This document shows, one piece after another, positions 1-64,000 of a stretch of DNA of 64,000 bases; the first letter of the stretch is position 1; the number at the start of each line of letters is the position of its first letter. The DNA is from Trichocoleus desertorum NBK24 (GTDB lineage Bacteria; Cyanobacteriota; Cyanobacteriia; FACHB-46). The notes beneath the pieces were generated by a model. It saw nothing but the letters and a program-made list of their open reading frames with translations, did not search any database and was not told where the DNA came from. The position numbers were made by a program, and so were the translations under genes. The stretch lies in assembly GCF_030409055.1 (NCBI RefSeq), contig NZ_CP116619.1:5386109-5450108 (forward strand). The letters are read 5' to 3'.

Positions 1-3000
1 AAATTCCCAGCGCCAGTTCGGAGCATAGATGGCTTCAGCAGCAAAGAGTTGTTCTTCCGAACCAGTACCACTGCCTAATAAAACAGAGTCAGGAATCGTA
101 GCAGGATTTTGGCGATATTCATAACGCAACAGAGCATTAAATTTATCATCATGGATATCGCGGTAAGCTAGTCCGACCTTCAGCGTTTTGGTATCTCCCA
201 ATCCTGTGAGTTTTTGGTTTGCAGCGTTGGCTTGGTTGTAGCGAACCAAGGCGGTGAGAGAGGGTGTGATTTTGCCTGTTGCCGCAGCCGTAATAACTGT
301 GTTGCTACCTTCAGAAGAAGAACGGTGTTCGTAGCGAGCGCTGGCTTGAAACTTAGGATTATCTGTGTACTCTAGACCGACACTATAGCTACTACCAGAA
401 GCTAACCCTAAAGCCGAAGCACTTTGACCTGTGGCGAAAGGTTGCAGATACTGAGGGCCAGCCGCTGTTCGCTTAGTAAAGTCACCAAAAACATGTTCAT
501 AAGCGAGATCCATCCGCAGACCAGGAGCGATATTCCAGCGTTGATTGAGGCCAACTGCACCTTGCATTTTCATGCCGTCACCCCCACCCAATAGTGTGTA
601 GCGTCCGGTCAAGGTGGTGTCAGAACCGAGTTTGTAAGAACCATTTACATCTAGGCTGGTGATGGCATTGCCTGCATATTGTCCACGGGTAAAGAACTGC
701 TGAGCCAGACGAACATTGACCCCAGACATCACTGCCCAATCTAAACCGAGGAGGGTGCGATCGCTATAAACGCTGTCTACTTTTGAGGAGAGCGTAGTTT
801 CGTTTTGTGCCAGCAAGGTGAGGTTGCTAGCGAGAGGAACTGTCAGCCGAGAGCGTAACTGATCTGACTTGCCGCTGAGTTCGGGAGAGAGACGGTCTTC
901 GCGATCGCGGTGAATCCAATCAAGATCTAGTTTTGACTTGCCAATCTTCTGTTGAATGCCTGCCGAGATAGTCGTCAGGGAGTTGTCTACTGGGCTACCA
1001 GGGAGAGCTTGAGAGCGAGGCGCAAACAGATCTTCAAAGGTGTCGAGAGGACGGGGAGCCACACCATAGTTGTCTTCGTGGTCGTACTGCGCCCGGAGAT
1101 TAGTGGTATCAGATAGTTTGCCTGTAACCTGAGCGCCGTAGCGAGTTTGTCCTGGTACAAAGCTAATGGTGGCATTGTTCGAGAAACCTGGGTCAGCAGC
1201 ACGGTAATAAGCTCGTCCTTGAATCCCTTTGGCAATCTCACCCTGAGCTTCTAAACGATACGCAGAACCACTCACCTTGCCCATGACATCAGAGTCATTG
1301 TTGGAGTGAGCATATTCAGCAATCAGTTGCCCTTTGGAACCTAAACTGATCAGGGCATCGGCCCCATAAAGCTCAAAGTCACGAATACCTTGATTTTCTT
1401 TAATGTAGGTAGCGCCTAACCAGCTTTCATGATTGAGTGTGCGATCGAGGTGGTATTGAACCCGACCAGCATAGATGTTGCTGGAACCTTGGCTTTCGTA
1501 TTGGTAGGTGGCTACAATTCGCCGAACTAATACCTCGCCATCTGCGCCGATGTCTGTACGAAGTAAAGGTTGGCGGAAGATCAAAGTGCCGCGATCGTAG
1601 TCAACATCATAATCAGCGCCTCGATTGAGTGCTTGACGATCGAGTACTGTACCAGGACGATTGAGTTCTTCTAATTCAACAAAGACATTTTCACTACCAG
1701 GAACTAGGAGGCGACGAGAGAGAAAGTAGTAACCACTGGTGCCATCCGGTGCGATCGTATCTCTTTGGAATCCTTCTACATCATTACCGTAGAAACCTGT
1801 AACTTGTAGATCACCAAGGCTATAGTTAGCTTTGAAGCCATGTAGTTGCCGTGAGATCGCTGTAAATTGTTGTGATTTTGTCGCAAATTCGTTGGTGTTG
1901 TAGTCGCCCCACATTGCAAAGTCAGGCGCGGCACCTGCAACCTTAGCGGAACGTTCTACTTTTAAATAAAGGCTATCTTTGGAGGGGGTAAGATTATCAA
2001 CCCGAGAACTGTCGCCATAGACAGGATAGTTTTGCTCACAAAATTGCACATCGCGATATAAGCGGCTGTTATTATCACAGGTTTGGTTGAGGTTGCGATC
2101 GCTATTGTAAGCTCCTGTAAATAGCCACTCTCCTACCTTTCCTGTAGCAAATACGGAGCCTCTTACGTCTAACTCTGTAGAGTTATCCCCATCAGGAGGG
2201 AGATAGTCACGGAAGCTACCATAATAGTCGCTACCTCGTCGGCCCAAGCGGACATCAATCACGCCTGTAGCGATCGAGGGACGTAGATTAGTTTCAAACT
2301 GAATTTGAGTAAAGGCTTCTAAAGTATTGGCTGTAGCTCGAATTGTAGTGGTCTGAGCATTTAGGCCAGAACGGAGATTAGCAGTAAATTGTCCTTGGCG
2401 AGCCTGCACCTGAAACCCTGGCACATCCGGTTTATAGTCTGCACCGACAAATTCTCCAGCATTGGCAACCAGTGTAATAATTGCTTCTTGATTGGCTCGA
2501 TTGCCTCTCTCATCAAGCAACTCTCCTTGTACGGTTGCAGTTGAGCGACCATCTGCTGGGATACGTGTTTCTACAGTTTGAATTTTGAGTTGTTTGGCTT
2601 CTCCTCGCACCTGTACAGAAACTGCCACAGCGTCTCCTGTAACACCGTTGGCAGTCGCTCGTGCAGTGATGGTATTTTCTCCTCCCTTTAGAATGACTCC
2701 ATACCAAGTTTGAGTCATGACACGAGTTTGAGCATCCATCTCTGTTCGGCCAATCAGAGAGGAGTCAGCCGTCACACCATTGACTTGCAGTTGAACTTCA
2801 GCCCCTTCTGCAAACTGAAGGATGACAGTTGTCGCTGGTGCATCTAAAACGGTATTTGGGGTTGGTGTGACGATTCTAATTTCTGTGGCGGCTAAGGGAG
2901 CTGCGGTATTTGTAGTTTCGGTAGCTGTTGCAGCAGGGGCTTTGGCAGTCCCATCCGGACTTGTAGTTGTTGCAGGATGACTGGTTGTTTCAGGTGCTAC

Positions 3001-3288
3001 TTCTGCACTAGGCGCTACTGATGAGGAGTCTGAGTTAGAGGGTGCGATCGCCTGAGCTGTGAGTAACCCATCCGAGAACTGGGGCGAAAAAACTAGAGGA
3101 TTCAGGATCCCATTGCTTGAAGAAACCGTAGATAGCTGGGTAGTAGATATATCTGGAATAGAGGTGTCAACTCCAGTGCTGGTCTGAGCAGAAACAGGAG
3201 ATAAACTGAAACCTACAGTACCTGTAATAGCTCCCATCAAGATCAGCTTTAAGGCGTTAAATTTGGAACCTGTAGGTCTCGTAGTCAT
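1..3288 (-). CDS. Large exported Ig-like/beta-barrel-like surface protein, 3' end outside window
   Basis: The frame opens with ATG at 3288 and stays open to base 1, giving 1096 codons without a stop, so the C-terminus lies beyond the left edge. Residues 1-35 form a signal peptide (hydrophobic run, then VSAQ). A Ser/Thr/Ala/Pro-rich linker follows. About residues 130-330 look like bacterial Ig-like or invasin-type domains (phrases such as ILKGGENTITARA and RIPADGRSTATVQG). The remainder is made of alternating, aromatic-rich strands (YDHEDNYG, GLEYTDNPKFQASARYEHR) typical of outer-membrane beta-barrels. It is the last visible gene of the DUF11 cluster, 215 bp after the upstream gene. An outer-membrane anchor or adhesin role is inference. 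Confidence 0.75.
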   Translation of the reverse strand, partial: MTTRPTGSKFNALKLILMGAITGTVGFSLSPVSAQTSTGVDTSIPDISTTQLSTVSSSNGILNPLVFSPQFSDGLLTAQAIAPSNSDSSSVAPSAEVAPETTSHPATTTSPDGTAKAPAATATETTNTAAPLAATEIRIVTPTPNTVLDAPATTVILQFAEGAEVQLQVNGVTADSSLIGRTEMDAQTRVMTQTWYGVILKGGENTITARATANGVTGDAVAVSVQVRGEAKQLKIQTVETRIPADGRSTATVQGELLDERGNRANQEAIITLVANAGEFVGADYKPDVPGFQVQARQGQFTANLRSGLNAQTTTIRATANTLEAFTQIQFETNLRPSIATGVIDVRLGRRGSDYYGSFRDYLPPDGDNSTELDVRGSVFATGKVGEWLFTGAYNSDRNLNQTCDNNSRLYRDVQFCEQNYPVYGDSSRVDNLTPSKDSLYLKVERSAKVAGAAPDFAMWGDYNTNEFATKSQQFTAISRQLHGFKANYSLGDLQVTGFYGNDVEGFQRDTIAPDGTSGYYFLSRRLLVPGSENVFVELEELNRPGTVLDRQALNRGADYDVDYDRGTLIFRQPLLRTDIGADGEVLVRRIVATYQYESQGSSNIYAGRVQYHLDRTLNHESWLGATYIKENQGIRDFELYGADALISLGSKGQLIAEYAHSNNDSDVMGKVSGSAYRLEAQGEIAKGIQGRAYYRAADPGFSNNATISFVPGQTRYGAQVTGKLSDTTNLRAQYDHEDNYGVAPRPLDTFEDLFAPRSQALPGSPVDNSLTTISAGIQQKIGKSKLDLDWIHRDREDRLSPELSGKSDQLRSRLTVPLASNLTLLAQNETTLSSKVDSVYSDRTLLGLDWAVMSGVNVRLAQQFFTRGQYAGNAITSLDVNGSYKLGSDTTLTGRYTLLGGGDGMKMQGAVGLNQRWNIAPGLRMDLAYEHVFGDFTKRTAAGPQYLQPFATGQSASALGLASGSSYSVGLEYTDNPKFQASARYEHRSSSEGSNTVITAAATGKITPSLTALVRYNQANAANQKLTGLGDTKTLKVGLAYRDIHDDKFNALLRYEYRQNPATIPDSVLLGSGTGSEEQLFAAEAIYAPNWRWEF

Positions 3289-3503
3289 CTTAAGGTCACA
3301 AGGTAGATGAGTAGAATAACAAAGCAGCTCTCCTACAGGGCTAGCGGATGACTAAAAGCTGCTCACGCTGTTGGATTCGGCTATGTGAGGTAGGAAAAAC
3401 TCGATATCCTTAAAGATACAGACTTAAGCTTGTAAATCATTGGGCTGTTTTACTGGAGTGTTGTCCGCCTTTTAACTGATCTGCCCTAGGAACAGTCGTA
3501 TAT

Positions 3504-5063
3504 TTACTGGGCTTTAGCTTCATTAGCGGTTGGAGTGACAGCAAAGTTCATCCTGACCAAGCCGCTGGGTTCTAAATGTACCAGCCGAGATTGGCTGTTT
3601 CGTTCTTTGAAGTAGAGGTTAGGAGCGAGGGTGTAACCTGGAAGGCTAGTGAGATCTAAAACACCAGTTCGATAGCCGGAGATCACATTGGCAACCGAGA
3701 ACAAACCGTTGGGGTCGGTGGTGATACGATTGCCGTCATCCATAAAGACCACCGCATTAGGGATTCCTGGCTCGTTCGGTTGTTGTTCACCGTCAAAGTT
3801 TTTGTCAACAAATACCCGACCAATGATGGTGCCGCAGTCAGATAAAATCCCGGTTCTAATCCGCAGTTGATGAATAGCTGGGCCATCCTTAACACTCAAC
3901 TGGTTATCAGCCCGCTCAGCATTGACGATCGCCGAGTTTTGTCCTGTCCCACGCAAAGCATCAGGAGTGAGAGTGGCTGCATAAGCAATGTTGAGGACAG
4001 AGTTCTGCTGAGAGCTGGTCGCAGGGAGTGTGATTTCTTCAGCTTTGAAAGTCACTGTTGAACCAGTTTGAACGGTGGTAATCGTGACCGGAGTATTGTT
4101 TAATTCGCCCCGAACAGATTTAGGTAAAAAGCTAAAACCCAGCGGTAGAGTGTCTGTAGCTGTGACATTGTTGATCGCAGCACTCGCCAAATTGCGTACC
4201 GAGAGACGGTAAATTACTGTATCTCCGGGTTCTGCAGCAGCGCGATCGCCTGTTTTAACAATTTGAACTTCTTGAGACTGACAAACATCAGCATCAATAT
4301 CGAGAACAGCTAAAAGCAATCCTGTTTTCTCTGCATTACGCAGATTGATGGTGCCACTTACAGAAGTTCTTTGGTCAGTTGTGCTAATGGGCCTACCGTC
4401 CAGGGAGGTTGCAGTATAAGCAACAACTGCCTCTTGGCGGTCTGTAATTGTAATTCGGATGCGGCGTTGACTATAAATAGAATTTTCAGGTGTGTTGATG
4501 ACTAAAACATAAGAGCGACCCACATCAAGTTGACCTTTAGCAGGATCGAGTAAGAAGTTATAACCGCCTTTATCGCTATTGCTTAGGGGGAATGGATTGA
4601 TATTTGTGACATTAGGAGCAAGACCACGAGGGATATTGTTATTAGGGATATCAGGAACTTCTGTTCTGGTGAGGCTAACTAGATTTTTTAGCTCGGTGCC
4701 TGTAGGGTCACTGGGATCAGCCTCATACAAGGCCAAACTGAAGCCTGTGTAATCGCTGAGTTCTTCTCCAGCGCATCCTTTTAGTCTTCCAAAAGGATCT
4801 ACTAAGATATCAACTGTATTGATGAGCTGACCAGAAGTGGCTTGTATAGTTGGGCCTGAGAGAGAGTCACTGTATGTAGCCTCAGCACGGTTACTTAGTT
4901 GAGTTGAGGTGAAGTCCTCTGCTAGCACTAACATTGGACTCTGTAGGATACCACCTGCAACAGCGATCGCCATCAGTTGGCGATACCAATGGGTATGTGC
5001 GCGCATTGGGTGCCGTGTTTGAGGATGAACCATATCTCTATCTTCCGCAACCCTAGGAATCAA
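3504..5063 (-). CDS. DUF11 plus SdrD B-like domain exported protein
   Basis: A 519-residue protein. After a long N-region with a hydrophobic segment at about 30-48, residues 50-270 are a surface-type domain containing SNRAEATY. About 265-400 form a DUF11 domain (VKTGDRAAAEPGDTVIYRLS, then TDTLPLGFSFLP). About 410-510 form an SdrD B-like/CnaB-type domain (GRVFVDKNFDGEQQPNEPG, DPNGLFSV), a calcium-binding fold in staphylococcal Sdr proteins. It lies between a small DUF11 protein and the large barrel-like protein, all on the minus strand. The 144 and 215 bp gaps may carry internal promoters. A structural role at the cell surface is inferred. Confidence 0.75.
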   Translation of the reverse strand: MIPRVAEDRDMVHPQTRHPMRAHTHWYRQLMAIAVAGGILQSPMLVLAEDFTSTQLSNRAEATYSDSLSGPTIQATSGQLINTVDILVDPFGRLKGCAGEELSDYTGFSLALYEADPSDPTGTELKNLVSLTRTEVPDIPNNNIPRGLAPNVTNINPFPLSNSDKGGYNFLLDPAKGQLDVGRSYVLVINTPENSIYSQRRIRITITDRQEAVVAYTATSLDGRPISTTDQRTSVSGTINLRNAEKTGLLLAVLDIDADVCQSQEVQIVKTGDRAAAEPGDTVIYRLSVRNLASAAINNVTATDTLPLGFSFLPKSVRGELNNTPVTITTVQTGSTVTFKAEEITLPATSSQQNSVLNIAYAATLTPDALRGTGQNSAIVNAERADNQLSVKDGPAIHQLRIRTGILSDCGTIIGRVFVDKNFDGEQQPNEPGIPNAVVFMDDGNRITTDPNGLFSVANVISGYRTGVLDLTSLPGYTLAPNLYFKERNSQSRLVHLEPSGLVRMNFAVTPTANEAKAQ

Positions 5064-5159
5064 GCATAAGTAAGACCATGCGGTCAGTGCTAGAAACCAG
5101 CCTGACCACTTTGATTTGATAAAAAGATATCTGATGAAAATTTGATAGAAAGGGAAATA

Positions 5160-5203
5160 CTATGGAGCGATCGCTAATCTATCAAGTTGCGATCGCTCCA
5201 TAG
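5160..5203 (-). terminator. 15-bp perfect inverted repeat built on two HIP1 octamers
   Basis: Arms 5160-5174 and 5189-5203 (CTATGGAGCGATCGC and its complement) are perfectly complementary with a 14-nt loop. The hairpin begins 5 nt after the stop codon of the 190-residue DUF11 gene. No T-run follows on the minus strand, so it may stabilise the mRNA end or reduce read-through rather than act as a classic intrinsic terminator. Confidence 0.5.
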
Positions 5204-5207
5204 AGAT

Positions 5208-5780
5208 TTAGCGGACCTTAACTTGATACATTGCTTTTACCGCTCCTTTGGGGCTAACAGCGGAAGCAAAATTCCAGCGGATATTGGTGTAAGCTTCTGC
5301 TGGAGCGGGCTTCGTTTCTACTTTGCCATTGGGGAGCTTGACTTGAATCATGGGCTTTTCTACAAAGCTGCTGCCTTTGTTAATGCTGTAAGTAATCTTG
5401 GCAGCGCTGTTGGTGCTAGCGGTTGCAGAATTCAGTGTATAAACCATTCCTTGGGGAACTGCTTGATTCACCACTAAATTCTTGACTGGGCGATCGCTCT
5501 GGTTGGCACCTGTAACCGTGTAGCGCAACACATCTCCAGGTTGTACTGCAACTTCACCTTGCAAAGGTTGCCAAGTTACTTGAGGTTTGCCTTGTACATC
5601 AGCTTTAACCACTTGCTTTTCGGCAGAGAGGTTTAACTGAACTTGGCCTTTGGGTTTGACATTCTGAGCGATCGCGGTTCCAGCTTGCTGCCAGCTAGCA
5701 AATACAGGCATTTCGCTAACAAAAGGAACAGTGACGACGAGGGCGATCGCACTTAAGCCAGCAATAGAAAAGCGTTTCAT
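5208..5780 (-). CDS. Small exported DUF11-domain protein
   Basis: A 190-residue protein with a signal peptide (about 1-39; KR near the start, hydrophobic core, then AIAQ). The remainder is a single DUF11-type beta-sandwich: VAVQPGDVLRYTVTGANQSD is the usual PGD(V/I)LxYT signature, followed by VPQGMVYT and an NIRWNF ending. There are no cysteines in the mature part. It sits 96 bp downstream of the 569-residue DUF11 gene and upstream of the SdrD-like gene in the same direction, and probably shares their transcript. The exact function is unknown. A subunit or linker of the same surface assembly is the simplest reading. Confidence 0.8.
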   Translation of the reverse strand: MKRFSIAGLSAIALVVTVPFVSEMPVFASWQQAGTAIAQNVKPKGQVQLNLSAEKQVVKADVQGKPQVTWQPLQGEVAVQPGDVLRYTVTGANQSDRPVKNLVVNQAVPQGMVYTLNSATASTNSAAKITYSINKGSSFVEKPMIQVKLPNGKVETKPAPAEAYTNIRWNFASAVSPKGAVKAMYQVKVR

Positions 5781-5834
5781 GTCAAGTCTCCGAATTTCTG
5801 AATGAGTGAGTAGAGCGAACGTGGGGGAAGGAGT

Positions 5835-5860
5835 GGGACACCCCTTTTTTAGGGTGCCCC
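5835..5860 (-). terminator. Hairpin between two DUF11 genes
   Basis: GGGACACCC (5835-5843) pairs with GGGTGCCCC (5852-5860), eight pairs with one mismatch, around an A/T-rich loop. It lies 17 bp after the stop codon of the 569-residue gene. No T-run follows on the minus strand. It may set the ratio of the first gene to those downstream. Confidence 0.4.
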
Positions 5861-5876
5861 GATGCGCTTACCGAAT

Positions 5877-7586
5877 CTAGTTAACTTTGCGTTGGAAGGT
5901 GAAGGTACCGCTGGTATTAGGTGCCACAGGAATGTTTACTGTGTCCACATACTTGGTTGCAGTCGCCTCATCAGGTGTGAAGATGATAGTGCCAGTAGCA
6001 TCAACCGAGGTGCCAGGCACAGAACTGGTATCTACAGTTCCGTTACCGTCATTGTCTTTAGCCCAGCTGTTGGTGCCCGCAGTGCCATCCTCAGTAATCA
6101 CTACCTTGTTGGCGCTTAAGGTGACGTTGCCTGTGCCCACCGGAGCTGAAGAAACGTTGGTGTAGGTAATCCGGTACTCAATAATGTTGCCTGCTCCAGC
6201 GTTCTTAACAGTAGTGCTGAAGGTACCATCAGCAGCAGGAACAGCAGATCCTGTGCCTTGAAGTACACGAGACTCTTTAACGAGCTTCAAGTAGCCAGTA
6301 TAAAGTTGGTCGATGGTGGTGTTTTGTAGCTCGCCTGTAGTGATGCTGCCGTCATTATTGGTATCGACGAAAGCTGTGATTGGCACTGGATAGCCTACCA
6401 ACTGAAGGCTACCTGTGGGTAGATCAACTGTTACTTGATAATTAGCAGTGATACCTGGCGCTAGATTAGCAATTTCTACTGGATTAGTTGCACTAATGGC
6501 CTGACCATCTGCGGTCGTACCAGAACCCGACGTAAATGTGAAGGTTGTGCCGTTGTAGGTGTAAGTTGCGGTCTGCGTACCGGAAGTAATAGTCACCAAA
6601 GTGCCAGCAGGTAAGGAAGCGGCTGTGGTCGGTGGCGTTGGTAGCAGGGACATGGTCAACGGATCAGTGGTTGAGCCGTTCTGAACGGTATTAGTAAAGG
6701 TAACTGCACCAGGATCAATCGCAGCCGCAGGATCAGTGCCAGGAGCAACAAAGGTGGTTTTGTTGGTAAAGTCATCGTTGTTGCTGCTAGGACCAACTGC
6801 ATCAGCAACCCCACTAGGACCGTTCACCATGACTGGTAATGCACCAATCAAGGTTTGTTGTGTTGCACTTGCTTCGCGCTCACCATTCGCCGGAGCACCT
6901 GCTACTTCATTGATTGTGCCATCTGGGTTATCTACAGTCCGCACTTCCTGAGCTAAGGCTGTATCAGTTATGTCTGCTTGGTTCTGCGTTAGAGGGGTAT
7001 TGTCATTGGGGCCAGTATCACCCAGAAGAACGGCAAGAGAAGAACCAGAGGTCGCTGTACCACTTACTGTAACTACAGCTCTCGCGAGTACCGTACCACC
7101 TACTGCAATGGAACCTGTGGTGACACCACCTGCGGGAACGTCAATATAGGTTGTACCGCCATCAACACTATATTGAACTTTGGAAACAGTGCCAGGGCCA
7201 GCCACTGTGGCGGTTGAAGGAATGAAGATTTTGGTGGTGTCGTTACCAACGTTAGTGATGGTGTAGTTGTAGTTGAGAATGTCACCCGGTTGAATAGTCC
7301 CACCATTTACGTCAATAATGCCGCTGGGGGTTGCAGTGATACCTGCAATTTCTGCTACTTTAATAACGACAGTGTTAGAAGTAGCGTTAATGGGAACTCC
7401 CGGAGCATTGGGGTCTTCGTAGGTTGCTGTTGCCGTGTTGCTGATGGTGGTTCCCGCAGCTGTTTGTGCCAAAGTTGGAAGTGCCAGTTGAAACACACCA
7501 CTTGCAATTAACAAACCTGCAACCAAAGAGCGGTAGCTGAACTTTGAACGGATGCTGGTTTTGTTGCTCGAAATCACTCTTTTCAC
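5877..7586 (-). CDS. Exported DUF11-repeat protein, first gene of the surface cluster
   Basis: A 569-residue protein starting at GTG 7586 (AGAGG lies about 10 nt upstream). Residues 1-42 form a signal peptide ending near LAQTAAG. The mature protein is Gly/Thr/Val/Asn-rich with few charges. It contains repeated conserved-repeat (DUF11) signatures: TISNTATATYEDPN, IQPGDILNYNYTITNVGND, and a C-terminal part with IIEYRITYTNVSS. The end (GTFTFQRKVN) lacks a sorting signal. It resembles the DUF11 proteins found on cyanobacterial and Deinococcus surfaces. As the first gene, it is followed by three further exported proteins. Its role as the main surface component is inference. Confidence 0.75.
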   Translation of the reverse strand: MKRVISSNKTSIRSKFSYRSLVAGLLIASGVFQLALPTLAQTAAGTTISNTATATYEDPNAPGVPINATSNTVVIKVAEIAGITATPSGIIDVNGGTIQPGDILNYNYTITNVGNDTTKIFIPSTATVAGPGTVSKVQYSVDGGTTYIDVPAGGVTTGSIAVGGTVLARAVVTVSGTATSGSSLAVLLGDTGPNDNTPLTQNQADITDTALAQEVRTVDNPDGTINEVAGAPANGEREASATQQTLIGALPVMVNGPSGVADAVGPSSNNDDFTNKTTFVAPGTDPAAAIDPGAVTFTNTVQNGSTTDPLTMSLLPTPPTTAASLPAGTLVTITSGTQTATYTYNGTTFTFTSGSGTTADGQAISATNPVEIANLAPGITANYQVTVDLPTGSLQLVGYPVPITAFVDTNNDGSITTGELQNTTIDQLYTGYLKLVKESRVLQGTGSAVPAADGTFSTTVKNAGAGNIIEYRITYTNVSSAPVGTGNVTLSANKVVITEDGTAGTNSWAKDNDGNGTVDTSSVPGTSVDATGTIIFTPDEATATKYVDTVNIPVAPNTSGTFTFQRKVN

Positions 7587-8239
7587 TGGATGATGCCTCT
7601 TGTATTGCTTTAACTAATCCTTTTGCCCAGGATTTGGAAGACTGCGGGAACCTTTGAAAGCTGGAATCCTGACTCTCTTAACTACAAGCTTTGAGTAGAG
7701 ATGTTATTAACAGTTAGCCAGAATACTGGGATTTAAATATCAGTAATTCGCACCAACTTTATCGAGATAGCCTGAGCTGTTAAGTAGAACCACCAACTCG
7801 AGTGCTTGGGTTCTAATAACCTTGAAAACTAGTATTCGCTGTAAATCAAAAAAACGATTCAGCACAATAGCGCATGTCTTGTCAGCACAACGCGCAAGAT
7901 CAAAAAACTCGCTTAAATCCTTGCTGTGCAGTAATTCTGTGAATTCAAATCAGTGTAAATAAGGATATTTTTTATTGGAAATTGAGCGTTCTAAAAATCA
8001 ATGACAAAATTACTATGACTGTTAATCTGATGTTAACTTCCAATCTCGTAGACAATCTTTTTAAGTGTTTTTATCCCTTTAAGGCTGTTAGACCTGTAAT
8101 AAGAAGCAAGAAGCTAGTAATTCTACTGTTTTGATTTCAGTTACTCTATTTTGAACTACCAGTTTTGGATACATAAATTCACATACTCTGATGGGGCGCA
8201 GTAGGATGCCTGTAGATGATTTGGAAAGGCAGCGTTCTT
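7587..8239. other. Divergent intergenic region (surface cluster / SDR gene)
   Basis: About 650 bp of A/T-rich sequence without a credible reading frame. It must hold the promoter of the minus-strand DUF11 cluster and that of the plus-strand SDR gene. I see no clear paired -35/-10 elements, long repeats or RNA structure. Confidence 0.5.
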
Positions 8240-9040
8240 ATGAGCTTTAAAAACAAAACGGTTATCCTGACAGGAGCTTCAACTGGAATTGGCCGAGCAC
8301 TCGCAATTACCCTGGCTCAGCAGCAAGCCAATTTGGTTTTAGCGGCTCGGAATGCTACCGCCTTGGTGGAGACGGTAGAAGCTTGTAAACAACAAGGAGG
8401 ACATGCGATCGCCCTGCCCACAGATGTGACTGATCCAGATGCTTGCAAACGCCTAATTGAGGAAGCTGTTCAGCATTTTGGCGGAATTGATTTTCTCGTA
8501 AACAATGCTGGCATTGGCGCGATCGCTCGGTTTGAAGAAGTCACAGATCTCTCTATCTTTGAACAGGTGATGCGAGTCAATTATTTGGGAGCAGTCTACT
8601 GTACCTACCATGCTCTCCCTCATCTGAAGGCCAGTAAAGGATTATTAGTGGCGATCTCTTCTCTCTGTGGCAAGCAAGGAGTACCCACGCGATCGGGATA
8701 TGTAGCAAGCAAACATGCCATGCAAGGCTTCTTTGATACGCTTCGGATTGAACTGCAAGGCACAGGCGTAGATGTGTTGGTCGTTTCTCCAGGATTTGTT
8801 GCTACGGATATCCGAGAACGGGCTTTAGGTGCAGATGGCCAACCATTAGGACATAGCCCTAGAGATGAAGGAAAAAACACGATGCCTGTAGGGGAATGTG
8901 TGCAGCAGATTATTCACGCGATGGAGCGACGGCAGCGAGAACAGGTAATGACACTGAAAGGCAAAGTGGGGCAATGGCTGAAGTTAGTAGCACCTAGCTT
9001 CGTCGATCGCCTAGCCGCTAATGCAGCTCGTACTCAGTGA
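8240..9040 (+). CDS. Short-chain dehydrogenase/reductase (SDR)
   Basis: A classical SDR of 266 residues. The cofactor-binding motif TGASTGIG is at 11-18, NNAG at 88-91, and the catalytic triad is Ser141, Tyr154 and Lys158 (YVASK). An in-frame GTG-like extension to 8216 exists, but ATG 8240 starts directly at the canonical MSFKNKTVILTG and is preferred. Arg37 after beta-strand 2 suggests NADP(H). The substrate cannot be predicted; the family reduces or oxidises many alcohols and ketones. No functional partner is obvious next to it; the next gene is an XRE regulator. Confidence 0.9.
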   Translation: MSFKNKTVILTGASTGIGRALAITLAQQQANLVLAARNATALVETVEACKQQGGHAIALPTDVTDPDACKRLIEEAVQHFGGIDFLVNNAGIGAIARFEEVTDLSIFEQVMRVNYLGAVYCTYHALPHLKASKGLLVAISSLCGKQGVPTRSGYVASKHAMQGFFDTLRIELQGTGVDVLVVSPGFVATDIRERALGADGQPLGHSPRDEGKNTMPVGECVQQIIHAMERRQREQVMTLKGKVGQWLKLVAPSFVDRLAANAARTQ

Positions 9041-9194
9041 GGAGAACTCGGTCCCAAACCTGACCTAATTGCTCTAGCTGGCAATATTTGTTGTAGCGAT
9101 CGCACATCATCACGGCCTCCAGATTTCCATCTAGTGACTCTAGAGATATGAGAATTTCAGTTGCAAGGCTTCTGTCCTTTGATGGATATAACAC
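9018..9194 (-). CDS. Possible small protein or gene remnant, GTG start
   Basis: On the minus strand a 58-codon frame runs from GTG 9194 to TAG 9018. It overlaps the SDR 3' end by 23 bp. The predicted product ends in an orderly helical segment (DGNLEAVMMCDRYNKYCQL, then GQVWDRVLLTEYELH) that reads like real coding sequence rather than noise. The start region overlaps the palindrome at 9186-9215 and there is a stop just upstream, so it may be the 3' remnant of a longer gene. No family recognised. Confidence 0.3.
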   Translation of the reverse strand: MLYPSKDRSLATEILISLESLDGNLEAVMMCDRYNKYCQLEQLGQVWDRVLLTEYELH

Positions 9195-9215
9195 TACCTA
9201 TACCAAGTGTTATAT
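9186..9215. promoter_or_regulatory. 10-bp perfect inverted repeat, candidate operator
   Basis: ATATAACACT (9186-9195) and AGTGTTATAT (9206-9215) are perfect complements separated by 10 nt, so the half-site centres are 20 bp apart (two helical turns). It ends 29 bp before the start codon of the XRE-family gene at 9245. This position and geometry fit an operator for a dimeric HTH regulator, probably autoregulation. Confidence 0.55.
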
Positions 9216-9244
9216 AGGTTGAAGGTAAAATTTGATGGTTTCCT

Positions 9245-9478
9245 ATGCCAGCGATCGACCAAACGGAGCTAGCAGATCTGGTGCGAGAAACGCGACAACG
9301 CCTAGAGCTTTCACAAGCCAAATTTGCTGCGAAGCTGGGAGTTTCATTTCAGAGCGTCAATCGCTGGGAGAATGGGCGAACCAAACCTCTACCCATTGCG
9401 CTGAAGCAGATTGAGCATTTGCTGCATCAGATGGGCGAATCGGGTAAAGATTTGCTCGTCAAATACTTCTCAGAATAG
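9245..9478 (+). CDS. XRE-family helix-turn-helix regulator, 77 residues
   Basis: A single HTH_3 domain fills the protein. LSQAKFAAKLGVS and FQSVNRWENGRTKP at about 21-48 are the scanning and recognition helices (the N-R-W-E-N-G pattern is diagnostic). There is no second domain. It ends 13 bp before the start of a large hybrid histidine kinase gene, so the two are almost certainly co-transcribed. A perfect palindrome lies just upstream and is a likely binding site. Role: DNA-binding repressor or activator of this operon, inferred from fold and context. An antitoxin is less likely because no toxin gene adjoins it. Confidence 0.85.
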   Translation: MPAIDQTELADLVRETRQRLELSQAKFAAKLGVSFQSVNRWENGRTKPLPIALKQIEHLLHQMGESGKDLLVKYFSE

Positions 9479-9491
9479 GAATGGAATCTTT

Positions 9492-12400
9492 ATGTCCGAA
9501 AGACTCCATCGTTCTGTCTCTTCTGGTAATGACCCGTCTCAAAAGAGTGCTCAAGCTGTCACTGAAGCTAATGTTCGAGTGACAACAGCATTGGCACTGT
9601 GTCAAAGCGAGGAATTTAATCAGCAGATCCTTGACAGCAGTGATGACTGCATTAAGGTGTTGGATTTAGAGGGACGACTTCTGTTGATGAGCCGTGCAGG
9701 GCAAATGTTGCTGGGCATCCACGACATCACGCCTCTCCTCAGCACCTCTTGGATAGAGTTTTGGCAAGGCACAGATCAGCAAGCTGCAATTGAGGCGATC
9801 GCCAAAGCCAGAGCAGGCGAAGTTTTTACCTTTCAAGGCTATTGCCCGACGCTGGACGGCGAACCCAAATGGTGGGATATCAAAATTAGCCCGATTCGAG
9901 GGGCAGACGGACAAATTGAACGATTGTTGTGCATTTCGCGCGATATTACTGATCGCAGGCAGATGGAAGCAGCCTTGCGCGAATCAGAAGCAAAATACCG
10001 CATGTTGTTCGAGTCGATCGACGAGGGCTTCTGCATCTGCGAAATGCTGTTTGATGAGGACGGTGAACCCACTGACTATCGATTTCTCGAAGTGAATGCG
10101 GCATTTGAACGGCTAACCGGACTAGAGCAAGTGATCGGTAAAACGATACGGGAACTGGTTCCCAATCATGAAGCCTACTGGTTTGAGATCTATGGCAGAG
10201 TTGTGCGAACCAGGGAACCCGTTCGATTTGAGCAGCAAGCGATCGCAATGAACCGTTGGTTTGATGTCAACGCCTTTTGCATTGGAGAGCCGCAAAGTAA
10301 TCAGTTTGCCATTTTATTTACCAACATTAGCGAGGCAAAGCGCATCGAAGCTGAACGCAAAAAAGTTGAGCAGGAACGCGATCGCTTTCTTGCAGTCGGG
10401 TCAGATTTGCAAGTAATTATGAGCAGCCACGGGTATTTCCACTGGGTCAGCCCTGCCTTTGAGCGGGTTCTCGGCTGGACGCCTGACGAAATGACATCCC
10501 GCCCCTGGACTGATTTTCTCCATCCAGACGATATTTTCGCATCTGTGGCGGAAAGCGTCAGCGTATTGTCTGGCAACGAAACGTTTGCGTTTGAAAACCG
10601 CTATCGGCACAAAGACGGCTCCTACCGCTTGTTGCTCTGGAGAGCGCAGCCGCACTTAGAAGCACAAGTGCTTTACGCAACGGCGGTAGATATCACCGAA
10701 CGTAAACAGGTAGAAGTCGCCCTGCGTCAATCTGAAGAACACTATCGCACGTTGTTTGAGTCGCTCGACGAAGGCTTTTGCACCATTGAAGTACTATTCG
10801 ATGCCGAGGGCAAGCCGCTTGATCATCGCATTTTGCAAGCGAATCCATCATTTGAGCGGCAGTCTGGTATTGCCAACCCAGAAGGCAAAAGGGCTAGCGA
10901 ACTCACACCGGGACTGGAACAGTATTGGAATGACCTTTGTGCACAAGTCATTCACACAGGTGAGTCTATTCGCACTGAGGAGCGATCGAGCGCGTCCGAT
11001 CGCTGGTTCGACGTTTTGGTTTCGCGGGTCGGCGATGCAGCCATGCGCCAAGTGGCGATCGTGTTTACCGACATCAGCGATCGCAAACGGATGGAGATTG
11101 CCCTGCGGGAAAACGAGGAGCGTTTCCGCACCCTGGCAGATAATATGTCTCAATTCGCATGGATGGCAGACGAGACGGGTTGGATCTTCTGGTACAACCA
11201 GCGCTGGTTTAACTACACGGGAACGACCTTAGAGGAGATGCAGGGTTGGGGTTGGCAACAGGTGCATCATCCGGATCATGTCGAGCGCGTGGTTGAGCAT
11301 TTCCGCCACTGTTTTGAAACGGGTGAGCAATGGGAAGACACCTTTCCGCTCCGAAGCAGAGACGGAACCTATCGTTGGTTTCTATCTCGTGCCATCCCGA
11401 TTCGAGATGAGCAAGGACAAATTTTACGCTGGTTTGGCACGAATACTGATATCACCGATCGCAAACAGGCAGAAGCAGCTTTGCGGGAAAGCGAAAGCCG
11501 ACTGCGATTCATGTTGGATGCTTCCCAAATTGGCGAATGGGATCTCGACCTGACAACGCAACCCCACACCGCTCATCGATCGCTCAGACACGATCAAATC
11601 TTTGGTTATGAATCGCTACTACCGGAATGGAGCTACGACATCTTTTTAGCCCATGTTCACCCGGACGATCGCGCCGCTGTGGATGAAAAGTTTCAAGAAA
11701 CCCTTTCCGCCAGCACTAATTGGAACTTTGAATGTCGAATCATTCATCCGGATCAGAGTATTCATTGGATTTGGGTCCGCAGCAGTGTTTACTGTGACTC
11801 TAGTGGTACGCCCACTCGGTTGCTGGGCATGGTGGTCGATATTACCGAAGCGAAGCGCGACGAAGCTGAGCGCGAACGACTGCTACAGCAAGAAAAAGCG
11901 GCACGAGAAGAAGCCCAACGAGCCAATCGGATCAAAGATGAATTTCTCGCAGTGCTGTCCCATGAGTTGCGATCGCCCCTCAATCCAATTTTGGGCTGGT
12001 CAAAGCTATTACAAAACGGCAAGCTAGACGCAACCAGAACTCAGCAAGCCTTAAAGACAATCGAACGCAATGCCCAACTGCAAGCAGAGTTGATTGAAGA
12101 CCTGCTGGATGTGTCCCGCATTCTTCAAGGCAAGCTCAATCTAAACGTCACTTCGATCAATCTGGTTTCGATCATTCGAGCCGCGATGGAAACGGTACGG
12201 CTGGCGGCAGACGTGAAGTCAATCAAAGTAGAGGCAGACTTTGAACCCAACATCGGTTTGGTTTTCGGAGATGCCACTCGATTACAGCAAGTGATTTGGA
12301 ATTTGCTTTCCAATGCAGTCAAGTTCACGCCGGAAGGAGGACAGGTAAACATTCGGTCGGAACGCCTTGACTCATACGCTTGCGTCACAGTTAGCGATAC

Positions 12401-13040
12401 TGGACAAGGGATTGCGCCTGATTTTTTGCCCTATGTATTTGACTACTTCCGCCAATCTGACGCCACAACGACCCGAAAGTTTGGGGGACTAGGATTAGGG
12501 TTAGCAATCGTGCGGCATTTAGTGGAGCTGCATGGGGGCACAGTTGCAGCTGCCAGCCCAGGAGTTGGCATGGGTGCTACCTTTACGGTCAGGCTTCCAC
12601 TCATGCCCCTACAGGCGATCGCCAATCAGAGCAGCCAACTATCAAAGCCATTTTCTACCTTGAACGGGACTCAAGTTTTAGTCGTAGATGATGAACCGGA
12701 TTCCCGAGAGTTTGTAGCTTTTGTGCTGGAGCAAGCTGGAGCCACCGTACTCACCGCAACAACTGCCAATGAAGCCTTGACCCTGCTCGTTCGATCAAAG
12801 CCGAATGTGCTGCTGAGTGACATCGGCATGCCAGATATGGACGGCTATATGCTGATGCAACAGGTGAGAGCATTACTGCCAGAGCAGGGTGGACAAATTC
12901 CAGCGATCGCGCTTACTGCCTATGCAGGAGACTTCAACCAGCAACAAGCGCTAGCAGCAGGGTTCCAGAAGCACATCTCTAAGCCAGTAGAACCGGAGAA
13001 ATTGATTCAAGTGATTTCTAGCCTGATTAAGTCCACTTAG
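9492..13040 (+). CDS. Hybrid histidine kinase with six PAS domains and a receiver
   Basis: A 1182-residue soluble sensor. The start ATG 9492 is chosen over an upstream extension that overlaps the XRE gene out of frame. PAS-type units lie at about 40-155, 160-285, 295-405, 410-530, 535-660 and 662-790. PAS2 and PAS4 are near-duplicates (DEGFCICEMLFD and DEGFCTIEVLFD). A short coiled coil leads to HisKA with phospho-acceptor His824 (SHELRSP), then HATPase with N-box around 935 and DTGQG at 969-973. A C-terminal receiver has Asp1110 (LLSDIGMPDMDG). No membrane segment, so it senses a cytoplasmic cue. Output partner unknown; the co-transcribed XRE protein is a candidate. Confidence 0.9.
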   Translation: MSERLHRSVSSGNDPSQKSAQAVTEANVRVTTALALCQSEEFNQQILDSSDDCIKVLDLEGRLLLMSRAGQMLLGIHDITPLLSTSWIEFWQGTDQQAAIEAIAKARAGEVFTFQGYCPTLDGEPKWWDIKISPIRGADGQIERLLCISRDITDRRQMEAALRESEAKYRMLFESIDEGFCICEMLFDEDGEPTDYRFLEVNAAFERLTGLEQVIGKTIRELVPNHEAYWFEIYGRVVRTREPVRFEQQAIAMNRWFDVNAFCIGEPQSNQFAILFTNISEAKRIEAERKKVEQERDRFLAVGSDLQVIMSSHGYFHWVSPAFERVLGWTPDEMTSRPWTDFLHPDDIFASVAESVSVLSGNETFAFENRYRHKDGSYRLLLWRAQPHLEAQVLYATAVDITERKQVEVALRQSEEHYRTLFESLDEGFCTIEVLFDAEGKPLDHRILQANPSFERQSGIANPEGKRASELTPGLEQYWNDLCAQVIHTGESIRTEERSSASDRWFDVLVSRVGDAAMRQVAIVFTDISDRKRMEIALRENEERFRTLADNMSQFAWMADETGWIFWYNQRWFNYTGTTLEEMQGWGWQQVHHPDHVERVVEHFRHCFETGEQWEDTFPLRSRDGTYRWFLSRAIPIRDEQGQILRWFGTNTDITDRKQAEAALRESESRLRFMLDASQIGEWDLDLTTQPHTAHRSLRHDQIFGYESLLPEWSYDIFLAHVHPDDRAAVDEKFQETLSASTNWNFECRIIHPDQSIHWIWVRSSVYCDSSGTPTRLLGMVVDITEAKRDEAERERLLQQEKAAREEAQRANRIKDEFLAVLSHELRSPLNPILGWSKLLQNGKLDATRTQQALKTIERNAQLQAELIEDLLDVSRILQGKLNLNVTSINLVSIIRAAMETVRLAADVKSIKVEADFEPNIGLVFGDATRLQQVIWNLLSNAVKFTPEGGQVNIRSERLDSYACVTVSDTGQGIAPDFLPYVFDYFRQSDATTTRKFGGLGLGLAIVRHLVELHGGTVAAASPGVGMGATFTVRLPLMPLQAIANQSSQLSKPFSTLNGTQVLVVDDEPDSREFVAFVLEQAGATVLTATTANEALTLLVRSKPNVLLSDIGMPDMDGYMLMQQVRALLPEQGGQIPAIALTAYAGDFNQQQALAAGFQKHISKPVEPEKLIQVISSLIKST

Positions 13041-13070
13041 CGATCGCCTGGACTGGATGGAGCGATCGCT
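13039..13070. terminator. HIP1-pair hairpin between convergent genes
   Basis: AGCGATCGC (13039-13047) and GCGATCGCT (13062-13070) pair perfectly with a 14-nt loop. It lies in the 37-bp gap between the convergent kinase (stop at 13040) and the PHP gene (stop at 13078), so it may act in both directions. No T-run is present on either side. Confidence 0.45.
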
Positions 13071-13077
13071 CACAAAT

Positions 13078-13926
13078 CTAATTTGGTGAAGCACTAGCTT
13101 GACGTAGATTTGCTGCGGCTTGCTTAATCGGTTGCAGTAAGGCGAGAGAGATTCGCAAGCTATTTAAGGATGTGTTGTCTGACTGCTTGCTGTCAGGGTG
13201 AGGGCCATGAAAATCACTGCCACCGCTCATCAACAACCCATATTGAATGCAGAGCTTCTCTAGCTTCCGCGATTGCTTCAGACTGTGGTTCGGATGATAA
13301 ACTTCTATGCCCATGAGACCTGCGGCGACTAATCCTGGGAGGGTTTCTTCTACTTCTCCGCCGCGAAATAGATAAGGATGTGCCCACACCGGAACAGCAT
13401 CACACGTGCGTAATAACTGAAGGCCATCGATCGCTGAGAATTTCTCGTAATGCTCATAGGCGGGCTTGTCATCGCCTAGCCAACGATCGAATGCTTCTCT
13501 AGCCGATGGAATATGGCCCGCTCTGACCAAGGCTGTAGCAATGTGGGGCCGACCAGGAGCCATGCCTTCGCCCATTTCAGGTAGCTGGATCGGGTAGCCC
13601 AGTTCGGTGAGCTTAGCTACCATCTTTTCGGCCCGCCGCTTGCGGCCTGCTAAGCGCTCTGCTAAAGGTGTTTCTAATTTGTCGCGATCGGGATAGAAAC
13701 CTAAGATGTGGAGAGAGCGATCGCAATGCACAGTACTGAGTTCTAGCCCAGGCACAATTTCTAAATCATGGGCAGTGGCAGCAGCCAAAGCTTCGTCCCA
13801 ACCGCCTAAAGTGTCATGGTCGGTGATAGCTAAGGCTTGTACCCCCGTCTGGGCCGCCAACGCCACGAGTTGAGTTGGGGTGAGGGTACCATCTGAGTAG
13901 GTGGTGTGGCAGTGAAGTTCGAGCAT
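13078..13926 (-). CDS. PHP-domain metal-dependent phosphoesterase
   Basis: A 282-residue PHP protein. The N-terminal HCHTTYSDG (His5, His7, Asp12) and ITDHD near 37-41 are the metal-binding motifs. Later ligands appear in WAHPYLF and GSDFHGPH. This matches the stand-alone PHP family that includes the RNase AM / nucleoside 3',5'-bisphosphate phosphatase (YciV) type, with the usual insertion after the first third. Likely reaction: removal of phosphate from a nucleotide or from 5' ends of small RNA. It converges on the six-PAS kinase gene and is divergent from clpC. Confidence 0.85.
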   Translation of the reverse strand: MLELHCHTTYSDGTLTPTQLVALAAQTGVQALAITDHDTLGGWDEALAAATAHDLEIVPGLELSTVHCDRSLHILGFYPDRDKLETPLAERLAGRKRRAEKMVAKLTELGYPIQLPEMGEGMAPGRPHIATALVRAGHIPSAREAFDRWLGDDKPAYEHYEKFSAIDGLQLLRTCDAVPVWAHPYLFRGGEVEETLPGLVAAGLMGIEVYHPNHSLKQSRKLEKLCIQYGLLMSGGSDFHGPHPDSKQSDNTSLNSLRISLALLQPIKQAAANLRQASASPN

Positions 13927-14366
13927 CTTTAACTATTGTTAGCTATTACTATTGTCAGCTAATTAGATTTTTAGGTAAGTAGAATTGCCGCTCCATTCAG
14001 ATTGTCAGCTCATTGGGCCGTTAAGGTTTGCGAAGAGGCAAGGAGAGGCGATCGCTGAGTATAACGCGCTCTGAGTGTGACTGTGGTAACAGTAATATGC
14101 GGCAACTACCCGCACCGACTTCGGTTCTCCTCACTACTCTAGGGGTGAGAGAGCGCTACAGTAAGTCTAAGGAAATCAACAAAAGTTCATACAGGCTGCT
14201 TTGTTGTTGGAGGTGATTGCCTGTTGGATTACTGGCTGAGTGACTGGAGCGTTAGTAGATGCTGATTTGGATATTGACTATTCCTAACCCTGCTAAATCA
14301 TCTACTGGACTGCTCGGTGCAGCCATTTCATTTGCAGCCGAAATCGCTCGGTAAGGGAAACTCACC
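13927..14366. other. Divergent intergenic region upstream of clpC
   Basis: 440 bp between the PHP gene (minus) and clpC (plus). A 62-codon frame at 14028-14216 has no recognisable composition or start signal and is not called. The region must contain the clpC promoter and leader. I see no CtsR-like direct repeats or strong hairpin. Confidence 0.4.
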
Positions 14367-16853
14367 ATGTTCGAACTTTTTACAGAGAAGGCCATTAAGG
14401 CAGTCATGCTATCCCAGGAAGAAGCACGTCGCCTGGGACATAACCTCGTGGGAACCGAGCAAATCCTCCTAGGACTGATTGGCGAGAAGACGGGGATTGC
14501 CGCTAAAGTCTTACTTCACTTAGGCGTCAGCCTCAAAGACGCTCGGATTGAAGTTGAAAAAATTATTGGTCGGGGGTCTGGCTTTGTACCCGCTGAACTG
14601 CCCTTTACCCCCAAAGTCAAACGTGTATTTGAATCAGCTCTAGCAGAATCTCGCCAATTGGGACAGAACTACATTGGCCCTGAGCACCTATTACTGGGCT
14701 TGATCCGCGATGGCGAAGGAGTTGCGGTCAAAGTTCTAGAGCGGTTGAACATCGACAAAGGTGAAGTGCGATCGCGGGTTCTAGAAGCGATTGGTAATGC
14801 TCCTGCGGGGGCAGCGGCTCGTTCTCAAGAGCGCGGTTCTGACAAGCGTCCTAGTAAGCTCCGAACCTTAGAAGAGTTTGGCACCAACCTGACTCAAATG
14901 GCAATCGATGGCAAGCTTGACCCGATGGTGGGTCGCCAGAAAGAAATCGATCGAGCGGTGCAAATTTTGGGTCGTCGCACCAAAAACAACCCGGTTCTAA
15001 TTGGTGAACCTGGGGTTGGTAAGACCGCGATCGCCGAAGGTCTAGCTCAACGTATTTCTGACCATGCTGTGCCTGATACTCTGTTTGGCAAACAGGTGAT
15101 CAGCTTGAGTATGGGTTCTTTGATCTCTGGCACCCGTTATCGCGGAGATTTTGAAGAGCGCCTCAAGAATATTGTGGCAGAAGTGCGAGAAGCGGGAAAC
15201 GTCATTCTGGTGATCGACGAAATCCATACCCTGGTGGGTGCGGGTAGTGTAGAGGGCGGCATGGATGCTGCCAACTTGCTCAAGCCTGCCCTAGCCCGTG
15301 GCGAGTTCCAGTGCATTGGCGCTACCACTTTGGATGAATACCGCAAGCACATTGAGAAAGATGCTGCCTTAGAGCGTCGCTTCCAACCGATTATGGTGGG
15401 CGAGCCGTCTGTAGATGAAACCATTGAAATTCTGCACGGACTACGCGATCGCTATGAGCAGCACCATAAAGTGGCAATTGCTGATCTAGCTCTAGAAGCG
15501 GCTGCTAAGCTTTCCGATCGCTACATCTCCGATCGCTTTCTACCCGACAAAGCCATTGACCTGATTGACGAAGCAGGGTCACGAGTGCGTTTGAGCCACT
15601 CTAAGACTTCTGCCACCAAAGCGTTGAAGCAAGAGTTGCGTCAAGTGACTCAAGACAAAGATGCGGCTGTGGTTGCTCAGGACTTTGACCAAGCGGGCCA
15701 CCTGCGCGATCGCGAATTAGAGCTAGAAACTCAAATTAAAGCGACTACTGCATCTGAGCAACAAGTCAGCAACACGCTAGCCAATCGGCCTGTGGTTGAT
15801 GAAGAAGACATTGCCCAAATTGTGGCTTCTTGGACGGGGGTACCTGTCAACAAGCTCACCGAGTCAGAATCAGAGTTGTTGCTGCACTTAGAAGACACGC
15901 TACACCAGCGCTTGATTGGTCAAGAAGAAGCAGTAACAGCAGTGTCTCGCGCCATTCGTCGAGCGCGGGTGGGCCTCAAAGATCCCAATCGCCCGATCGC
16001 GAGCTTTATCTTCTCTGGGCCGACTGGAGTGGGTAAAACAGAGCTGACCAAGGCTCTAGCTGCTTATTTCTTCGGCTCCGAAGAGGCCATGATTCGCCTC
16101 GATATGTCTGAGTACATGGAGCGTCATACGGTTTCCAAGTTGGTAGGTTCGCCTCCCGGTTACGTGGGTTATGACGAAGGCGGTCAGCTCACCGAGGCAG
16201 TCCGTCGTCGGCCTTACACAGTCGTGCTATTTGACGAAATCGAAAAAGCGCATCCCGATGTCTTTAACCTGCTGTTGCAGATCCTCGAAGATGGTCGCTT
16301 AACTGACGCTCATGGTCGCACCGTAGACTTCAAGAACACGCTGCTGATCTTGACTTCTAATATTGGTTCTCGCGTCATCGAGAAAGGGGGCGGTGGCCTT
16401 GGTTTCGACCTCGCGACCGAGACTCAATCCGAAGCACAGTACAACCGCGTGCGATCGCTGCTCAATGAGGAACTGAAGCAGTTCTTCCGTCCAGAATTGC
16501 TCAACCGCCTCGACGAGATTATTGTCTTCCGTCAACTCACCCGTGAGGAAGTGAAGCAAATCTCGGATCTCATGGTGCGCGAACTCTCCGACCGCCTCCG
16601 GGAAGAACAGGGCATTACCCTGCAAATCACAGAGCGGATGAAAGATCGCTTAGTAGCAGAAGGCTACAACCCTAGCTACGGGGCGCGATCGCTACGTCGA
16701 ACCATTACTCGCCTCTTAGAAGATGCCTTGGCTGAGGCAATTTTGTCAGGCCGCATCTATAGTGGCGCGATCGCAGTGGTCGATGTTGGTGAAGACGGGC
16801 AAGTGCAAGTCCATCCGGAGACGCAAGCTGCCTTGATCCCCGCGATCGCGTAA
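14367..16853 (+). CDS. clpC: ATP-dependent Clp protease ATP-binding subunit ClpC
   Basis: An 828-residue HSP100 chaperone. The double Clp_N repeat is at 1-140. The first AAA+ module has Walker A GEPGVGKT at 213-220 and Walker B LVIDEIH. A UVR-type middle domain is at about 420-460. The second AAA+ module has GPTGVGKT at 551-558, and a C-terminal D2-small domain follows. Length and order match cyanobacterial and chloroplast ClpC. It unfolds substrates and feeds them to ClpP/ClpR; in cyanobacteria it is usually essential. It is monocistronic, followed by a strong terminator. Confidence 0.97.
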
Positions 16854-16878
16854 CAACTTCAAACCAACCTAATCGAGT

Positions 16879-16907
16879 CCCTGGTTTTACAACCGGGGGC
16901 TTTTTTT
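16879..16907 (+). terminator. Intrinsic terminator of clpC
   Basis: CCCTGGTT (16879-16886) pairs with AACCGGGG (16891-16898) with one T-G wobble and a 4-nt loop, followed by a run of seven T at 16901-16907. It lies 25 bp after the clpC stop codon. Confidence 0.9.
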
Positions 16908-16958
16908 CTTGAGATTGTACGAAAGCAAAGATCTATAAATCGCCTGAAAGACGCGATA

Positions 16959-18839
16959 TTACCAAATGATTTTGGCGAGGGGGACTGAGTTGAGATTCAA
17001 ATCAAGCCAGGGGGGAGCTGAGGCAATTAGCTCAGTGGCTTGTTCGACTGCTACAGGTTTAGAAAACAGATAGCCCTGCCCAAAGTCACAACCAAGTGCC
17101 TTGAGCTGAGCGAGCTGTTCAGCGGTTTCGATGCCCTCAGCGACAACAGTTAGCCCTAATGAATGAGCAATGTTGATGATCAGAGGCACCAATCCTGAAC
17201 CTTCGGAGCTATCTGTCAGCCGTTGCACAAAGGAGCGATCGATTTTGAGGATATTGATCGGAAAAGAGTGTAAGTAACTCAAAGAAGAATATCCTGTGCC
17301 AAAGTCGTCAATGCTGAGCTGAATTTGCCGTTCTCGCAGCTCTTGAAACATGACACTCGCCGATTGAGGATTTTCCATAATCACACTTTCGGTAATCTCC
17401 AGCTTTAAAGCTTGAGGATTAACTTGAGTGTCGGCCAAGATTTGATCAATTTGCTCCACTAAATCTGGCTGAGCGACCTGTCGAGCTGACAAATTAACAC
17501 TGATCGAGAGAGCCAGGTCGGGTAAGCTGTTTGCTTGCCACTGACAGAGCTGCTGGCATGCTTCTCGCAACACCCAATAGCCAATCTGAGTAATTAAACC
17601 TGTTTCTTCTGCAATGGGAATAAATGTGGCGGGTGATAGTAGACCCTGCTGGGGGTGTTGCCAACGAACCAAGGCTTCAAATCCCATTAAACGGTGGTTA
17701 TGCAGTGCCACAATGGGTTGATAATGCACCACAAATTCTTGCTGTTGAATGGCTCGGCGCAGGTCTGTTTCCAGGTGCAAAAGCTGGAGCGCTTTGGTAT
17801 GCATGATGGGATCAAAGACTTGATATTGTCCTCGACCTAACGCTTTAGCACGATACATAGCCGTGTCTGCATCTCGTAGCAAGTGCTCAGGCTGCTCATG
17901 TTCAGCATGGTTGAGGGTAATGCCAATGCTAGCGTTGATAAACACTTCATACCTTGCCAGTTTAAACGGTTGGGCTAAGGCACTCAGGATCTGATCAGCG
18001 ATTTGAGTAGCACTATCGAGGTTAGTAATATCTGTCAGAAGAATGGCAAACTCATCTCCCCCTAAGCGAGCAAGGGTATGGTGTGGGCTGAGACATTGCT
18101 CTAGCCGACGAGCGATCGCTACTAGCAGCTCATCCCCGACCAAGTGTCCCAAAGAATCATTGACGACCTTAAAGCGATCGCAGTCAAGAAATAAAACCGC
18201 AAATTGATAATCTGCTTCTGTCTTCGCTTGTTGGAGGGACTGCACCAGCCGTTCCATGAATAAAGCTCGATTAGGTAAATCTGTCAGGGCATCGTGCAGC
18301 GCCATTTTGAGGAGTTCAGCTTGAAGTTGTTGGCGCTCATAGACCTGCTGCTGCAACTCTTGGTTAGTAATTTCTAGCTGATAGGTGCGTTCTTTTACCC
18401 TGGCTTCTAATTGGGTATTCAGCTCCTCATTCTTTAGTTCAGAGGCTCTTAGCGCGAGTTGATTTTGCACTCTCGCTAAAACTTCCTGCACCTGAAAAGG
18501 TTTGGTAATGTAGTCTGCGCCCCCCACATCAAATGCTTTTGCTTTATCAAGCCCCTCATTCAAAGCACTTAAAAAAATCACAGGAACTCTAGCGGTTTGC
18601 GAATTTGCTTTGAGATGCTGGCAGACTTCATATCCGTCCATCTCTGGCATCATAATGTCCAGCAAAATTAGGTCTGGCTGGACAGTCTGCACAGCAGTCA
18701 GAGCCATTGTGCCATTGAGGGCTTTGCGGACGTTATACCCCTCTTTGCTCAAAATGGTCGCGAGCAGGCGTAGATTTTCCGGGGTATCGTCAACAACCAG
18801 GATGTCTGCTGGGGTAGGCTCAGCTTGGCTAACATTCAT
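16959..18839 (-). CDS. Response regulator with GGDEF and EAL domains (cyclic di-GMP)
   Basis: A 626-residue protein. The receiver is at 12-130 with phospho-acceptor Asp61 (LLDIMMPEMDGY). A coiled coil at about 132-178 links it to a diguanylate cyclase domain with intact GGDEF at 260-264. An RxxD inhibitory site is not seen upstream of it. A phosphodiesterase domain begins with the EAL motif at 388-390 and has ESVIMENP and DDFGTGYSSL. Both catalytic signatures look complete, so it could make or break cyclic di-GMP depending on phosphorylation. It converges on clpC, and a hybrid kinase gene lies upstream on the same strand as a possible partner. Confidence 0.93.
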   Translation of the reverse strand: MNVSQAEPTPADILVVDDTPENLRLLATILSKEGYNVRKALNGTMALTAVQTVQPDLILLDIMMPEMDGYEVCQHLKANSQTARVPVIFLSALNEGLDKAKAFDVGGADYITKPFQVQEVLARVQNQLALRASELKNEELNTQLEARVKERTYQLEITNQELQQQVYERQQLQAELLKMALHDALTDLPNRALFMERLVQSLQQAKTEADYQFAVLFLDCDRFKVVNDSLGHLVGDELLVAIARRLEQCLSPHHTLARLGGDEFAILLTDITNLDSATQIADQILSALAQPFKLARYEVFINASIGITLNHAEHEQPEHLLRDADTAMYRAKALGRGQYQVFDPIMHTKALQLLHLETDLRRAIQQQEFVVHYQPIVALHNHRLMGFEALVRWQHPQQGLLSPATFIPIAEETGLITQIGYWVLREACQQLCQWQANSLPDLALSISVNLSARQVAQPDLVEQIDQILADTQVNPQALKLEITESVIMENPQSASVMFQELRERQIQLSIDDFGTGYSSLSYLHSFPINILKIDRSFVQRLTDSSEGSGLVPLIINIAHSLGLTVVAEGIETAEQLAQLKALGCDFGQGYLFSKPVAVEQATELIASAPPWLDLNLNSVPLAKIIW

Positions 18840-19168
18840 GAAGATTTATTGCCTTCTCATTTCCCTATAGCTGGCTGATAAAAGCGGCGTGATGATCAGA
18901 AATCATCACAGAAGTAGCGCGTAATTTCACTAGCAAACTCATCAATTTGATGAATGCTTAATCTGATCTAGCGAACTTTAAAGGGTTTCCATATTAAGTT
19001 TAGTCCTGAGTCAAGGCAGTCCTCAACTTTACTATCTCTACAAGATGAGACAAATTGTTCAGCCAGAAAATCAAATATGGGTCAGTATTCCCCGAAGGAA
19101 GCAAATTTAAACTGATTTAAAACCGGATTTAGAAGTAGAAATTGAGCGATCGCGACTTAACGAGTGGC
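18840..19168. other. Intergenic region between two minus-strand signalling genes
   Basis: 329 bp, A/T-rich, without a reading frame. It should contain the promoter of the GGDEF-EAL gene. No repeat or terminator-like hairpin was noticed. Confidence 0.4.
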
Positions 19169-21835
19169 TTAGTATTCTTTGGCTTTGCTTTGTTTGTTTT
19201 GTTTGCTTTGTTCACAGAGCTGAGTTAGGGCTGTAATTTGATCAAAATAGAAGTTGTCCGATAGGTCGGTGAGAGTATTTGTTAGGGCCACAAAGTCAGT
19301 GGGGATTTCTTGAATCAGCTCTGCAATCAGGCGATCGCTGCATTGAGCAGCAGCATAATGTAACTGACTCAACCAGTTTGGCGGCATGGAGGCAATTTGT
19401 TGAGCAATGTCAACGGCTGTGGTGACTGGGTTTGTTTCAGCATTACTGTTGGCTGGCAGGGGCAGTTCTTCATAGTTATACTGCACGCCCAGATGCTGGC
19501 TAATGGTCGCAAGGAGTTCCTCTTTACGAAAAGGCTTGCGGACGAAATCATCACAGCCTGCTAGAAGGATGTCTTGTCGTTGTTCCTCAAAAGCACTAGC
19601 GGTGATTGCCACAATCACAGTTTTTTGGCCTAACGGTGACTGTTTAATCCGTCTGGTTGCTTCATACCCGTCCATTACGGGCATTTGGATATCCATAAAG
19701 ATGAGATCAGGTTGCCAACGCTCCCACACTCCTAAAGCTTCATAGCCATTCTCTACTGCTTCTACAGCGAAGCCCACATTGCTGAGGAGCCGCACTAGCA
19801 AAAATCGGTTGGTGCTGCTGTCCTCCACCACCAAAATGCGGTAAATAGGCTGTCCCGTGGCTATGCTGGTGATTTGTCGTTTACTTAATGCTTTTGGCTC
19901 CAACAATCGACTTTTTTCTGTTTGCACTGGAATCTCAAAGTGAAAGATACTACCACGGCTTAACTGGCTTTCGACGGTAATCTCACCTCCTAGGAGTTGC
20001 ACAAACTTTTGGCTAATGGGCAACCCTAAACCTGTGCCACCAGCTATCTTTAAGCCTGCTGCGGTTTGTCCAAATGCCTCAAACAATTGATTCAACTCAT
20101 GGGATGCGATCCCAGGCCCCGTATCTATGACAACAAATGTGAGATGAGTCATCTCTGCGGACGTACCGTTGCTCGGTTTCTCCGGCGAAACGTCTAGAGC
20201 TTGACTGGAACTGGTGCTGACTCGGAGCGTGACGTGGCCTCGATCCGTAAACTTGATAGCATTGCCTAGTAGATTGATCAGAACTTGACGTAGCTTGCTA
20301 GCATCTGTTTTCACATATTGAGGCACATCGGTGGTACGGATGCAGGTGAGTTGCAAACCCTTGGAGCGAGCTTTAAGCTGTAGCATCTCGGTAAGGTTGT
20401 CTAGCAGTCGATGCAGGTCAAAGCTAGTTTCATGCAGAGTGCTGCGTCCTGCCTCAATTTTTGACATCTCCAGAATGTCATTGATCAGTTCCAGGAGGTG
20501 CTCGCCACTACGACTAATAATGTCTAAATACTGTTGGTATTCGGATGTGATGATCGATGTGTGATGCATCAATTGCGTGAAACCGAGGATCGCGTTTAGA
20601 GGCGTACGTAACTCATGGCTCATGTTGGCGAGAAAGTCGCTTTTAGCTTGATTCGCTTTATCTGCGGCTTCTTTGGCAGCTTGCAGTTCTTGTGCTTGCT
20701 GTTGAGTTTGAGCGAGTAGCTCAGCTTGCTGAATCGCTACTCCCAATTGAATGCCAATTTGCACCACCATCTTGATCTCAGCACTTTCCCATTCACGCGG
20801 GCCTGAGTTTTGATAGGCGGCTAGTAAGCCCCAAAGCTGGTTGCGGCAGAAGATGGGCACGATGATATAGGCACGGGCATGAAAGCGCTCTAGGAGGCCG
20901 AGATAGCAGGAGTCAAAGCCAGCGGTATAAACATCTGTAATTGAGAGGTAGCTAACGCCTTGGCGATAGATGCCCCCCTGACTTGACTGTAAGTAAGTGT
21001 CCTGAACCAGGTTGTCGTTACTGCTTAAATTTCTAGCCTGACATTCCGGATTGACAACAGCAACTTGAGTGAGTTCTGGCTGAAAGCTTTGTCTGGGCAC
21101 TAAAGCCTGCCATCCAGTAGCGACAGATTCAGATACCAGTTCTCCGCTCCAATCTGGCTTGAACCGATAAACTAGGGTGCGATCGCAGTCCACGACCTGT
21201 CGTAACTCTTGGGTTGTAGCTTTAAAGATGTTGGGCAAATCCAAAGTCTGCCGCATGCGCTGGATCACTTTGGCACTGGCTTGCTCCCGCTCTAAGGTGT
21301 CTTGCAGAGCTGCCTCTGCTTGCTTTTGCTGGGTGATGTCGTTAATGGTGCAGACGATACGCTCCACCTGTCCATTTTCTAAAGTCTGTAGCTCGACATT
21401 AATTAACAACCAGCGATGGTTTTTGCTGCTAGAGGCTGCGATGAGGACAACCCCATTAATTGACTGACCTAGGGCGATCGCTTGCTGTACAGGTAGTTCT
21501 GAGACAGAACAAGGGGTGCCATCTACCTGTAGAAGGGGCCAGTTTACCCCAAAGGTTTGCCCCACTAAATCGTCGGATGACAGGTGTAAGAGGTGAATGA
21601 CTGCTTGGTTGTGAGCCATAACTTCAGCTTTGGCATTTAGCAGCAAGACACCTATGTGCATTTCGTCGAGTAACAGGTGGAACTGTTTCTCACTTTCTTG
21701 GCGTGTTTGTGCCCGTACTTTCTGAGCCATGAAATGCCGACTGAGAAAACAGCGGAGTAGAGCTAAAGCTCCAATCAGTAGGATGGCGATCGCGATGGAA
21801 AGCGCCACTAAGCCTAAATCATAAGTACCAGCCAT
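19169..21835 (-). CDS. Membrane-anchored PAS-GAF hybrid histidine kinase, possible bilin-binding GAF
   Basis: An 888-residue protein. One membrane segment lies at about 9-31, PAS at 50-170 and a phytochrome/cyanobacteriochrome-like GAF at 185-375. The GAF contains DRTLVYRF and VATGW, then Cys310-Tyr311 followed by [15 protein letters not shown], where bilin GAFs place the thioether cysteine (more often Cys-His). HisKA has His407 ([13 protein letters not shown]), HATPase has DTGPGI at 571-576 and the receiver has Asp715. A C-terminal tail from about 800 may be a degenerate Hpt-like helical region. It probably acts upstream of the nearby REC-GGDEF-EAL protein, but this is not shown. Confidence 0.9.
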
Positions 21836-22008
21836 GCTTTTGCTTTCAATCTCCTGCCACTAAGTCGCGCATCATGGGGGTGAGCTGAGGCATCTGAGAC
21901 TATTCTGTGCGCTTTCTCTCAAAGTTCCCATCCTAGAGCCTGGTATTCACTCGTTTTAGGTATGTTCACCTGTGTTCTTTGTCACATCAAAAAGCAATCA
22001 AAGAACGA

Positions 22009-23352
22009 TCAAAGAGCGATCGCTGCCGATTGAGAGGCCGATTGAGATAAAGGGCAGAACTGCACAAGCAACCGATCTTGAGGACGACGAGTGGGAATTC
22101 GTACGGCTTCTAAGCTCTGGTTGGGGAGTAATTGCCAGTCGTAGTGTCGGAGTAGATGAGCGGCTATAAGCTTCATCTCTAACTTAGCAAAGGCTAATCC
22201 TACGCAAATGCGAGGCCCACCGCCAAAACCAATTAGGCTAAAGGGAGGTAATTTAGGCTGCGATCGCGCTGGACTGAAACGATCGGGATCAAATTGCTCT
22301 GGGTTGGGATATAGCTCTGGTAAGCGGTGAGTCATCAGGATCGAATATTGCGCCATCCAACCTGCCGGAACCTGGTATCCCTTAAATTCAAAGGGCTTGA
22401 TCACGCCGCGAAACCCACCACCAACCGGAGGATGCAACCGCTCCACCTCTAAAAAGATTTGGTCTAAGTAAGGCATTTGCCCTAACAGCGCTAAAGTCAG
22501 CGGTTCTGTCGTGCCAAGCGATCGCTGCTCTGTTCGGGCTTGCTCTAGGATCTCTGGATGACGACCGAGTTCCAGGCAAAACCAGGTCAGCATAGAAGTG
22601 GTGGTTTCGTGCCCTGCAAATAGCATCAGTAGGGCTTGGTCTTTAAGCTCTTTGAGGCTGAGGCTATTACCTGCTTCATCTCTGGCTTGAATCAACAAAC
22701 TGAGCGCGTCATCTGTCGGTTTCTGCCGTCGTTGCTCGATGACTTGCTCCAAATGTTGCAAGATTTGCTTACGAGCTGCGATCGCGCGGCTATAAGGGCT
22801 ACCCGGAAACGAGCCAAACCCAAGTAAGCCATTAGTGAGGGTAGTAAAGAGTTGGCTGAGGTAGGCTACCTCTGCTCCCGGACTCGCCCCTAACAACAGT
22901 TGGCTGGCAATTTCAAAGGTCAGCTGTTTAAATTCATCGAACCAGGCAAATTTCTGTTGTTGTTCCCACCTGTTTAAATATCCCTGGGTAATGTCTTCCA
23001 TCGTACAGACATAACGTGCCAAGGCAGGCCCATGAAGCGCTGGCATGATTAGGCGACGGTTCCGCCGATGTTCTTCTCCTTCTTGCAAAAAGAGAGATTC
23101 CCCTAACAAGGTTTTAAAGGTGATCGGCCAGCCTTCCCGCCAGGAAAAGTGATCCATATGAGTAGACAACAGAAACTCAACCGCTTCTGGCCCGACCAAA
23201 AAGACAGTGGGGCGACCTAGGATTCTTGATTTGAAGATAGGGCCATATTTCTGATAGCGATCGGCAACAAACTGAGGATCACGGATAAAGCCTAGAGTTT
23301 CTCCTACAAACGGTAATCCCATTTGGCCCGGAGGGAGCGGTAGATGATTCAT
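22009..23352 (-). CDS. Cytochrome P450, CYP120-like
   Basis: A 447-residue soluble P450. The proline-rich start (LPLPPGQMGLPFVGETLGF), the I-helix AGHETTT at about 243-249, an ExxR region, and the haem loop FGGGPRICVG with Cys383 are all present. Overall sequence resembles CYP120 enzymes, of which the Synechocystis member hydroxylates retinoic acid. No transmembrane anchor. Its start codon overlaps the stop codon of the upstream response regulator gene in an ATGA arrangement (23349-23352), which implies translational coupling and shared control. Substrate prediction (retinoid or apocarotenoid) is by family only. Confidence 0.93.
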   Translation of the reverse strand: MNHLPLPPGQMGLPFVGETLGFIRDPQFVADRYQKYGPIFKSRILGRPTVFLVGPEAVEFLLSTHMDHFSWREGWPITFKTLLGESLFLQEGEEHRRNRRLIMPALHGPALARYVCTMEDITQGYLNRWEQQQKFAWFDEFKQLTFEIASQLLLGASPGAEVAYLSQLFTTLTNGLLGFGSFPGSPYSRAIAARKQILQHLEQVIEQRRQKPTDDALSLLIQARDEAGNSLSLKELKDQALLMLFAGHETTTSMLTWFCLELGRHPEILEQARTEQRSLGTTEPLTLALLGQMPYLDQIFLEVERLHPPVGGGFRGVIKPFEFKGYQVPAGWMAQYSILMTHRLPELYPNPEQFDPDRFSPARSQPKLPPFSLIGFGGGPRICVGLAFAKLEMKLIAAHLLRHYDWQLLPNQSLEAVRIPTRRPQDRLLVQFCPLSQSASQSAAIAL

Positions 23353-24005
23353 TCGACCAAACCAGAGCGTAAGGCAACGACAGCCGCTTGGACGCGATCG
23401 TCTACTGCTAGCTTGTTCATAATGCCGCGAATATGAGTTTTGATCGTGTTGGGGCTAAGGTATAAAGCTTCGGCGATCTCAGGATTGGTTTTGCCTTCCA
23501 CCATCAGCCGTAGTACGTCCAATTCCCGTTGCGACAACTGCCCCAAGTGACTCGATGGCATGGGAGGCTTGAGATGCTCGATCACTCGACGCGCAATTTG
23601 TGGGTCTAGATAAGTTGCGCCTTCTTGGGCCGCTCTAATGGCAGTTAGCAGCCGATCCACGCTAGAGCCTTTAATACAGTAAGCGTCTGCTCCACTAGAG
23701 AGAGCTGCGACAATTTCGGTCTCGGTGGTATGAGAGGTGAGAACCACTACCCGGACTTCTGGCAGGGCTGCTTTAATTTGTTGAGTCGCTGCAATTCCAT
23801 CGAGTCGGGGTAAGCCGATATCCATCACCACTAAGTCTGGTTTAAGTCGGATGGCAGCAGCCACACCCAAATAACCATCATCCGCTTGACCAACTACTTC
23901 AAATTCTGGATAGTCAGCCAACGCTTGTTCTAACCCTAACTGCATCATTGGGTCGTCTTCGACAAGCAGAATTCGTAACGGAGCGGATTGGGAGGACAGA
24001 TTCAT
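23349..24005 (-). CDS. NarL/FixJ-family response regulator
   Basis: 218 residues: a receiver at 10-125 with phospho-acceptor Asp62 (VVMDIGLPRLDG) and a LuxR-type HTH at about 152-215 (LSQRELDVLRLMVEGKTNPE, then SPNTIKTHIRGI). It is the first gene of a two-gene operon with the P450 (4-nt overlap). It is divergent from a MASE1 histidine kinase gene about 430 bp away, the natural candidate for its kinase. The intergenic region carries a triple 9-bp repeat that could be its binding site. Confidence 0.93.
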   Translation of the reverse strand: MNLSSQSAPLRILLVEDDPMMQLGLEQALADYPEFEVVGQADDGYLGVAAAIRLKPDLVVMDIGLPRLDGIAATQQIKAALPEVRVVVLTSHTTETEIVAALSSGADAYCIKGSSVDRLLTAIRAAQEGATYLDPQIARRVIEHLKPPMPSSHLGQLSQRELDVLRLMVEGKTNPEIAEALYLSPNTIKTHIRGIMNKLAVDDRVQAAVVALRSGLVE

Positions 24006-24435
24006 AGAATTTTTAGATCAGGCAAAAAAGCCACAATGTCTTGAATTGCGATCGCGGGCAGCAACTTTTGACAGGTGACGTGGTTGAGTATAAGTCGGTT
24101 AAATCAGCTAAATCAGCTAAATCAGCTTAAAACTGACTCATTCAGCATCAGGACACGACCTACACCATAATCTTGACAGAGAATAGGAGGCGATCGCAGG
24201 ACAAACAACACCCATTTTGGTGATGTAACTCAGCTCATCCAAGTGGAGGAAGCTATCATGCTGGCGAGTAGGCCACCCTAGAGGGTAAGTTAGTAGCTTC
24301 GTAGCCTAGTGGCGCGATGGCACCATTGGTTTGGCGACATTTGCTTGCCAGTTTACTTTGGCCCTGAGTTCTTGCCTTGGAGCGAAGTTAGACGATGCAC
24401 CTACAGTTCGTTATATTTGCCCTGCTTGGCAACCT
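24006..24435. other. Divergent control region between response regulator and MASE1 kinase
   Basis: About 430 bp containing promoters for both divergent units. Its notable content is a tight triple direct repeat at 24100-24126 (separate entry). The reading frame of the kinase extends upstream to 24331, but that extension lacks membrane-domain character and is treated here as non-coding. Confidence 0.4.
24100..24126. repeat. Three tandem copies of a 9-bp repeat, TAAATCAGC
   Basis: Perfect copies occupy 24100-24108, 24109-24117 and 24118-24126. They lie 95 bp upstream of the response regulator start and within the divergent control region. Iterated 9-bp sites suit a multimeric DNA-binding protein, but chance slippage cannot be excluded. 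Confidence 0.6.
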
Positions 24436-27078
24436 ATGCCCCTAAAGCGTCCTCAAGTTCTGCAATATTTGCTCTCGGTTGGTCTGCTGGCGATCGCCTA
24501 TTTCGTCTCCGCTAAAATTTCGATTTCAGCCATTGGTCTAAATTCGGATGCTACGCCGCTTTGGCCCCCTGCCGGAATTGCTTTAGCCGCTTTTTTGTTG
24601 CGGGGATCATGGCTCTGGCCAGGGGTAATCTTAGGAGATTTCTTCCTCGTCCAGTCTCTAGGCGGCTCCCCGATTAATTCTGTGGTTTCTTCTTGGGGCA
24701 GTGTCACCGAGGCAGTAGTCGCCACGCTAGTATTGCGGCGCTTAGGATTTCAGCCCAATCTGGCTCGTTCGCAGGACGTTTGGGGTTTAATTGGAGCTGC
24801 CTTGTGCACTCCCCTCATCAATGCTACTTGGAGCGCGATCGTTGAAGGAGCGCTAGGTACGATTCCGTGGAGCCAAGCTTGGGAAAACGGGTGGACGCTT
24901 TGGCTGGGCGACTGCATGGGGATTCTAGTTGCGGCTCCCGTCCTGTTGACCTGCCGCCAGTGGCCTTATTTGTTTCAAACGTCGCGCCAGCGGATTGAGG
25001 GTGCTGTCTGGTTAACCCTATTGTGTGCGGTGAGTTGGGTGGTGTTTGGCTCCCAGTCTGGAGCGGCGATCGCTCAGTACCCGCTGGAGTATTTACCGTT
25101 TCCTTTTGTCGTGTGGGCAGCGCTGCGGTTTGGGCAATCGGGGGCTGTGCTAGCTAGCTTGCTTGTCTCCGGAATTGCAATTTTTGGCGCATTTCAAGGA
25201 CATGGACCCTTTGTGGCCAAGGCCGAAACCCTGCATCAAGCAGTGCTGTTTTTGCAAGCGTTTATGGGGGTAGTGATTACCACGGCTTTGGTTCTGGCGG
25301 CAGCTGTCAATGAACGCCAACGCACCGCTGAACTATTGCAGAAAAGTGAAGCTAGTTTAGCGAATGCTCAGAGAATTGCTCAGCTTGGTAACTGGGACTT
25401 AGATTGGCAGCAGCAGCAATTACGCTGGTCTGATGAGCTGTATCGCATCTTGGGTTTCCTGCCTAAAGTTTTTGCGCCAGACCGTGCAGTGGCTCTACAG
25501 TCCATTCACCCTGACGATCGCGATCGCGTTCAGCAAGCCCTAGAGCAGGCAATGGCCGAGCGCCAACCCTACCGAATTGACTACCGGATTCTGCACCCCG
25601 ATGGCACAGAGCGCTTGGTGTGTGAGCGACTCGCCTTTACGGCCCACGGTGTTACAGGAACAGTGCAAGACATTACAGAGCGCAAACAGGTAGAATTTCA
25701 GCTGCAAGAAGCTTCGGAGCGAGTGCATGAAGCCTTGCGTAGTAGCCATTTGCTGACAGAGATTGCGCTCAAAATCCGGCGATCGCTCGATCTCGATCAA
25801 GTTCTCAACACTACCGTCACGGAAGTACGCCAATTTCTCCAGGCAGATCGCGTGTATATTGGTCATCTCGACCAACAGGCCAACGGTTATGTTTTGGCAG
25901 AGTCGGTATTGGAGCCTTGGCCCTCGGTAATGTGTTTGGAATACGACGAGGAAGGGGTGCGAGAATTTCGGGCTTTGTTTGCCTCAGGCTGTAGCCGTGT
26001 GGTGCATGATGTGGCTCAGAGTCAGACAACACCCAAGATTGCTGCTTTCTATCAGCAATACCAAGTCAAGGCGAGCTTGGGAGTGCCGATTATTTTGGGC
26101 GATGAAGTTTGGGTGTTGGTGGCGAATCAGTGCGAGCATCCCCGCCAGTGGCAACCCTTTGAAGTCAATCTGCTAGAGCAATTGGCGACCCAGGTGGCGA
26201 TCGCGATTCAGCAAGGCCAGCTTTACCAACAGGTGCAGACGCTCAATACCAATTTGGAGTCGCAAGTCGAAGAACGCACTGCCCAACTGCAACAAAAAAT
26301 GCAGGAGTTACAAGACCTCAACCACTTCAAAGATATTTTCCTGCACGCCTTCTCTCACGATGTCCGAACCTCGATTATGGGCATGTCATTGATTCTGAAG
26401 AATTTGCAGAATAAGCCTGGTGACTCAGTTCCGGTAATGCGTTCAATGGTCGATCGCATGGTGCAAAGCAATGAACGTCAGTTGAACTTAATCAATTCCC
26501 TGCTAGAAGACCAATCGAGTGAAGGGCAACAAATCGTTTTAGCTTATGAAGCGGTACGTCTAGATGCCTTGGTCAACGACACTCTAGCCGACTTAGAACC
26601 GCAGTTGTCGCGCAACCAAGCCACGGTACAAAATCGATTGCCAGCTAATTTGCCGCCGTTGATTGCTGACCCATACCAATTGCAGCAAGTCTTCAAAAAC
26701 TTGATTACTAACGCCCTCAAGCACAATGCCCCCGGTGTAGAGCTAACCCTAAGCGCAACCTTAGAAGACAAGCAAATCCGCTGTACCGTTGAAGACAATG
26801 GTGTAGGCATGGGCCGAGAGGTTTGCGATCGCCTCTTTAAGCTTTATGTCCGAGGCTTAGACAATCCGCATTTAACCGGGATTGGCTTAGGGCTTTACCT
26901 CTGTCGGCAAATCATCACGGCTCATGGGGGGCAAGTCGGCGTAGAGAGCCAGCCCGGAGCAGGTGCAAAATTCTGGTTTGTTTTGCCACTAGCAAAGCCA
27001 TCTCTAGCAGGTCTGACGGCTGAGTCTGTTTACAACTCTCCTTCGTTACGGTCTTCCATTAGTAAAATCACTCCTTGA
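24436..27078 (+). CDS. MASE1-PAS-GAF membrane histidine kinase
   Basis: 880 residues from ATG 24436 (MPLKRPQ), preferred over an upstream in-frame ATG at 24331 because the MASE1 domain begins here. MASE1, about eight membrane helices, spans 10-290 (LWPPAGIALAAFLL, WPGVILGDF). A PAS is at about 305-425 and a GAF at 440-605, which lacks a cysteine at the bilin position. A dimerisation helix carries His641 in SHDVRTS, an atypical H-box with Asp-Val in place of Glu-Leu. HATPase is at about 730-860 (NGVGMG, GLGLYLC). Its last 49 bp overlap the convergent CheR-type gene. Probable partner: the divergent NarL-type regulator. Confidence 0.9.
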   Translation: MPLKRPQVLQYLLSVGLLAIAYFVSAKISISAIGLNSDATPLWPPAGIALAAFLLRGSWLWPGVILGDFFLVQSLGGSPINSVVSSWGSVTEAVVATLVLRRLGFQPNLARSQDVWGLIGAALCTPLINATWSAIVEGALGTIPWSQAWENGWTLWLGDCMGILVAAPVLLTCRQWPYLFQTSRQRIEGAVWLTLLCAVSWVVFGSQSGAAIAQYPLEYLPFPFVVWAALRFGQSGAVLASLLVSGIAIFGAFQGHGPFVAKAETLHQAVLFLQAFMGVVITTALVLAAAVNERQRTAELLQKSEASLANAQRIAQLGNWDLDWQQQQLRWSDELYRILGFLPKVFAPDRAVALQSIHPDDRDRVQQALEQAMAERQPYRIDYRILHPDGTERLVCERLAFTAHGVTGTVQDITERKQVEFQLQEASERVHEALRSSHLLTEIALKIRRSLDLDQVLNTTVTEVRQFLQADRVYIGHLDQQANGYVLAESVLEPWPSVMCLEYDEEGVREFRALFASGCSRVVHDVAQSQTTPKIAAFYQQYQVKASLGVPIILGDEVWVLVANQCEHPRQWQPFEVNLLEQLATQVAIAIQQGQLYQQVQTLNTNLESQVEERTAQLQQKMQELQDLNHFKDIFLHAFSHDVRTSIMGMSLILKNLQNKPGDSVPVMRSMVDRMVQSNERQLNLINSLLEDQSSEGQQIVLAYEAVRLDALVNDTLADLEPQLSRNQATVQNRLPANLPPLIADPYQLQQVFKNLITNALKHNAPGVELTLSATLEDKQIRCTVEDNGVGMGREVCDRLFKLYVRGLDNPHLTGIGLGLYLCRQIITAHGGQVGVESQPGAGAKFWFVLPLAKPSLAGLTAESVYNSPSLRSSISKITP

Positions 27079-28889
27079 ACTTGGCCCACTCCCCCCACCA
27101 AAGGCGTGCAGCTAACCCGACATTGAATCTGTCTACCGCGACGATTAATGGCATCTAGCAGGCTCTCTGAAGAACTATTAGCGCCACCTGTAAGACAAGT
27201 CCGGATGGGTTGTTTTAACTGTTCTACGGGTAAGCCAATGTCTATATTCAAGAAATTTTGACCAATGGCTTCCTCGGTACGTAAGCCCCACAAGTCCTCC
27301 GATTTGTGGTTCCAGGCTTGAATTTGCAAGTCCCGGTTTACAACTACTACGCCACCTTTCAAGCTACTCAGAATCGCGCCCAAAAAGGCATTGGCTTGAT
27401 TGAGCTCTTCGCTACTGCGTTGCAGTTCATCATTGACTGTATGGAGTTCTTCGTTAGTTGCCTGCAACTCCTCATTCATGGTTTCCAATTCTTCGTTGGT
27501 GGATTGCAGTTCCTCGTTGGTGGTTTCTAGTTCTTCGTTGCTAGATTGCAGTTCTTCGTTGGTGGTTTCTAGTTCTTCGTTGGTAGATTGCAGTTCCTCA
27601 TAAGCCGTCTCTAGCTCTTGGTTAGAGTGTTCAAGCTCTGCTTGCAAACGTTTGTAGCGGGTAACATCGGTGAAGGTAACGCTTGCCCCTAAGATGGTAT
27701 TTTCTGTATCCAGTAGCGGTTCTACCTGAATATCTAAAAAGACCCTTTCCGCCTGAGAAGCTAGCAGTTCTACATCTGTGAGGATCAGAGGGCGACGCTG
27801 ACTATAGGCTTGCTCAATACAAGAGCGCAACTCTACCGGACGATAGGAAATTTCTAAATCTTGTAAGGGACGACCGACATCGCGGTTGGTGATGTTAAAG
27901 AGCAGACGGGCGTACTCATTCACCAAGGTCAGGGCACCATTAGCATCAATGACAAAGCAGGCTAATGGGCTTTTGTCAAAGGCTGCTTCTCGTAACCGAC
28001 GGCTAATAGAGTTTTGGCTGCTGATGTCTTCATTTCCCATTTGCATGATCAAAAGCTGCTCGCGAGAATTCAGCCTGGGGACTTTGGTGAAGATTCGGCG
28101 TTTTAGCTCAACTGGCGTAAAGACGTTGGAATAGGTGAGCAGCATTTCTGCTTTACCTAAACATAGAAAGCCACCACCGCGCAAGGCAAAGTGAAAACGG
28201 GCAATAATGCGGGCCTGCGTATCCGCGTTGAAATACATCAAGGTATTGCGACAGATTAGCAGGTCAATCTTGGAAATGGGAGCATCTTGAATTAAATCGT
28301 GACGACCAAAAATAACCGATCGCCGCAATTCTTTTCGGAAAGAATAACTATTATTGAATTGCTCAAAAAATAGCTCGATTTCTTCGGGAGCCAAGCCTTC
28401 TAGTTCTCGTTCTAGATAGGTGGCTTGTCGGGCTTGATTCAGGGCTTCTTCATCTACATCGGTGGCATAAATCTTCACGCGCTCCCGAAACTGCTCCATG
28501 CCAATGACCTGAGCAATCACCATCGCGATCGTGTAGGCTTCTTGGCCCGAAGCACAACCTGCACTCCAAACCCGAATGGAGTCGCCAAATTTTTTGGAGG
28601 CCAGAATCTGGGGAATAATGTCGCTGGCAATATATTCCCAGGTAGGGCGATCGCGGAAAAATGAGGTCACATTGATCAAGAGAGTATTGAAGAGGTGATT
28701 GAACTCATCCGGATGCACCTCTAAGTAATCTAGATAGGTGCTATATCCCTCAATACCAACGGTTTGCATCCGCTTGTTGACTCGACGCATTAAGGTCGAA
28801 CGCTTATAGCCCGTAAAGTCAAATCCTCGGCTCCGCTTGATATAGTCTAATAATGCTTCAAACTCAGGGTTTTCACCAAAGTGGGTCAT
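27030..28889 (-). CDS. CheR-type methyltransferase with coiled coil and PAS domains
   Basis: 619 residues. CheR N and SAM-binding domains cover 10-270 (VWSAGCASGQEAYTIAM is the SAM loop; LLICRNTLMYF is the catalytic-domain signature). One PAS-like domain is at about 295-405. An extraordinary repeated coiled coil of alternating EELQSTN and EELETTN heptads follows at about 415-485. A second PAS with VVVNRDLQIQAWN sits at 500-615. This is the CheR-PAS half of the widespread CheB-CheR-PAS fusions; the CheB half is a separate gene at 29680-30786. Target glutamates of chemoreceptors are not evident in this window. Confidence 0.9.
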   Translation of the reverse strand: MTHFGENPEFEALLDYIKRSRGFDFTGYKRSTLMRRVNKRMQTVGIEGYSTYLDYLEVHPDEFNHLFNTLLINVTSFFRDRPTWEYIASDIIPQILASKKFGDSIRVWSAGCASGQEAYTIAMVIAQVIGMEQFRERVKIYATDVDEEALNQARQATYLERELEGLAPEEIELFFEQFNNSYSFRKELRRSVIFGRHDLIQDAPISKIDLLICRNTLMYFNADTQARIIARFHFALRGGGFLCLGKAEMLLTYSNVFTPVELKRRIFTKVPRLNSREQLLIMQMGNEDISSQNSISRRLREAAFDKSPLACFVIDANGALTLVNEYARLLFNITNRDVGRPLQDLEISYRPVELRSCIEQAYSQRRPLILTDVELLASQAERVFLDIQVEPLLDTENTILGASVTFTDVTRYKRLQAELEHSNQELETAYEELQSTNEELETTNEELQSSNEELETTNEELQSTNEELETMNEELQATNEELHTVNDELQRSSEELNQANAFLGAILSSLKGGVVVVNRDLQIQAWNHKSEDLWGLRTEEAIGQNFLNIDIGLPVEQLKQPIRTCLTGGANSSSESLLDAINRRGRQIQCRVSCTPLVGGVGQVQGVILLMEDRNEGEL

Positions 28890-29119
28890 GGCTTCAGATT
28901 CGAGGCAGTTGAATAAGGGCTATTGAGGGCAAATGGAAGTTTACAGATCTCACAGCATTAGGGAAGGATTCGGTGCTGACTATACAAGTTAGCATTACTA
29001 CATAGCCCACTGCCTTTAATCTGGTCAGTAGTAAAAGAGTATTATTCAGTGGTTCAATCAGTTGATATCTTAATAAAGTTATTAAATTAGTAATTACTCT
29101 TGGGCGTTTGGAGTAACCT

Positions 29120-29644
29120 GTGGCTATGAACCAAAAACCACCAAGCTCAAATCCCTGGCTAGACGCGCAATGGCGTGGTAGCGAGCAGAGACAATGGCAA
29201 TTGGAGGCTCAATCGCAATCTGATCAGGAGCAGTGGCACATTAATGAGGAACAGCGGCAGTCTAAAGAAGATCAGCGCGAAGTCAATGAGTCCAGCCGAT
29301 TAGATGCAGAGCGGTGGCGCGACCAAGCAGAAGTGATTAGGCAAGTACGGGAAACGGAACGGCAGGAGTCTGAGCGGGCTAGGCGAGTTCAGGAAGAACT
29401 GCGACAGGCTGCTGAAGAGTTTAGAAAAATGACAGAAGAGCTACGGCAAGCGACGGAAGTAGCCCGACAAGCTGCTGAAACAGCCCGACAAGCCGAGGAA
29501 AGTGCCCGACAGGCAACGGAAATGGCGCGACAAACCGAAGAAAGGTTGCGTCAGGCGATGCGAGAGCAGGAAAAGATTTTGGCAGAAATGCAGGAGACGA
29601 TAAAGGTGTATCGTCAGGTGAGGGGGGAAGGATGCGGGATGTAA
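29120..29644 (+). CDS. Charged coiled-coil protein of unknown function
   Basis: 174 residues, start GTG 29120 with GGAG 6 nt upstream (ATG 29126 is an alternative). Very rich in Gln, Glu and Arg. From about residue 75 it repeats a seven-residue pattern of the type RQAxExA (RQATEVARQAAETARQAEES), which is a long continuous coiled coil. No signal peptide or membrane segment. It lies alone on the plus strand between the split cheR and cheB genes. No family assigned; a scaffold for the neighbouring sensory proteins is conceivable but unproven. Confidence 0.65.
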   Translation: MAMNQKPPSSNPWLDAQWRGSEQRQWQLEAQSQSDQEQWHINEEQRQSKEDQREVNESSRLDAERWRDQAEVIRQVRETERQESERARRVQEELRQAAEEFRKMTEELRQATEVARQAAETARQAEESARQATEMARQTEERLRQAMREQEKILAEMQETIKVYRQVRGEGCGM

Positions 29645-29679
29645 GCTTTTAGCGATCGCTTAGGAATGAGATGCAGGGG

Positions 29680-30786
29680 TTAGCTAGCTTGCTCTGCGTT
29701 TATGTCCTCCATGTTTTTGGGGTTTTGTAATAAGAGTTGACGCAAGAGCGAGGCGTTGCGCTCGGCTTCATGGGCGCGCTCTTGAAACTGGTTTTCTGTG
29801 AGGCTATGACGTTGTTGGCGGGCATGACTGACCATGCGGCGTGCCAAAGCTGCTTTTTCTTCCAAGGCTCGGACTGCACACCACAGAGCCTGCTCTACCA
29901 TATCGGCTTGTTCCGAAACTAGGCTGTCGAGGGAGTAAGCATGACCCACATGGCAGCGGAAGCGGACTAAGTTATCATTCCGCAATTCCCAAAGCACACC
30001 GCCACATTCCGGGCAGGTGACGGCTGAAGATCTACCCGCATACTCACCCCGCTCTAAAGCGGCTTTATCTTCGGCTACGACCTCGGCTTCTTGTTCGATT
30101 TGAGTATTATCGTAAGGTGTCATGACTTTCTCTGGGATGGGGCTATTGACCAGTTTGCTTAAGGTAGGGGCAATATCAGCAATCCGTAGAACGTAGTCCA
30201 CCTCAACGTTGGCAATGGCGTTGCGGGGCATGCTATCGAAGAGCGCTTCATTTGGATCTTGGGCGATCGCAATTCCGCCTTGAGTTTTAATCAATTCTAG
30301 ACCAATCGTGCCATCGTCTAAGGCTCCGGAGAGCACTACGCCAATCGTTCGAGGGCCATAGGCTCTGGCGACTGAGCGAAACAACATATCAATTGCGGGT
30401 CGATGTCCATTTTCGCGGGGGCCATGACTCAAAGATAGAGAACCTGGCTTGACTATCAGGTGGTAATCGGGGGGAGCAATGTAAATGTGTCCTGGTAGAA
30501 TTGCCGCTCCATCTTCAGCGTGGCTGGCTGGTAATGGACCAAAACGGTTGAGGATTTTGGGCAAGACGCTTTTGCCGTGGGCGGGGAAGTGGACTACGAC
30601 TAAGACTGCGGCAGGTAAATCGGGAGGGAGAGTTTTAGCCACCTGTGCGATCGCTTCTACTCCACCCGCAGAAGCTCCGATCGCAATTACGAAAGGAATC
30701 TCCGAGAATATGTGTTTGCCAGCAGGCTGAGTCAAGGTAACGTAATAACTAGAGGAATGACCCGAGGATACCAAAATTGTCTGCAA
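29680..30786 (-). CDS. CheB-type methylesterase with C-terminal zinc-ribbon-like region
   Basis: 368 residues. A CheB catalytic domain at about 30-215 has Ser39 (GASAGG), His66 (VVVHFP) and Asp158 (SGALDDGT), the full triad. There is no N-terminal receiver, as in CheB domains of CheB-CheR fusions. The C-terminal part has CPECGG and RCHVGHAY, a Cys/His set likely to bind zinc, and then a helical tail. It starts 23 bp after the upstream kinase gene ends, so the two form an operon. The matching CheR is encoded 0.8 kb downstream across an inverted gene. Confidence 0.9.
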   Translation of the reverse strand: MQTILVSSGHSSSYYVTLTQPAGKHIFSEIPFVIAIGASAGGVEAIAQVAKTLPPDLPAAVLVVVHFPAHGKSVLPKILNRFGPLPASHAEDGAAILPGHIYIAPPDYHLIVKPGSLSLSHGPRENGHRPAIDMLFRSVARAYGPRTIGVVLSGALDDGTIGLELIKTQGGIAIAQDPNEALFDSMPRNAIANVEVDYVLRIADIAPTLSKLVNSPIPEKVMTPYDNTQIEQEAEVVAEDKAALERGEYAGRSSAVTCPECGGVLWELRNDNLVRFRCHVGHAYSLDSLVSEQADMVEQALWCAVRALEEKAALARRMVSHARQQRHSLTENQFQERAHEAERNASLLRQLLLQNPKNMEDINAEQAS

Positions 30787-30809
30787 AGCTTGTCTGTCTA
30801 GAGATAGCT

Positions 30810-32150
30810 CTATAGCAAGCTGACTCGACGCGGCAACTCGACCCGAAAGGTTGATCCTTCACCAATCTGGCTTTCTACTACAACTTTGCCTTGCATCAGC
30901 TTCACTAAAGAGTCTGTAATGGAGAGGCCTAAACCTGTCCCACTATGCCGTCGGATAATGGTTTGGTCGATTTGGCGGAAAGCCTGAAAAATATTAGCTT
31001 GCTCAATGGTATCAATACCAATACCCGTATCACTGACTGCGATCGCTACTCGCTCTTTCGACACCTCATAAGCTTCTATCCGAATGGTGCCAACATCCGT
31101 AAACTTGACCGCATTGGAAATTAAATTGATCAAGATCTGGCGCAAACGGCTTGAATCATTGATGATCGCGATGCTGGGCTGAGCAAGATGCACTTCCAAT
31201 TGCAAGTTTTTTTCCCTAGCCAGAGAGCGCATTTCTTCTGAGGTAGCCTGCACGAGTTGGGCTAAATCTAGTACTTCTAGCTTCAGTTCTAAATGATTTT
31301 CTTTAAGCTTGGAAAAATCTAAAATCTCTTCGATCAAAGTCAATAAATTTTTGCCATTCCTAAAAATGCACTCCAACATGGCTCGTTGCTGCCGCTGCTG
31401 CTCTGGATCACATTGCCGCAGCAGCAGATCAGAAAATCCCAGAATCGCATTCATCGGCGTGCGAAGCTCATGGGACATCGTTGCCATAAATTGAGTTTTG
31501 AGGCGATCGGCCTCGACTAAATGGAGATTTTGCAGTTGTAGTTGCTGAATGTGAGCTTCGGCTTGCTTACGAGCGGTAATGTCGCGCACTAGCCAACGTA
31601 AGGTGGTTGGTTGGTGCGTAGATTGACAGCGAGCCACCTCTACAGTTAAAGCCGCGTTAAATAACTTGTCCCCACGGCTCCGTAGTTGCACTTCCCACTC
31701 TTGTACCCGACTAATTTTGGGTAGCTGATTGACCACAGAACGAAATCCACGCCGATCTTCGTCTGGCACAAACGTGACAAACGGTTTGCCAATGAGATAG
31801 ACCCGCTCAATATTTAGCAATTGAGCTGCCGCTTGATTGGCTTCTTGGATTACGCCCTGAGAATCTGTTACTAGATAGCAGTCGGGGGCAGACTCAAACA
31901 GTTCTAGATAGCGCTGCCGTTCTATTTCTGCGGCTTCGCGAGCTTTAAACAGCTCCTCATTTTGCTGACGTAGTTCTTCTTCGGCAACGTAGAGTTCTTC
32001 TAAGGCAAGCCGTAGCTCTTCAAGGCATTCATTCAGAATTTCGGGGTGCTGTTCAGAAAGGATTTTGGCACTATCGAACAGCTTCTCGGTCTGCTGTTGT
32101 ACTAGTTCTAGCTGCCGAGTCAACATCCTCCCATCGCACTTAGCATTCAT
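30810..32150 (-). CDS. PAS histidine kinase, operon with cheB
   Basis: 446 residues. An N-terminal coiled coil (25-80, rich in EEL) is followed by PAS at about 82-195 (LFESAPDCYLVTDSQG). HisKA has His227 (SHELRTPMNAILGF), and HATPase at about 335-445 has DTGIGI and GTGLGLSI. No membrane segments and no receiver. The PAS region and its preceding coiled coil closely resemble those of the PAS-Crp protein at 35194-36414, suggesting recent domain sharing. Co-transcribed with the methylesterase gene 23 bp downstream. The response regulator is unknown. Confidence 0.92.
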   Translation of the reverse strand: MNAKCDGRMLTRQLELVQQQTEKLFDSAKILSEQHPEILNECLEELRLALEELYVAEEELRQQNEELFKAREAAEIERQRYLELFESAPDCYLVTDSQGVIQEANQAAAQLLNIERVYLIGKPFVTFVPDEDRRGFRSVVNQLPKISRVQEWEVQLRSRGDKLFNAALTVEVARCQSTHQPTTLRWLVRDITARKQAEAHIQQLQLQNLHLVEADRLKTQFMATMSHELRTPMNAILGFSDLLLRQCDPEQQRQQRAMLECIFRNGKNLLTLIEEILDFSKLKENHLELKLEVLDLAQLVQATSEEMRSLAREKNLQLEVHLAQPSIAIINDSSRLRQILINLISNAVKFTDVGTIRIEAYEVSKERVAIAVSDTGIGIDTIEQANIFQAFRQIDQTIIRRHSGTGLGLSITDSLVKLMQGKVVVESQIGEGSTFRVELPRRVSLL

Positions 32151-32684
32151 ATTATTCTTGAGCAGAAATAGGGTTTTATTAAAAATGAAAGGCGCTGATT
32201 ATTAAAGACGGATACTCCGTTAGATGATAAATGTGCGACTAAGTTGAGAGCAGTTTACTAGAGGAATAAGAATCAAGCAACTGCATAAAGAAAGTGATTT
32301 TCTGTTTTTCTGGTGATTACCTTCAATAATAGTCAACTCTTACCTTTTGCTTTTCAGTCTAAAAGAAGATACTTGTAATTTATGCTTTAAAAAGCCTTGA
32401 CAAAATATCAGCCTATGATTTTACAGAGTATTTAACAGAGTAGATCAATCAATTTTTACTCTACAAAATAGGCTGTATCTGAAACAAAAGGGATAGGTGA
32501 AACCTACCCCCCGTAATGCAATGCTGCTTGTGATCAAGCAAGTCCAGACTAGTATTCTTTGAAAATCTGTAGGAGCTGATTCATCAAATGGGAATCATGC
32601 GAATCGACCTAAAAGATTTTCTAATGTCTGGCATAAGATAAACTTTTCAAAGCAGTAGAGCGCGATCGCACCTTCACCCAATGC
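32151..32684. other. Intergenic region upstream of kinase-cheB operon
   Basis: 534 bp, A/T-rich with no credible reading frame of any length. It carries the promoter of the minus-strand kinase-cheB operon and the 3' flank of the DUF2231 gene. No repeat or strong hairpin noticed. Confidence 0.4.
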
Positions 32685-33209
32685 TTAGTTGCTATGCTCT
32701 CTACTGCTATAACCAATCACTGCAATTTTGTGGCGATAAACCAGCTCAGCTCCGTACCAGCCAGACAGACCCAACAGAGCTGCCACAATGGTTGAAATAA
32801 TGATCCCCGTGGGCAAAATGGCACCTGTAGTATTGCCCCAACGTAGCGCAAAGTTCGCGATCGAGAGTAATAGTACTGCCACGTTCAAGGACATGTGCGC
32901 CCAACCTGCTGTACGCTTACGGACTCGCTCAATCTTCAAGAAGTCCATCATTCCAGTGATTGCAGCAACTACCCCTGAGACTAAGCCAACTGCCAGTAAC
33001 CAAAAAGAAGCTCTAGCCCAGAAAGCATCCTTGGTCAACCAATAACCTAGATCGGTTCCTGCTGCCAGTACTAAGACCGCAATGGGAAAAGTCACGATTA
33101 AAGGATGCAAAGGATGACCCGCGATCGCTACAGTACTGACGATGCCGTTATCACGGTAATCACTCTCTTCACTTTCAATTACAGGGGGAATATTGGGGGT
33201 CTGTACCAT
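32685..33209 (-). CDS. DUF2231 membrane protein
   Basis: 174 residues with four predicted membrane helices at about 36-58, 68-88, 105-125 and 130-152. The DUF2231 signature GHPLHPLIVTFPIA sits at the first helix. The family occurs in many bacteria and its members are small integral membrane proteins of unknown activity. The N-terminal 30 residues are acidic and probably cytoplasmic. Flanking genes run in the same direction but are 143 bp or more away, so no operon is certain. Confidence 0.85.
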   Translation of the reverse strand: MVQTPNIPPVIESEESDYRDNGIVSTVAIAGHPLHPLIVTFPIAVLVLAAGTDLGYWLTKDAFWARASFWLLAVGLVSGVVAAITGMMDFLKIERVRKRTAGWAHMSLNVAVLLLSIANFALRWGNTTGAILPTGIIISTIVAALLGLSGWYGAELVYRHKIAVIGYSSREHSN

Positions 33210-33352
33210 CGTCCGTCTCCTTGAGTGAGTTCAACTGCTAATGATCAAAACTCAGCGTCTAACCGGGTTTAACTAGGGATATCCGACTCGTACGAACAGG
33301 TTACAGACCACACCGTTTAGTAGCAGTGCGATCTGTAACCAAGTTCAATGAT

Positions 33353-34090
33353 TTAGCTATCTCCGGAAGGAAATTGCTCCACATGAGCATTCGCTTCCAA
33401 GACTAAGCGTCCCTCTTGCGCATCTAACTGCTTCACTTGGAGGGTCATCCCCTCAAGCTCGAAGTTGCGTAGATCTAAGAGAGAACTGGCTTGTTCTAGC
33501 AGAGCATTGCTCAATTCTGGTGACAGCCCTTCTCCTTCGGAATACTGCACATCTTCTAGCGCAATGCGCTGGCCCCCATCAACGACCTTGGGAGTGGCGG
33601 TAAAAGCAACTTGCTTGACTTCACCGGAGTTTTGCAGCTTAATCGTGGCGCTGATGGCAAACTTACCGTCCCCAGGTAAGCAAAACCCAACTTGCTGAGC
33701 GTCTACAGTTGTTTGTTGACCATCAATGGTAACAGGTAGGTTCTGTAGCTTCTCACGAATAAAATCTGAGTTGAAGGCTCGGTTCATGTCTTCTGCGGTC
33801 AAAACCACATGAGCCTCTGCCTCAGTCGGTCGCTGTAGCTCAACTTTGCCAAAGGCAATGCTGAGAGGATTGATGGCAATGCTGCCAGTTTTGATCTGCA
33901 TTTCTTCCATGCGCAGATCTTTCTGCATCACCATCCCTTTGCCTTCGATTTCCACTGAATCGACTTGTCCCTGCATGGCCTTTAGGGGATCAGTGCGAAT
34001 ATCAACATTAATATCTTCTACTTCATCAAGTTGGCTAGAAATACCTGCTTCTGCCACCTTGCTAATGGCTTGTTCTCCCAGATCTGGCAT
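33353..34090 (-). CDS. DUF2993 (LmeA-like) protein
   Basis: 245 residues from ATG 34090 (MPDLGEQAISKVAEAGISS), the typical start of cyanobacterial DUF2993 proteins; an upstream in-frame ATG at 34150 adds 20 atypical residues. The body is a beta-rich lipid-binding-like fold with ISSQLDEVEDINVDIRTDP, the usual motif. No clear signal peptide in this version. DUF2993 includes mycobacterial LmeA, a lipomannan-related periplasmic protein; the cyanobacterial role is unknown. Confidence 0.85.
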   Translation of the reverse strand: MPDLGEQAISKVAEAGISSQLDEVEDINVDIRTDPLKAMQGQVDSVEIEGKGMVMQKDLRMEEMQIKTGSIAINPLSIAFGKVELQRPTEAEAHVVLTAEDMNRAFNSDFIREKLQNLPVTIDGQQTTVDAQQVGFCLPGDGKFAISATIKLQNSGEVKQVAFTATPKVVDGGQRIALEDVQYSEGEGLSPELSNALLEQASSLLDLRNFELEGMTLQVKQLDAQEGRLVLEANAHVEQFPSGDS

Positions 34091-34206
34091 ATTTAAGTGC
34101 TGCTTTAAAAATTTCGGAGTGTTCGCACTTACTCTAGGCCATCCCCTCAAATCGATGTATCTACACCACGATAGAGAGCCGGGATCAGGCTGTATCTACC
34201 TTGCGA

Positions 34207-34602
34207 TTACCGAACTGGCAGGGCCGTATCTGTCACACCTTGAATCTCTGATTCGTTCAGTAAAATAGTGGCTTCAGCCCCAATACGACCCATCTCTGGT
34301 TCAGGCCCCAGCTCCATTTCTATGACATAAATCCAAGTCTGGGCGTAAGGCTGGCGGTATTTGATAGTGCCACAACCCCCAACAAAACAGACCCCCTGAT
34401 GTGGATGAAATCGAGGCTGCGTGGCTGTTGTATTGGCTTGAAGGGCGATCGCCTGCTGCCACGTTGGCTCAGATGTAGAGCAATTCCGCAGATACTCTTC
34501 TTTGGTGTAAGCACCTAACGGCTGACTGCTCTGAGAAGTGCTTGATGGCGCTTCAACTTGACCAGATATTGCGCGACCAGAAATTGATAAACGGTCTGTC
34601 AT
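34207..34602 (-). CDS. Hypothetical protein, 131 residues
   Basis: Opens at ATG 34602. A Ser/Thr/Gln-rich N-terminal third is followed by a more ordered part with four cysteines (NCSTSE, GVCFVGGCG) and a beta-like C-terminal segment (TWIYVIEMELGPEPEMG). No signal peptide, membrane segment or recognised family. The frame is well formed and lies in line with its minus-strand neighbours, with a 116-bp gap to the DUF2993 gene. Real but functionally unknown. Confidence 0.55.
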   Translation of the reverse strand: MTDRLSISGRAISGQVEAPSSTSQSSQPLGAYTKEEYLRNCSTSEPTWQQAIALQANTTATQPRFHPHQGVCFVGGCGTIKYRQPYAQTWIYVIEMELGPEPEMGRIGAEATILLNESEIQGVTDTALPVR

Positions 34603-34728
34603 AAGCTTCTTCGGTTTTTTATGATGTATTTAATTCATGTGCGTTCATGGGTGAATCTTGATGCGCAAATTTTATACGCGAACGCTGATACGCAAATCCT
34701 TGTACACAAATTGAGGGTGAATGAACCT

Positions 34729-34980
34729 TTATCGAACTTGGACTTGGACTGGTACTGATTGCTGCGTTGCTTGTGCAGTTGGTACTAAAGTCCACCCTGC
34801 CCGCATGAGTTTTTGGTAGGTTGCCCAACCTTTAGATCCGCCGGGAATTTTGTAGTCATTCACTGCGAGACCAGGACAGGCAGTATAGGGTTTCCAAGGT
34901 TGGCTGGGTTGAGTCCTCAAATGTAACACCTTCTCCCCATCTCCACCTGTAAGGGATAGCCAGCACATTTGACCTGACAT
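34729..34980 (-). CDS. Small hypothetical protein, 83 residues
   Basis: Opens at ATG 34980; AAGGAG lies 8 nt upstream and decides the start. The protein has an orderly composition (CWLSLTGGDGEKVLHLRT, then WATYQKLMRAGWTLVPTAQ), with a C-terminal helix followed by a Gln/Val-rich tail. No membrane segment. It looks like a small lineage-specific conserved protein. No function can be given. Confidence 0.6.
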   Translation of the reverse strand: MSGQMCWLSLTGGDGEKVLHLRTQPSQPWKPYTACPGLAVNDYKIPGGSKGWATYQKLMRAGWTLVPTAQATQQSVPVQVQVR

Positions 34981-35193
34981 ATAGTTCTCCTTGCAAATTA
35001 GCTGTGTAGAGGGTCGTTTCTGAGCTACAACCCATTTTTGAATAGCTCCTGAATCCTGTAACGAAAAAGAGCATATTTCGGTTGTAGCGGCAATCCCTAA
35101 CCAATGGGTTCCTCCGGGAGGTTTGCTTAGGGCATTAACGCTTTATATCTACAGAGATAATTTACGGTTGTGATCCACCTTACAGAGAACTCA

Positions 35194-36414
35194 TTAAAAC
35201 TGATCGTCGTGCAGAATGATGTAGTGCTTTGGATCTAGGGTGATTTTGCCCTGCTGCTGTAGTTTGCCTAGCATGCGGGTGACAGTGACTCGCGTAGTGC
35301 AGCAAGCGTTGGCTAGGTCTTCGTGAGTCAGACGGACTTGAATCCGAGTCCCATTGCTGACAGGCTGACCGACTTCTTGTTTCAGTAACTGCAAGAAATG
35401 ATGCAAGCGGTCTTGCACTCGCCGTTGCCCACACACTGCCAGAAATCGTTCTGCCTGCTGGAGACGCTGGCCGACTTGTGAAAGTAAAGATTGAGCGAGT
35501 TCGGGGATTGCTGCAATGTCTTGCCAAGCAATAGAAACCAACTCGACTTCATCGGTAAGTGCTGTTGCCTGGTAAGTCTGGAGCGAGGTTAAGCCAGGGC
35601 CAAAGGGTAAGGATGGGCCTGCGATGCCAATGAACACTTCTTCTCCATTTTCCGAGAAAGTATTTAACTTCACCAAGCCTTGTTGTACTTGCCAGATAGC
35701 CTCTAACTTGCAGGGAATGAGTTCTCCTTTTACGTACTTGTGAATGGGCAGATCGGACGAACTACTGCCGTGCGTTGGTAGATAGGTCTGAGGTGCCATG
35801 CCATCTGGTAGCCGACGGATGAGCCACTGAAGACAGCAGAGTTCATCTCTAGGGCTGGTCACAATAGAGACGGTGGCTGTGACTGTGAAACCATCAGCTT
35901 CGCGAGGCTGAATGGTCAGCTTGCACTCTTGCGATCGCTCTATTTGTTGAATTTGTTGGAGTTTTTGCCGAAACGCGAGTCGGTGCTCTGACGGAATAAA
36001 GCTAAAAAGAGGTTTACTTACCAAAAACCGTTGGGCCACATTGAGGAAGGAAGCGGCTGCTCGGTTGGCTTCTTGAATGATGCCATCAAAACTGGTGATC
36101 AGGTAGATGTCAGGGGCTGAGTCGAAAACTTCTCGGTAGCGATCGCGCTCTGCGGAGAGTTGGCTTTGGAGGCGCAATAACTCTTGATTCTGCTGCTGTA
36201 ACTCTTCAATTGCAACTTGCAATTCTTCTGACGCAACGCCTAACTCTTTGAATGCTGTAGGTAAAAGCTCTATAGGATCAGGAGCTGGCACATTGGCCGC
36301 TTCATACAGAAGATTGATCCGCCCATTCATTTTGCTCATCTGGTGCAATAGGCTTTCTAGCTTCTCGCCGTGGAGAGGAAGTCTGGTAGTGAGAGAAGGC
36401 TGCTGAGCTGTCAT
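35194..36414 (-). CDS. PAS-containing Crp/Fnr-family transcription regulator
   Basis: 406 residues. A coiled coil (about 55-90, EELQVAIEELQQQNQEL) leads into PAS at 92-200 (VFDSAPDIYLITSFDG). Then comes a cyclic-nucleotide-binding-like beta roll at about 225-315 (VKGELIPCKLEAIWQVQQG) and an HTH_Crp at about 345-395 (LTHEDLANACCTTRVTVTRML). The roll lacks the canonical Arg-Ser phosphate-binding cassette, so it probably does not bind cAMP. The PAS-Crp order is unusual; the PAS part resembles that of the kinase at 30810-32150. Likely a one-component regulator sensing through PAS. Confidence 0.85.
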   Translation of the reverse strand: MTAQQPSLTTRLPLHGEKLESLLHQMSKMNGRINLLYEAANVPAPDPIELLPTAFKELGVASEELQVAIEELQQQNQELLRLQSQLSAERDRYREVFDSAPDIYLITSFDGIIQEANRAAASFLNVAQRFLVSKPLFSFIPSEHRLAFRQKLQQIQQIERSQECKLTIQPREADGFTVTATVSIVTSPRDELCCLQWLIRRLPDGMAPQTYLPTHGSSSSDLPIHKYVKGELIPCKLEAIWQVQQGLVKLNTFSENGEEVFIGIAGPSLPFGPGLTSLQTYQATALTDEVELVSIAWQDIAAIPELAQSLLSQVGQRLQQAERFLAVCGQRRVQDRLHHFLQLLKQEVGQPVSNGTRIQVRLTHEDLANACCTTRVTVTRMLGKLQQQGKITLDPKHYIILHDDQF

Positions 36415-37273
36415 GGAAACCAGTCGAATGAAGGACAGTTGAAGAGAAAATTAGCGAAATTGACCACAAAACTACTTTGGCAACCCTGGATGAAAGTGGG
36501 TTATCTTCAGCATAGAAGCTAGATTATTAAAAAGTTTGAGCTATTTCAATAAGTTGCTTTACGAAATCTTTAAATGTCTTACTCTTACCGTACCCTGGAG
36601 GACATTTAGTGTTATTTAAGCTACAAATTCCGTTATTAACTAGCGATCGCGGAACTGCAAAAAAGAAGTCAAGCTCTTGCGCACGTAGGTTTTTGGATTG
36701 CAAAGTATAGGCGATTACATAGTGTCTTTATGGAGGGGTATACCTAAAGGCAGAAGTACGTCTAAAAATAGGGTAGTTACTTTATCATTAGCCCAATTTA
36801 TCCAAAAAGCGAAACACAATTTTTGTGAAATTGAGCTTGACAACTGATATATTAGGTTAGGTTTTAATCTGTACGAAGACCCACGTTGGGGTCAAAATGT
36901 TGATGGCAAGTAGCCATGCAATACTCATTAATAAATCTGCTAGCCGCCGCTAAATTTTTGGCTAGCACTCTATTTCACTAACAATCACTTCATTACTAAG
37001 ATTCACCTCATCTGCAAAGTCAAAGCTCAGCCCTGGTTTAGGGCAACAACAGCAAACCCAAGCAGCACTAATTGCTTTTTGCTAATTTTCAACTTGCTGG
37101 TTCAGACAGTTTTTCTATACCTTCTGAATCGCTAAATCTGCTCTCTGGCAGAGTACTTTTCCTGTATAGCTTGGTATCCCTTTGGAGAAGGTTGGCACAC
37201 CCTAGTTATTTTTGATGATTGGGTGCCACCGCCTTATGAGTTCCTGAAACCACCCTCACGCTTGCTTGTACCC
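36415..37273. other. Long intergenic region with several small hairpins
   Basis: 859 bp between the divergent PAS-Crp gene and a small plus-strand gene. No credible coding frame. It holds a HIP1 site and hairpins at about 36887-36902 (GACCC/GGGTC) and 36939-36966 (GCTAGCC/GGCTAGC, 14-nt loop). A TTGACA at about 36837 could be a -35 element, but its -10 is unclear. It may encode a leader or small RNA. Confidence 0.35.
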
Positions 37274-37645
37274 ATGACTCAGCCTGGTCAGACCATCCAA
37301 GTATCACCGCAATTTTCTGACGATCAACTACTGGCCATCTGTGAAGCCGCCGATGTCATTGCTTGCCAGTGCCCTAGCTACTTAGTTCACTTACTGAAAG
37401 AAGTTAAAGAATTTCATCGCTATACCAATGACTGCATCCAAACTTCTCCACAAGATGCCTCAGTCCATGACTGGCTCAGTAGTCGAGCTGCTCAGATGGA
37501 ATTCATGCTCTCGCAGACCATTTTTGAACTATTGCAGCGCGAAAATCTGATTGATGACCAAAACAATCTAGATCTCTCTAAGATGGCAGAACGCTCCAGA
37601 GCGATCGCTCTACGCCAAACCGTAGCTCGCAACTCTTGTGCCTAA
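37274..37645 (+). CDS. Hypothetical protein, 123 residues, probably helical
   Basis: Start placed at ATG 37274 (MTQPGQTIQVSP); an upstream GTG at 37223 adds 17 atypical residues. The protein is soluble and mainly helical (DDQLLAICEAADVIACQCPS, then LKEVKEFHRYTNDC), with three cysteines in the first half. It resembles small conserved cyanobacterial proteins of unknown function. The family could not be named with certainty. It stands alone after a long non-coding region. Confidence 0.7.
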   Translation: MTQPGQTIQVSPQFSDDQLLAICEAADVIACQCPSYLVHLLKEVKEFHRYTNDCIQTSPQDASVHDWLSSRAAQMEFMLSQTIFELLQRENLIDDQNNLDLSKMAERSRAIALRQTVARNSCA

Positions 37646-37760
37646 AGGTTAGAGTTGGTCGCGTGGGAGTGTCGGCTCCACCAAGAAGCAACGCCTAAAA
37701 AGAGAAACCAACTCACTAGATATAGGCAAGTTAGCATTGCTGCACCCTTCAAGCTAATAA

Positions 37761-37934
37761 TCAAGCTAATAAGATTGCGACAACAGGTAAGCCCGCGATC
37801 GAGGACGCAATACAAGTCCAAGCAAAGAAACTCTCAATGTCTTCTTGGTCTAAAGCCAGACCCATCTGGGCCATTGAAAATGGAAATACGGCTAGTAAAA
37901 GTATGATGACCAGACCGTATTCTAATCCTGTCAT
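37761..37934 (-). CDS. Small membrane protein, 57 residues
   Basis: ATG 37934 is preceded by a strong ribosome-binding site (GGAGG, 5-6 nt spacing). The 57 codons encode two hydrophobic segments: one at about 4-28 (LEYGLVIILLLAVFPFSM) and one at about 36-57 (AWTCIASSIAGLPVVAILLA) joined by LDQEDIES. It ends at TGA 37761. It is too short for usual length cut-offs. Function unknown; possibly a small subunit or regulator of a membrane complex. Confidence 0.65.
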   Translation of the reverse strand: MTGLEYGLVIILLLAVFPFSMAQMGLALDQEDIESFFAWTCIASSIAGLPVVAILLA

Positions 37935-38051
37935 GGTCGCCTCCTAGATTGTGACTTACCTTGGATAATGCGTTTTTCTACTCAATCCGCACTCCCTCTA
38001 GCGGTTGAATCGTGTTTGACCTAGCATCCGTCCTTTAGGTATGCCTAGAAA

Positions 38052-38250
38052 CCTGTATTCTTACCAACACAGTGCTTTAACAACAGACCATTTCTCTTGA
38101 TAGAGGAGAGCTGAGGGTGACAACGTTAAGTTTAGTAACAACAGTTCCCTCTTAACTTGAAGTCTTAGCGGCTTGAAGTCCGAGGGCAAGTGTAACTCAG
38201 TGCTCCGTACTTATATGAGTCCCTAGTCTATCTCTAGGGACTTTTCTGTA
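38052..38250 (+). ncRNA. Candidate small RNA of about 200 nt
   Basis: A TTGACC -35-like element (38016-38021), an 18-bp spacer and a weak TATGCC -10 (38040-38045) precede a non-coding stretch that ends in a convincing plus-strand terminator at 38218-38250. There is no plus-strand gene within 400 bp upstream that would need that terminator. The stretch contains a local stem (GTTAAG with CTTAAC) and a direct repeat CTTGAAGTC. No RNA family recognised. Confidence 0.35.
38218..38250 (+). terminator. Intrinsic terminator, plus strand
   Basis: AGTCCCTAG (38218-38226) pairs perfectly with CTAGGGACT (38234-38242), 7-nt loop, followed by TTTCTGTATCTTTTTC. On the minus strand no T-run follows, so it serves a plus-strand transcript. 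Confidence 0.75.
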
Positions 38251-38269
38251 TCTTTTTCAGGCCAGCAAT

Positions 38270-39613
38270 TTAGAGGGTGAGAAATTCTTCGGCGCTAGAA
38301 GGATGAATCCCGATCGCCTGGTCAAAATCTTGTTTGGTCGCTCCCATTCTGATCGCGATCGCCAAAGTTTGAATGATTTCGGCAGCAGCCTCACCCACCA
38401 TATGCGCCCCTAAGACGCGATCGGAGCGGCTATCTAAGACTAATTTCACTAAGCTTTTTTCCGATCGCCCCGTCAAGCTGACATATAAGGGTGAAAATTG
38501 GCTGGACTCACAGCGCACCGCATCCCCAAACTGCTCACGGGCTTTCGTTTCACTTAGGCCCACAGATGCCGCTTCTGGACGAGCAAATACGGCTGTCGGC
38601 ACACAATCATAGTTGACTGGCTGGGGTTGTTCCCCAAATTCAGTTTCTACAAAGGCGATCGCTTCCATCTTGGCAACAGGCGTGAGGGCTAAACGATTGG
38701 TACAATCTCCCACTGCAAAGATATGAGGTTGCTGAGTGCGGCTGTATTCATCTACCGCGATCGCGCCTTTCGGGTCAGTGGCAATGTCTACTTGCTCTAA
38801 GCCCAAGTCTTTTGTATTTGGGGTGCGTCCCACGGCACACAGCACCGTATCTACGGTTAGCGCTTCTGCGCAGTCGCCTGCCAGTTGTAGGCATAGTCCT
38901 GTGGCTTCCGGCGTGATTTCCTTAGCTGTGGTATTCCCGCAAAACCTGATGCCGCGCTGAATCAACCCTGCTTGTACTTCGTGGCCCAGGTCTGAGTCGA
39001 AGCCAGATAAGATTTGCTCGGCTGTATCCACTAGGGTGACTTCTGAACCTAAGTTTCGCAGCAGGCTGGCGAACTCTACCCCAATGTATCCGCCCCCGAT
39101 AATGGCGATCCGCTGCGGCAATTGGGGCAGCTGAAACATCTCGCGTGAAGTGATGGCATGCTCCGCTCCCGGAAAGTCGGGCTTAGCGGGTCTACCTCCT
39201 ACCGCGATCAGAATTTTGTCTGCTGTGACTCGGCGATCGCCTACTTCCAAGGTGTGAGGATCTACAAAAGTGGCACGCCCTGAAAGTATCTCTACTCCTG
39301 CCTTAGATAGCGCTTGCTGGTGCGACTGCTGGGTGTGTTGTAGTTGTTGGTGAATCGCTTGCATCAGCTTCGACCAATCGAACTGGGGCTGGACTTCTTG
39401 CCAGCCGTACCCCACTGCATCTTGGAACAACTGCGGAAAATCAGCCGCATAGACCATCAGCTTTTTGGGCACGCAACCGCGATTGACACAGGTGCCGCCA
39501 ATGGCATTTTGCTCCGCGATCGCCACCCGCGGGCCATAAGCCGCCGCTCGTTTTGAGGCCGCAAGTCCAGCTGGCCCACCTCCCATGATCAACAGGTCAT
39601 AGTCAAAGCTCAT
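38270..39613 (-). CDS. Glutathione-reductase-like pyridine nucleotide disulfide oxidoreductase
   Basis: 447 residues. FAD-binding GGGPAG at 11-16, redox-active Cys42 and Cys47 in CVNRGC as in glutathione reductases, second dinucleotide fold with GGGYIG at 173-178, and His437 with Glu442 near the C-terminus (HPSSAEE). Overall it matches cyanobacterial gor genes. One feature departs from type: the loop after the second fold reads VDTAEQ (195-200), where NADPH-dependent enzymes carry arginines, and an acidic Asp196 sits at the position of the Glu of NAD-dependent lipoamide dehydrogenases. NADH preference is therefore possible. Confidence 0.88.
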   Translation of the reverse strand: MSFDYDLLIMGGGPAGLAASKRAAAYGPRVAIAEQNAIGGTCVNRGCVPKKLMVYAADFPQLFQDAVGYGWQEVQPQFDWSKLMQAIHQQLQHTQQSHQQALSKAGVEILSGRATFVDPHTLEVGDRRVTADKILIAVGGRPAKPDFPGAEHAITSREMFQLPQLPQRIAIIGGGYIGVEFASLLRNLGSEVTLVDTAEQILSGFDSDLGHEVQAGLIQRGIRFCGNTTAKEITPEATGLCLQLAGDCAEALTVDTVLCAVGRTPNTKDLGLEQVDIATDPKGAIAVDEYSRTQQPHIFAVGDCTNRLALTPVAKMEAIAFVETEFGEQPQPVNYDCVPTAVFARPEAASVGLSETKAREQFGDAVRCESSQFSPLYVSLTGRSEKSLVKLVLDSRSDRVLGAHMVGEAAAEIIQTLAIAIRMGATKQDFDQAIGIHPSSAEEFLTL

Positions 39614-39789
39614 CTACTTTTAACCTCGTTTTTGGCAGCCTTGTTTTACCAGCCTCACGCTCCAATAAATTCAGCTATCTTCTAGCTTGAGAATTTACTG
39701 GGTCAGCAGTCTAGTGGTAGGCTAACGCGGTCATAGGACGGAAAAAATCTATAAAAAGCTGGATTCGATACTCCCGCTTTATTCAAGGA

Positions 39790-40308
39790 TCATTCAATGC
39801 TCCCTGGATCGGCGTAAGCTTGCAGATTCTCAGTCGGGAAGTTGCGGAGAATGCGAGTGGCGCGGTTGAGTAATCCACTGGAGCCGCGCACAACCACTAA
39901 ATACTTTCCAGCATTGAGGCGGTCACGGTAAGGCAAGGTATCGCTCCCTCCGATCAGCAAACCCCCACCACCTCCAATCATCGCCCCACCCATTGCCCCA
40001 GAAAGGGCACCTAGGATGCCACCGATCAGATGGTTCCCCAGGCTTCCAGCCCAACTAAATAACTCGATGCCTGTAATGAAGTTAAAGACATAACCTGCTG
40101 CAAAACCAAAGGGAGCTAACCAAACAATCATTGAAATGGCTTGCTTGCGAGCGTCTGCGTTGGGATCTAGCAAGCCGTATTCATCGGCACTCTGATACCC
40201 TCTGCCCAAGATCGCCACTTGATGGGGCTGAAGCCCTTCTTTTTCTAGAGCTGAGTAAGCAGCCTCAGCTTCAATGCGATCGCCCAATACAGCCACAAGG
40301 TAGTTCAT
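39790..40308 (-). CDS. Glycine-rich membrane-associated hypothetical protein
   Basis: 172 residues from ATG 40308 (MNYLVAVLGDRIEAEAAYSA); an upstream in-frame start at 40392 would add 28 unlikely residues. The N-terminal 45 residues form a ferredoxin-like fold typical of heat-induced or general-stress YflT-like proteins. The middle has hydrophobic Gly-rich helices at about 60-82 and 92-122 (GGILGALSGAMGGAMIGGGG). The C-terminus again resembles the small alpha/beta half (KYLVVVRG). Divergent from serA. A stress-related role is inference. Confidence 0.7.
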   Translation of the reverse strand: MNYLVAVLGDRIEAEAAYSALEKEGLQPHQVAILGRGYQSADEYGLLDPNADARKQAISMIVWLAPFGFAAGYVFNFITGIELFSWAGSLGNHLIGGILGALSGAMGGAMIGGGGGLLIGGSDTLPYRDRLNAGKYLVVVRGSSGLLNRATRILRNFPTENLQAYADPGSIE

Positions 40309-40550
40309 AGTGTTGTCGAAAATTTCGTCACCGGATCTACTAATAGCAGGCCGACCGTACAAATCCCTCCCCAGACGATTGATAAAAATCAAAAAACTTT
40401 TTGGGGATCAGCAACGATGAGACGCTTTAGTTCTACAATTGCCTATTGTGGCAAATCGTCTTTGTAGTAAGCCGTTACAATACTGCTGCTCAATTGCTGC
40501 TGACTTGTTCAGTGGGGCCAGTTCTCCCTTTCGCGTTAAATCTGCCTACC

Positions 40551-42131
40551 ATGTCAAAGGTTCTCGTCTCCGATCCCATCGACCAAGTTGGAATTGATAT
40601 TCTCTCCCAGGTCGCCCAAGTTGATATCAAAACTGGGTTACCCCCCGAAGAACTTATCCGGATTATCCCGGAGTACGATGCCTTAATGATCCGCTCTGGT
40701 ACGCGGGTAACTCAAGAAATTATTGAGGCTGGCACGCAACTCAAGATTATTGGTCGTGCGGGTGTCGGTGTAGACAATGTGGATGTGCCCGCAGCTACCC
40801 GTCGCGGAATCTTGGTAGTCAACTCGCCCGAAGGCAACACGATCGCTGCGGCAGAACATACCCTGGCAATGATGCTGTCTCTCTCTCGCTACATCCCCGA
40901 TGCCAACCAATCGATCAAGAGTGGTCAGTGGGATCGTAAAACCTATGTAGGCGTAGAAGTCTACAAGAAATCCTTAGGGATTGTGGGCTTAGGTAAGATT
41001 GGGGCGCATGTCGCCACCGTCGCTAGAGCGATGGGCATGAAACTGCTCGCTTATGATCCTTTCGTTTCTACTGAGCGGGCAGAACAGTTGGGTTGCCGTC
41101 TCGTAGAACTCGATCTGCTGTTGCGCGAAGCCGACTACATTACGCTGCATCTACCCAAAACTCCGGAAACGACTCATTTGATCAACGCAGAGTCGTTGGC
41201 AAAAATGAAGCCCACCGCTCGAATTATCAACTGTGCCCGTGGCGGCATCATTGACGAAGACGCTTTGGTGGAGGCTGTTAAAACTGGCAAAATTGCAGGT
41301 GCAGCCATAGACGTATTTGAAGCTGAGCCTTTGGGAGAATCCTCCCTGCGATCGGCGGGTAAGGATCTGATCTTGACTCCTCACTTGGGCGCTTCGACTG
41401 AGGAAGCTCAGGTCAACGTCGCGATCGATGTGGCTGAGCAAATCCGTGATGTGCTGTTAGGTCTACCCGCTCGTTCGGCGGTCAACATCCCTGGTTTGCG
41501 CCCCGAAGTTCTGGAAAAACTGCGTCCCTATTTGCAACTCGCTGAAACCTTAGGTAATTTGGTGGCTCAGTTAGCGGGCGGTCGAGTGGAAAGCCTGAAT
41601 ATCCGCTTGCAAGGGGAGGTCGCTACCAGCGATACGCAACCGATTGTAATTGCGGCACTAAAGGGTCTGCTCTCCCACGCTTTGCAAGAGCGAGTTAACT
41701 ATGTCAATGCCAGCATTGAAGCCAAGGAGCGCGGCATTCGGGTGGTTGAAACTCGTGATGCGTCAGTGAAGGACTATACAGGCTCTTTGGTGGTTTCTGC
41801 TAAAGGCTCGTTGGGTGAGCATTCGGTGACAGGGGCGTTGTTGGGCGGTGATGAAATTCGGATTACGAATGTAGATGAGTTTCCCGTCAACGTGCCACCA
41901 AACCGCTACATGCTGTTTACGCTGCACCGCGATATGCCAGGAATTATTGGCAAGATTGGCTCTCTGTTGGGTAGCTTCAATGTCAACATTGCCAGTATGC
42001 AGGTGGGCCGCAAGATTGTGCGTGGTGATGCGGTGATGGTGCTGAGTATTGATGATCCGCTGCCAGATGGGATTTTGGCTGAAATCTTGAAGGTGCCGGG
42101 GATTCGGGATGCTTATACGGTGACGTTGTAG
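40551..42131 (+). CDS. serA: D-3-phosphoglycerate dehydrogenase
   Basis: 526 residues from ATG 40551 (MSKVLVSDPIDQVG). The reading frame is open for 35 codons upstream, but those residues do not resemble SerA. It has the catalytic and NAD-binding domains (GLGKIGAHVA; RIINCARGG; LTPHLGASTEEA with catalytic His), then an allosteric substrate-binding domain and a C-terminal ACT domain at about 450-526. It catalyses the first step of phosphorylated serine synthesis, with serine feedback through ACT. Length fits the long, type I enzymes. Confidence 0.97.
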   Translation: MSKVLVSDPIDQVGIDILSQVAQVDIKTGLPPEELIRIIPEYDALMIRSGTRVTQEIIEAGTQLKIIGRAGVGVDNVDVPAATRRGILVVNSPEGNTIAAAEHTLAMMLSLSRYIPDANQSIKSGQWDRKTYVGVEVYKKSLGIVGLGKIGAHVATVARAMGMKLLAYDPFVSTERAEQLGCRLVELDLLLREADYITLHLPKTPETTHLINAESLAKMKPTARIINCARGGIIDEDALVEAVKTGKIAGAAIDVFEAEPLGESSLRSAGKDLILTPHLGASTEEAQVNVAIDVAEQIRDVLLGLPARSAVNIPGLRPEVLEKLRPYLQLAETLGNLVAQLAGGRVESLNIRLQGEVATSDTQPIVIAALKGLLSHALQERVNYVNASIEAKERGIRVVETRDASVKDYTGSLVVSAKGSLGEHSVTGALLGGDEIRITNVDEFPVNVPPNRYMLFTLHRDMPGIIGKIGSLLGSFNVNIASMQVGRKIVRGDAVMVLSIDDPLPDGILAEILKVPGIRDAYTVTL

Positions 42132-42263
42132 GTTTGGTTACGCTGTAAGGCGGGTTTGGATTCACTGTAAGGCGATCGCTTGCGAATCTATTTGAACTAA
42201 TGGGCAGTGGGGATCAATTTTGGTTCTCATTGTCCTTTTTTGACATCTAGGGAAATCCGAGCC

Positions 42264-42335
42264 TTGAGGGCACCTGCCCTCAAACTCCCGCTGAGGGACG
42301 GCTGCGTCCCCCAGACCCCCTCCAGACGAGTCTGG
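42264..42335. repeat. Cluster of three consecutive small palindromes
   Basis: Between serA and prmA: arms 42264-42272 / 42275-42283 (TTGAGGGCA and complement, 2-nt spacer); 42295-42300 / 42305-42310 (GGGACG/CGTCCC); 42322-42327 / 42330-42335 (CCAGAC/GTCTGG). A further CCAGAC at 42311-42316 offers alternative pairing. The stretch is GC-rich compared with its flanks and looks like a dispersed repeat element. Confidence 0.5.
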
Positions 42336-42491
42336 TTGTAGGTGTTTCGAGAAAGTCTAGAGATTCTTTCTGCGTCAATCTCGATCTTTTGAGAAGATAG
42401 TTTGACGGAGATTGTTACAGTTGCTTTGGCGCGTACAATACTTCCGAGTGGATGGATTGATTGAGCATAATTTTGATCTGGGGCGGCAATC

Positions 42492-43391
42492 TTGGCAAAT
42501 AGCTGGTGGGAAATTCAAGTTCTTTGCGATCCGGCGCTGGACGATTTAGCTTTTTGGCGGTTGGAAGACTTTGGCTGTAAAGGCACGTCTAGCGAAATCA
42601 AAGGCCATGCTTGCTTGGTGAAGGCTTATTTGCCCCAGGAGCAGGCTCACCTTTTGGATTTGGCGGCATTGGCTTTGCTGTTACGGCAAGATGCGCTGGC
42701 AGTGGGGATGTCTGTTCCGGCGGTTCAATGGGAAATTATTGATGAGGAGGATTGGTCTAGTAGCTGGAAGCAGCACTGGCAACCGCAAGAGATTGGCGAT
42801 CGCTTCTTAATCTACCCCGCTTGGCTACCGCTGCCTGATGAATCAACTCTTAAGGATCGCTTATTGCTTCGCTTAGATCCAGGGGTGGCGTTTGGGACGG
42901 GAGCGCACCCGACGACTCAGCTTTGCCTAGAAGCGCTAGAGATGCGGATGGGGCCAGGGGCAACAGATGTGGTTGTGGCAGACATTGGTTGTGGTTCTGG
43001 CATTCTCTCGGTTGGGGCAGTGCTTTTGGGAGCTAGGAAAGCTTATGCAGTTGACATTGATCCGTTAGCCGTTCGCTCTGTTCACGAAAATGTGGAGCTG
43101 AATCAAGTTGACCCGGATCGGTTGCTCGTTGAAACAGGTAGCATTGATCGCTTGATTGAAATGACTCAGGGGCCAGTGGATGGCTTTACGTGCAATATTC
43201 TGGCTGAGGTGATTCTGGATATGATCCCTGATATGTCGGCTTTGGCTAAGGCGAATACGTGGGGGATTCTCAGCGGTATTTTGCTGGATCAGGTGAAACC
43301 GATCGCCGATACGCTAGAGCAACATGACTGGATTGTGGCGACGTTATGGCGGCGGCAAGATTGGTGTTGCCTGAATATTCGTCGTTCTTAG
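42492..43391 (+). CDS. prmA: Ribosomal protein L11 methyltransferase
   Basis: 299 residues. TTG start at 42492, with GGGGCGG about 8 nt upstream; no ATG or GTG gives a fuller N-terminus. An N-terminal substrate-recognition domain ([10 protein letters not shown]) is followed by a class I SAM methyltransferase core ([15 protein letters not shown] at about 160-175, then DIDPLAV and NILAEVI). Family role: trimethylation of ribosomal protein L11. It is 360 bp downstream of serA, with a hairpin cluster between them, so probably transcribed separately. Confidence 0.93.
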
Positions 43392-43521
43392 AGACTATAT
43401 TCTAGTTGACAGGGATTCGTTAAAGTCTTGACGTCAACACCTGCAAAATAGGTGCGATCGCCTCAGCCCTTGGCGGTCTAAACTTTGGAAAGGATGCTGC
43501 ACTGGAGAAAGGGGAATTGTC

Positions 43522-44784
43522 ATGGTAGAAGCACCCACAGCCGATCGGATGAAATGGGCAAATGCCTTGTCAACCCGCTCTTCTTTAGAGGCGGCGATTG
43601 AGGAAGTAGTGGAGCGGGCTCAGGAGGGCTTAGGCGTTGCAGCGAATTTCGGCATTTTGTTTATCTCAGCAGCTTTTTCCAGTGAATATTCTCGCCTCAT
43701 GCCCCTCCTGAAAGAGCGTTTGTCAGTGCCTACCTTAATCGGCTGTAGTGGGGGTGGCATTATTGGGGTTGACTCTAGCGGGGAAGCTCAAGAAGTTGAG
43801 GTGGAGCCTGCTCTGAGCTTAAGTTTGGCTTACTTACCAGAAGTGAAAATTCATGCTTTTCACCTCACGGGTGAGGAGTTGCCGGATCTCGACAGCTCGC
43901 CGGATGCTTGGGTGAAGGTGATTGGGGTTCCGCCAGAGGAGGAGCCTGACTTTATTTTGTTGGCTGATCTGATGTCATCCAAGATCAATGATTTGTTGCA
44001 AGGGCTGGACTTTGCCTACCCAGGCTCGATCAAGGTAGGGGGGTTGGCGAGTGCAAATGCGATGGGAGGCAACAATGGTCTGTTTTGCAACTATCAACTC
44101 CAGCGTGAGGGGATCGTGGGGGTCGCCTTAAGTGGCAAGATCGTAGTAGAAACGATTGTGGCTCAAGGTTGTCGGCCTATTGGTCCCGTCTATCGGGTGA
44201 CAGAAGGGGAGCGCAACATCTTATTGGGGCTAGAAGCTCAAACCGACTCAGACTTGGGAGTGAGCAATGGTAAAGGTCGTACTCCTCTGACGGTGCTGCA
44301 AGAGCTGATCCAAGACATGAGCGAAGAAGACCGATCGCTGGCGCAGCATTCATTGTTTGTCGGGATAGCTCGGAATGCGTTTAAGCAAACATTAGAGCAG
44401 GGGGATTTTTTGATCCGACAGGTCTTGGGGGTTGATCCGAGGGTAGGGGCGATCGCGGTTGGAGATCGGGTTCGTTCGGGTCAGCGAATTCAATTTCATT
44501 TACGTGATGCTGAGGCTTCGGCAGAGGATCTCCGTAAGTTGCTAGAGCGTTATTGTAAGCAAAATTCTGCTGACCCAACTTCTAAAGCAGCTTTAATGTT
44601 TTCTTGCTTGGGGCGAGGTGAAGGGCTTTATGGAGAACCTAATTTTGACTCACATTTATTCAGTCGTTATTTTGGCAATGTGCCTTTGAGCGGTTTTTTC
44701 TGCAATGGTGAGATTGGCCCGATTGCAGATAACACGTTTCTTCACGGCTACACGTCTGTATTTGGGATTTTGCGGCAAGGATAA
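43522..44784 (+). CDS. FIST-domain signalling protein
   Basis: 420 residues, start ATG 43522 with GAAAGGGG upstream. FIST N at about 25-235 (FGILFISAAFSS, GCSGGGIIGV) and FIST C at about 240-400 (SGFFCNGEIGPI) follow the usual order. FIST modules are thought to bind small ligands such as amino acids and occur alone or with kinases. This one is stand-alone and cytoplasmic. It is followed by a strong terminator, so it is probably monocistronic. Confidence 0.9.
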   Translation: MVEAPTADRMKWANALSTRSSLEAAIEEVVERAQEGLGVAANFGILFISAAFSSEYSRLMPLLKERLSVPTLIGCSGGGIIGVDSSGEAQEVEVEPALSLSLAYLPEVKIHAFHLTGEELPDLDSSPDAWVKVIGVPPEEEPDFILLADLMSSKINDLLQGLDFAYPGSIKVGGLASANAMGGNNGLFCNYQLQREGIVGVALSGKIVVETIVAQGCRPIGPVYRVTEGERNILLGLEAQTDSDLGVSNGKGRTPLTVLQELIQDMSEEDRSLAQHSLFVGIARNAFKQTLEQGDFLIRQVLGVDPRVGAIAVGDRVRSGQRIQFHLRDAEASAEDLRKLLERYCKQNSADPTSKAALMFSCLGRGEGLYGEPNFDSHLFSRYFGNVPLSGFFCNGEIGPIADNTFLHGYTSVFGILRQG

Positions 44785-44855
44785 GTCATTCCTCCTCCTT
44801 TTTCATCCTTCTATAATCTCTTCCCTTCTACAACCTGAAGCTATCCCATTGGTCA

Positions 44856-44880
44856 GAGGCGATCGCGCCTCTTTTTTTTT
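44856..44880 (+). terminator. Intrinsic terminator containing a HIP1 core
   Basis: GAGGCG (44856-44861) pairs with CGCCTC (44866-44871), 4-nt loop, followed by nine T (44872-44880). The HIP1 octamer forms part of the stem. It terminates the FIST gene 72 bp upstream. Confidence 0.9.
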
Positions 44881-44931
44881 ACTATATGAACAGGCATTTA
44901 ATTGCAGTTTTGAAAATTTGGAATATTTAAT

Positions 44932-45297
44932 ATGAATAAGGATTCTGCATCTTATCCTGACTCTTCAGGTATCAATCAACCGATGACTCCTGAAGAAGTT
45001 GATCCCAAACAAAAGCGAGAGCAGAAGGAAGAAATGGATCGCGTTGGCAAGGGAAATCTAACGGCTAACCCTGGCGATCGCATTGATGATTCTAAGAGTG
45101 TGCAAGAAAAAGCGCAGCAAGTTTCAGTGGATACTGCAGATATCACTGGGGATCATATTGTGGTTCCTACCTACTTTGTCGTGGATGAGCCCGATGGCTC
45201 CCAAAAGCCGTTGCATCATGTGAAGGATGCTGACGAAATTTCCGATGTGATCCGCCAAGCCCGGGTGGACGAAAATGGTGAGCGGATTTGGCGGTAG
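44932..45297 (+). CDS. Hydrophilic hypothetical protein, 121 residues
   Basis: ATG 44932 opens a very hydrophilic protein. The N-terminal half is rich in Lys, Glu, Asp and Gln without bulky residues (disordered). The second half is more ordered (GDHIVVPTYFVVDEPDGS, then VRQ-like helix and GERIWR end). No membrane segment or signal. It lies 75 bp before the ChaB-like gene. Its composition resembles small stress-related hydrophilic proteins; family not recognised. Confidence 0.65.
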   Translation: MNKDSASYPDSSGINQPMTPEEVDPKQKREQKEEMDRVGKGNLTANPGDRIDDSKSVQEKAQQVSVDTADITGDHIVVPTYFVVDEPDGSQKPLHHVKDADEISDVIRQARVDENGERIWR

Positions 45298-45372
45298 GTT
45301 TTCTTTGTGGGGGACATGATGTCATGGCAACCCGCGATTACTCCAGCGATCGCTATAAGTTAAGGGGGATTT

Positions 45373-45579
45373 ATGCCCTATGCAGAAGTTGGAGAGTTAC
45401 CCGATGCGGTTAAGCATCACTTACCCAAGCATGCTCAGGAGATTTTTTTGGCAGCATTTAACCACGCTTTTGCAGAGTACGAAGGTGAGGAAGAACGTGC
45501 TTTTCGAGTGGCTTGGGCAGCAGTGAAGCGAGACTACGAGAAGGGTGATGATGGCAACTGGCATCGCAAGCCTGACTAA
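45373..45579 (+). CDS. ChaB-family protein
   Basis: 68 residues that form a complete ChaB domain: MPYAEVGELPDAVKHHLP at the start, the characteristic AQEIFLAAFNHAF helix, EERAFRVAWAAVK, and a KGDDGNWHRK end. GGGGGA lies 5-9 nt before the ATG. In E. coli ChaB is linked to the ChaA cation antiporter; in cyanobacteria it is often a stand-alone small protein of unknown role. A hairpin terminator follows. Confidence 0.9.
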   Translation: MPYAEVGELPDAVKHHLPKHAQEIFLAAFNHAFAEYEGEEERAFRVAWAAVKRDYEKGDDGNWHRKPD

Positions 45580-45600
45580 CGTATGAGGTAACTTTCCTTG

Positions 45601-45618
45601 GGGCGCACCTTTGCGCCC
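45601..45618 (+). terminator. Hairpin terminator of the ChaB-like gene
   Basis: GGGCGCA (45601-45607) and TGCGCCC (45612-45618) pair perfectly with a 4-nt loop, followed by TTGTCCTATTT, a weak T-rich tail. It lies 22 bp after the stop codon. Confidence 0.65.
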
Positions 45619-45710
45619 TTGTCCTATTTAACTAGTTATTACCTGCTTATTCGTAACTGTTATTAGTCTGAATAATTGGCCTAAGTGAATAATTTTTAGG
45701 AGTAACGTCA

Positions 45711-46607
45711 ATGAACCTGAAGGCAGTTTGGACGCTGCTCAAAGATACGGTACAAGAGTGGCAGACAGATAAAGTGCCGTTGTTAGCAGCAGCGCTTGCC
45801 TACTACACCATATTCTCTCTCGCACCTCTGCTCACTATTGTCATTGCGATCGCAGGTTTCGTTTTTGGCCCTGATGCTGCGCGGAACCAGCTAGATGAGC
45901 AAATTCAGGGCTTAGTGGGTGCCCAGGGAGCCGATGCCATCCAGACGATGATTCAGAACGCCTACAACCCTTCCTCAGGCATCATTGCCACAGTGATCAG
46001 TGTGGTAACGCTGCTCTTGGGGGCTTCTGGCGTGTTTGCTCAGTTGCAAGACGCTCTCAATACTATCTGGGAGGTTCCACCCCCTCAGGAAGGCGTAAAA
46101 GGCATGGTGAAAGCACGTGCCACTTCCTTTGCAATGATTTTGGTGATTGGCTTTTTGCTTTTGGTTTCTTTAGTAGCGAGTACTGTGCTGGCGACGGTGG
46201 GCAACTTCTTCGGCCATTTGATCCCAGGTCTCGCCATTCTCTGGCAAGTTGTTAACTTTGTAATTTCCTTTGGAGTTATCACGCTCTTATTTGCCCTAAT
46301 CTACCGTGTGCTACCAGACGTCAGGGTGCCGTGGGGCGATGTGTGGCATGGTGCCATTGTGACTGCTTTATTGTTTACGGTTGGTAAATGGTTGCTCGGC
46401 CTCTATCTCGGCAATAGTGGTGTTGCTTCTCCCTACGGGGCTGCGGGTTCTTTCGTAGTAGTTCTAGTTTGGGTTTATTACTCGGCCCAGATTTTGCTGT
46501 TTGGGGCTGAGTTTACCCAGGTTTACTCCAAGCACTATGGCTCTAAGTGGCGCATTGCCCGCAATAATGCCCCGTTAGAAACTAAAACGGACGCAAAGCT
46601 AAGCTAG
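45711..46607 (+). CDS. YihY/BrkB-family membrane protein
   Basis: 298 residues with about six membrane helices. The family pattern is clear: LLAAALAYYTIFSLAPLLTI near residue 25, GASGVFAQLQDALNTIWEV near 100, and GAAGSFVVVLVWVYYSAQILLFGAEFTQVY near 245-275. GGAG lies 8 nt before ATG 45711. Members are integral inner-membrane proteins, once misnamed ribonuclease BN; the function is unresolved. The C-terminal tail is hydrophilic. Confidence 0.93.
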   Translation: MNLKAVWTLLKDTVQEWQTDKVPLLAAALAYYTIFSLAPLLTIVIAIAGFVFGPDAARNQLDEQIQGLVGAQGADAIQTMIQNAYNPSSGIIATVISVVTLLLGASGVFAQLQDALNTIWEVPPPQEGVKGMVKARATSFAMILVIGFLLLVSLVASTVLATVGNFFGHLIPGLAILWQVVNFVISFGVITLLFALIYRVLPDVRVPWGDVWHGAIVTALLFTVGKWLLGLYLGNSGVASPYGAAGSFVVVLVWVYYSAQILLFGAEFTQVYSKHYGSKWRIARNNAPLETKTDAKLS

Positions 46608-46668
46608 GAACGCCAAGGCTGAATAAGGCTAAATGGATGAAATTTTGTTGGGTCGGATGAGGTTAAAG

Positions 46669-47370
46669 TTACAAGTAGGTAAGCCCAGCGTAGACAGCCA
46701 CTAAAAATGAGTAAGGTTCCTGCTCTTCATCAGCTTGAGTGTTCTTAAAGGTAAAGTCTGCTAGGGCGATCGCGACCGACTCAATCCCGGACTCACAAGC
46801 TGTAATCGTCAAATCACTGACAATCGTTGGAACCGCTTCAATCTCTGGGCGATCGCTTTGGCGGTTCGCTTTGGGACCAATCACAAATCTGACTCTGTAT
46901 TGTCCGGGTTGATCCAAAATCAAGCAGGGGGTCAGAGTATCCGTATCGAGCAAGCGGAAGTGACTGCCCGCAGGCCACTCGATCAAAGACCACTCAAAAG
47001 CAGGAAATTGACCGTTTACCCAGCCTGGAATGCCAAGAGCTGTGTCAGTCTGAGAGCCTAGACCCTTGGAAACTCGACTCATTTTTTGTGGGTCAACCGA
47101 AGGGCACGTGATGCAACGAGGTTGCCAAGCATTATACTTTCGCTTCACTAGCAACCACTGCTCCTGTAGTTCATGGCAAGTTAGTGGCTCTAATTTCTGC
47201 CGTTCCTGCACTAGGAGATTGGACTGAGTGGAGACGCTAGGAGTCCGGTAGGCTGTGGCACTAAGTTCGGAAGCTGGCCGCTCAGTCAGATCCCAATCTT
47301 GGTCTGAATCTGGGTCGGATCTCATCGATGCTACCGTTGCACTCAAAACTGTCAAAACTTTTGTTTTCAC
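46669..47370 (-). CDS. Hypothetical protein, 233 residues
   Basis: An ATG start at 47370 opens a soluble protein. The N-terminal 75 residues are low-complexity and polar. The middle has CITCPS and KYNAWQPR, and the C-terminal half is beta-rich (FEWSLIEWPAGSHFRLLD, then YRVRFVIGP) ending in FLVAVYAGLTYL. No signal peptide, membrane segment or catalytic motif I can name. The frame is complete and lies apart from its neighbours. Real but unassigned. Confidence 0.6.
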   Translation of the reverse strand: MKTKVLTVLSATVASMRSDPDSDQDWDLTERPASELSATAYRTPSVSTQSNLLVQERQKLEPLTCHELQEQWLLVKRKYNAWQPRCITCPSVDPQKMSRVSKGLGSQTDTALGIPGWVNGQFPAFEWSLIEWPAGSHFRLLDTDTLTPCLILDQPGQYRVRFVIGPKANRQSDRPEIEAVPTIVSDLTITACESGIESVAIALADFTFKNTQADEEQEPYSFLVAVYAGLTYL

Positions 47371-47874
47371 GATGACCCTTGGGTTAAAGCAAATGATCGA
47401 GAACCTGGCACCTAAGCAATCTGATAGTCTGTTAGCTTGTCAGCTTTTAGTTGCGTAGTACAGAGGTGCCATCCCTGTGTGGGGCCATACTCCTCACTCC
47501 GTTGTCAGTTGTTTCGCAAAGCACTAAGATGGTGGCGCGGCTCCTACGGCATAGAGTGGTCTTGAGTTCTTGTTCACCGATTTCTAGAACGAGCTGTCAG
47601 AGTTTGCCCATCAGATAATTAGCAAAGGTTCCTCAGTATATTTGCGGCTAAAGTGTGGAGCTACGATAGCTGTATCTTAACTGATTACCTTTTATCTAAG
47701 TGATATTATCTAATTTCAAATCGATATTTTTAACCAAAATTAATTGCGATCGCGTCTTCATCCCTCAAAATAAATCAACCTTCAAGGATGAATAAGCATC
47801 ACCCAGACTGATAATCTCTACTAGGGGTGGAATTGTCTCCGCTCTCCGAAACTATCTTCGCTTCGATGTGTGCC
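47371..47874. other. Divergent region upstream of bioB
   Basis: About 500 bp between a minus-strand hypothetical gene and bioB. Contains one HIP1-like site and an inverted repeat TTCATCC (about 47758) / GGATGAA (about 47785) roughly 90 bp before bioB. No reading frame. The repeat could be a control site for bioB, but no BirA-like operator is recognisable. Confidence 0.4.
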
Positions 47875-48846
47875 ATGTCTGTAACTCTTGATCGGATTGC
47901 CCAGATTTATCATCAACCTTTACCAGATCTCCTATTTGAGGCCCAGCGAGTCCACCGGGAGCATCACGATCCGCATGCAGTTCAGCTATGCACACTTAGC
48001 AACATCAAAACTGGCCTGTGCCCAGAGGATTGTGCTTACTGCTCCCAGAGCGTTCACAATCAAACGGATCTCCAGCCTCAAGCCCTGATGAATGTTGAGG
48101 AAGTAGTATCTGAAGCTAAAACCGCTAAAGCGCAGGGGGCAACCCGCTTTTGCATGGGTGCTGCTTGGCGGGAGGTCAAAGACGGCCCTCTGTTCGATCG
48201 CGTATTAGAGATGGTGCGTCAAATTGCTGATCTAAATATTGAAGTCTGTTGTACCTTAGGCATGCTGAAGCCGCACCAAGCGCAACAACTCAAGGCAGCG
48301 GGTTTGACAGCCTACAACCACAATCTGGATACGTCTCCTTCCTACTATTCACAAGTAATTACAACTCGTACCTATCAAGACCGCTTACAAACGATTCGCG
48401 CCGTGAGTGAAGCAGGTATCTCTGTATGCTGCGGTGGTATTCTGGGTATGGGTGAGTCTGTTCAGGATCGCCTAGAATTTCTGGAGGTACTGAGTGGTCT
48501 AGAGCCAGCTCCAGAGTCTATCCCCATCAACTGCTTAGTTCCAGTGTCGGGCACTCCCTTACAAGACATTGCGCCTGTAGACACAATTGAACTAGTCCGG
48601 GCAATCGCTACCACTCGTATTCTTTTTCCTCAAGCAATGGTGCGTCTTTCCGCAGGTCGTTTGCAGATGAGTGATGAGTTACAAGCACTCTGTTTCATTG
48701 CGGGTGCCAATTCTATCTTTACTGGCCCAATCCTATTAACTACACCCAACCCAGACCATAACCACGACGAGCAAATGTTACAGCGTCTAGGCATGACTCC
48801 CAAACCTCTCTCTATATCCACTTCAGTCGCATCTCCCAGCCTCTGA
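47875..48846 (+). CDS. bioB: Biotin synthase
   Basis: 323 residues from ATG 47875 (MSVTLDRIAQIYHQP); in-frame ATG 47866 and GTG 47827 are alternatives. The radical-SAM cluster motif CPEDCAYC is clear, followed by the BioB signatures CMGAAWREVKDG, YNHNLDTS, and ICCGGILGMGE (here SVCCGG). It inserts sulfur into dethiobiotin using a [4Fe-4S]/SAM centre and an auxiliary [2Fe-2S] cluster. It is not clustered with other bio genes and is followed by a strong terminator. Confidence 0.96.
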   Translation: MSVTLDRIAQIYHQPLPDLLFEAQRVHREHHDPHAVQLCTLSNIKTGLCPEDCAYCSQSVHNQTDLQPQALMNVEEVVSEAKTAKAQGATRFCMGAAWREVKDGPLFDRVLEMVRQIADLNIEVCCTLGMLKPHQAQQLKAAGLTAYNHNLDTSPSYYSQVITTRTYQDRLQTIRAVSEAGISVCCGGILGMGESVQDRLEFLEVLSGLEPAPESIPINCLVPVSGTPLQDIAPVDTIELVRAIATTRILFPQAMVRLSAGRLQMSDELQALCFIAGANSIFTGPILLTTPNPDHNHDEQMLQRLGMTPKPLSISTSVASPSL

Positions 48847-48933
48847 AGTAGGAAGAACGCAACAGTTAAAGTATCCTTTTTTATGAGGGAAGAGAAGCTT
48901 CGACTGATCTCCTTTCCCATCTCCTCTCGAAAG

Positions 48934-48970
48934 AAAACCTCCTAACAGTACAACTGAAAAGGAGGTTTTT
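48934..48970 (+). terminator. Intrinsic terminator of bioB
   Basis: AAAACCTCCT (48934-48943) pairs with AGGAGGTTTT (48960-48969), followed by a further T. It is 88 bp after the bioB stop codon and is symmetric enough to stop the minus-strand small gene as well. Confidence 0.85.
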
Positions 48971-48992
48971 AATTAAGTTTCAACTAATCGCT

Positions 48993-49118
48993 TTACTTGT
49001 GCTCTTTAGCAGGTTCTTGAGCGTTGGGCGGAGTGAGTGAAATTGATTTGACATCCGGGTCAGAAGCTTGAGGTGGTTTAGCTCCTGTTTGATAGGGAAT
49101 GGGAAATTCAGATTTCAT
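48993..49118 (-). CDS. Very small hydrophilic protein, 41 residues
   Basis: ATG 49118 to TAA 48993 encodes a Pro/Lys/Ser-rich peptide (MKSEFPIPYQTGAKPPQ, ending in NAQEPAKEHK). It is hydrophilic, without cysteines or a membrane segment. Its frame ends just before the shared bioB terminator, which fits a real minus-strand gene. An IS5 element is inserted 60 bp upstream of it. No function known. Confidence 0.4.
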   Translation of the reverse strand: MKSEFPIPYQTGAKPPQASDPDVKSISLTPPNAQEPAKEHK

Positions 49119-49177
49119 AGAAATTTCAGGGTATTTCTTATTAGAAGATGTTTATAGATTTAATACTAATAGTCTAA

Positions 49178-50090
49178 GAGGGTGTTTGAAAAGTCGGGTA
49201 AACAGTAGAAAAGCTCACTCAGTGTAAGCTGCGAATACGAAAGAACACAGCACCGAGTGAGCTAGATGGGTAAATCCTATCCCAGTAATCTGACCCGTGC
49301 CGAATACGAATTTCTCAGTGACCTGATTCCAGAAGCAAAACCCGGTGGTCGCCCACGCAGCATCGAGATGTGGGCAGTTCTCAATGCCATCTTCTACGTC
49401 CTAGTCGAGGGGTGTCGTTGGCGAGCGTTGCCGGGAGACTTTCCGGCATGGCAGACGGTGTATACCTATTTTCGCAACTGGCGCAAGGACGGCACTTGGA
49501 TTGTGATTCATGACCGCTTACGTGAGTGGACGCGCATCGAAGTGGATCGCCAGCCCAGTCCCTCTGAAGCGATCCTCGACTCGCAAAGTGTCAAAACGGC
49601 GGCAGGGGTGAGCGAACAGGTGGGATTTGACAGTGGCAAAGTGATCAAGGGGCGCAAGCGGTTTATCAGTGTCGATACCTTGGGACTGGTGCTGCGTGTG
49701 TTCGTGACTGCTGCCAGTGTGGGAGAACGAGCAGGGGGCAAACGGGTACTCAAGCGGGTCAAACGGATGGACAAAGCTGTGTTTCGTCTAACCACCATTT
49801 GGGTCGATGGTGGCTTTGATGGCGCACCGTTCCTAATGTGGGTGATGGACGTTTGCCGTTGGATTATCCAAGTGGTGCTGCGACCTGAACAAACCAAGGG
49901 GTTCGTGCTGCTCAAAAAGCGATGGGTGGTGGAGCGGACATTCGGTTGGTTGATGCACTGTCGTCGTCTAGTGCGTGACTATGAGTTATTGCCAGAGACC
50001 TCAGAGACATTAATCTATCTGGCAATGATTCGGATAATGGTCAAGCGATTGGCGTAAACTTTGACTCGTTACAACTTTTCAAACACCCTC
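49178..50090 (+). mobile_element. IS5-family insertion sequence, apparently complete
   Basis: A 913-bp element with near-perfect ends: GAGGGTGTTTGAAAAGT at the left (49178-49194) and its complement at the right (50074-50090). TAA flanks both sides (49175-49177 and 50091-50093), a 3-bp target duplication as in IS1031-type members. It carries a single intact transposase gene, so it may be recently active. Confidence 0.9.
49266..50057 (+). CDS. IS5-family transposase
   Basis: 263 residues. The N-terminal DUF4096-type region (LTRAEYEFLSDLIPEAKPGG, GCRWRALPGDFPAWQTVY) is typical of the IS1031/ISL2 branch of IS5. The DDE residues are seen as Asp in ILDSQSVK, Asp in WVDGGFDG, and Glu in RWVVERTFGWL (the Y-less R/E signature). 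The frame is uninterrupted and spans nearly the entire element. It cuts and pastes the element that surrounds it. Confidence 0.95.
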   Translation: MGKSYPSNLTRAEYEFLSDLIPEAKPGGRPRSIEMWAVLNAIFYVLVEGCRWRALPGDFPAWQTVYTYFRNWRKDGTWIVIHDRLREWTRIEVDRQPSPSEAILDSQSVKTAAGVSEQVGFDSGKVIKGRKRFISVDTLGLVLRVFVTAASVGERAGGKRVLKRVKRMDKAVFRLTTIWVDGGFDGAPFLMWVMDVCRWIIQVVLRPEQTKGFVLLKKRWVVERTFGWLMHCRRLVRDYELLPETSETLIYLAMIRIMVKRLA

Positions 50091-50288
50091 TAAGCGCTAG
50101 GATGTGCTCTATCCGAAGCCATGTAATCTAGAGCTGAGCTTAGCAGTGCATTCCGCCATCTGGCATATGTTCTTGAAATGGCTTTCGTATTCCAGACAAC
50201 GTATTGATATTTTTGGGCCTTCAACGGTAGACAGCAGAGGAAAGAGACTTTGGTGGCATCAATTTAATTGAGGTCACTTAGAAAGAGA

Positions 50289-50339
50289 AAATCTCGCAGG
50301 TACTAGCTTTACGGGGCTTCGTTTGCGCCTGCGAGATTT
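50289..50339 (-). terminator. Strong hairpin terminator of the peroxidase gene
   Basis: AAATCTCGCAGG (50289-50300) and CCTGCGAGATTT (50328-50339) form a perfect 12-bp stem with a 27-nt loop. On the minus strand TTTTCTCTTTCT follows. It lies 53 bp after the stop codon of the di-haem peroxidase gene. Confidence 0.8.
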
Positions 50340-50391
50340 GAATCGGCTCCACTGACGGGTGTCAACTTAGATGGAGCACTGTTCTATTCAT

Positions 50392-52560
50392 TTACTTCCT
50401 CACACAAACATATCCTCCAGCTATAAATTGCAGAGTAGAGTTAGCAGGGCAGTCTTGCTGAGTTATGCTCCCCTCAAGCGGATTGGAAGTTGATTGAACA
50501 GCGGGAGCTGCACTCTCAGCGGCGGGAGCAGAACTTTCCAGAAAACTTGGTAGAGGAGTGCCACCCTTACGCCCAACAGCTGGGAGTTCCAATAAAGCAG
50601 TCGTTGCTCTTCCAGAACCGTCATTAGTAACAGAGTTTTGATCCCCCGGATGTCCGTTGGGGATAAACAACTGCGGATGGTCAAACGGTGCACTCTGATT
50701 GCGAACTCTCGCATCAGTTAGACCGTTCATGAAAGCCACTAGCGCCTCTTTTTCCGATTCGTCCAGCCCCAGGTTCTCAATATCTGGGTCTAAGTTTTCG
50801 ATATTAGTTTCGTGGAAATCTCCACCCCGATTGTAGAAATCCACTACCTGCCGCAGAGTTAGTTGCCCACCATTATGAAAGTAAGGAGCTGTAAGCGCTA
50901 TATTCCGCAGTCCGGGTGTTTTAAAGGCTCCATCGACAGCCACTCTTTCAGTCGCACTAATAGGCGGCTTCAGATTGGGATCGTTGAACTTTCCATTCTG
51001 AGCCAGTCGCGACTCTGAAAGTGGGTTGCCAAACGGATCTTGACCGCCCACGCCTAAATCTTCCTGGGTAGGTCTAACACCAATGTTGTAAAAGCCGTTG
51101 TCATAGACAGCAACACCGTTATCGCCCATCACCATACGTTCGAGTCGTTCGTTTCGCACGTTTTTGACAGAAGCATTGGTAAACTCGGCTCCACCGTGGC
51201 AATTGACGCACTTAGCTTTACCCTCAAACAGTTCTTTCCCTCGTTTCTGCTGAGCAGTTAAAGCATTGTTATTTCCTTCCATGAACTGGTCAAAAGGCGT
51301 ATTGTCGGAAACTAGCGTTGCCTCATACAGCTGAATGGAAAGTCCCATAAACAGCGAGAAGTTGTAGTCCATCAATGTGAACTCGTTGGTAGCTAAAGCT
51401 CCCTGCGGTTGTCTGAAGATCCGGCTACCATCAGCACCAACTTTGATAATCTGCTGAGAGTTCCACCACTCTGGCTTAAAGGCATCTTGAACCATAGTTT
51501 GGTAGTTCTTCTGCTTGAGACCTGGTTTCGGCCAGTTGCTATATTTACCGAGAACGCTGTCTTCAGGATGCACAAGTTGCTTTGCCAGGGGACGTAAGAC
51601 CTTTAGCTTTTTACCCGTTTCTCTAGGAAGCTTCTTGGTCTTGACTCGATCAAACTTCTGACCGATATCGGGAAAAATACGACCACTACCAGATTCCTCA
51701 ACATCGCTGAGTGGCGGGCCTACCGCCTGCGATGCTAGAGAGGAATTCTTAAGACTGACTTTCACTTGCTGTAGCGCAGACTGTTTTGTGGGTGCTTTAT
51801 ACAGAAAGGCATTTTTGTCCCTCGATCCAAAGGGATTGACGCCGTTAAAATCATTTTGCGCCCTTCCATCCCAGAAGTTGCGGAAGTTGAACACCGCATT
51901 AATTGTACTGGGTGCGTTGCGACCTGTTACCTGACGGACGTTGATGCCGTTAACATTGAAAACTGGATCTGGCTGCACCGTTACATTGTCTACAGCACTA
52001 CCGGGAATGATGTCGTTGAATTTGGTCAGATCGACACCCTGAGAACCAGTAATGTCGTCATTGTCAGCTAGAACGGTCGAGGAACGATCATCCGAGTTTT
52101 GCAGCTTGTGGAATGGATAATCTTCCGGTTTCAGCGTGTAATTAGGCCCAGTTCCTGGACTGAAATTTGTTGATGGTCCTGGGTGGAGCTGGTTTTTTGC
52201 TCTGTTGTCAACTCCTGCATAGAAGTGACAACTGGCACAAGACTGGAAACCATCGCTTCCTACCTGCATCTCCCAAAAAAGAGCTTTTCCTAAAGCGATC
52301 GCAGCTGTTTTATTCTTAACAAATTGTCCGAGATTATCTGGCTCTGGGATCGGTACACTTTTGAGCGAGGCTAGCAACTGCGGCGGTTCAGATGGCTCTA
52401 GCTGAGCTGCTACGGTATGTCCAGCCAAGACGATAACAGCAGCGATCGCTACCATTACCATGCTTTTTTTAATTCTCTTTGAAAAAATCGATCCAAGTCG
52501 ATTAAGTCGAAATAGAAACGCGATCGCCAAAAACGCTATTTCTTTAATTCGTTTCTTCAT
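50392..52560 (-). CDS. Di-haem cytochrome c peroxidase (MauG-like)
   Basis: 722 residues, longer than typical (about 330-450). A hydrophobic export segment lies at about 33-52 and is followed by a cleaved-like VAAQ. The first haem site CASCH is at 108-112, the second CVNCH at 451-455. The segment between them is expanded by a variable, Asn/Asp-rich insertion (about 125-340). KTPGLRNIALTAPYFHNG is the conserved C-terminal peroxidase motif. A Pro/Ser/Ala-rich tail ends with a Cys pair (QQDCPANST, YVCVRK). A periplasmic peroxidase or oxidase role is inferred from the family. Confidence 0.88.
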   Translation of the reverse strand: MKKRIKEIAFLAIAFLFRLNRLGSIFSKRIKKSMVMVAIAAVIVLAGHTVAAQLEPSEPPQLLASLKSVPIPEPDNLGQFVKNKTAAIALGKALFWEMQVGSDGFQSCASCHFYAGVDNRAKNQLHPGPSTNFSPGTGPNYTLKPEDYPFHKLQNSDDRSSTVLADNDDITGSQGVDLTKFNDIIPGSAVDNVTVQPDPVFNVNGINVRQVTGRNAPSTINAVFNFRNFWDGRAQNDFNGVNPFGSRDKNAFLYKAPTKQSALQQVKVSLKNSSLASQAVGPPLSDVEESGSGRIFPDIGQKFDRVKTKKLPRETGKKLKVLRPLAKQLVHPEDSVLGKYSNWPKPGLKQKNYQTMVQDAFKPEWWNSQQIIKVGADGSRIFRQPQGALATNEFTLMDYNFSLFMGLSIQLYEATLVSDNTPFDQFMEGNNNALTAQQKRGKELFEGKAKCVNCHGGAEFTNASVKNVRNERLERMVMGDNGVAVYDNGFYNIGVRPTQEDLGVGGQDPFGNPLSESRLAQNGKFNDPNLKPPISATERVAVDGAFKTPGLRNIALTAPYFHNGGQLTLRQVVDFYNRGGDFHETNIENLDPDIENLGLDESEKEALVAFMNGLTDARVRNQSAPFDHPQLFIPNGHPGDQNSVTNDGSGRATTALLELPAVGRKGGTPLPSFLESSAPAAESAAPAVQSTSNPLEGSITQQDCPANSTLQFIAGGYVCVRK

Positions 52561-52871
52561 TTTTTTTAACCGTCATAAGTTAGATATTAAAGCTAGAAAA
52601 GCATTACTCCTCGCTGTTTTTATGCTCTGATTTCCCTACCTCTATAGGATATATTCATCTTTTCAAAAAATACTTCGACTTATGGTTATTAATTGACTTA
52701 ATGACATTTTTATCACGCTACTTGATCCCTCCTAAAACACTCGATCCTTCTCAAAGCTTAAAGCTGAAATTTGATATATTTATATAAGTAGTAATCAATA
52801 AGAGTTCTTTAAATATGAAAAAATATTTACAGTTTTTGTTTTTTATATATACCGTTTTAAGCAAATTCTAT
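52561..52871. other. A/T-rich spacer with a gene start cut by IS701
   Basis: 311 bp, very A/T-rich, upstream of the minus-strand peroxidase. At 52815 an ATG begins a plus-strand frame (MKKYLQFLFFIYTVLSKFY) that looks like a signal peptide and is interrupted by the IS701 left end after 19 codons. It then runs into transposon sequence. No matching 3' part was identified downstream of the IS. Confidence 0.35.
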
Positions 52872-54258
52872 CCCTCTTTTATCACTCTTTCCAAGGAATA
52901 TTTAGAATGGAGACAGCCCCTGTTCTGCTCCATCATCAATGCCTGCTTCCAGAGAGCCCCGGCCAACGATTCGATTTGGGGATGAATACTGCCACCACTT
53001 TCAAGCCATATTTCCCGAGATGCGTAGCTATGAAGCGTTCAAATTCCTGCACTTGGGGCTGATTAGTGAGATCAAACGCAAATCGCTCCCAGCAATCGCT
53101 AGAGCCGTGGGATTAGACAATCATCAAAACTTACATCACTTCTTGAGTGCATCTCGGGCAGTGTCGCAGTTGCGTCAACAACGCTTGGAGTTGATCCTCA
53201 AGCTCCTCAATGGACGGACCTTGATTCTGCTGATTGACGAAACAGGAGATCGTAAGAAGGGGAAACAGACCGATTATGTCAAACGGCAATATATCGGCAA
53301 TCTGGGTAAGCGAGAAAACGGCATTGTTGCAGTGACTGCCTATGGCTTAGTCGATGGGATGATTCTCCCGTTGACCTTTGAGGTGTACAGACCCAAAGAG
53401 CGGCTGAAAGCAGGCGATGAATATCAAAGCAAACCGCAAATTGCCGCCACGATGATTGGGCAACTGCAAGCGATGGGATTCCGCTTTGAACTGGTTCTGG
53501 CTGATAGCTTGTATGGGGAGAGCAAGATCAATTTTGTCAATGTTCTAGAAGAGTTGGAATTGCCCTATATCCTGGCGATTCGGAGTAACCATGCCCTTTG
53601 GTTACCGCAAGAACAGGAGGTTTATCAGGAGGCTTGGCAACCCTTCAGTCGTACCTTCTGCAATGGCACGATTGAGGTGCGCTATATGGCAGAGGTGATT
53701 TATGGCAAGCGACATCGTAAACAGTACTGGCTGCTGACGACAGACCCTGATACCTTACCTGAGAATTCGACTACATTCGTTCTGGTGTCTGACCCAGCCA
53801 TCAAGCTGGAGGAGATTGGTAACGCATACGGCTTCAGAACGTGGATTGAGTATGGGCTCAAGCAAGCCAAGGATGTCTTGGGTTGGGCAGACTTTCGCAT
53901 GACTCATTATGAGCAGATTGAGAAGTGGTGGGAACTAGTGATGAGTGCGTTTCTCATGGTCAGTTTGTTTGCGGATGCGTTCACTGAGACTCGTCCCCTA
54001 GCCCAACATCTGTTTACCCAACATCCGTGGTGGAACCACCAAAGGGGGTGGAAGCATTGGCTCAACAACCTGCGTTTAGTCATTCAACCGTTGATTTACG
54101 GCAATGGGTTAAAGCGATGGCTCACGGTATTTCCGAATGCAGCATTAGAGGTGGGATTGGCTCAGTTGATAGAGCAGATGAATCAGTTCTTTTGCCCATG
54201 CGTGCAGCAGTTGAACTCACAAATCAGGTTTTCATCTGCTTAGAGTGATAAAAGAGGG
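52872..54258 (+). mobile_element. IS701-family insertion sequence
   Basis: A 1387-bp element. Left end CCCTCTTTTATCACTCT (52872-52888) and right end AGAGTGATAAAAGAGGG (54242-54258) are perfect 17-bp inverted repeats. Flanking bases are CTAT on the left and CTAA on the right, close to the 4-bp YTAR target duplication of the family with one difference. It carries one intact transposase. Confidence 0.85.
52939..54243 (+). CDS. IS701-family transposase
   Basis: 434 residues, complete. DDE residues appear as Asp in LILLIDETGDRKKGK, Asp in LVLADSLYGES, and Glu in RTWIEYGLKQAKDVLGWAD. The last two codons and stop lie within the right inverted repeat. The sequence context (ARPLTIRFG start, transposase-typical W-rich end) fits IS701/IS4-like elements common in cyanobacteria. 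It is probably functional. Confidence 0.93.
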   Translation: MPASREPRPTIRFGDEYCHHFQAIFPEMRSYEAFKFLHLGLISEIKRKSLPAIARAVGLDNHQNLHHFLSASRAVSQLRQQRLELILKLLNGRTLILLIDETGDRKKGKQTDYVKRQYIGNLGKRENGIVAVTAYGLVDGMILPLTFEVYRPKERLKAGDEYQSKPQIAATMIGQLQAMGFRFELVLADSLYGESKINFVNVLEELELPYILAIRSNHALWLPQEQEVYQEAWQPFSRTFCNGTIEVRYMAEVIYGKRHRKQYWLLTTDPDTLPENSTTFVLVSDPAIKLEEIGNAYGFRTWIEYGLKQAKDVLGWADFRMTHYEQIEKWWELVMSAFLMVSLFADAFTETRPLAQHLFTQHPWWNHQRGWKHWLNNLRLVIQPLIYGNGLKRWLTVFPNAALEVGLAQLIEQMNQFFCPCVQQLNSQIRFSSA

Positions 54259-54470
54259 CTAAAAATTTGGCTATTGATCTAACTTTGGCTAATAGAGTTT
54301 TGCTTGGCTACGGGAAGTGCCGGTTGTAGAAGTGATTCAGGGCATCGCAGCGCTGATACGGGATTGTGCAAGGGGTGATCGCCAAAGTTGAAACGTAGGG
54401 TTAAAACTAAAGATGGAGTAGTCCAGCAGGACTATTGACATCACCAAAATACTCGTTAACATGTACAGGA

Positions 54471-55323
54471 ATATAGCAATCCTAAGAGATTCATGAAAAT
54501 GCACCATACATAAAGACCTTCGAAAAATTAAAGGTCTGACGATGGGTGGCGAACTCAAATAACCACTTCACCGTTGAGAACGATTGACACAGGTGATAGA
54601 ACTCTCGAATCCACCGCTTTGCCTGCAACCAAACATCCTCCACTGGGTTTTGCCGAGGGTCATTGGGAGCGAAGCGAAGGCAGGTAATTTTCCACTCGGA
54701 CTCGCCTAAGCCCTGATTGACTGAGGCCAAATAGTCCTTGAGCGCCTGAGAACGGTGATAGCTCGCTCCATCCCAAATCAAGGCAATGCGAGACTGAGGA
54801 TGCTCAGCCAGGAGCAGTTGCAAGAAGGCAATCGTGGCCTCGGAATTCGCTCGCTCAAAAGCTTTCACAACAAACTCTTGGCTCAAGATATTCAGCGCTC
54901 CATAGTACGTCTGCTTCTGACGTTCGTTAGTCATTGGCACTTCGATGCGTTCGTTGGTTTTGCCCCACACATAGCCGCAGAGGTCGCCCCAGAGCAGATG
55001 ACATTCATCCTGGAACAAGACGACTAAGTGACCCAGGACAATCTCCTGTCGATGTCGTTCCAGCCAAGCCCTGATTTCGTGTTTTTTTCTCTACCAATTC
55101 TGGGTCTGCTTTGGGATTGCGCTTCTGGGTCTAGTAGGTATAGCCTTGAGATACCATCTGCACGGCCAGGGCGCGTTTGAGTTCACGAGAGTCAGGATTG
55201 CTCCGAATAAACTCAGCGAGTTCTTCCATAGACCGACTCACTAGTTAACTAGACAAAGGTCAATCGTGACACGGAAGCATGCCGCCTTTATGCTTTTTCA
55301 TGAATTATTTAGGATCGCTATAT
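54471..55323 (-). mobile_element. Internally deleted IS630-type element
   Basis: The ends ATATAGCAATCCTAAGAGATT (from 54471) and its near-complement ending GGATCGCTATAT (to 55323) are imperfect inverted repeats of about 28 bp that begin with TA, as for IS630/Tc1 elements that duplicate TA. The 853-bp element is about 300 bp short of the usual 1.1 kb because the middle of the transposase is missing. It can move only with help from an intact relative. Confidence 0.75.
54491..55229 (-). pseudogene. IS630-family transposase, deleted and frameshifted
   Basis: The N-terminal 32 codons (MEELAEFIRSNPDSRELKR, ending GYTY) meet an in-frame TAG and then jump to a point about 100 residues downstream (TQKRNPKADPELVEKK), so the HTH and linker are lost. 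A second frameshift lies in an A-rich run near 55085. The C-terminal 175 residues (FQDECHLLWGD, WDGASYHRS, ending at 54491) remain open from 55018 and contain DDE Asp and Glu (NPVEDVW). Clearly inactive. Confidence 0.8.
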
Positions 55324-55343
55324 TTGAACTAAAGGAGTTGAAT

Positions 55344-55514
55344 ATGAGCTATTTCATCTACAAGGATGCCCAAGGTTTATGGCGCTGGAGACTTAGGGCA
55401 AGCAACCACAAAATCATTGCAGACTCTGCGGAAAGTTACCACAACAAGCAAGATTGCCTAGCAGGTATCGATCTCGTTAAAGGTTCAAAAGACGCGCCTG
55501 TACAAGAAAGCTAA
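55344..55514 (+). CDS. DUF1508-family small protein
   Basis: 56 residues from ATG 55344, with AAAGGAG 7 nt upstream deciding the start. It is a single YegP-like unit (SYFIYKDAQGLWRWRLRASN, then ADSAESYHNKQDCLAGID). Bacterial members often have two such units. Its start lies only 21 bp from the end of the deleted IS630, so the original promoter has been displaced and transcription may now begin inside the IS end. Confidence 0.85.
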   Translation: MSYFIYKDAQGLWRWRLRASNHKIIADSAESYHNKQDCLAGIDLVKGSKDAPVQES

Positions 55515-55671
55515 GCTGTCCAACGTTGCTATCGATTGTCATATCTTTCTTTATAATATTTATAAGTAGAATAATAACAAAAAGCTTGGTCCAGCCTGGG
55601 TTCAAGCAATTCCTGATTAGAACTCAGGTTGAAGCGATCGTAAAATTTACGAAAGTTGTTAGTTAACACGA

Positions 55672-55719
55672 TATTTGGGTCACACGTGGAATTGGTATTT
55701 GGGTCACACGTGGAATTGG
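55672..55719. repeat. Perfect tandem duplication of 24 bp
   Basis: Two identical 24-bp units, TATTTGGGTCACACGTGGAA plus TTGG, occupy 55672-55695 and 55696-55719. A minus-strand frame across them reads TNSTCDPN twice but shows no other sign of being a gene. Probably a recent slippage event or a duplicated protein-binding site. Confidence 0.75.
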
Positions 55720-55886
55720 TGAAGCGAGCGCAACAGTGTGGGTGGTCGTAGTGCATCGAAGCGTTATTGATAGAACATCCAGCAAGGCCTATTAGCTCAC
55801 CCTGGGCTTACCTTCTGCAATTCGGCGACAGATCTTTCCGGCTGTTCCCGCTAGAATGATTGCCATCCATGGATGAGGAGATAGGC

Positions 55887-56201
55887 ATGAGCAATCCCGC
55901 CACCCCATCGACGCCCTCCGATACCCGCTCACGGCGGTTTTACCATGGCACCCGGGCAGACCTCAAGCTTGGCGACCTGATTCAACCTGGCTATGCCTCC
56001 AACTACACCGAGCGGCGATCGCCCTGGGTCTACTTCAGCGAGACGCTGGACGCGGCCACTTGGGGAGCGGAGCTGGCGAAGGGCAAAGGTCCAGGCCGAA
56101 TCTACTTAGTGGAACCGACCGGCTCGTTCATGGATGATCCCAACCTGACGGACCAGAAGTATCCCGGATTGGGAGGAGCCCCATCACGCAGAGCCGCCTA
56201 G
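55887..56201 (+). CDS. arr: Arr-like rifamycin ADP-ribosyltransferase, C-terminally shortened
   Basis: 104 residues from ATG 55887 (GAGGAG 6 nt upstream). The first 94 match the Arr family: FYHGTRADLKLGDLIQPGY, VYFSETLDAATWGAEL, IYLVEPTG and DDPNLTD. Candidate catalytic residues His20, Tyr49 and Asp83/84 are kept. Arr proteins are about 140 residues; here the sequence breaks off after KYPG and adds LGGAPSRRAA, losing about 35-40 residues. Its stop codon TAG overlaps a candidate integron attC site. Activity is doubtful. The gene is more GC-rich than its surroundings, which suggests transfer. Confidence 0.8.
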   Translation: MSNPATPSTPSDTRSRRFYHGTRADLKLGDLIQPGYASNYTERRSPWVYFSETLDAATWGAELAKGKGPGRIYLVEPTGSFMDDPNLTDQKYPGLGGAPSRRAA

Positions 56202-56292
56202 CAAATTGTTGCAGCTGACGAACGCGCGTATCACTCCGCATACATTCAAAATGCCAACCCCGCGCGTTCGCAGCTGAACTCTGGTGTTATGG
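56196..56292 (+). other. Integron attC-like recombination site behind arr
   Basis: R''-like GCCTAGC (56196-56202) contains the arr stop codon. GTT-G-CAGCTG-A-CGAACGCGCG (56208-56227) pairs with CGCGCGTTCGCAGCTGAAC (56261-56279). The 5' arm carries two extra bases (G and A) that would bulge out, as in attC. The site ends in R'-like GTTATGG (56286-56292). This arrangement (stop codon in R'', two extrahelical bases, about 97 bp long) matches cassette attC sites. The R''/R' pair is imperfect, and no integrase gene lies in the window. Confidence 0.65.
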
Positions 56293-56306
56293 GGCTCAAC
56301 CCGTCG

Positions 56307-57775
56307 GTAAGGGCGCAACCGCAAGTTTGCCCCTTAGTGTTCAGCAATGATATGAGCCATCGTAATTGCTCAACCCAGTAGCCAATCTGTCTGCTGTGAG
56401 GTAAGGGCACGGGAAATGGCATCAAAGGCAGCAATGCCCTGACGCTTCGCAGTGTTGACAAGCGATCGCACCTGAGCGAATAGCTCCGCTCCCCAGTCCG
56501 AGCGGAATCCGTTCGTCACCTTGCGAAAGACGACGCTCCAGCGCAACGCCTGCTCACTGGCATTATTGGTTGACGGAATTGTCTCATCCGTCAAAAACAG
56601 CAACAGATGAGCCCGAATCTTCTGATAGCGTTTGAGCAACCGCTGTCCCTCGAGCGATTTGGGTTGCAGATTCAAGATCTCCCGCAGTAAGCCGCGAAAT
56701 CGAGAGCAATACTGCTGAACGGTTGAGGCAGCCAGGGTGTGTCGTCGCCGTTGCAGGGCAATGGCTTTGAGGAGCAGCCATTTCATCCGGGGCGCAAACA
56801 ACTCATCACCCGCATCCATGGCATACTGACAATCGCGCAGTTGATGGGCTAGACACACTTGCCAGTCGTGCGCCGGATGGGCGGTCTGGGCACTGAATAA
56901 ATCAGACACCCAAACCTGTGGTTGATGCCCCGCCATCACGGTATCAATGACCGTTTTGCCACGACTGGGACGAATCACGTGCAAACACACCTGGTCGTTC
57001 TGAAACACCCATTCCCACTGGTTGGTCCCCTTCACTCGTGCCCCCGTCTCATCACTGCCGACGAGACGAGCACTGCGTAAACGTTCGACAATCTTGGCCA
57101 CCGGGTTTTCTAGCTGAGAGCGCACCCGTTGCAGGAGATTGGCAATCGCTCCTTCGGACAGGCTGAGACCGTAAAGCTCACTCATCAGCTGGCTCAGCCG
57201 TTGATAGCTGATGGCATGGCTGTAACGGAGATAGGTCACTAAACTCACGACACTGGTGCCAAAGGGAGACCCTGGCTCCAAACCGACTGGAACAGGCGCT
57301 TCATACGCCTGCTGACAACACTGGCAAGTCCCACCGTAACGTTCAACCCGGGTGATGTGAGGAGTCATCGGCGGCAATTCAATGCGTTCGTAAGTCCCGC
57401 TCAAGCGTTGTGTTGATAGCTCCACTTCGACCCCACAGTGGGGACAACTCTTGGCTTGGGCAACGACGACTTGATCCGGTTGTTGGCTCAATTCTCGCCC
57501 ACCGTTACGGTGACTTCCCGTTTCCTCACCATTGAGGGCAGGGGACTGAGCCCTCCTCTGATTTGGCTTGAAGCCCTGAGAAGGAGGCAAACTTGAATTA
57601 CGGGAGGTTTTCTTGACCCGTTTTTGCTTCAGCTTTTCGACCTCTGAGCGCAACGTTTGCAACTCCTGCCACAGCCCTTGAATCAGGGCATCCTTTTCTG
57701 CGTGACTCAGTCCAGCGAGAGGGGGCAGTTCCTTCATGGCAAAAGTTTATCATCTTCTACCAAAGGCGTGCTTAG
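56307..57775 (-). mobile_element. IS66-family insertion sequence
   Basis: About 1.47 kb around one transposase gene. Likely ends are GTAAGGGCGC at 56307 and the weakly matching CTAAGCACGC (complement, ending 57775). No 8-bp target duplication is visible, suggesting a rearrangement after insertion. It abuts the attC site on the left and the 3' end of the serine hydrolase on the right. Confidence 0.7.
56370..57737 (-). CDS. IS66-family transposase
   Basis: 455 residues, complete. The N-terminal coiled coil (TLRSEVEKLKQK), Pro-rich SRNSSLPPSQGFK motif, a zinc-binding CPHCGVEVE and CQCCQ pair, and DDE residues (GSDETGARVKG; VWVSDLFSAQT; NNASEQALRWSVVFRK) are typical of IS66 transposases of the stand-alone type without tnpA/tnpB partners (ISBst12-like). 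The frame has no interruption. Confidence 0.93.
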   Translation of the reverse strand: MKELPPLAGLSHAEKDALIQGLWQELQTLRSEVEKLKQKRVKKTSRNSSLPPSQGFKPNQRRAQSPALNGEETGSHRNGGRELSQQPDQVVVAQAKSCPHCGVEVELSTQRLSGTYERIELPPMTPHITRVERYGGTCQCCQQAYEAPVPVGLEPGSPFGTSVVSLVTYLRYSHAISYQRLSQLMSELYGLSLSEGAIANLLQRVRSQLENPVAKIVERLRSARLVGSDETGARVKGTNQWEWVFQNDQVCLHVIRPSRGKTVIDTVMAGHQPQVWVSDLFSAQTAHPAHDWQVCLAHQLRDCQYAMDAGDELFAPRMKWLLLKAIALQRRRHTLAASTVQQYCSRFRGLLREILNLQPKSLEGQRLLKRYQKIRAHLLLFLTDETIPSTNNASEQALRWSVVFRKVTNGFRSDWGAELFAQVRSLVNTAKRQGIAAFDAISRALTSQQTDWLLG

Positions 57776-58829
57776 GTCAACCTAGTTGAGCAATTACGAG
57801 CCATCTTATAAACTAGGGCTAATCCATAGTCATGTTTATCTCGGTTAACCAGTGCTGTGATTGTTGTGCTAAAACCTGCCAATCTTGAAAAATGAAATGC
57901 GGCAGCTGAATATCCTGGTCCTTCACCTGTGTGCCCTGTAACCTTTCCATAAGGGGATTCTGTATCTACAAATAGTCCTAACCCATATCCTAAACTCTCA
58001 AATAACGGGAATTTCCCCAGGTTGTAAGTAGGGCAGGACATTTGTTCAACAAGTGACAGGTCGAGAATCTGTCCTCTAAATAACACATCTATGATTGTTG
58101 TAAGTTCTGGTGCAGTAGAAATAACAACCCTATGAGCAACCCAGGCTGGGTGATAGATGTGGGTTATATCTTGTAATTCATCTCCATTGAAAAAAGCGGA
58201 ATATCCTGGAGTCAGATGAAAACTATTGTCTAAACTTATGGGAACAAAGGATTTTTTCAAAGACAGAGGGCTGAAAATCACTTGAGCTAAGAGCATCTGT
58301 ATTGATAAACCGGTTGTTCGCTCAAGAATGCGTTTGAGTAATAGATAGCCGATATTGGAATATCCCCATCCTTTGCCTGGCATGAATCGTAGTCCTTGAG
58401 TTTGGGCAAGATCTAGAAACGTTTCTGTTGACCAAGGAGAGCTTGGATTGGCTTTGACAGCCTCAGAATAGGCAGGCACTCCGCCGTAATCTGGTAGTCC
58501 ACTAGTATGGCTTAGCAGCTGGCGAAGTGTGATGGAACTATCTAGAGAAAGATCACTGAGGTAAGCATGTACAGGTGTGTCTAGTTCAAGCAATCTTTTT
58601 CCCACAAGATATAGTGCTACCGTTGCTATCAGGCTTTTAGTAATGCTGTAGATATAAAAACTAGCATCTGTAGACAGCAACACTTTATGATCTCTGTTTT
58701 CACAGCCAATCCCTGTTCGAGAAAAGCTTGGCCATTGATATGTACAGCGATCGCAGCACCAGGAGTCTGAGATTTAATCAAGGACTGCTGGACGACTAAT
58801 TTGAGTTGCTCTCGACGGTCTTGCTCCAC
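57772..58829 (-). pseudogene. Serine beta-lactamase-like hydrolase, single frameshift
   Basis: About 352 codons split by one missing base. The first frame gives MEQDRREQLKLVV and HINGQAFLEQG (58829 to about 58712). The other frame continues IGCENRDHK, then LLSTDASFYIYSITKSLIAT with the SITK active-site SxxK. YSN (in GYSNIGY) and HTGEGPG follow. The two join smoothly if one base is restored in the GGG/ATTGG run near 58710-58713. The stop codon lies inside the IS66 end. Probable penicillin-binding-protein-like or esterase family; inactive as read unless the lost base is an assembly error. Confidence 0.8.
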
Positions 58830-59474
58830 AGTAAAATACTTGAATACATACTGGTTCAGCTTCTATGGTAGGGGTTGTATGGCGATCGCCGCAGACACGC
58901 ATATAGTCGGTTGTGAAGTTGCCAATATTGTCGCCGTCCGGTTAGCTTCAGTGTTATCGCCTACGATGTCGAGTGCTTTAATGAAGCTATGCATTGTCAG
59001 ATCTTTCTTCACAAAGAGGGTAATCCCCAAAGCGATTACGCAGTCTGTGTTTGAGCGATCGCCCCTCTCCCCCCACCCCTTGGCGCGATCGCAAATTTAA
59101 TGAAAGTACAGATGTTATGTGACCAATCATGACTATATTTTTCGTGACTAGAAGAGATGTTGAGATCGCTTCAAGAAACCCCTAATGCTGATAGAAAGCG
59201 GTTGAATGTCAGAAGGCGTAAGGATTTGAGGTCAGCAGAGGGATCGAATTGTCACAAAAGTTTGTATTTTTGAGAGCGATCGCTATCAGGAGTCGGGGAT
59301 GATGCCTAAAAAAGCTGAATCAAAATGAGTGTTTTGTGTGGCAGCCGTATGGCAGATGTTGCTGCCCTGGGCATCTGGAATGCATATGCAATCCAATTTC
59401 TGGCTTATATCTAAAGTGTCAGTTGTGGGTCAGTTGTAAGGCAGTTGTTGTGCAGATGGTGCGAGGAGTGGGGA
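58830..59474. other. Intergenic region with CAGTTGT triplet
   Basis: About 645 bp. Both strands hold open but unrecognised frames around 58870-59100 (for example plus-strand ADTHIVGCEVANIVAVRLAS), which I do not call. Three CAGTTGT copies at 59420, 59431 and 59442 are spaced 11 bp apart just before the Tn5-like transposase. No clear terminal repeat of that element is visible. Confidence 0.35.
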
Positions 59475-60836
59475 ATGAATTGGGTCGCGGAGGAGTTATG
59501 GGATGTAGATTTAGGAGATGCACGGCGGAATCGGCGGTTAGTGAAGATCGTGGAAGACTTAGTGGCGCAGCCAAACGAAAGTGTGCCGCAAGCGAGCCGA
59601 GATGAAGCAGCAGTGCAGGGCGTGTATGAGTTTTGGGACAATGCGCGAGTGAGCGATCGCGAAATATTGAGCCCGCATCAGCGGCGGACAGTGGAACGGG
59701 CAGCAGGCTATGAAACAGTCTTAGCGATTCAAGATACGAGTGAAGTGGATTAAGTGGATTATAGCGATCGCAAAGCGACACGGGGATTGGGACCGATTAG
59801 TAATGCCAAAGCGCGCGGGTTGAAAGTGCATACGGTTTTGGCAGCGAGTGGAGATGGAGTGCCTTTAGGGTTGCTGGGGCAAGAAGTGTGGGCGCGATCG
59901 CAGAAGGGAGTCGCGAAGGATGCCCGGAGTCGAGCGATTGCCGACAAAGAGAGTAAGAGATGGATCGAAGGTTTGGAGCTGAGTCAGACGTTAGTCCCGG
60001 CAGAGAAACAGTTAATTACGATCGCGGATCGAGAAGCCGATATTTACGAACTCTTCGCACATCCGCGCCGTCAGGGGAGTGAGTTTCTGATTCGCGCGGC
60101 ACAAAATCGGAACACGAAATCTACCTCTGTCAGTGGAGAAGTGAAGCCGTTATTCAGTGCGATTCGGCTGAGCACTGTGGCAGGAGAAATCACGTTGAAG
60201 CTGCAACGGACGCCGCGACGGCGAGAGCGGTTAGCCGTGTTGAACGTGCGCTATGGGCAGTTTTGGTTGCAGCCGCCCGCCCATTTGGCATCCTTGGGAG
60301 CGATTGAGGTGAATGTGGTGTTGGCGGAGGAAGAGAAACCGCCGACCGGAGAGAAAGCGGTGGTGTGGCTGCTGCTGACGACGGTCAAAGTGGAGACGTT
60401 TGAGGAGGCATGCCAATGCTTGAAATGGTATTCCAAGCGCTGGTTAATCGAGCGTTATTTCTATGTTTTAAAGAGTGGATGCCGAGTGGAAGAATTGCAG
60501 CTGGAGAGTGCGGGGCGGTTAAGGTTCGCGATCGCGTGTTACTCAATGGTAGCGTGGCGACTGCTGTGGTTGACGTATGAAGCGCGGCAGCATCCAGAGC
60601 AAAGTGTTGCTGGGATCTTAGAGACAGCGGAATGGCAAGTGTTGTACTGCCGATCGCATCAAACAAAAGAGGTGCCGCAAGTGGCTCCAAGCTTGGGTGA
60701 GAGCGTGTTGTGGATTGCGAAGTTGGGCGGATTTTTAGGGCGTAAAGGGGATGGTGAGCCCGGGGTAGAGACCTTATGGCGAGGGTTAGGAAAGCTGCAT
60801 GAAATGGCAGCGACCTGGGAGCTAATGCAGAGCTAG
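59475..60836 (+). pseudogene. IS4/Tn5-like transposase split by a 9-bp duplication
   Basis: Start ATG 59475 (MNWVAEELWDVDLGDARRNRR). The frame reads through QDTSEVD and then meets TAA at 59751, followed at once by GTG-GAT-TAT (VDYSDRKATRGLGP). The same frame resumes to 60836. AGTGGATTA is repeated at 59744-59752 and 59753-59761, and removing one copy restores a continuous 450-residue Tn5-type transposase with intact DDE motif (ITIADREADIYE; the Glu in YSKRWLIERYFYVLKSG). Translation might restart at the GTG, but the N-terminal DNA-binding part would be lost. Confidence 0.85.
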
Positions 60837-61285
60837 GATGGAGGGAAATAAGGATAAAGTAAAGAAAGATGTGACAAAGGACAAAGAAGAGTGAAACAAG
60901 GATGAATTGAGGCAATTTTACAAAAATACAAAGAGTAGAAAAGGATAGAGTCCAAATAATACGCACGCTAAGTATTAGATAGTTGGTCTAATCGATCTCT
61001 TATTGCAGGCATTTAACTTATTTTTTGATAACGCATTTAGATAAGTAAGTTAAGTACTAACTTGCCAAAACTATTCTATTAATAAGTAAGAATAAGAATG
61101 ATTCAAAAAAGGTAGTATCAGGCGCTCGAGGAATTGGGTGGAGGAGATATCCCAGGGAAGCCAAAAGGAGATGAAGCGGAGCAATGCAAAATTCAAAAAG
61201 GTAATTGAGCGATCGCCCTTTGTTCCCTCTGCTTGCGCGGCGATCGCCTTTTTGCCCCCTTTCCCCTTTTTGCCCTTTCACCCGA
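60837..61285. other. A/T-rich spacer between Tn5-like element and resolvase-like gene
   Basis: 449 bp, A/T-rich to 61080, then G/A-rich. A minus-strand frame at 61057-61494 has low-complexity composition and is not called. A HIP1 pair at 61209-61216 and 61240-61247 can form a stem and is followed by TTTTTG on the plus strand. No long perfect palindrome (telomere-like site) is present. Confidence 0.4.
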
Positions 61286-63937
61286 TCACGAGTCCAGAAA
61301 AACGAGCTGAGCAATTTTGGAGATATCAGGATGTCTGCGGTTATGCCTGGAGCCGAGGTGGTGTTGGTCATGATGCTGTTCCAACGCTTGCTGCATTTCC
61401 TCAAAGACGGTACTGACATTGTTTTGATTGGCGGACAGCCCGTTGGCTCGTAGTAGGGTTTGGAGGACAGGAAAAGAGATGTACCATTTTTCATTTAAGG
61501 TCCGATCGCCTTGGTTGTTGAAGTCCATAATGGCGTGAACGGCGCGGCGAATGTTGTCCAGAGCTTGGTCTTCCGGGAGGCGTTTGCGGGCAGGCTTAGA
61601 AGGAACCGCCTGAGACGGAGTTGCCGATTTTGTCGCAGGAGCGGACTGACTGTGGCTAGCTGCTTGACTAGTAGGGGCAAAAGGTTTTTGCGGTACTGGA
61701 AGGGAGCCAGCGATCGCGCCGAATTCTTGATTAGATTGGCGATTAGATTGTCCATCCCGATCGCCGATGAGCAGATTGCGAAACGCTTCTAGCTTGTTGG
61801 TTGCCAAGTCTCGTTCTTGTTGGAGTCGCTGATTTTCCTGTTGCAGCCGCTCCCACTCTGGGGATGAATTGCCTTGGTTCACGAGCGCGATCGCGGCATC
61901 ACGCTCTTGTCGGAGAGTGTGGACTTCCTGTTCCAAAGCCTCCAGCCTGCCGGTGAGCCAAGCCAAGGTGCGGGCCTGGTCGGCGAGGGCGATCGCGAGA
62001 GTGGGATCGCTAGGCGCTGTGGGTGGTGTTGTAGTAAGAATCGCTTCGTGACTCGGCCCCTCCGCAGGCGATCGCACCCCCTCAGGTTCTGCCAACAGAG
62101 ACAGTAACTCTGCAAGTGCTGATTCATAGCTGAGTCCCACCGTTCCACCCTTGCCGCGAATCTCAAGGCCAAAGTTGGCGGCCACCGAACGCAGCAAATC
62201 AGCATCCACCGAAACAGACTTGCGCCGTGGGCGCAGTTTGTTGGGAGCAAGCTCAGTGGGAGCCTCTGCCACTGTGGCTGCTTCATGTGGGGTATCAGGC
62301 ATTGCAGCGACCTCCTCTGGATGGACAGAATGAGCTTGAGATTGAAAGCATGCAAGGACTTCAACATTGTGCTGAGCGAGCTTCACCCCTCGATTGGGGT
62401 TCACAGTTTCAAAAGGCCTGGGGTTTGGAGCAGCGATCGCACTCAAGAAATCTGCTTCTGGAACTGCTGGCGGGCAAAACCAGTGAAGAGCCAGGCAACT
62501 GTAGAGGGCTCTTAACGCCTCAACACCGTGAAGCGGTACCAAGTCATGAAAAGAGCGATCGCCCACCGCTTGAACCGCTCCGTCAATTTCTGGCAGGGGT
62601 AGAGGTGCAAGTTGACGAAACTGATTCCAGGCCGAGATCACCTGATTAGCAGTGGTGAGAGTGGGAACTTCGACACCCTCGACGAGAATGGAGAACCCAG
62701 TTTTTGGCGAGGGGATTGCCGACAGCAGGGTATCGATGGTTCGCCCCGTCACCAGCAGTAATCCCGTTGCCACCTCCGCCCACTCTTTGGAGAACAAGAG
62801 GCGATCGACCGCCCGATAGAGGAGAGCATTAATCGTGCCTTGCTCCAGCCTCAGGTGAGCCTCTGGAGACTCACCTGTCACGATTGAACCTGAGTCCTCA
62901 TCCTCCACCATTGCTGCTTCCTTCTGAAACACCTCTAAGATTTCTACTCCTGGCAGCCCTAGTTTCACGCCTGATTCACCAGGAGAGCGATCGCGAATCA
63001 GGTAGTCATCGTAATTCTGCCGAGCCGAGTAGTTGGGCAGTTTCTGCCCATCCGTCGTCAACTTGAAGTGCCCCTGAATTTCCGCCTTAAAGCGATGGTC
63101 TGGCACCCACTGGGGTTTGTAGTAGTAGGTGGCAATCTCGGCATACACCGCCCGAAACAAATGAGTGTAGAGCCGTTCCCCATCATCGTTCTCCGCCTCC
63201 CGTCCTGGCACCAAATCCGCGAAGTGTTTTCGGCAAGCATGAGGCACCCCAGAATACTTGGCATTAATGCGCCGTTTGAGATGGTTGTTAGGAAGGTTGA
63301 GTGCCCTGAGTTCCTCAATGCTCCAAACCTGTTTAAGATGAGCGATCGCCCTTAGCACCAAGTCTGCTGGAGCCAACGTCGGGATTTCAAACTCTAGCCC
63401 CACCTCCCCCCGGCGCTTCACCGCTTCCGAGAACAGCAAACTGTAGGCCGTCTTCGGTTTGAACTGAGACAGGAGAATCTCACTAATGCGGCGTCCGACT
63501 AAGACCGATAATCCCGCTGCGACTTCATCTGGCTCATCACTCTCTAGCAGCGCGATCGCCCGCTCGACTAACAGATTGGCCTGCTGACTGGTAAAGAACT
63601 TGTTTTCCCGAGCATTGAGGCGACTGGCCTGCTCATTGTTCATGACGGTATAGACGTTAGAAGGGAGCAGGACATGGGCGATCGCAGGATGCTCCGGATG
63701 AAGCACCCGCAAAGCATTGACAATATCAGTGCGCCGATTTTTCTGCTGGCTTGGCGTCGTTAGCTTTTGCGCTGCAAACATCTGGTCAATTTGCTGAGCC
63801 CAGGCAGCTACCTTCTCCTGCGTATCAGGCGTATGGATAGAGAGATCCCACACTTGAGGCAATAGGGTTTTCAGCGCCTTTTCCAACCATTTTGTTTTAG
63901 CTTGAGCTGTGGCTTTATGGAGCAGATCTCTATCCAT
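61286..63937 (-). CDS. Telomere resolvase (protelomerase)-like protein with duplicated domain
   Basis: 883 residues. The first copy of the catalytic domain spans about 120-315: Arg149 in GRRISEIL, Lys174 in EAVKRRG, Arg262 in THLFRAVYAEI, His290 in IQGHF, and Tyr309 or Tyr312 in NYDDYLI. The Arg-to-Lys distance (25) equals that of TelK-type enzymes. A second copy at about 370-510 keeps Arg399 (VTGRT) and Arg476 but lacks the Lys, His and Tyr, so it is degenerate. Then come a putative small domain (570-620), a coiled coil (650-720), a Pro/Ser-rich linker and a C-terminal domain (785-883). These enzymes cut and rejoin DNA as hairpins; the role here is unknown. Confidence 0.7.
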   Translation of the reverse strand: MDRDLLHKATAQAKTKWLEKALKTLLPQVWDLSIHTPDTQEKVAAWAQQIDQMFAAQKLTTPSQQKNRRTDIVNALRVLHPEHPAIAHVLLPSNVYTVMNNEQASRLNARENKFFTSQQANLLVERAIALLESDEPDEVAAGLSVLVGRRISEILLSQFKPKTAYSLLFSEAVKRRGEVGLEFEIPTLAPADLVLRAIAHLKQVWSIEELRALNLPNNHLKRRINAKYSGVPHACRKHFADLVPGREAENDDGERLYTHLFRAVYAEIATYYYKPQWVPDHRFKAEIQGHFKLTTDGQKLPNYSARQNYDDYLIRDRSPGESGVKLGLPGVEILEVFQKEAAMVEDEDSGSIVTGESPEAHLRLEQGTINALLYRAVDRLLFSKEWAEVATGLLLVTGRTIDTLLSAIPSPKTGFSILVEGVEVPTLTTANQVISAWNQFRQLAPLPLPEIDGAVQAVGDRSFHDLVPLHGVEALRALYSCLALHWFCPPAVPEADFLSAIAAPNPRPFETVNPNRGVKLAQHNVEVLACFQSQAHSVHPEEVAAMPDTPHEAATVAEAPTELAPNKLRPRRKSVSVDADLLRSVAANFGLEIRGKGGTVGLSYESALAELLSLLAEPEGVRSPAEGPSHEAILTTTPPTAPSDPTLAIALADQARTLAWLTGRLEALEQEVHTLRQERDAAIALVNQGNSSPEWERLQQENQRLQQERDLATNKLEAFRNLLIGDRDGQSNRQSNQEFGAIAGSLPVPQKPFAPTSQAASHSQSAPATKSATPSQAVPSKPARKRLPEDQALDNIRRAVHAIMDFNNQGDRTLNEKWYISFPVLQTLLRANGLSANQNNVSTVFEEMQQALEQHHDQHHLGSRHNRRHPDISKIAQLVFLDS

Positions 63938-64000
63938 GACCGCTTGGAAAACTTTAGCTTATTATATTATTGATTCAGTAACATAACGATAAGCTTTTCG
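63938..64000. promoter_or_regulatory. Upstream region of the resolvase-like gene
   Basis: 63 bp of A/T-rich sequence to the window edge. A short inverted repeat AGCTTAT (about 63958) / ATAAGCT (about 63990) may be an operator or part of the promoter. No larger palindrome is present. Confidence 0.3.

Follow-up and report, generated by a model that had tools for sequence, protein, structure and literature searches.

A PAS-Crp fusion family in cyanobacteria with a shortened ligand cassette, a family-specific cysteine and recurrent linkage to signalling genes

The locus and the domain order of the PAS-Crp protein

The window (the whole 64,000-nucleotide stretch of Trichocoleus desertorum NBK24 that was analysed) contains an intact ORF on the minus strand, with an ATG start, encoding a 406-aa protein hereafter referred to as the PAS-Crp regulator. 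The features of the locus are listed below, with the basis of each assignment in brackets.

27030..28889, minus strand, CheR methyltransferase with coil and PAS domains (Pfam, clustering)
29680..30786, minus strand, CheB methylesterase without a receiver, gene partner of the kinase (Pfam, linkage counts)
30810..32150, minus strand, PAS histidine kinase with a coil-PAS module of the same kind, in other genera also linked to PAS-Crp (Pfam, alignment)
35194..36414, minus strand, PAS-Crp regulator gene, 406 aa (ORF, Pfam, genome search)
35206..35409, minus strand, HTH_Crp DNA-binding domain (residues 336-403) with an NtcA-like recognition helix, RVTxTR (Pfam, alignment)
35302..35304, minus strand, codon of Cys371, a residue invariant in the fused family only (alignment)
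35509..35703, minus strand, degenerate cNMP roll with a shortened ligand cassette (residues 238-302) (Pfam, NtcA alignment)
35824..36141, minus strand, PAS domain (residues 92-197) (Pfam)
36136..36243, minus strand, coiled coil with a conserved leucine heptad (residues 58-93) (alignment; helix 50-99 in the model)
36705..36719, minus strand, candidate operator TGTA-N8-TAC upstream of the PAS-Crp gene (conserved across the genus, three genomes)

The order coil, PAS, roll and HTH_Crp proposed in the first-pass annotation was confirmed by the Pfam domains and the leucine-heptad coil. The PAS domain was recognised with confidence (E 2.8e-10; 40.6 bits for a cut-off of 22.6), as was the DNA-binding domain (HTH_Crp_2, residues 336-403, E 1.8e-13; Crp, residues 361-389, E 7.1e-11). 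The roll alone was weak, with the cNMP_binding match (residues 238-302; 20.3 bits) falling under the cut-off of 27.5, but a profile spanning roll and HTH aligned with NtcA, the closest solved relatives (E 7e-33), which places the protein in the Crp/Fnr superfamily. No PDB chain spanning both the PAS and Crp halves was found among the matches listed. The genus is represented by two further genomes, each with an orthologue of the same architecture (93% and 69% identity), so the fusion is not a chance join.

At least 97% of the 65 fused homologues have hydrophobic residues at the heptad positions of the coil (L58, L65, L72, L79, 86 and 93). The AlphaFold models of the full-length protein (mean pLDDT 49.9; partial alignment rows probably badly placed) and of the Crp half (mean pLDDT 52.9; near-identical alignment rows) were too poor for use, the helix spanning residues 50-99 being the most confident stretch of the former.

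The roll lacks the ligand cassette

The cassette of the roll is five residues shorter than that of the NtcA from the same genome in all 65 fused proteins aligned, and the deletion falls where NtcA has its effector loop, the Arg of which, according to the part of the source consulted, holds the acid group of the effector in NtcA and CRP (PMC12937710). Neither an R-S nor an R-T pair was present in the cassette of any of the 65 sequences. The PAS-Crp regulator thus lacks the phosphate-binding cassette and conserved Arg of a cAMP-dependent Crp, and the earlier claim that it has no recognisable cyclic nucleotide site is supported. The same short cassette was found in 29 of the 30 standalone relatives aligned to the same NtcA (46 rows minus 17 loci named as near copies, plus the PtrA-like gene of the same genome; this set was also used for the Cys371 and conservation counts). 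The loss is therefore not tied to the fusion, and the shortening would have preceded the fusion event or arisen independently of it. Given this short cassette in the standalone proteins, the PAS domain need not have taken over a ligand function that had been lost.

The DNA-binding half and Cys371

The residues of the recognition helix match NtcA: R375 and R380 are present in all 65 fused and all 30 standalone proteins, and V376, T377 and T379 in 62, 64 and 63 of the 65 fused sequences, respectively. NtcA itself differs from the PAS-Crp regulator in keeping its effector loop with the Arg and in having no PAS domain; the NtcA model (TIGR03697), for which the cut-off is 245, gave 71.8 bits, with the loop shortened.

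PtrA-like standalone relatives (NCBIfam NF053664) share both the shortened cassette and the RVTxTR helix. PtrA has been described, in the parts of the reports consulted, as a cyanobacterial Crp-family regulator of phosphate stress (PMC12260270, PMC11098088), and it was the best NCBIfam model for our protein (182.2 bits), so it might be asked whether the PAS-Crp regulator is simply PtrA with an extra domain and the same role. We consider this very improbable. The score is well under the curated cut-off of 300, a nearer PtrA-like gene lies elsewhere in the genome (219.7 bits, also under the cut-off), and the standalone group holding that gene forms its own clade (SH-aLRT 99). PtrA has neither PAS nor coil, and Ile, Val or Thr at the position of Cys371.

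Cys371, within the HTH, was found in all 65 fused proteins and in none of the 30 standalone relatives (28 Ile, 1 Val, 1 Thr). A motif count over all 46 standalone rows, one of which was unreadable, likewise revealed no Cys at this position. Seventeen columns are identical in at least 64 of the 65 fused sequences, only one of them in the PAS domain; 15 share the majority residue of the standalone proteins, and Cys371 is the exception. By this alignment, Cys371 is a diagnostic residue of the fused family, the only such column, and it has been kept since that family arose. To our reading this is a new feature.

The coil-PAS module and its relationship to the neighbouring kinase

The likeness between the coil and PAS of the regulator and those of the histidine kinase at 30810-32150, from which the first-pass annotation deduced domain shuffling within 5 kb, is real (40% identity over 166 aa, E 6e-31). 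The module is a common one, however: the kinase coil-PAS was matched at E <= 1e-32 in 99 of the 388 genomes, PAS-Crp proteins being among the matches. Such cyanobacterial coil-PAS kinases resemble the regulator in this module and differ from it in their kinase output and in their PAS domains, which fall on a separate branch of the tree. In the PAS tree, one branch (SH-aLRT 95) separated 12 kinase PAS domains from 65 fused ones; the window kinase grouped with kinases of other genera, and the PAS of the regulator with those of other PAS-Crp proteins. A tree constrained to keep the PAS domains of kinase and PAS-Crp from this genus together was rejected (AU p = 0.006). Recent local shuffling between the two genes was thus rejected, and the shared module is older than these genera.

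Conserved Cys or His residues that could act as haem or flavin ligands in the PAS were not found: over residues 85-221 of the 65 fused sequences, no column had 30% or more His or Cys, which argues against a haem PAS of the FixL type and a cysteinyl-flavin PAS of the LOV type. FixL PAS chains are among the matches of the family profile (E 2e-6). The PAS core is conserved, with N117 in 64 and W197 in 62 of the 65 proteins, and the linker between PAS and roll is variable. Receptor-like methylation of the Glu-rich coil by CheR/CheB was discarded as a candidate, since only 32 of the 65 sequences have the second residue of the Glu pair (residue 64).

The lack of a cofactor signature would fit a protein that binds DNA constitutively and is controlled chiefly through its own expression level, as with SdrP, HB099 and DdrI, the PAS being a dimerisation module only, and ligand-free Crp proteins have been described (PMC12937710, as far as the part consulted goes). 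Nevertheless, the PAS has been retained in 65 fused proteins with its N117 and W197 core, which seems more than a spacer needs, and we regard this explanation as improbable.

Distribution and origin of the fusion

The search covered 388 genomes of the cyanobacterial class, and plasmids. Matches at E <= 1e-30 were obtained in 325 of the 388 genomes, mostly to standalone Crp proteins of ~200-250 aa. The fused architecture was found in at least 65 copies from at least 56 genomes, corresponding to 12 family codes by our tally; these counts are lower bounds, with at most four candidates scored per genome, and include one genome (G262) in which the match covers residues 191-404 only and the ORF is full length. 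The single plasmid record covering at least 80% of the query, from Kovacikia minuta, is a copy already counted (G303). The genome of T. desertorum NBK24 contains a second full-length PAS-Crp copy, 46% identical to the window protein, as well as the standalone PtrA-like gene, NtcA and other Crp genes. In Microcoleus-type genomes (L012-L037), a standalone Crp protein is 52-59% identical to the Crp half of the regulator.

In the Crp-domain tree, the standalone proteins formed one clade (SH-aLRT 99), with an unsure root because the outgroups are long. A single fused clade was not rejected (AU p 0.874), the tree held to it having the higher likelihood. Both this and the PAS tree are quick ones with many unresolved forks. 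The phylogenies are compatible with one origin of the fusion, an old architecture that is fairly widespread among cyanobacteria.

The 2007 paper on cTFbase states that in cyanobacteria from fresh water and soil, signalling domains, PAS among them, are joined to some transcription factors of several families, Crp included (PMC1858693). This class is generic; in the part consulted, neither an individual protein nor a tree, a signature or a gene context is given. The literature, in which subscription journals were thinly covered, yielded no study of a PAS-Crp regulator, and the word PAS is absent from a study published in 2025 on the DNA-binding domain of CRP/FNR. The architecture is fairly widespread and has been described only in that generic mention, so the counter-case named in the first-pass annotation, a common and described architecture, applies by half; we consider it real, conserved, fairly common and apparently unstudied.

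Genomic neighbourhood and linkage to signalling genes

The kinase, the receiver-less CheB and the CheR with its long Glu-rich coil and PAS domains adjoin one another at 27030-32150. Within ~6 kb of the PAS-Crp gene, CheB was present at 8 of 65 loci and a CheR-like gene at 7 of 65 (window included; CheR outside the window was assigned by clustering only). Among the best 14 kinase matches, all of which were taken for this figure, seven have a PAS-Crp gene no more than 12 kb away and 13 come from genomes with PAS-Crp; for one more, from the same genus, the PAS-Crp gene is on a different contig, near a contig end. By our estimate, the chance expectation is well under one (~24 kb of 6 Mb per copy). 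Kinases were judged by frame length and clustering, with Pfam run on the window kinase and three others, and the longer kinase list is without the rows that are PAS-Crp genes and without many weaker rows. For CheB orthologues (E <= 1e-100), PAS-Crp was within 12 kb in 8 of 31 genomes, that is, in 8 of the 22 having both. CheB and kinase are paired in 26 of the 31, with or without PAS-Crp. In another clade, the start of the PAS-Crp gene and a CheY-like receiver gene share 4 nt at 5 of the 64 loci (three belong to this genus), which suggests translational coupling. Most PAS-Crp loci have neither the kinase-CheB cluster nor a receiver neighbour. The recurrent linkage to a PAS kinase-CheB cluster or a receiver gene is new in this work, as are Cys371 and the enrichment of GTA-N8-TAC sites in the upstream regions. 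It also qualifies the earlier description as a one-component regulator, which fits less well for the copies linked to kinase and CheB genes or overlapping a receiver gene.

This linkage raises the possibility that the PAS-Crp regulator is the output arm of the kinase-CheB-CheR cluster, its coil-PAS pairing with or being acted on by the kinase (or by the receiver protein in the other clade), and thus a response partner rather than a stand-alone sensor. The proximity of half of the best kinases, the CheB counts and the receiver overlap speak in its favour. However, the kinase-CheB pair occurs in 9 of the 31 genomes where no PAS-Crp was found, most PAS-Crp genes have no such pair nearby, the two PAS domains are not each other's closest kin, and Pfam revealed no receiver or other known phosphoacceptor domain in the regulator. 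We therefore consider it unlikely.

Overlapping pairs were observed in the same genome at ~2.40 Mb (receiver at 7137-7643 and PAS-Crp at 5911-7140 of locus L106) and at L102, L103, L111 and L122. A conserved operon downstream of this paralogue was discarded: the first gene had no Pfam match and the next two gave matches to transposase pieces (HTH_32, DDE_3). In the window, a divergent gene encoding 140 aa (37223-37645) had no confident Pfam match, and its relatives adjoin PAS-Crp in L076, L077 and L116. The gene at 38270-39613 presumably encodes a glutathione reductase, from its sequence motif, and a 447-aa ORF occupies a similar position in L076 and L077.

A candidate operator

The NtcA consensus site is given as GTA-N8-TAC in the part of the source consulted (PMC3898017), and the same site is predicted for the PAS-Crp regulator because its recognition residues are those of NtcA. 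Upstream of the gene, TGTAATCGCCTATAC (36705-36719, minus strand) retains the form TGTA-N8-TAC across the three genomes of this genus, in a region where other stretches are as conserved. In the regions upstream of 64 PAS-Crp genes, TGTA-N8-TACA occurred 7 times in 20.5 kb; the corresponding regions of 556 neighbour genes (119.7 kb) contained 9 such sites (Poisson 0.0011). For GTA-N8-TAC, the counts were 18 and 42, respectively (Poisson 0.0005). With spacings of 6 and 10, the TGTA sites were too few for any excess to show. The sites are present in a minority of PAS-Crp upstream regions, and an unbiased scan of spaced palindromes gave several other words with equal or higher values, many of simple composition. 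The enrichment is modest and suggestive of GTA-N8-TAC being read by the PAS-Crp regulator; NtcA itself could be the reader of these candidate sites. No suitable -10 box was seen by eye in the alignment for an NtcA class II type promoter adjacent to the site at 36705-36719.

Proposed mode of action

We propose, with a probability of roughly 0.6, that the PAS-Crp protein is a pocket-less member of the PtrA/NtcA branch within the Crp/Fnr superfamily and works as a dimeric DNA-binding regulator gated by its PAS. The leucine-heptad coil and the PAS would form the dimerising input; the roll would serve as a structural and dimerisation body without a small-molecule pocket; and the HTH would read an NtcA-type GTA-N8-TAC operator, possibly including that of its own promoter. 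A change in the state of the PAS (ligand, partner or redox state) would be passed to the DNA-binding half. We infer dimerisation, gating, operator identity and autoregulation from the features described above; the missing PAS cofactor signature and the variable PAS-roll linker would count against gating.

The main interest of the family is its invariant cysteine and recurrent signalling linkage, not its similarity to the local kinase. An apparently unnamed regulator subfamily is thereby defined in at least 56 of the 388 cyanobacterial genomes by one diagnostic residue and a predicted operator, and its signal and regulon can therefore be tested in a laboratory strain. Such work would show how a Crp scaffold without a ligand pocket comes under PAS control.

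More speculatively, the fusion would have created a two-input regulator, in which the PAS signal is combined with a thiol switch of Cys371 at the HTH turn that makes DNA binding respond to cellular redox state; we hold this to be a tentative idea with the odds against it. Alternatively, the cysteine may have no special function and have become fixed a single time in the shared ancestor. Residue 371 lies directly after the first HTH helix in both low-confidence models. The adjacent Cys372 is found in 47 of the 65 fused proteins and also in 13 of the 30 standalone ones, and the total number of cysteines per protein varies from 2 to 12.

Follow-up and report, generated by a model that had tools for sequence, protein, structure and literature searches.

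What would a telomere resolvase do in the genome of Trichocoleus desertorum NBK24? To our knowledge, cyanobacterial genomes are treated as circular, the exceptions being some linear plasmids and, in Cyanothece 51142, a linear element of 430 kb. The window analysed here, a stretch of 64,000 nucleotides, covers positions 5,386,109–5,450,108 of a single 5,458,034-bp contig. A single unbroken open reading frame fills exactly positions 61286–63937 of the window on the minus strand and has the features of a two-domain telomere resolvase gene (883 amino acids, ATG start, with Pfam, family profile and structure matches). A sequence-only reading of this DNA had described the product as telomere-resolvase-like, with a degenerate second copy of its catalytic region, and had offered two roles: maintenance of a linear replicon or recruitment as a recombinase beside an insertion sequence (IS) hotspot.

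Identity and active site of the protein

The Pfam family PF16684 (ResT-TelK_cat) matches the open reading frame in two stretches and scores 113 bits where the cut-off is 27 (E 1.6e-32). A profile built from 20 relatives recovers TelA (3.6e-27), TelK (1.2e-14) and ResT (6.5e-7), which together with the Pfam match places the catalytic domain in the ResT-TelK-TelA class. The single-sequence match of the 883-aa protein to the TelA chains in the PDB is weak, and the score with the TelA equivalog model NF052462 is 40.6 bits against a curated cut-off of 800. An AlphaFold model of residues 1–560 is good to about residue 345. The structure-based search that had been suggested as a check returned resolvases as its eight best PDB matches, all of them TelA, TelK or ResT entries with Foldseek values from 5e-9 to 9e-5, while Cre came far behind at 0.045; the fold is thus nearer to TelA, TelK and ResT than to Cre-type recombinases. 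With the intact active site described below, these matches bear out the earlier description, and we consider it close to certain that the protein is by identity a telomere resolvase. The enzyme class is already known, since the PGAP annotation names plasmid relatives ‘protelomerase family protein’. A second PF16684 gene was not found in the single contig of the window genome, and none of the 17 pattern matches obtained with a resolvase query in IMG/VR was a viral homologue.

The active catalytic domain spans aa 121–316 (62990..63577, minus strand) and includes R150, K174, H259, R262, H290 and Y309. In the family alignment the Arg, Lys, Arg, His and Tyr of the class are all present, as R150, K174, R262, H290 and Y309. 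The sequence-only reading had listed the series Arg149-Lys174-Arg262-His290-Tyr309/312, which is indeed there, except that the catalytic Arg is R150 and not R149: alignment with the TelA R255A chain sets TelA R255 against the second Arg of G148-R149-R150, and relatives with GLR in place of GRR retain that second Arg. K174, R262, H290 and Y309 are invariant across the 20-row family alignment and Y312 is nearly so, which makes Y309 the likely nucleophile. The box-II position is occupied by His259 within an HxxR motif (H259-x-x-R262), whereas TelA (Y363) and ResT have Tyr there (PMC3558466). Judged by its residues, the active site is complete and, in respect of His259, closer to that of ordinary tyrosine recombinases. 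The active domain has a dN/dS of ~0.08 against a same-genus orthologue.

How does the protein compare with the known systems? TelA of Agrobacterium tumefaciens C58 (PDB 4dwp, 4f41) is the best match by profile and by structure (5e-9); it has the equivalent Arg, Lys, Arg and His and, as we propose below for the window protein, belongs to a chromosomal replicon with hairpin ends. The window protein differs from TelA in having His259 where TelA has Tyr363, an inactive second domain, a coiled-coil-like linker and an extra C-terminal domain, and the 6-bp TCATGA axis of the TelA telomere contrasts with the odd-length axis found in the window's clade. TelK of phage phiKO2 (PDB 2v6e) has the catalytic domain in common (Foldseek 4e-8) but is, like the N15 and PY54 protelomerases, a phage plasmid-prophage enzyme, unlike the product of the window gene. 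ResT of Borrelia (PDB 8vs5) shares the catalytic fold (Foldseek 9e-5); its gene lies on the circular plasmid cp26, whereas the cyanobacterial genes often lie beside a telomere.

Second copy, linker and terminal domains

The active domain is preceded by an N-terminal helical region (aa 1–95; 63653..63937, minus strand), modelled with high confidence, whose similarity is confined to the two-domain clade at the sensitivity used. It is followed by a degenerate second copy of the catalytic domain (aa 368–505; 62423..62836, minus strand) that matches the catalytic family profile at 1.9e-37. The alignment confirms the reported degeneracy and extends it from three to four of the five named residues: the Arg is replaced by Thr400, the Lys is deleted, the His is gone and the Tyr is replaced by F509, so that Arg476 alone is kept. 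This copy is conserved in five other clade members, and in all six proteins compared (the window, G293, G027, G296, Pantanalinema and G419) Thr or Ser stands in place of the catalytic Arg, and the Lys has been lost by deletion. As its dN/dS against the same-genus orthologue is 0.21, the second copy appears to be enzymatically dead yet maintained; by this measure it is under purifying selection in the relatives. Its model, based on few sequences, has a pLDDT of ~40 and is usable for the secondary-structure pattern alone.

A fast-evolving linker with a coiled-coil-like stretch (aa 540–780; 61598..62320, minus strand; dN/dS 0.42) leads to a conserved all-helical C-terminal domain (aa 790–870; 61328..61570, minus strand; dN/dS 0.08). 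This domain is present in most cyanobacterial members, and in six small plasmids or contigs it is encoded by a separate adjoining gene. Its model has a pLDDT of 91, and a Foldseek search with it gave no significant match (best VIA Z 2.7). The sequence-only reading had suggested that the degenerate copy could be a dimer or DNA-binding partner; the inactive copy and the C-terminal domain may contact or bind telomere DNA or protect the ends.

Position of the gene and the contig ends

The contig ends 7,989 bp beyond the resolvase gene, whose 5′ side faces that end. With the gene 8 kb from the end of this contig, the replicon concerned appears to be the main chromosome, as opposed to an additional element. 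dnaA is located at 2,633,868, that is at 48% of the contig, and the minimum of the cumulative GC skew, a weak signal sampled in forty 20-kb stretches, falls near 2.6 Mb. The origin therefore appears to lie mid-contig and the contig to end where replication ends; a cut so near the point opposite dnaA would be expected by chance in ~3–4% of cases.

The right contig end reads ...AAGTATTATC (in a fuller form ...AATAAAAGTATTATC) and closes with TATTATC. The same seven bases stand immediately before the central base of a palindrome in the complete genome G027, discussed below, and at both ends of Chondrocystis NIES-4102 plasmid2. TATTATC closes a random site with a frequency of 2.4e-5, and GATAATANNNTTATT has exactly two occurrences in the window genome, one of them formed by the very last bases; since the comparison itself supplied the pattern, these two figures are guides and not strict tests. 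The end is thus a half-site lacking the read-through palindrome, full palindromes being known from relatives, and the contig seems, from these bases, to stop at a telomere axis as the record of Nostoc plasmid pNPM10 does. A search for palindromes, of the kind that had been proposed for this genome, covered the window's final 14 kb and the right 10 kb; no long perfect one was found, and only a 49-bp imperfect palindrome appeared, inside the TniQ region of the right arm (L018:8286). When GATAATANNNTTATT was searched in the relatives with one mismatch allowed, matches were mostly near background and exact at a telomere axis in G027 only; the G292-type core GAAGCGAAGNAGTTC, searched in the window genome and the relatives, was exact just in G292, at a contig end, and at background level in the others.

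The first 77 bp of the left contig end are identical to the tip of a TniA/TniB/TniQ transposon that lies in the right arm, 5,043 bp short of the right end; no further copy of the tip occurs in the genome. We rejected this end as a telomere because it is a transposon tip; it does end in ATC, but its score is like that of 7% of random sites. What lies beyond may be a right arm in inverted copy, represented once in the assembly, or a second copy of the transposon.

Outside the window, the TniA/TniB/TniQ transposon of the right arm, near the contig end, is bracketed by an 889-bp direct repeat (L018:4107-4995 and L018:8982-9865; copies 87% identical) that carries a small GIY-YIG-like open reading frame. 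Within the window, an IS4-like transposase gene adjoining the resolvase gene (59445–60836) is cut into two abutting open reading frames by an in-frame stop at 59751–59753, and a beta-lactamase-family serine hydrolase gene beside an IS66 transposase (57772–58829) is apparently frameshifted into two overlapping ones.

Related genes and palindromic ends

Of 292 genomes sampled across the phylum, 13 have a homologue; in a sample of 388 from the class Cyanobacteriia the count is 96, about a quarter. The homologous genes are frequently near contig ends, and most are on plasmids or small contigs. Among 30 matches within ~2 kb of a left contig end, 25 have their 5′ side toward it (p 3e-4; hand-compiled list). 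Perfect palindromes form many of the contig ends beside homologues, which is what an assembly running through a hairpin would produce; a terminal palindrome of at least 21 bp was seen at 8 of 120,000 random cut points. Both ends are palindromic in G078:C59 (38 bp, with 956-bp terminal inverted repeats), in Calothrix NIES-22 plasmid8 (98 and 146 bp, in a record labelled circular) and in Chondrocystis plasmid2 (189 bp); plasmid3 of the same strain has a 93-bp palindrome at one end. Further end palindromes measure 106 bp in G078:C53, 126 bp in G397:C126, 42 bp in G397:C120, 36 bp in G417, 33 bp in G292, 53 bp in G319, 45 bp in Chroococcus FPU101 and 23 bp in Leptolyngbya FACHB-8, and in G419 a 45-bp palindrome with TATTAT beside its axis begins a 172-kb contig that carries the two-domain enzyme. 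Telomere cores are common to different genera, namely Calothrix, G078 and Nostoc pNPM10; G292 and Chroococcus; G417 and G397; and G027 and Chondrocystis. In Pantanalinema (G336) and G296 the genes for the two-domain enzyme are 17–37 kb away from contig ends at which no telomere was seen.

Three contigs contain internal head-to-head palindromes. G355 has one of 17,482 bp with two identical resolvase genes, and in a 1.55-Mb contig of G373 (G373:C1:908046-925000, L247) two identical resolvase genes flank the axis of a palindrome that is perfect over at least 16,956 bp; an extension of this palindrome to the contig end was rejected, as there was no match at the expected mirror position. The third is in G027, a complete 4,681,111-bp contig that begins at dnaA and carries the same two-domain enzyme. 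Its 6,159-bp perfect palindrome, with an identical resolvase gene in each arm, is located at 45% of the contig, at the skew maximum and opposite dnaA, and its flanks differ on the two sides. The arrangement is explained if the chromosome is linear, has terminal inverted repeats of 3 kb and was closed in silico; in a circular bacterial chromosome, a stable perfect palindrome of 6 kb would be unusual.

Several other records have repeated or inverted ends. The 98,395-bp contig LUGL01000231.1 of Elainella saxicola E1 (L099/L102) has an inverted resolvase gene at each end, the two ~90% identical, and resembles a linear replicon with resolvase-bearing terminal repeats. The plasmid records AP018215 (L072), AP018305 (L300) and AP018302 (L301), which comprise Calothrix NIES-22 plasmid8 and Fischerella NIES-4106 plasmids 4 and 7, are labelled circular yet have terminal inverted repeats, and the plasmids are for this reason probably linear; plasmid8 has terminal palindromes as well, and the two Fischerella plasmids have identical starts at both ends. 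Small linear resolvase-bearing cyanobacterial plasmids (L068, L069, L299) also carry integrases or phage-like genes, such as one for a terminase large subunit in Stanieria pSTA7437.04, hinting at plasmid-prophage ancestry. Divergent chromosomal homologues of ~400 aa occur in G036 (L047) and G309 (L061), both with a gap in the column of the nucleophile Tyr, and the Synechococcus elongatus control genome also gives a match.

A link to hairpins described by others comes from Nostoc sp. N6, whose linear plasmids pNPM8-pNPM10 are reported to have covalently closed hairpins ending AAATTAACRGAC, as deduced from library and coverage evidence in a paper that makes no mention of a protelomerase (PMC5987646). 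Plasmid pNPM10 encodes a member of the family, its record begins at the reported hairpin axis AAATTAACRGAC, and the same axis is found in Calothrix NIES-22 and G078:C53, which ties the gene family to independently reported hairpin telomeres. The Cyanothece 51142 element, cited in the earlier reading as the precedent, stands as one but is not the sole one (PMC5987646). The Nostoc replicons resemble the case considered here in being linear and cyanobacterial; they differ in being plasmids with an even axis (TTT|AAA) and a single-domain enzyme of another clade.

Axis geometry

In the window's clade the palindromes are odd-length in 8 of 8 replicons or contigs, seven of them centred on TC-A/T-GA and one on TTC. 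The axes read TTTATTATC-A-GATAATAAA in G027, CATATTATC-A-GATAATATG in Chondrocystis plasmid2 and AATATTAT-TTC-ATAATATT in G419. Those of the other clades are even (ten ends or internal axes on eight contigs, and by inference pNPM10). All known protelomerases cut with a spacing of 6 bp on a perfect palindrome (PMC3558466). An odd axis is incompatible with a symmetric 6-bp stagger, so a spacing other than 6 bp is probable in the window's clade, and every resolution event is predicted to leave a pair of hairpins with complementary tips. We give about even chances to the fullest form of this proposal, a cyanobacterial lineage with a linear main chromosome, odd-axis hairpins (TC-A/T-GA or a 3-base centre), a two-domain resolvase, a stagger other than 6 bp and a flip-flop of the central bases.

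A model for the main chromosome

Based on these observations, we propose that the main chromosome of T. desertorum NBK24 is likely linear, with ends resolved by the 883-aa enzyme. The replicon acted on would be the one that carries the gene, with dnaA at its centre and the resolvase gene close to the right telomere. Forks moving both ways from the central origin and on through the hairpin ends would yield a circular head-to-head dimer, in which the enzyme would bind each replicated palindromic telomere as a dimer, as TelA does (PMC3558466). Both strands would then be cut through Y309 and refolded, and two covalently closed hairpins sealed. Palindromic ends beside homologues, the half-site at the contig end and the mid-contig origin favour the linear-replicon role put forward in the sequence-only reading. 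Its other suggestion, recruitment as an ordinary recombinase beside the IS hotspot, is less likely in comparison. Some observations count against the model: the left contig end is a transposon tip, the right end is a half-site with no read-through palindrome, the skew is weak, a cut close to the point opposite dnaA can arise by chance, and the contig ends near the two-domain genes of Pantanalinema and G296 show no telomere. Catalysis in T. desertorum NBK24, linearity in vivo and the left telomere are what we infer from these genomic data.

Could the enzyme work while the main chromosome is circular? The enzyme might act, or once have acted, on a linear plasmid since integrated or missing from the assembly. 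Most homologues do reside on plasmids or small contigs, the same-genus genomes G292 and G293 have single-domain homologues near the ends of 12–56 kb contigs, and IS and Tn elements abound in the right arm. Against this, the window genome is one contig with a single homologue, it has a telomere half-site at its end and an origin in its middle, and the complete chromosome of G027 has the same signature opposite dnaA; we therefore regard a plasmid role as improbable, if the likeliest of the rivals. Far less probable is a domesticated or relic tyrosine recombinase devoid of telomere function, to which the degenerate second domain and the divergent chromosomal homologues of the G036/G309 group might point, but which is at odds with an active site that is complete and invariant in the clade, with the low dN/dS of the active domain and with the palindromic ends beside relatives. 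Least probable of all is that the palindromic ends, known from assemblies alone, are assembly artefacts or ordinary inverted repeats such as that of G497, which has a 160-bp spacer and no clean axis, for their cores are conserved between independent genomes, single linear records are palindromic at both ends, and the Nostoc hairpins were deduced by others from read data.

What are the implications of a linear main chromosome? One paper on protelomerases refers to hairpin ends in cyanobacteria just in passing (PMC3558466). In the open-access literature searched we found no description of a resolvase-made linear main chromosome in this group. What is new is the chromosomal setting of the gene, along with an inactive tandem copy that is maintained, a C-terminal domain without a fold match and telomere axes of odd length. 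Protelomerases are used for making closed linear DNA, and an odd-length axis would break the sole geometric rule so far common to these enzymes. A palindromic contig end beside a resolvase gene offers a simple signature for finding further cases; if the model holds, many draft genomes are broken or wrongly closed at telomeres. Linear main chromosomes would mean telomeres in a common bacterial phylum, with chromosome ends that must be replicated, segregated and protected.
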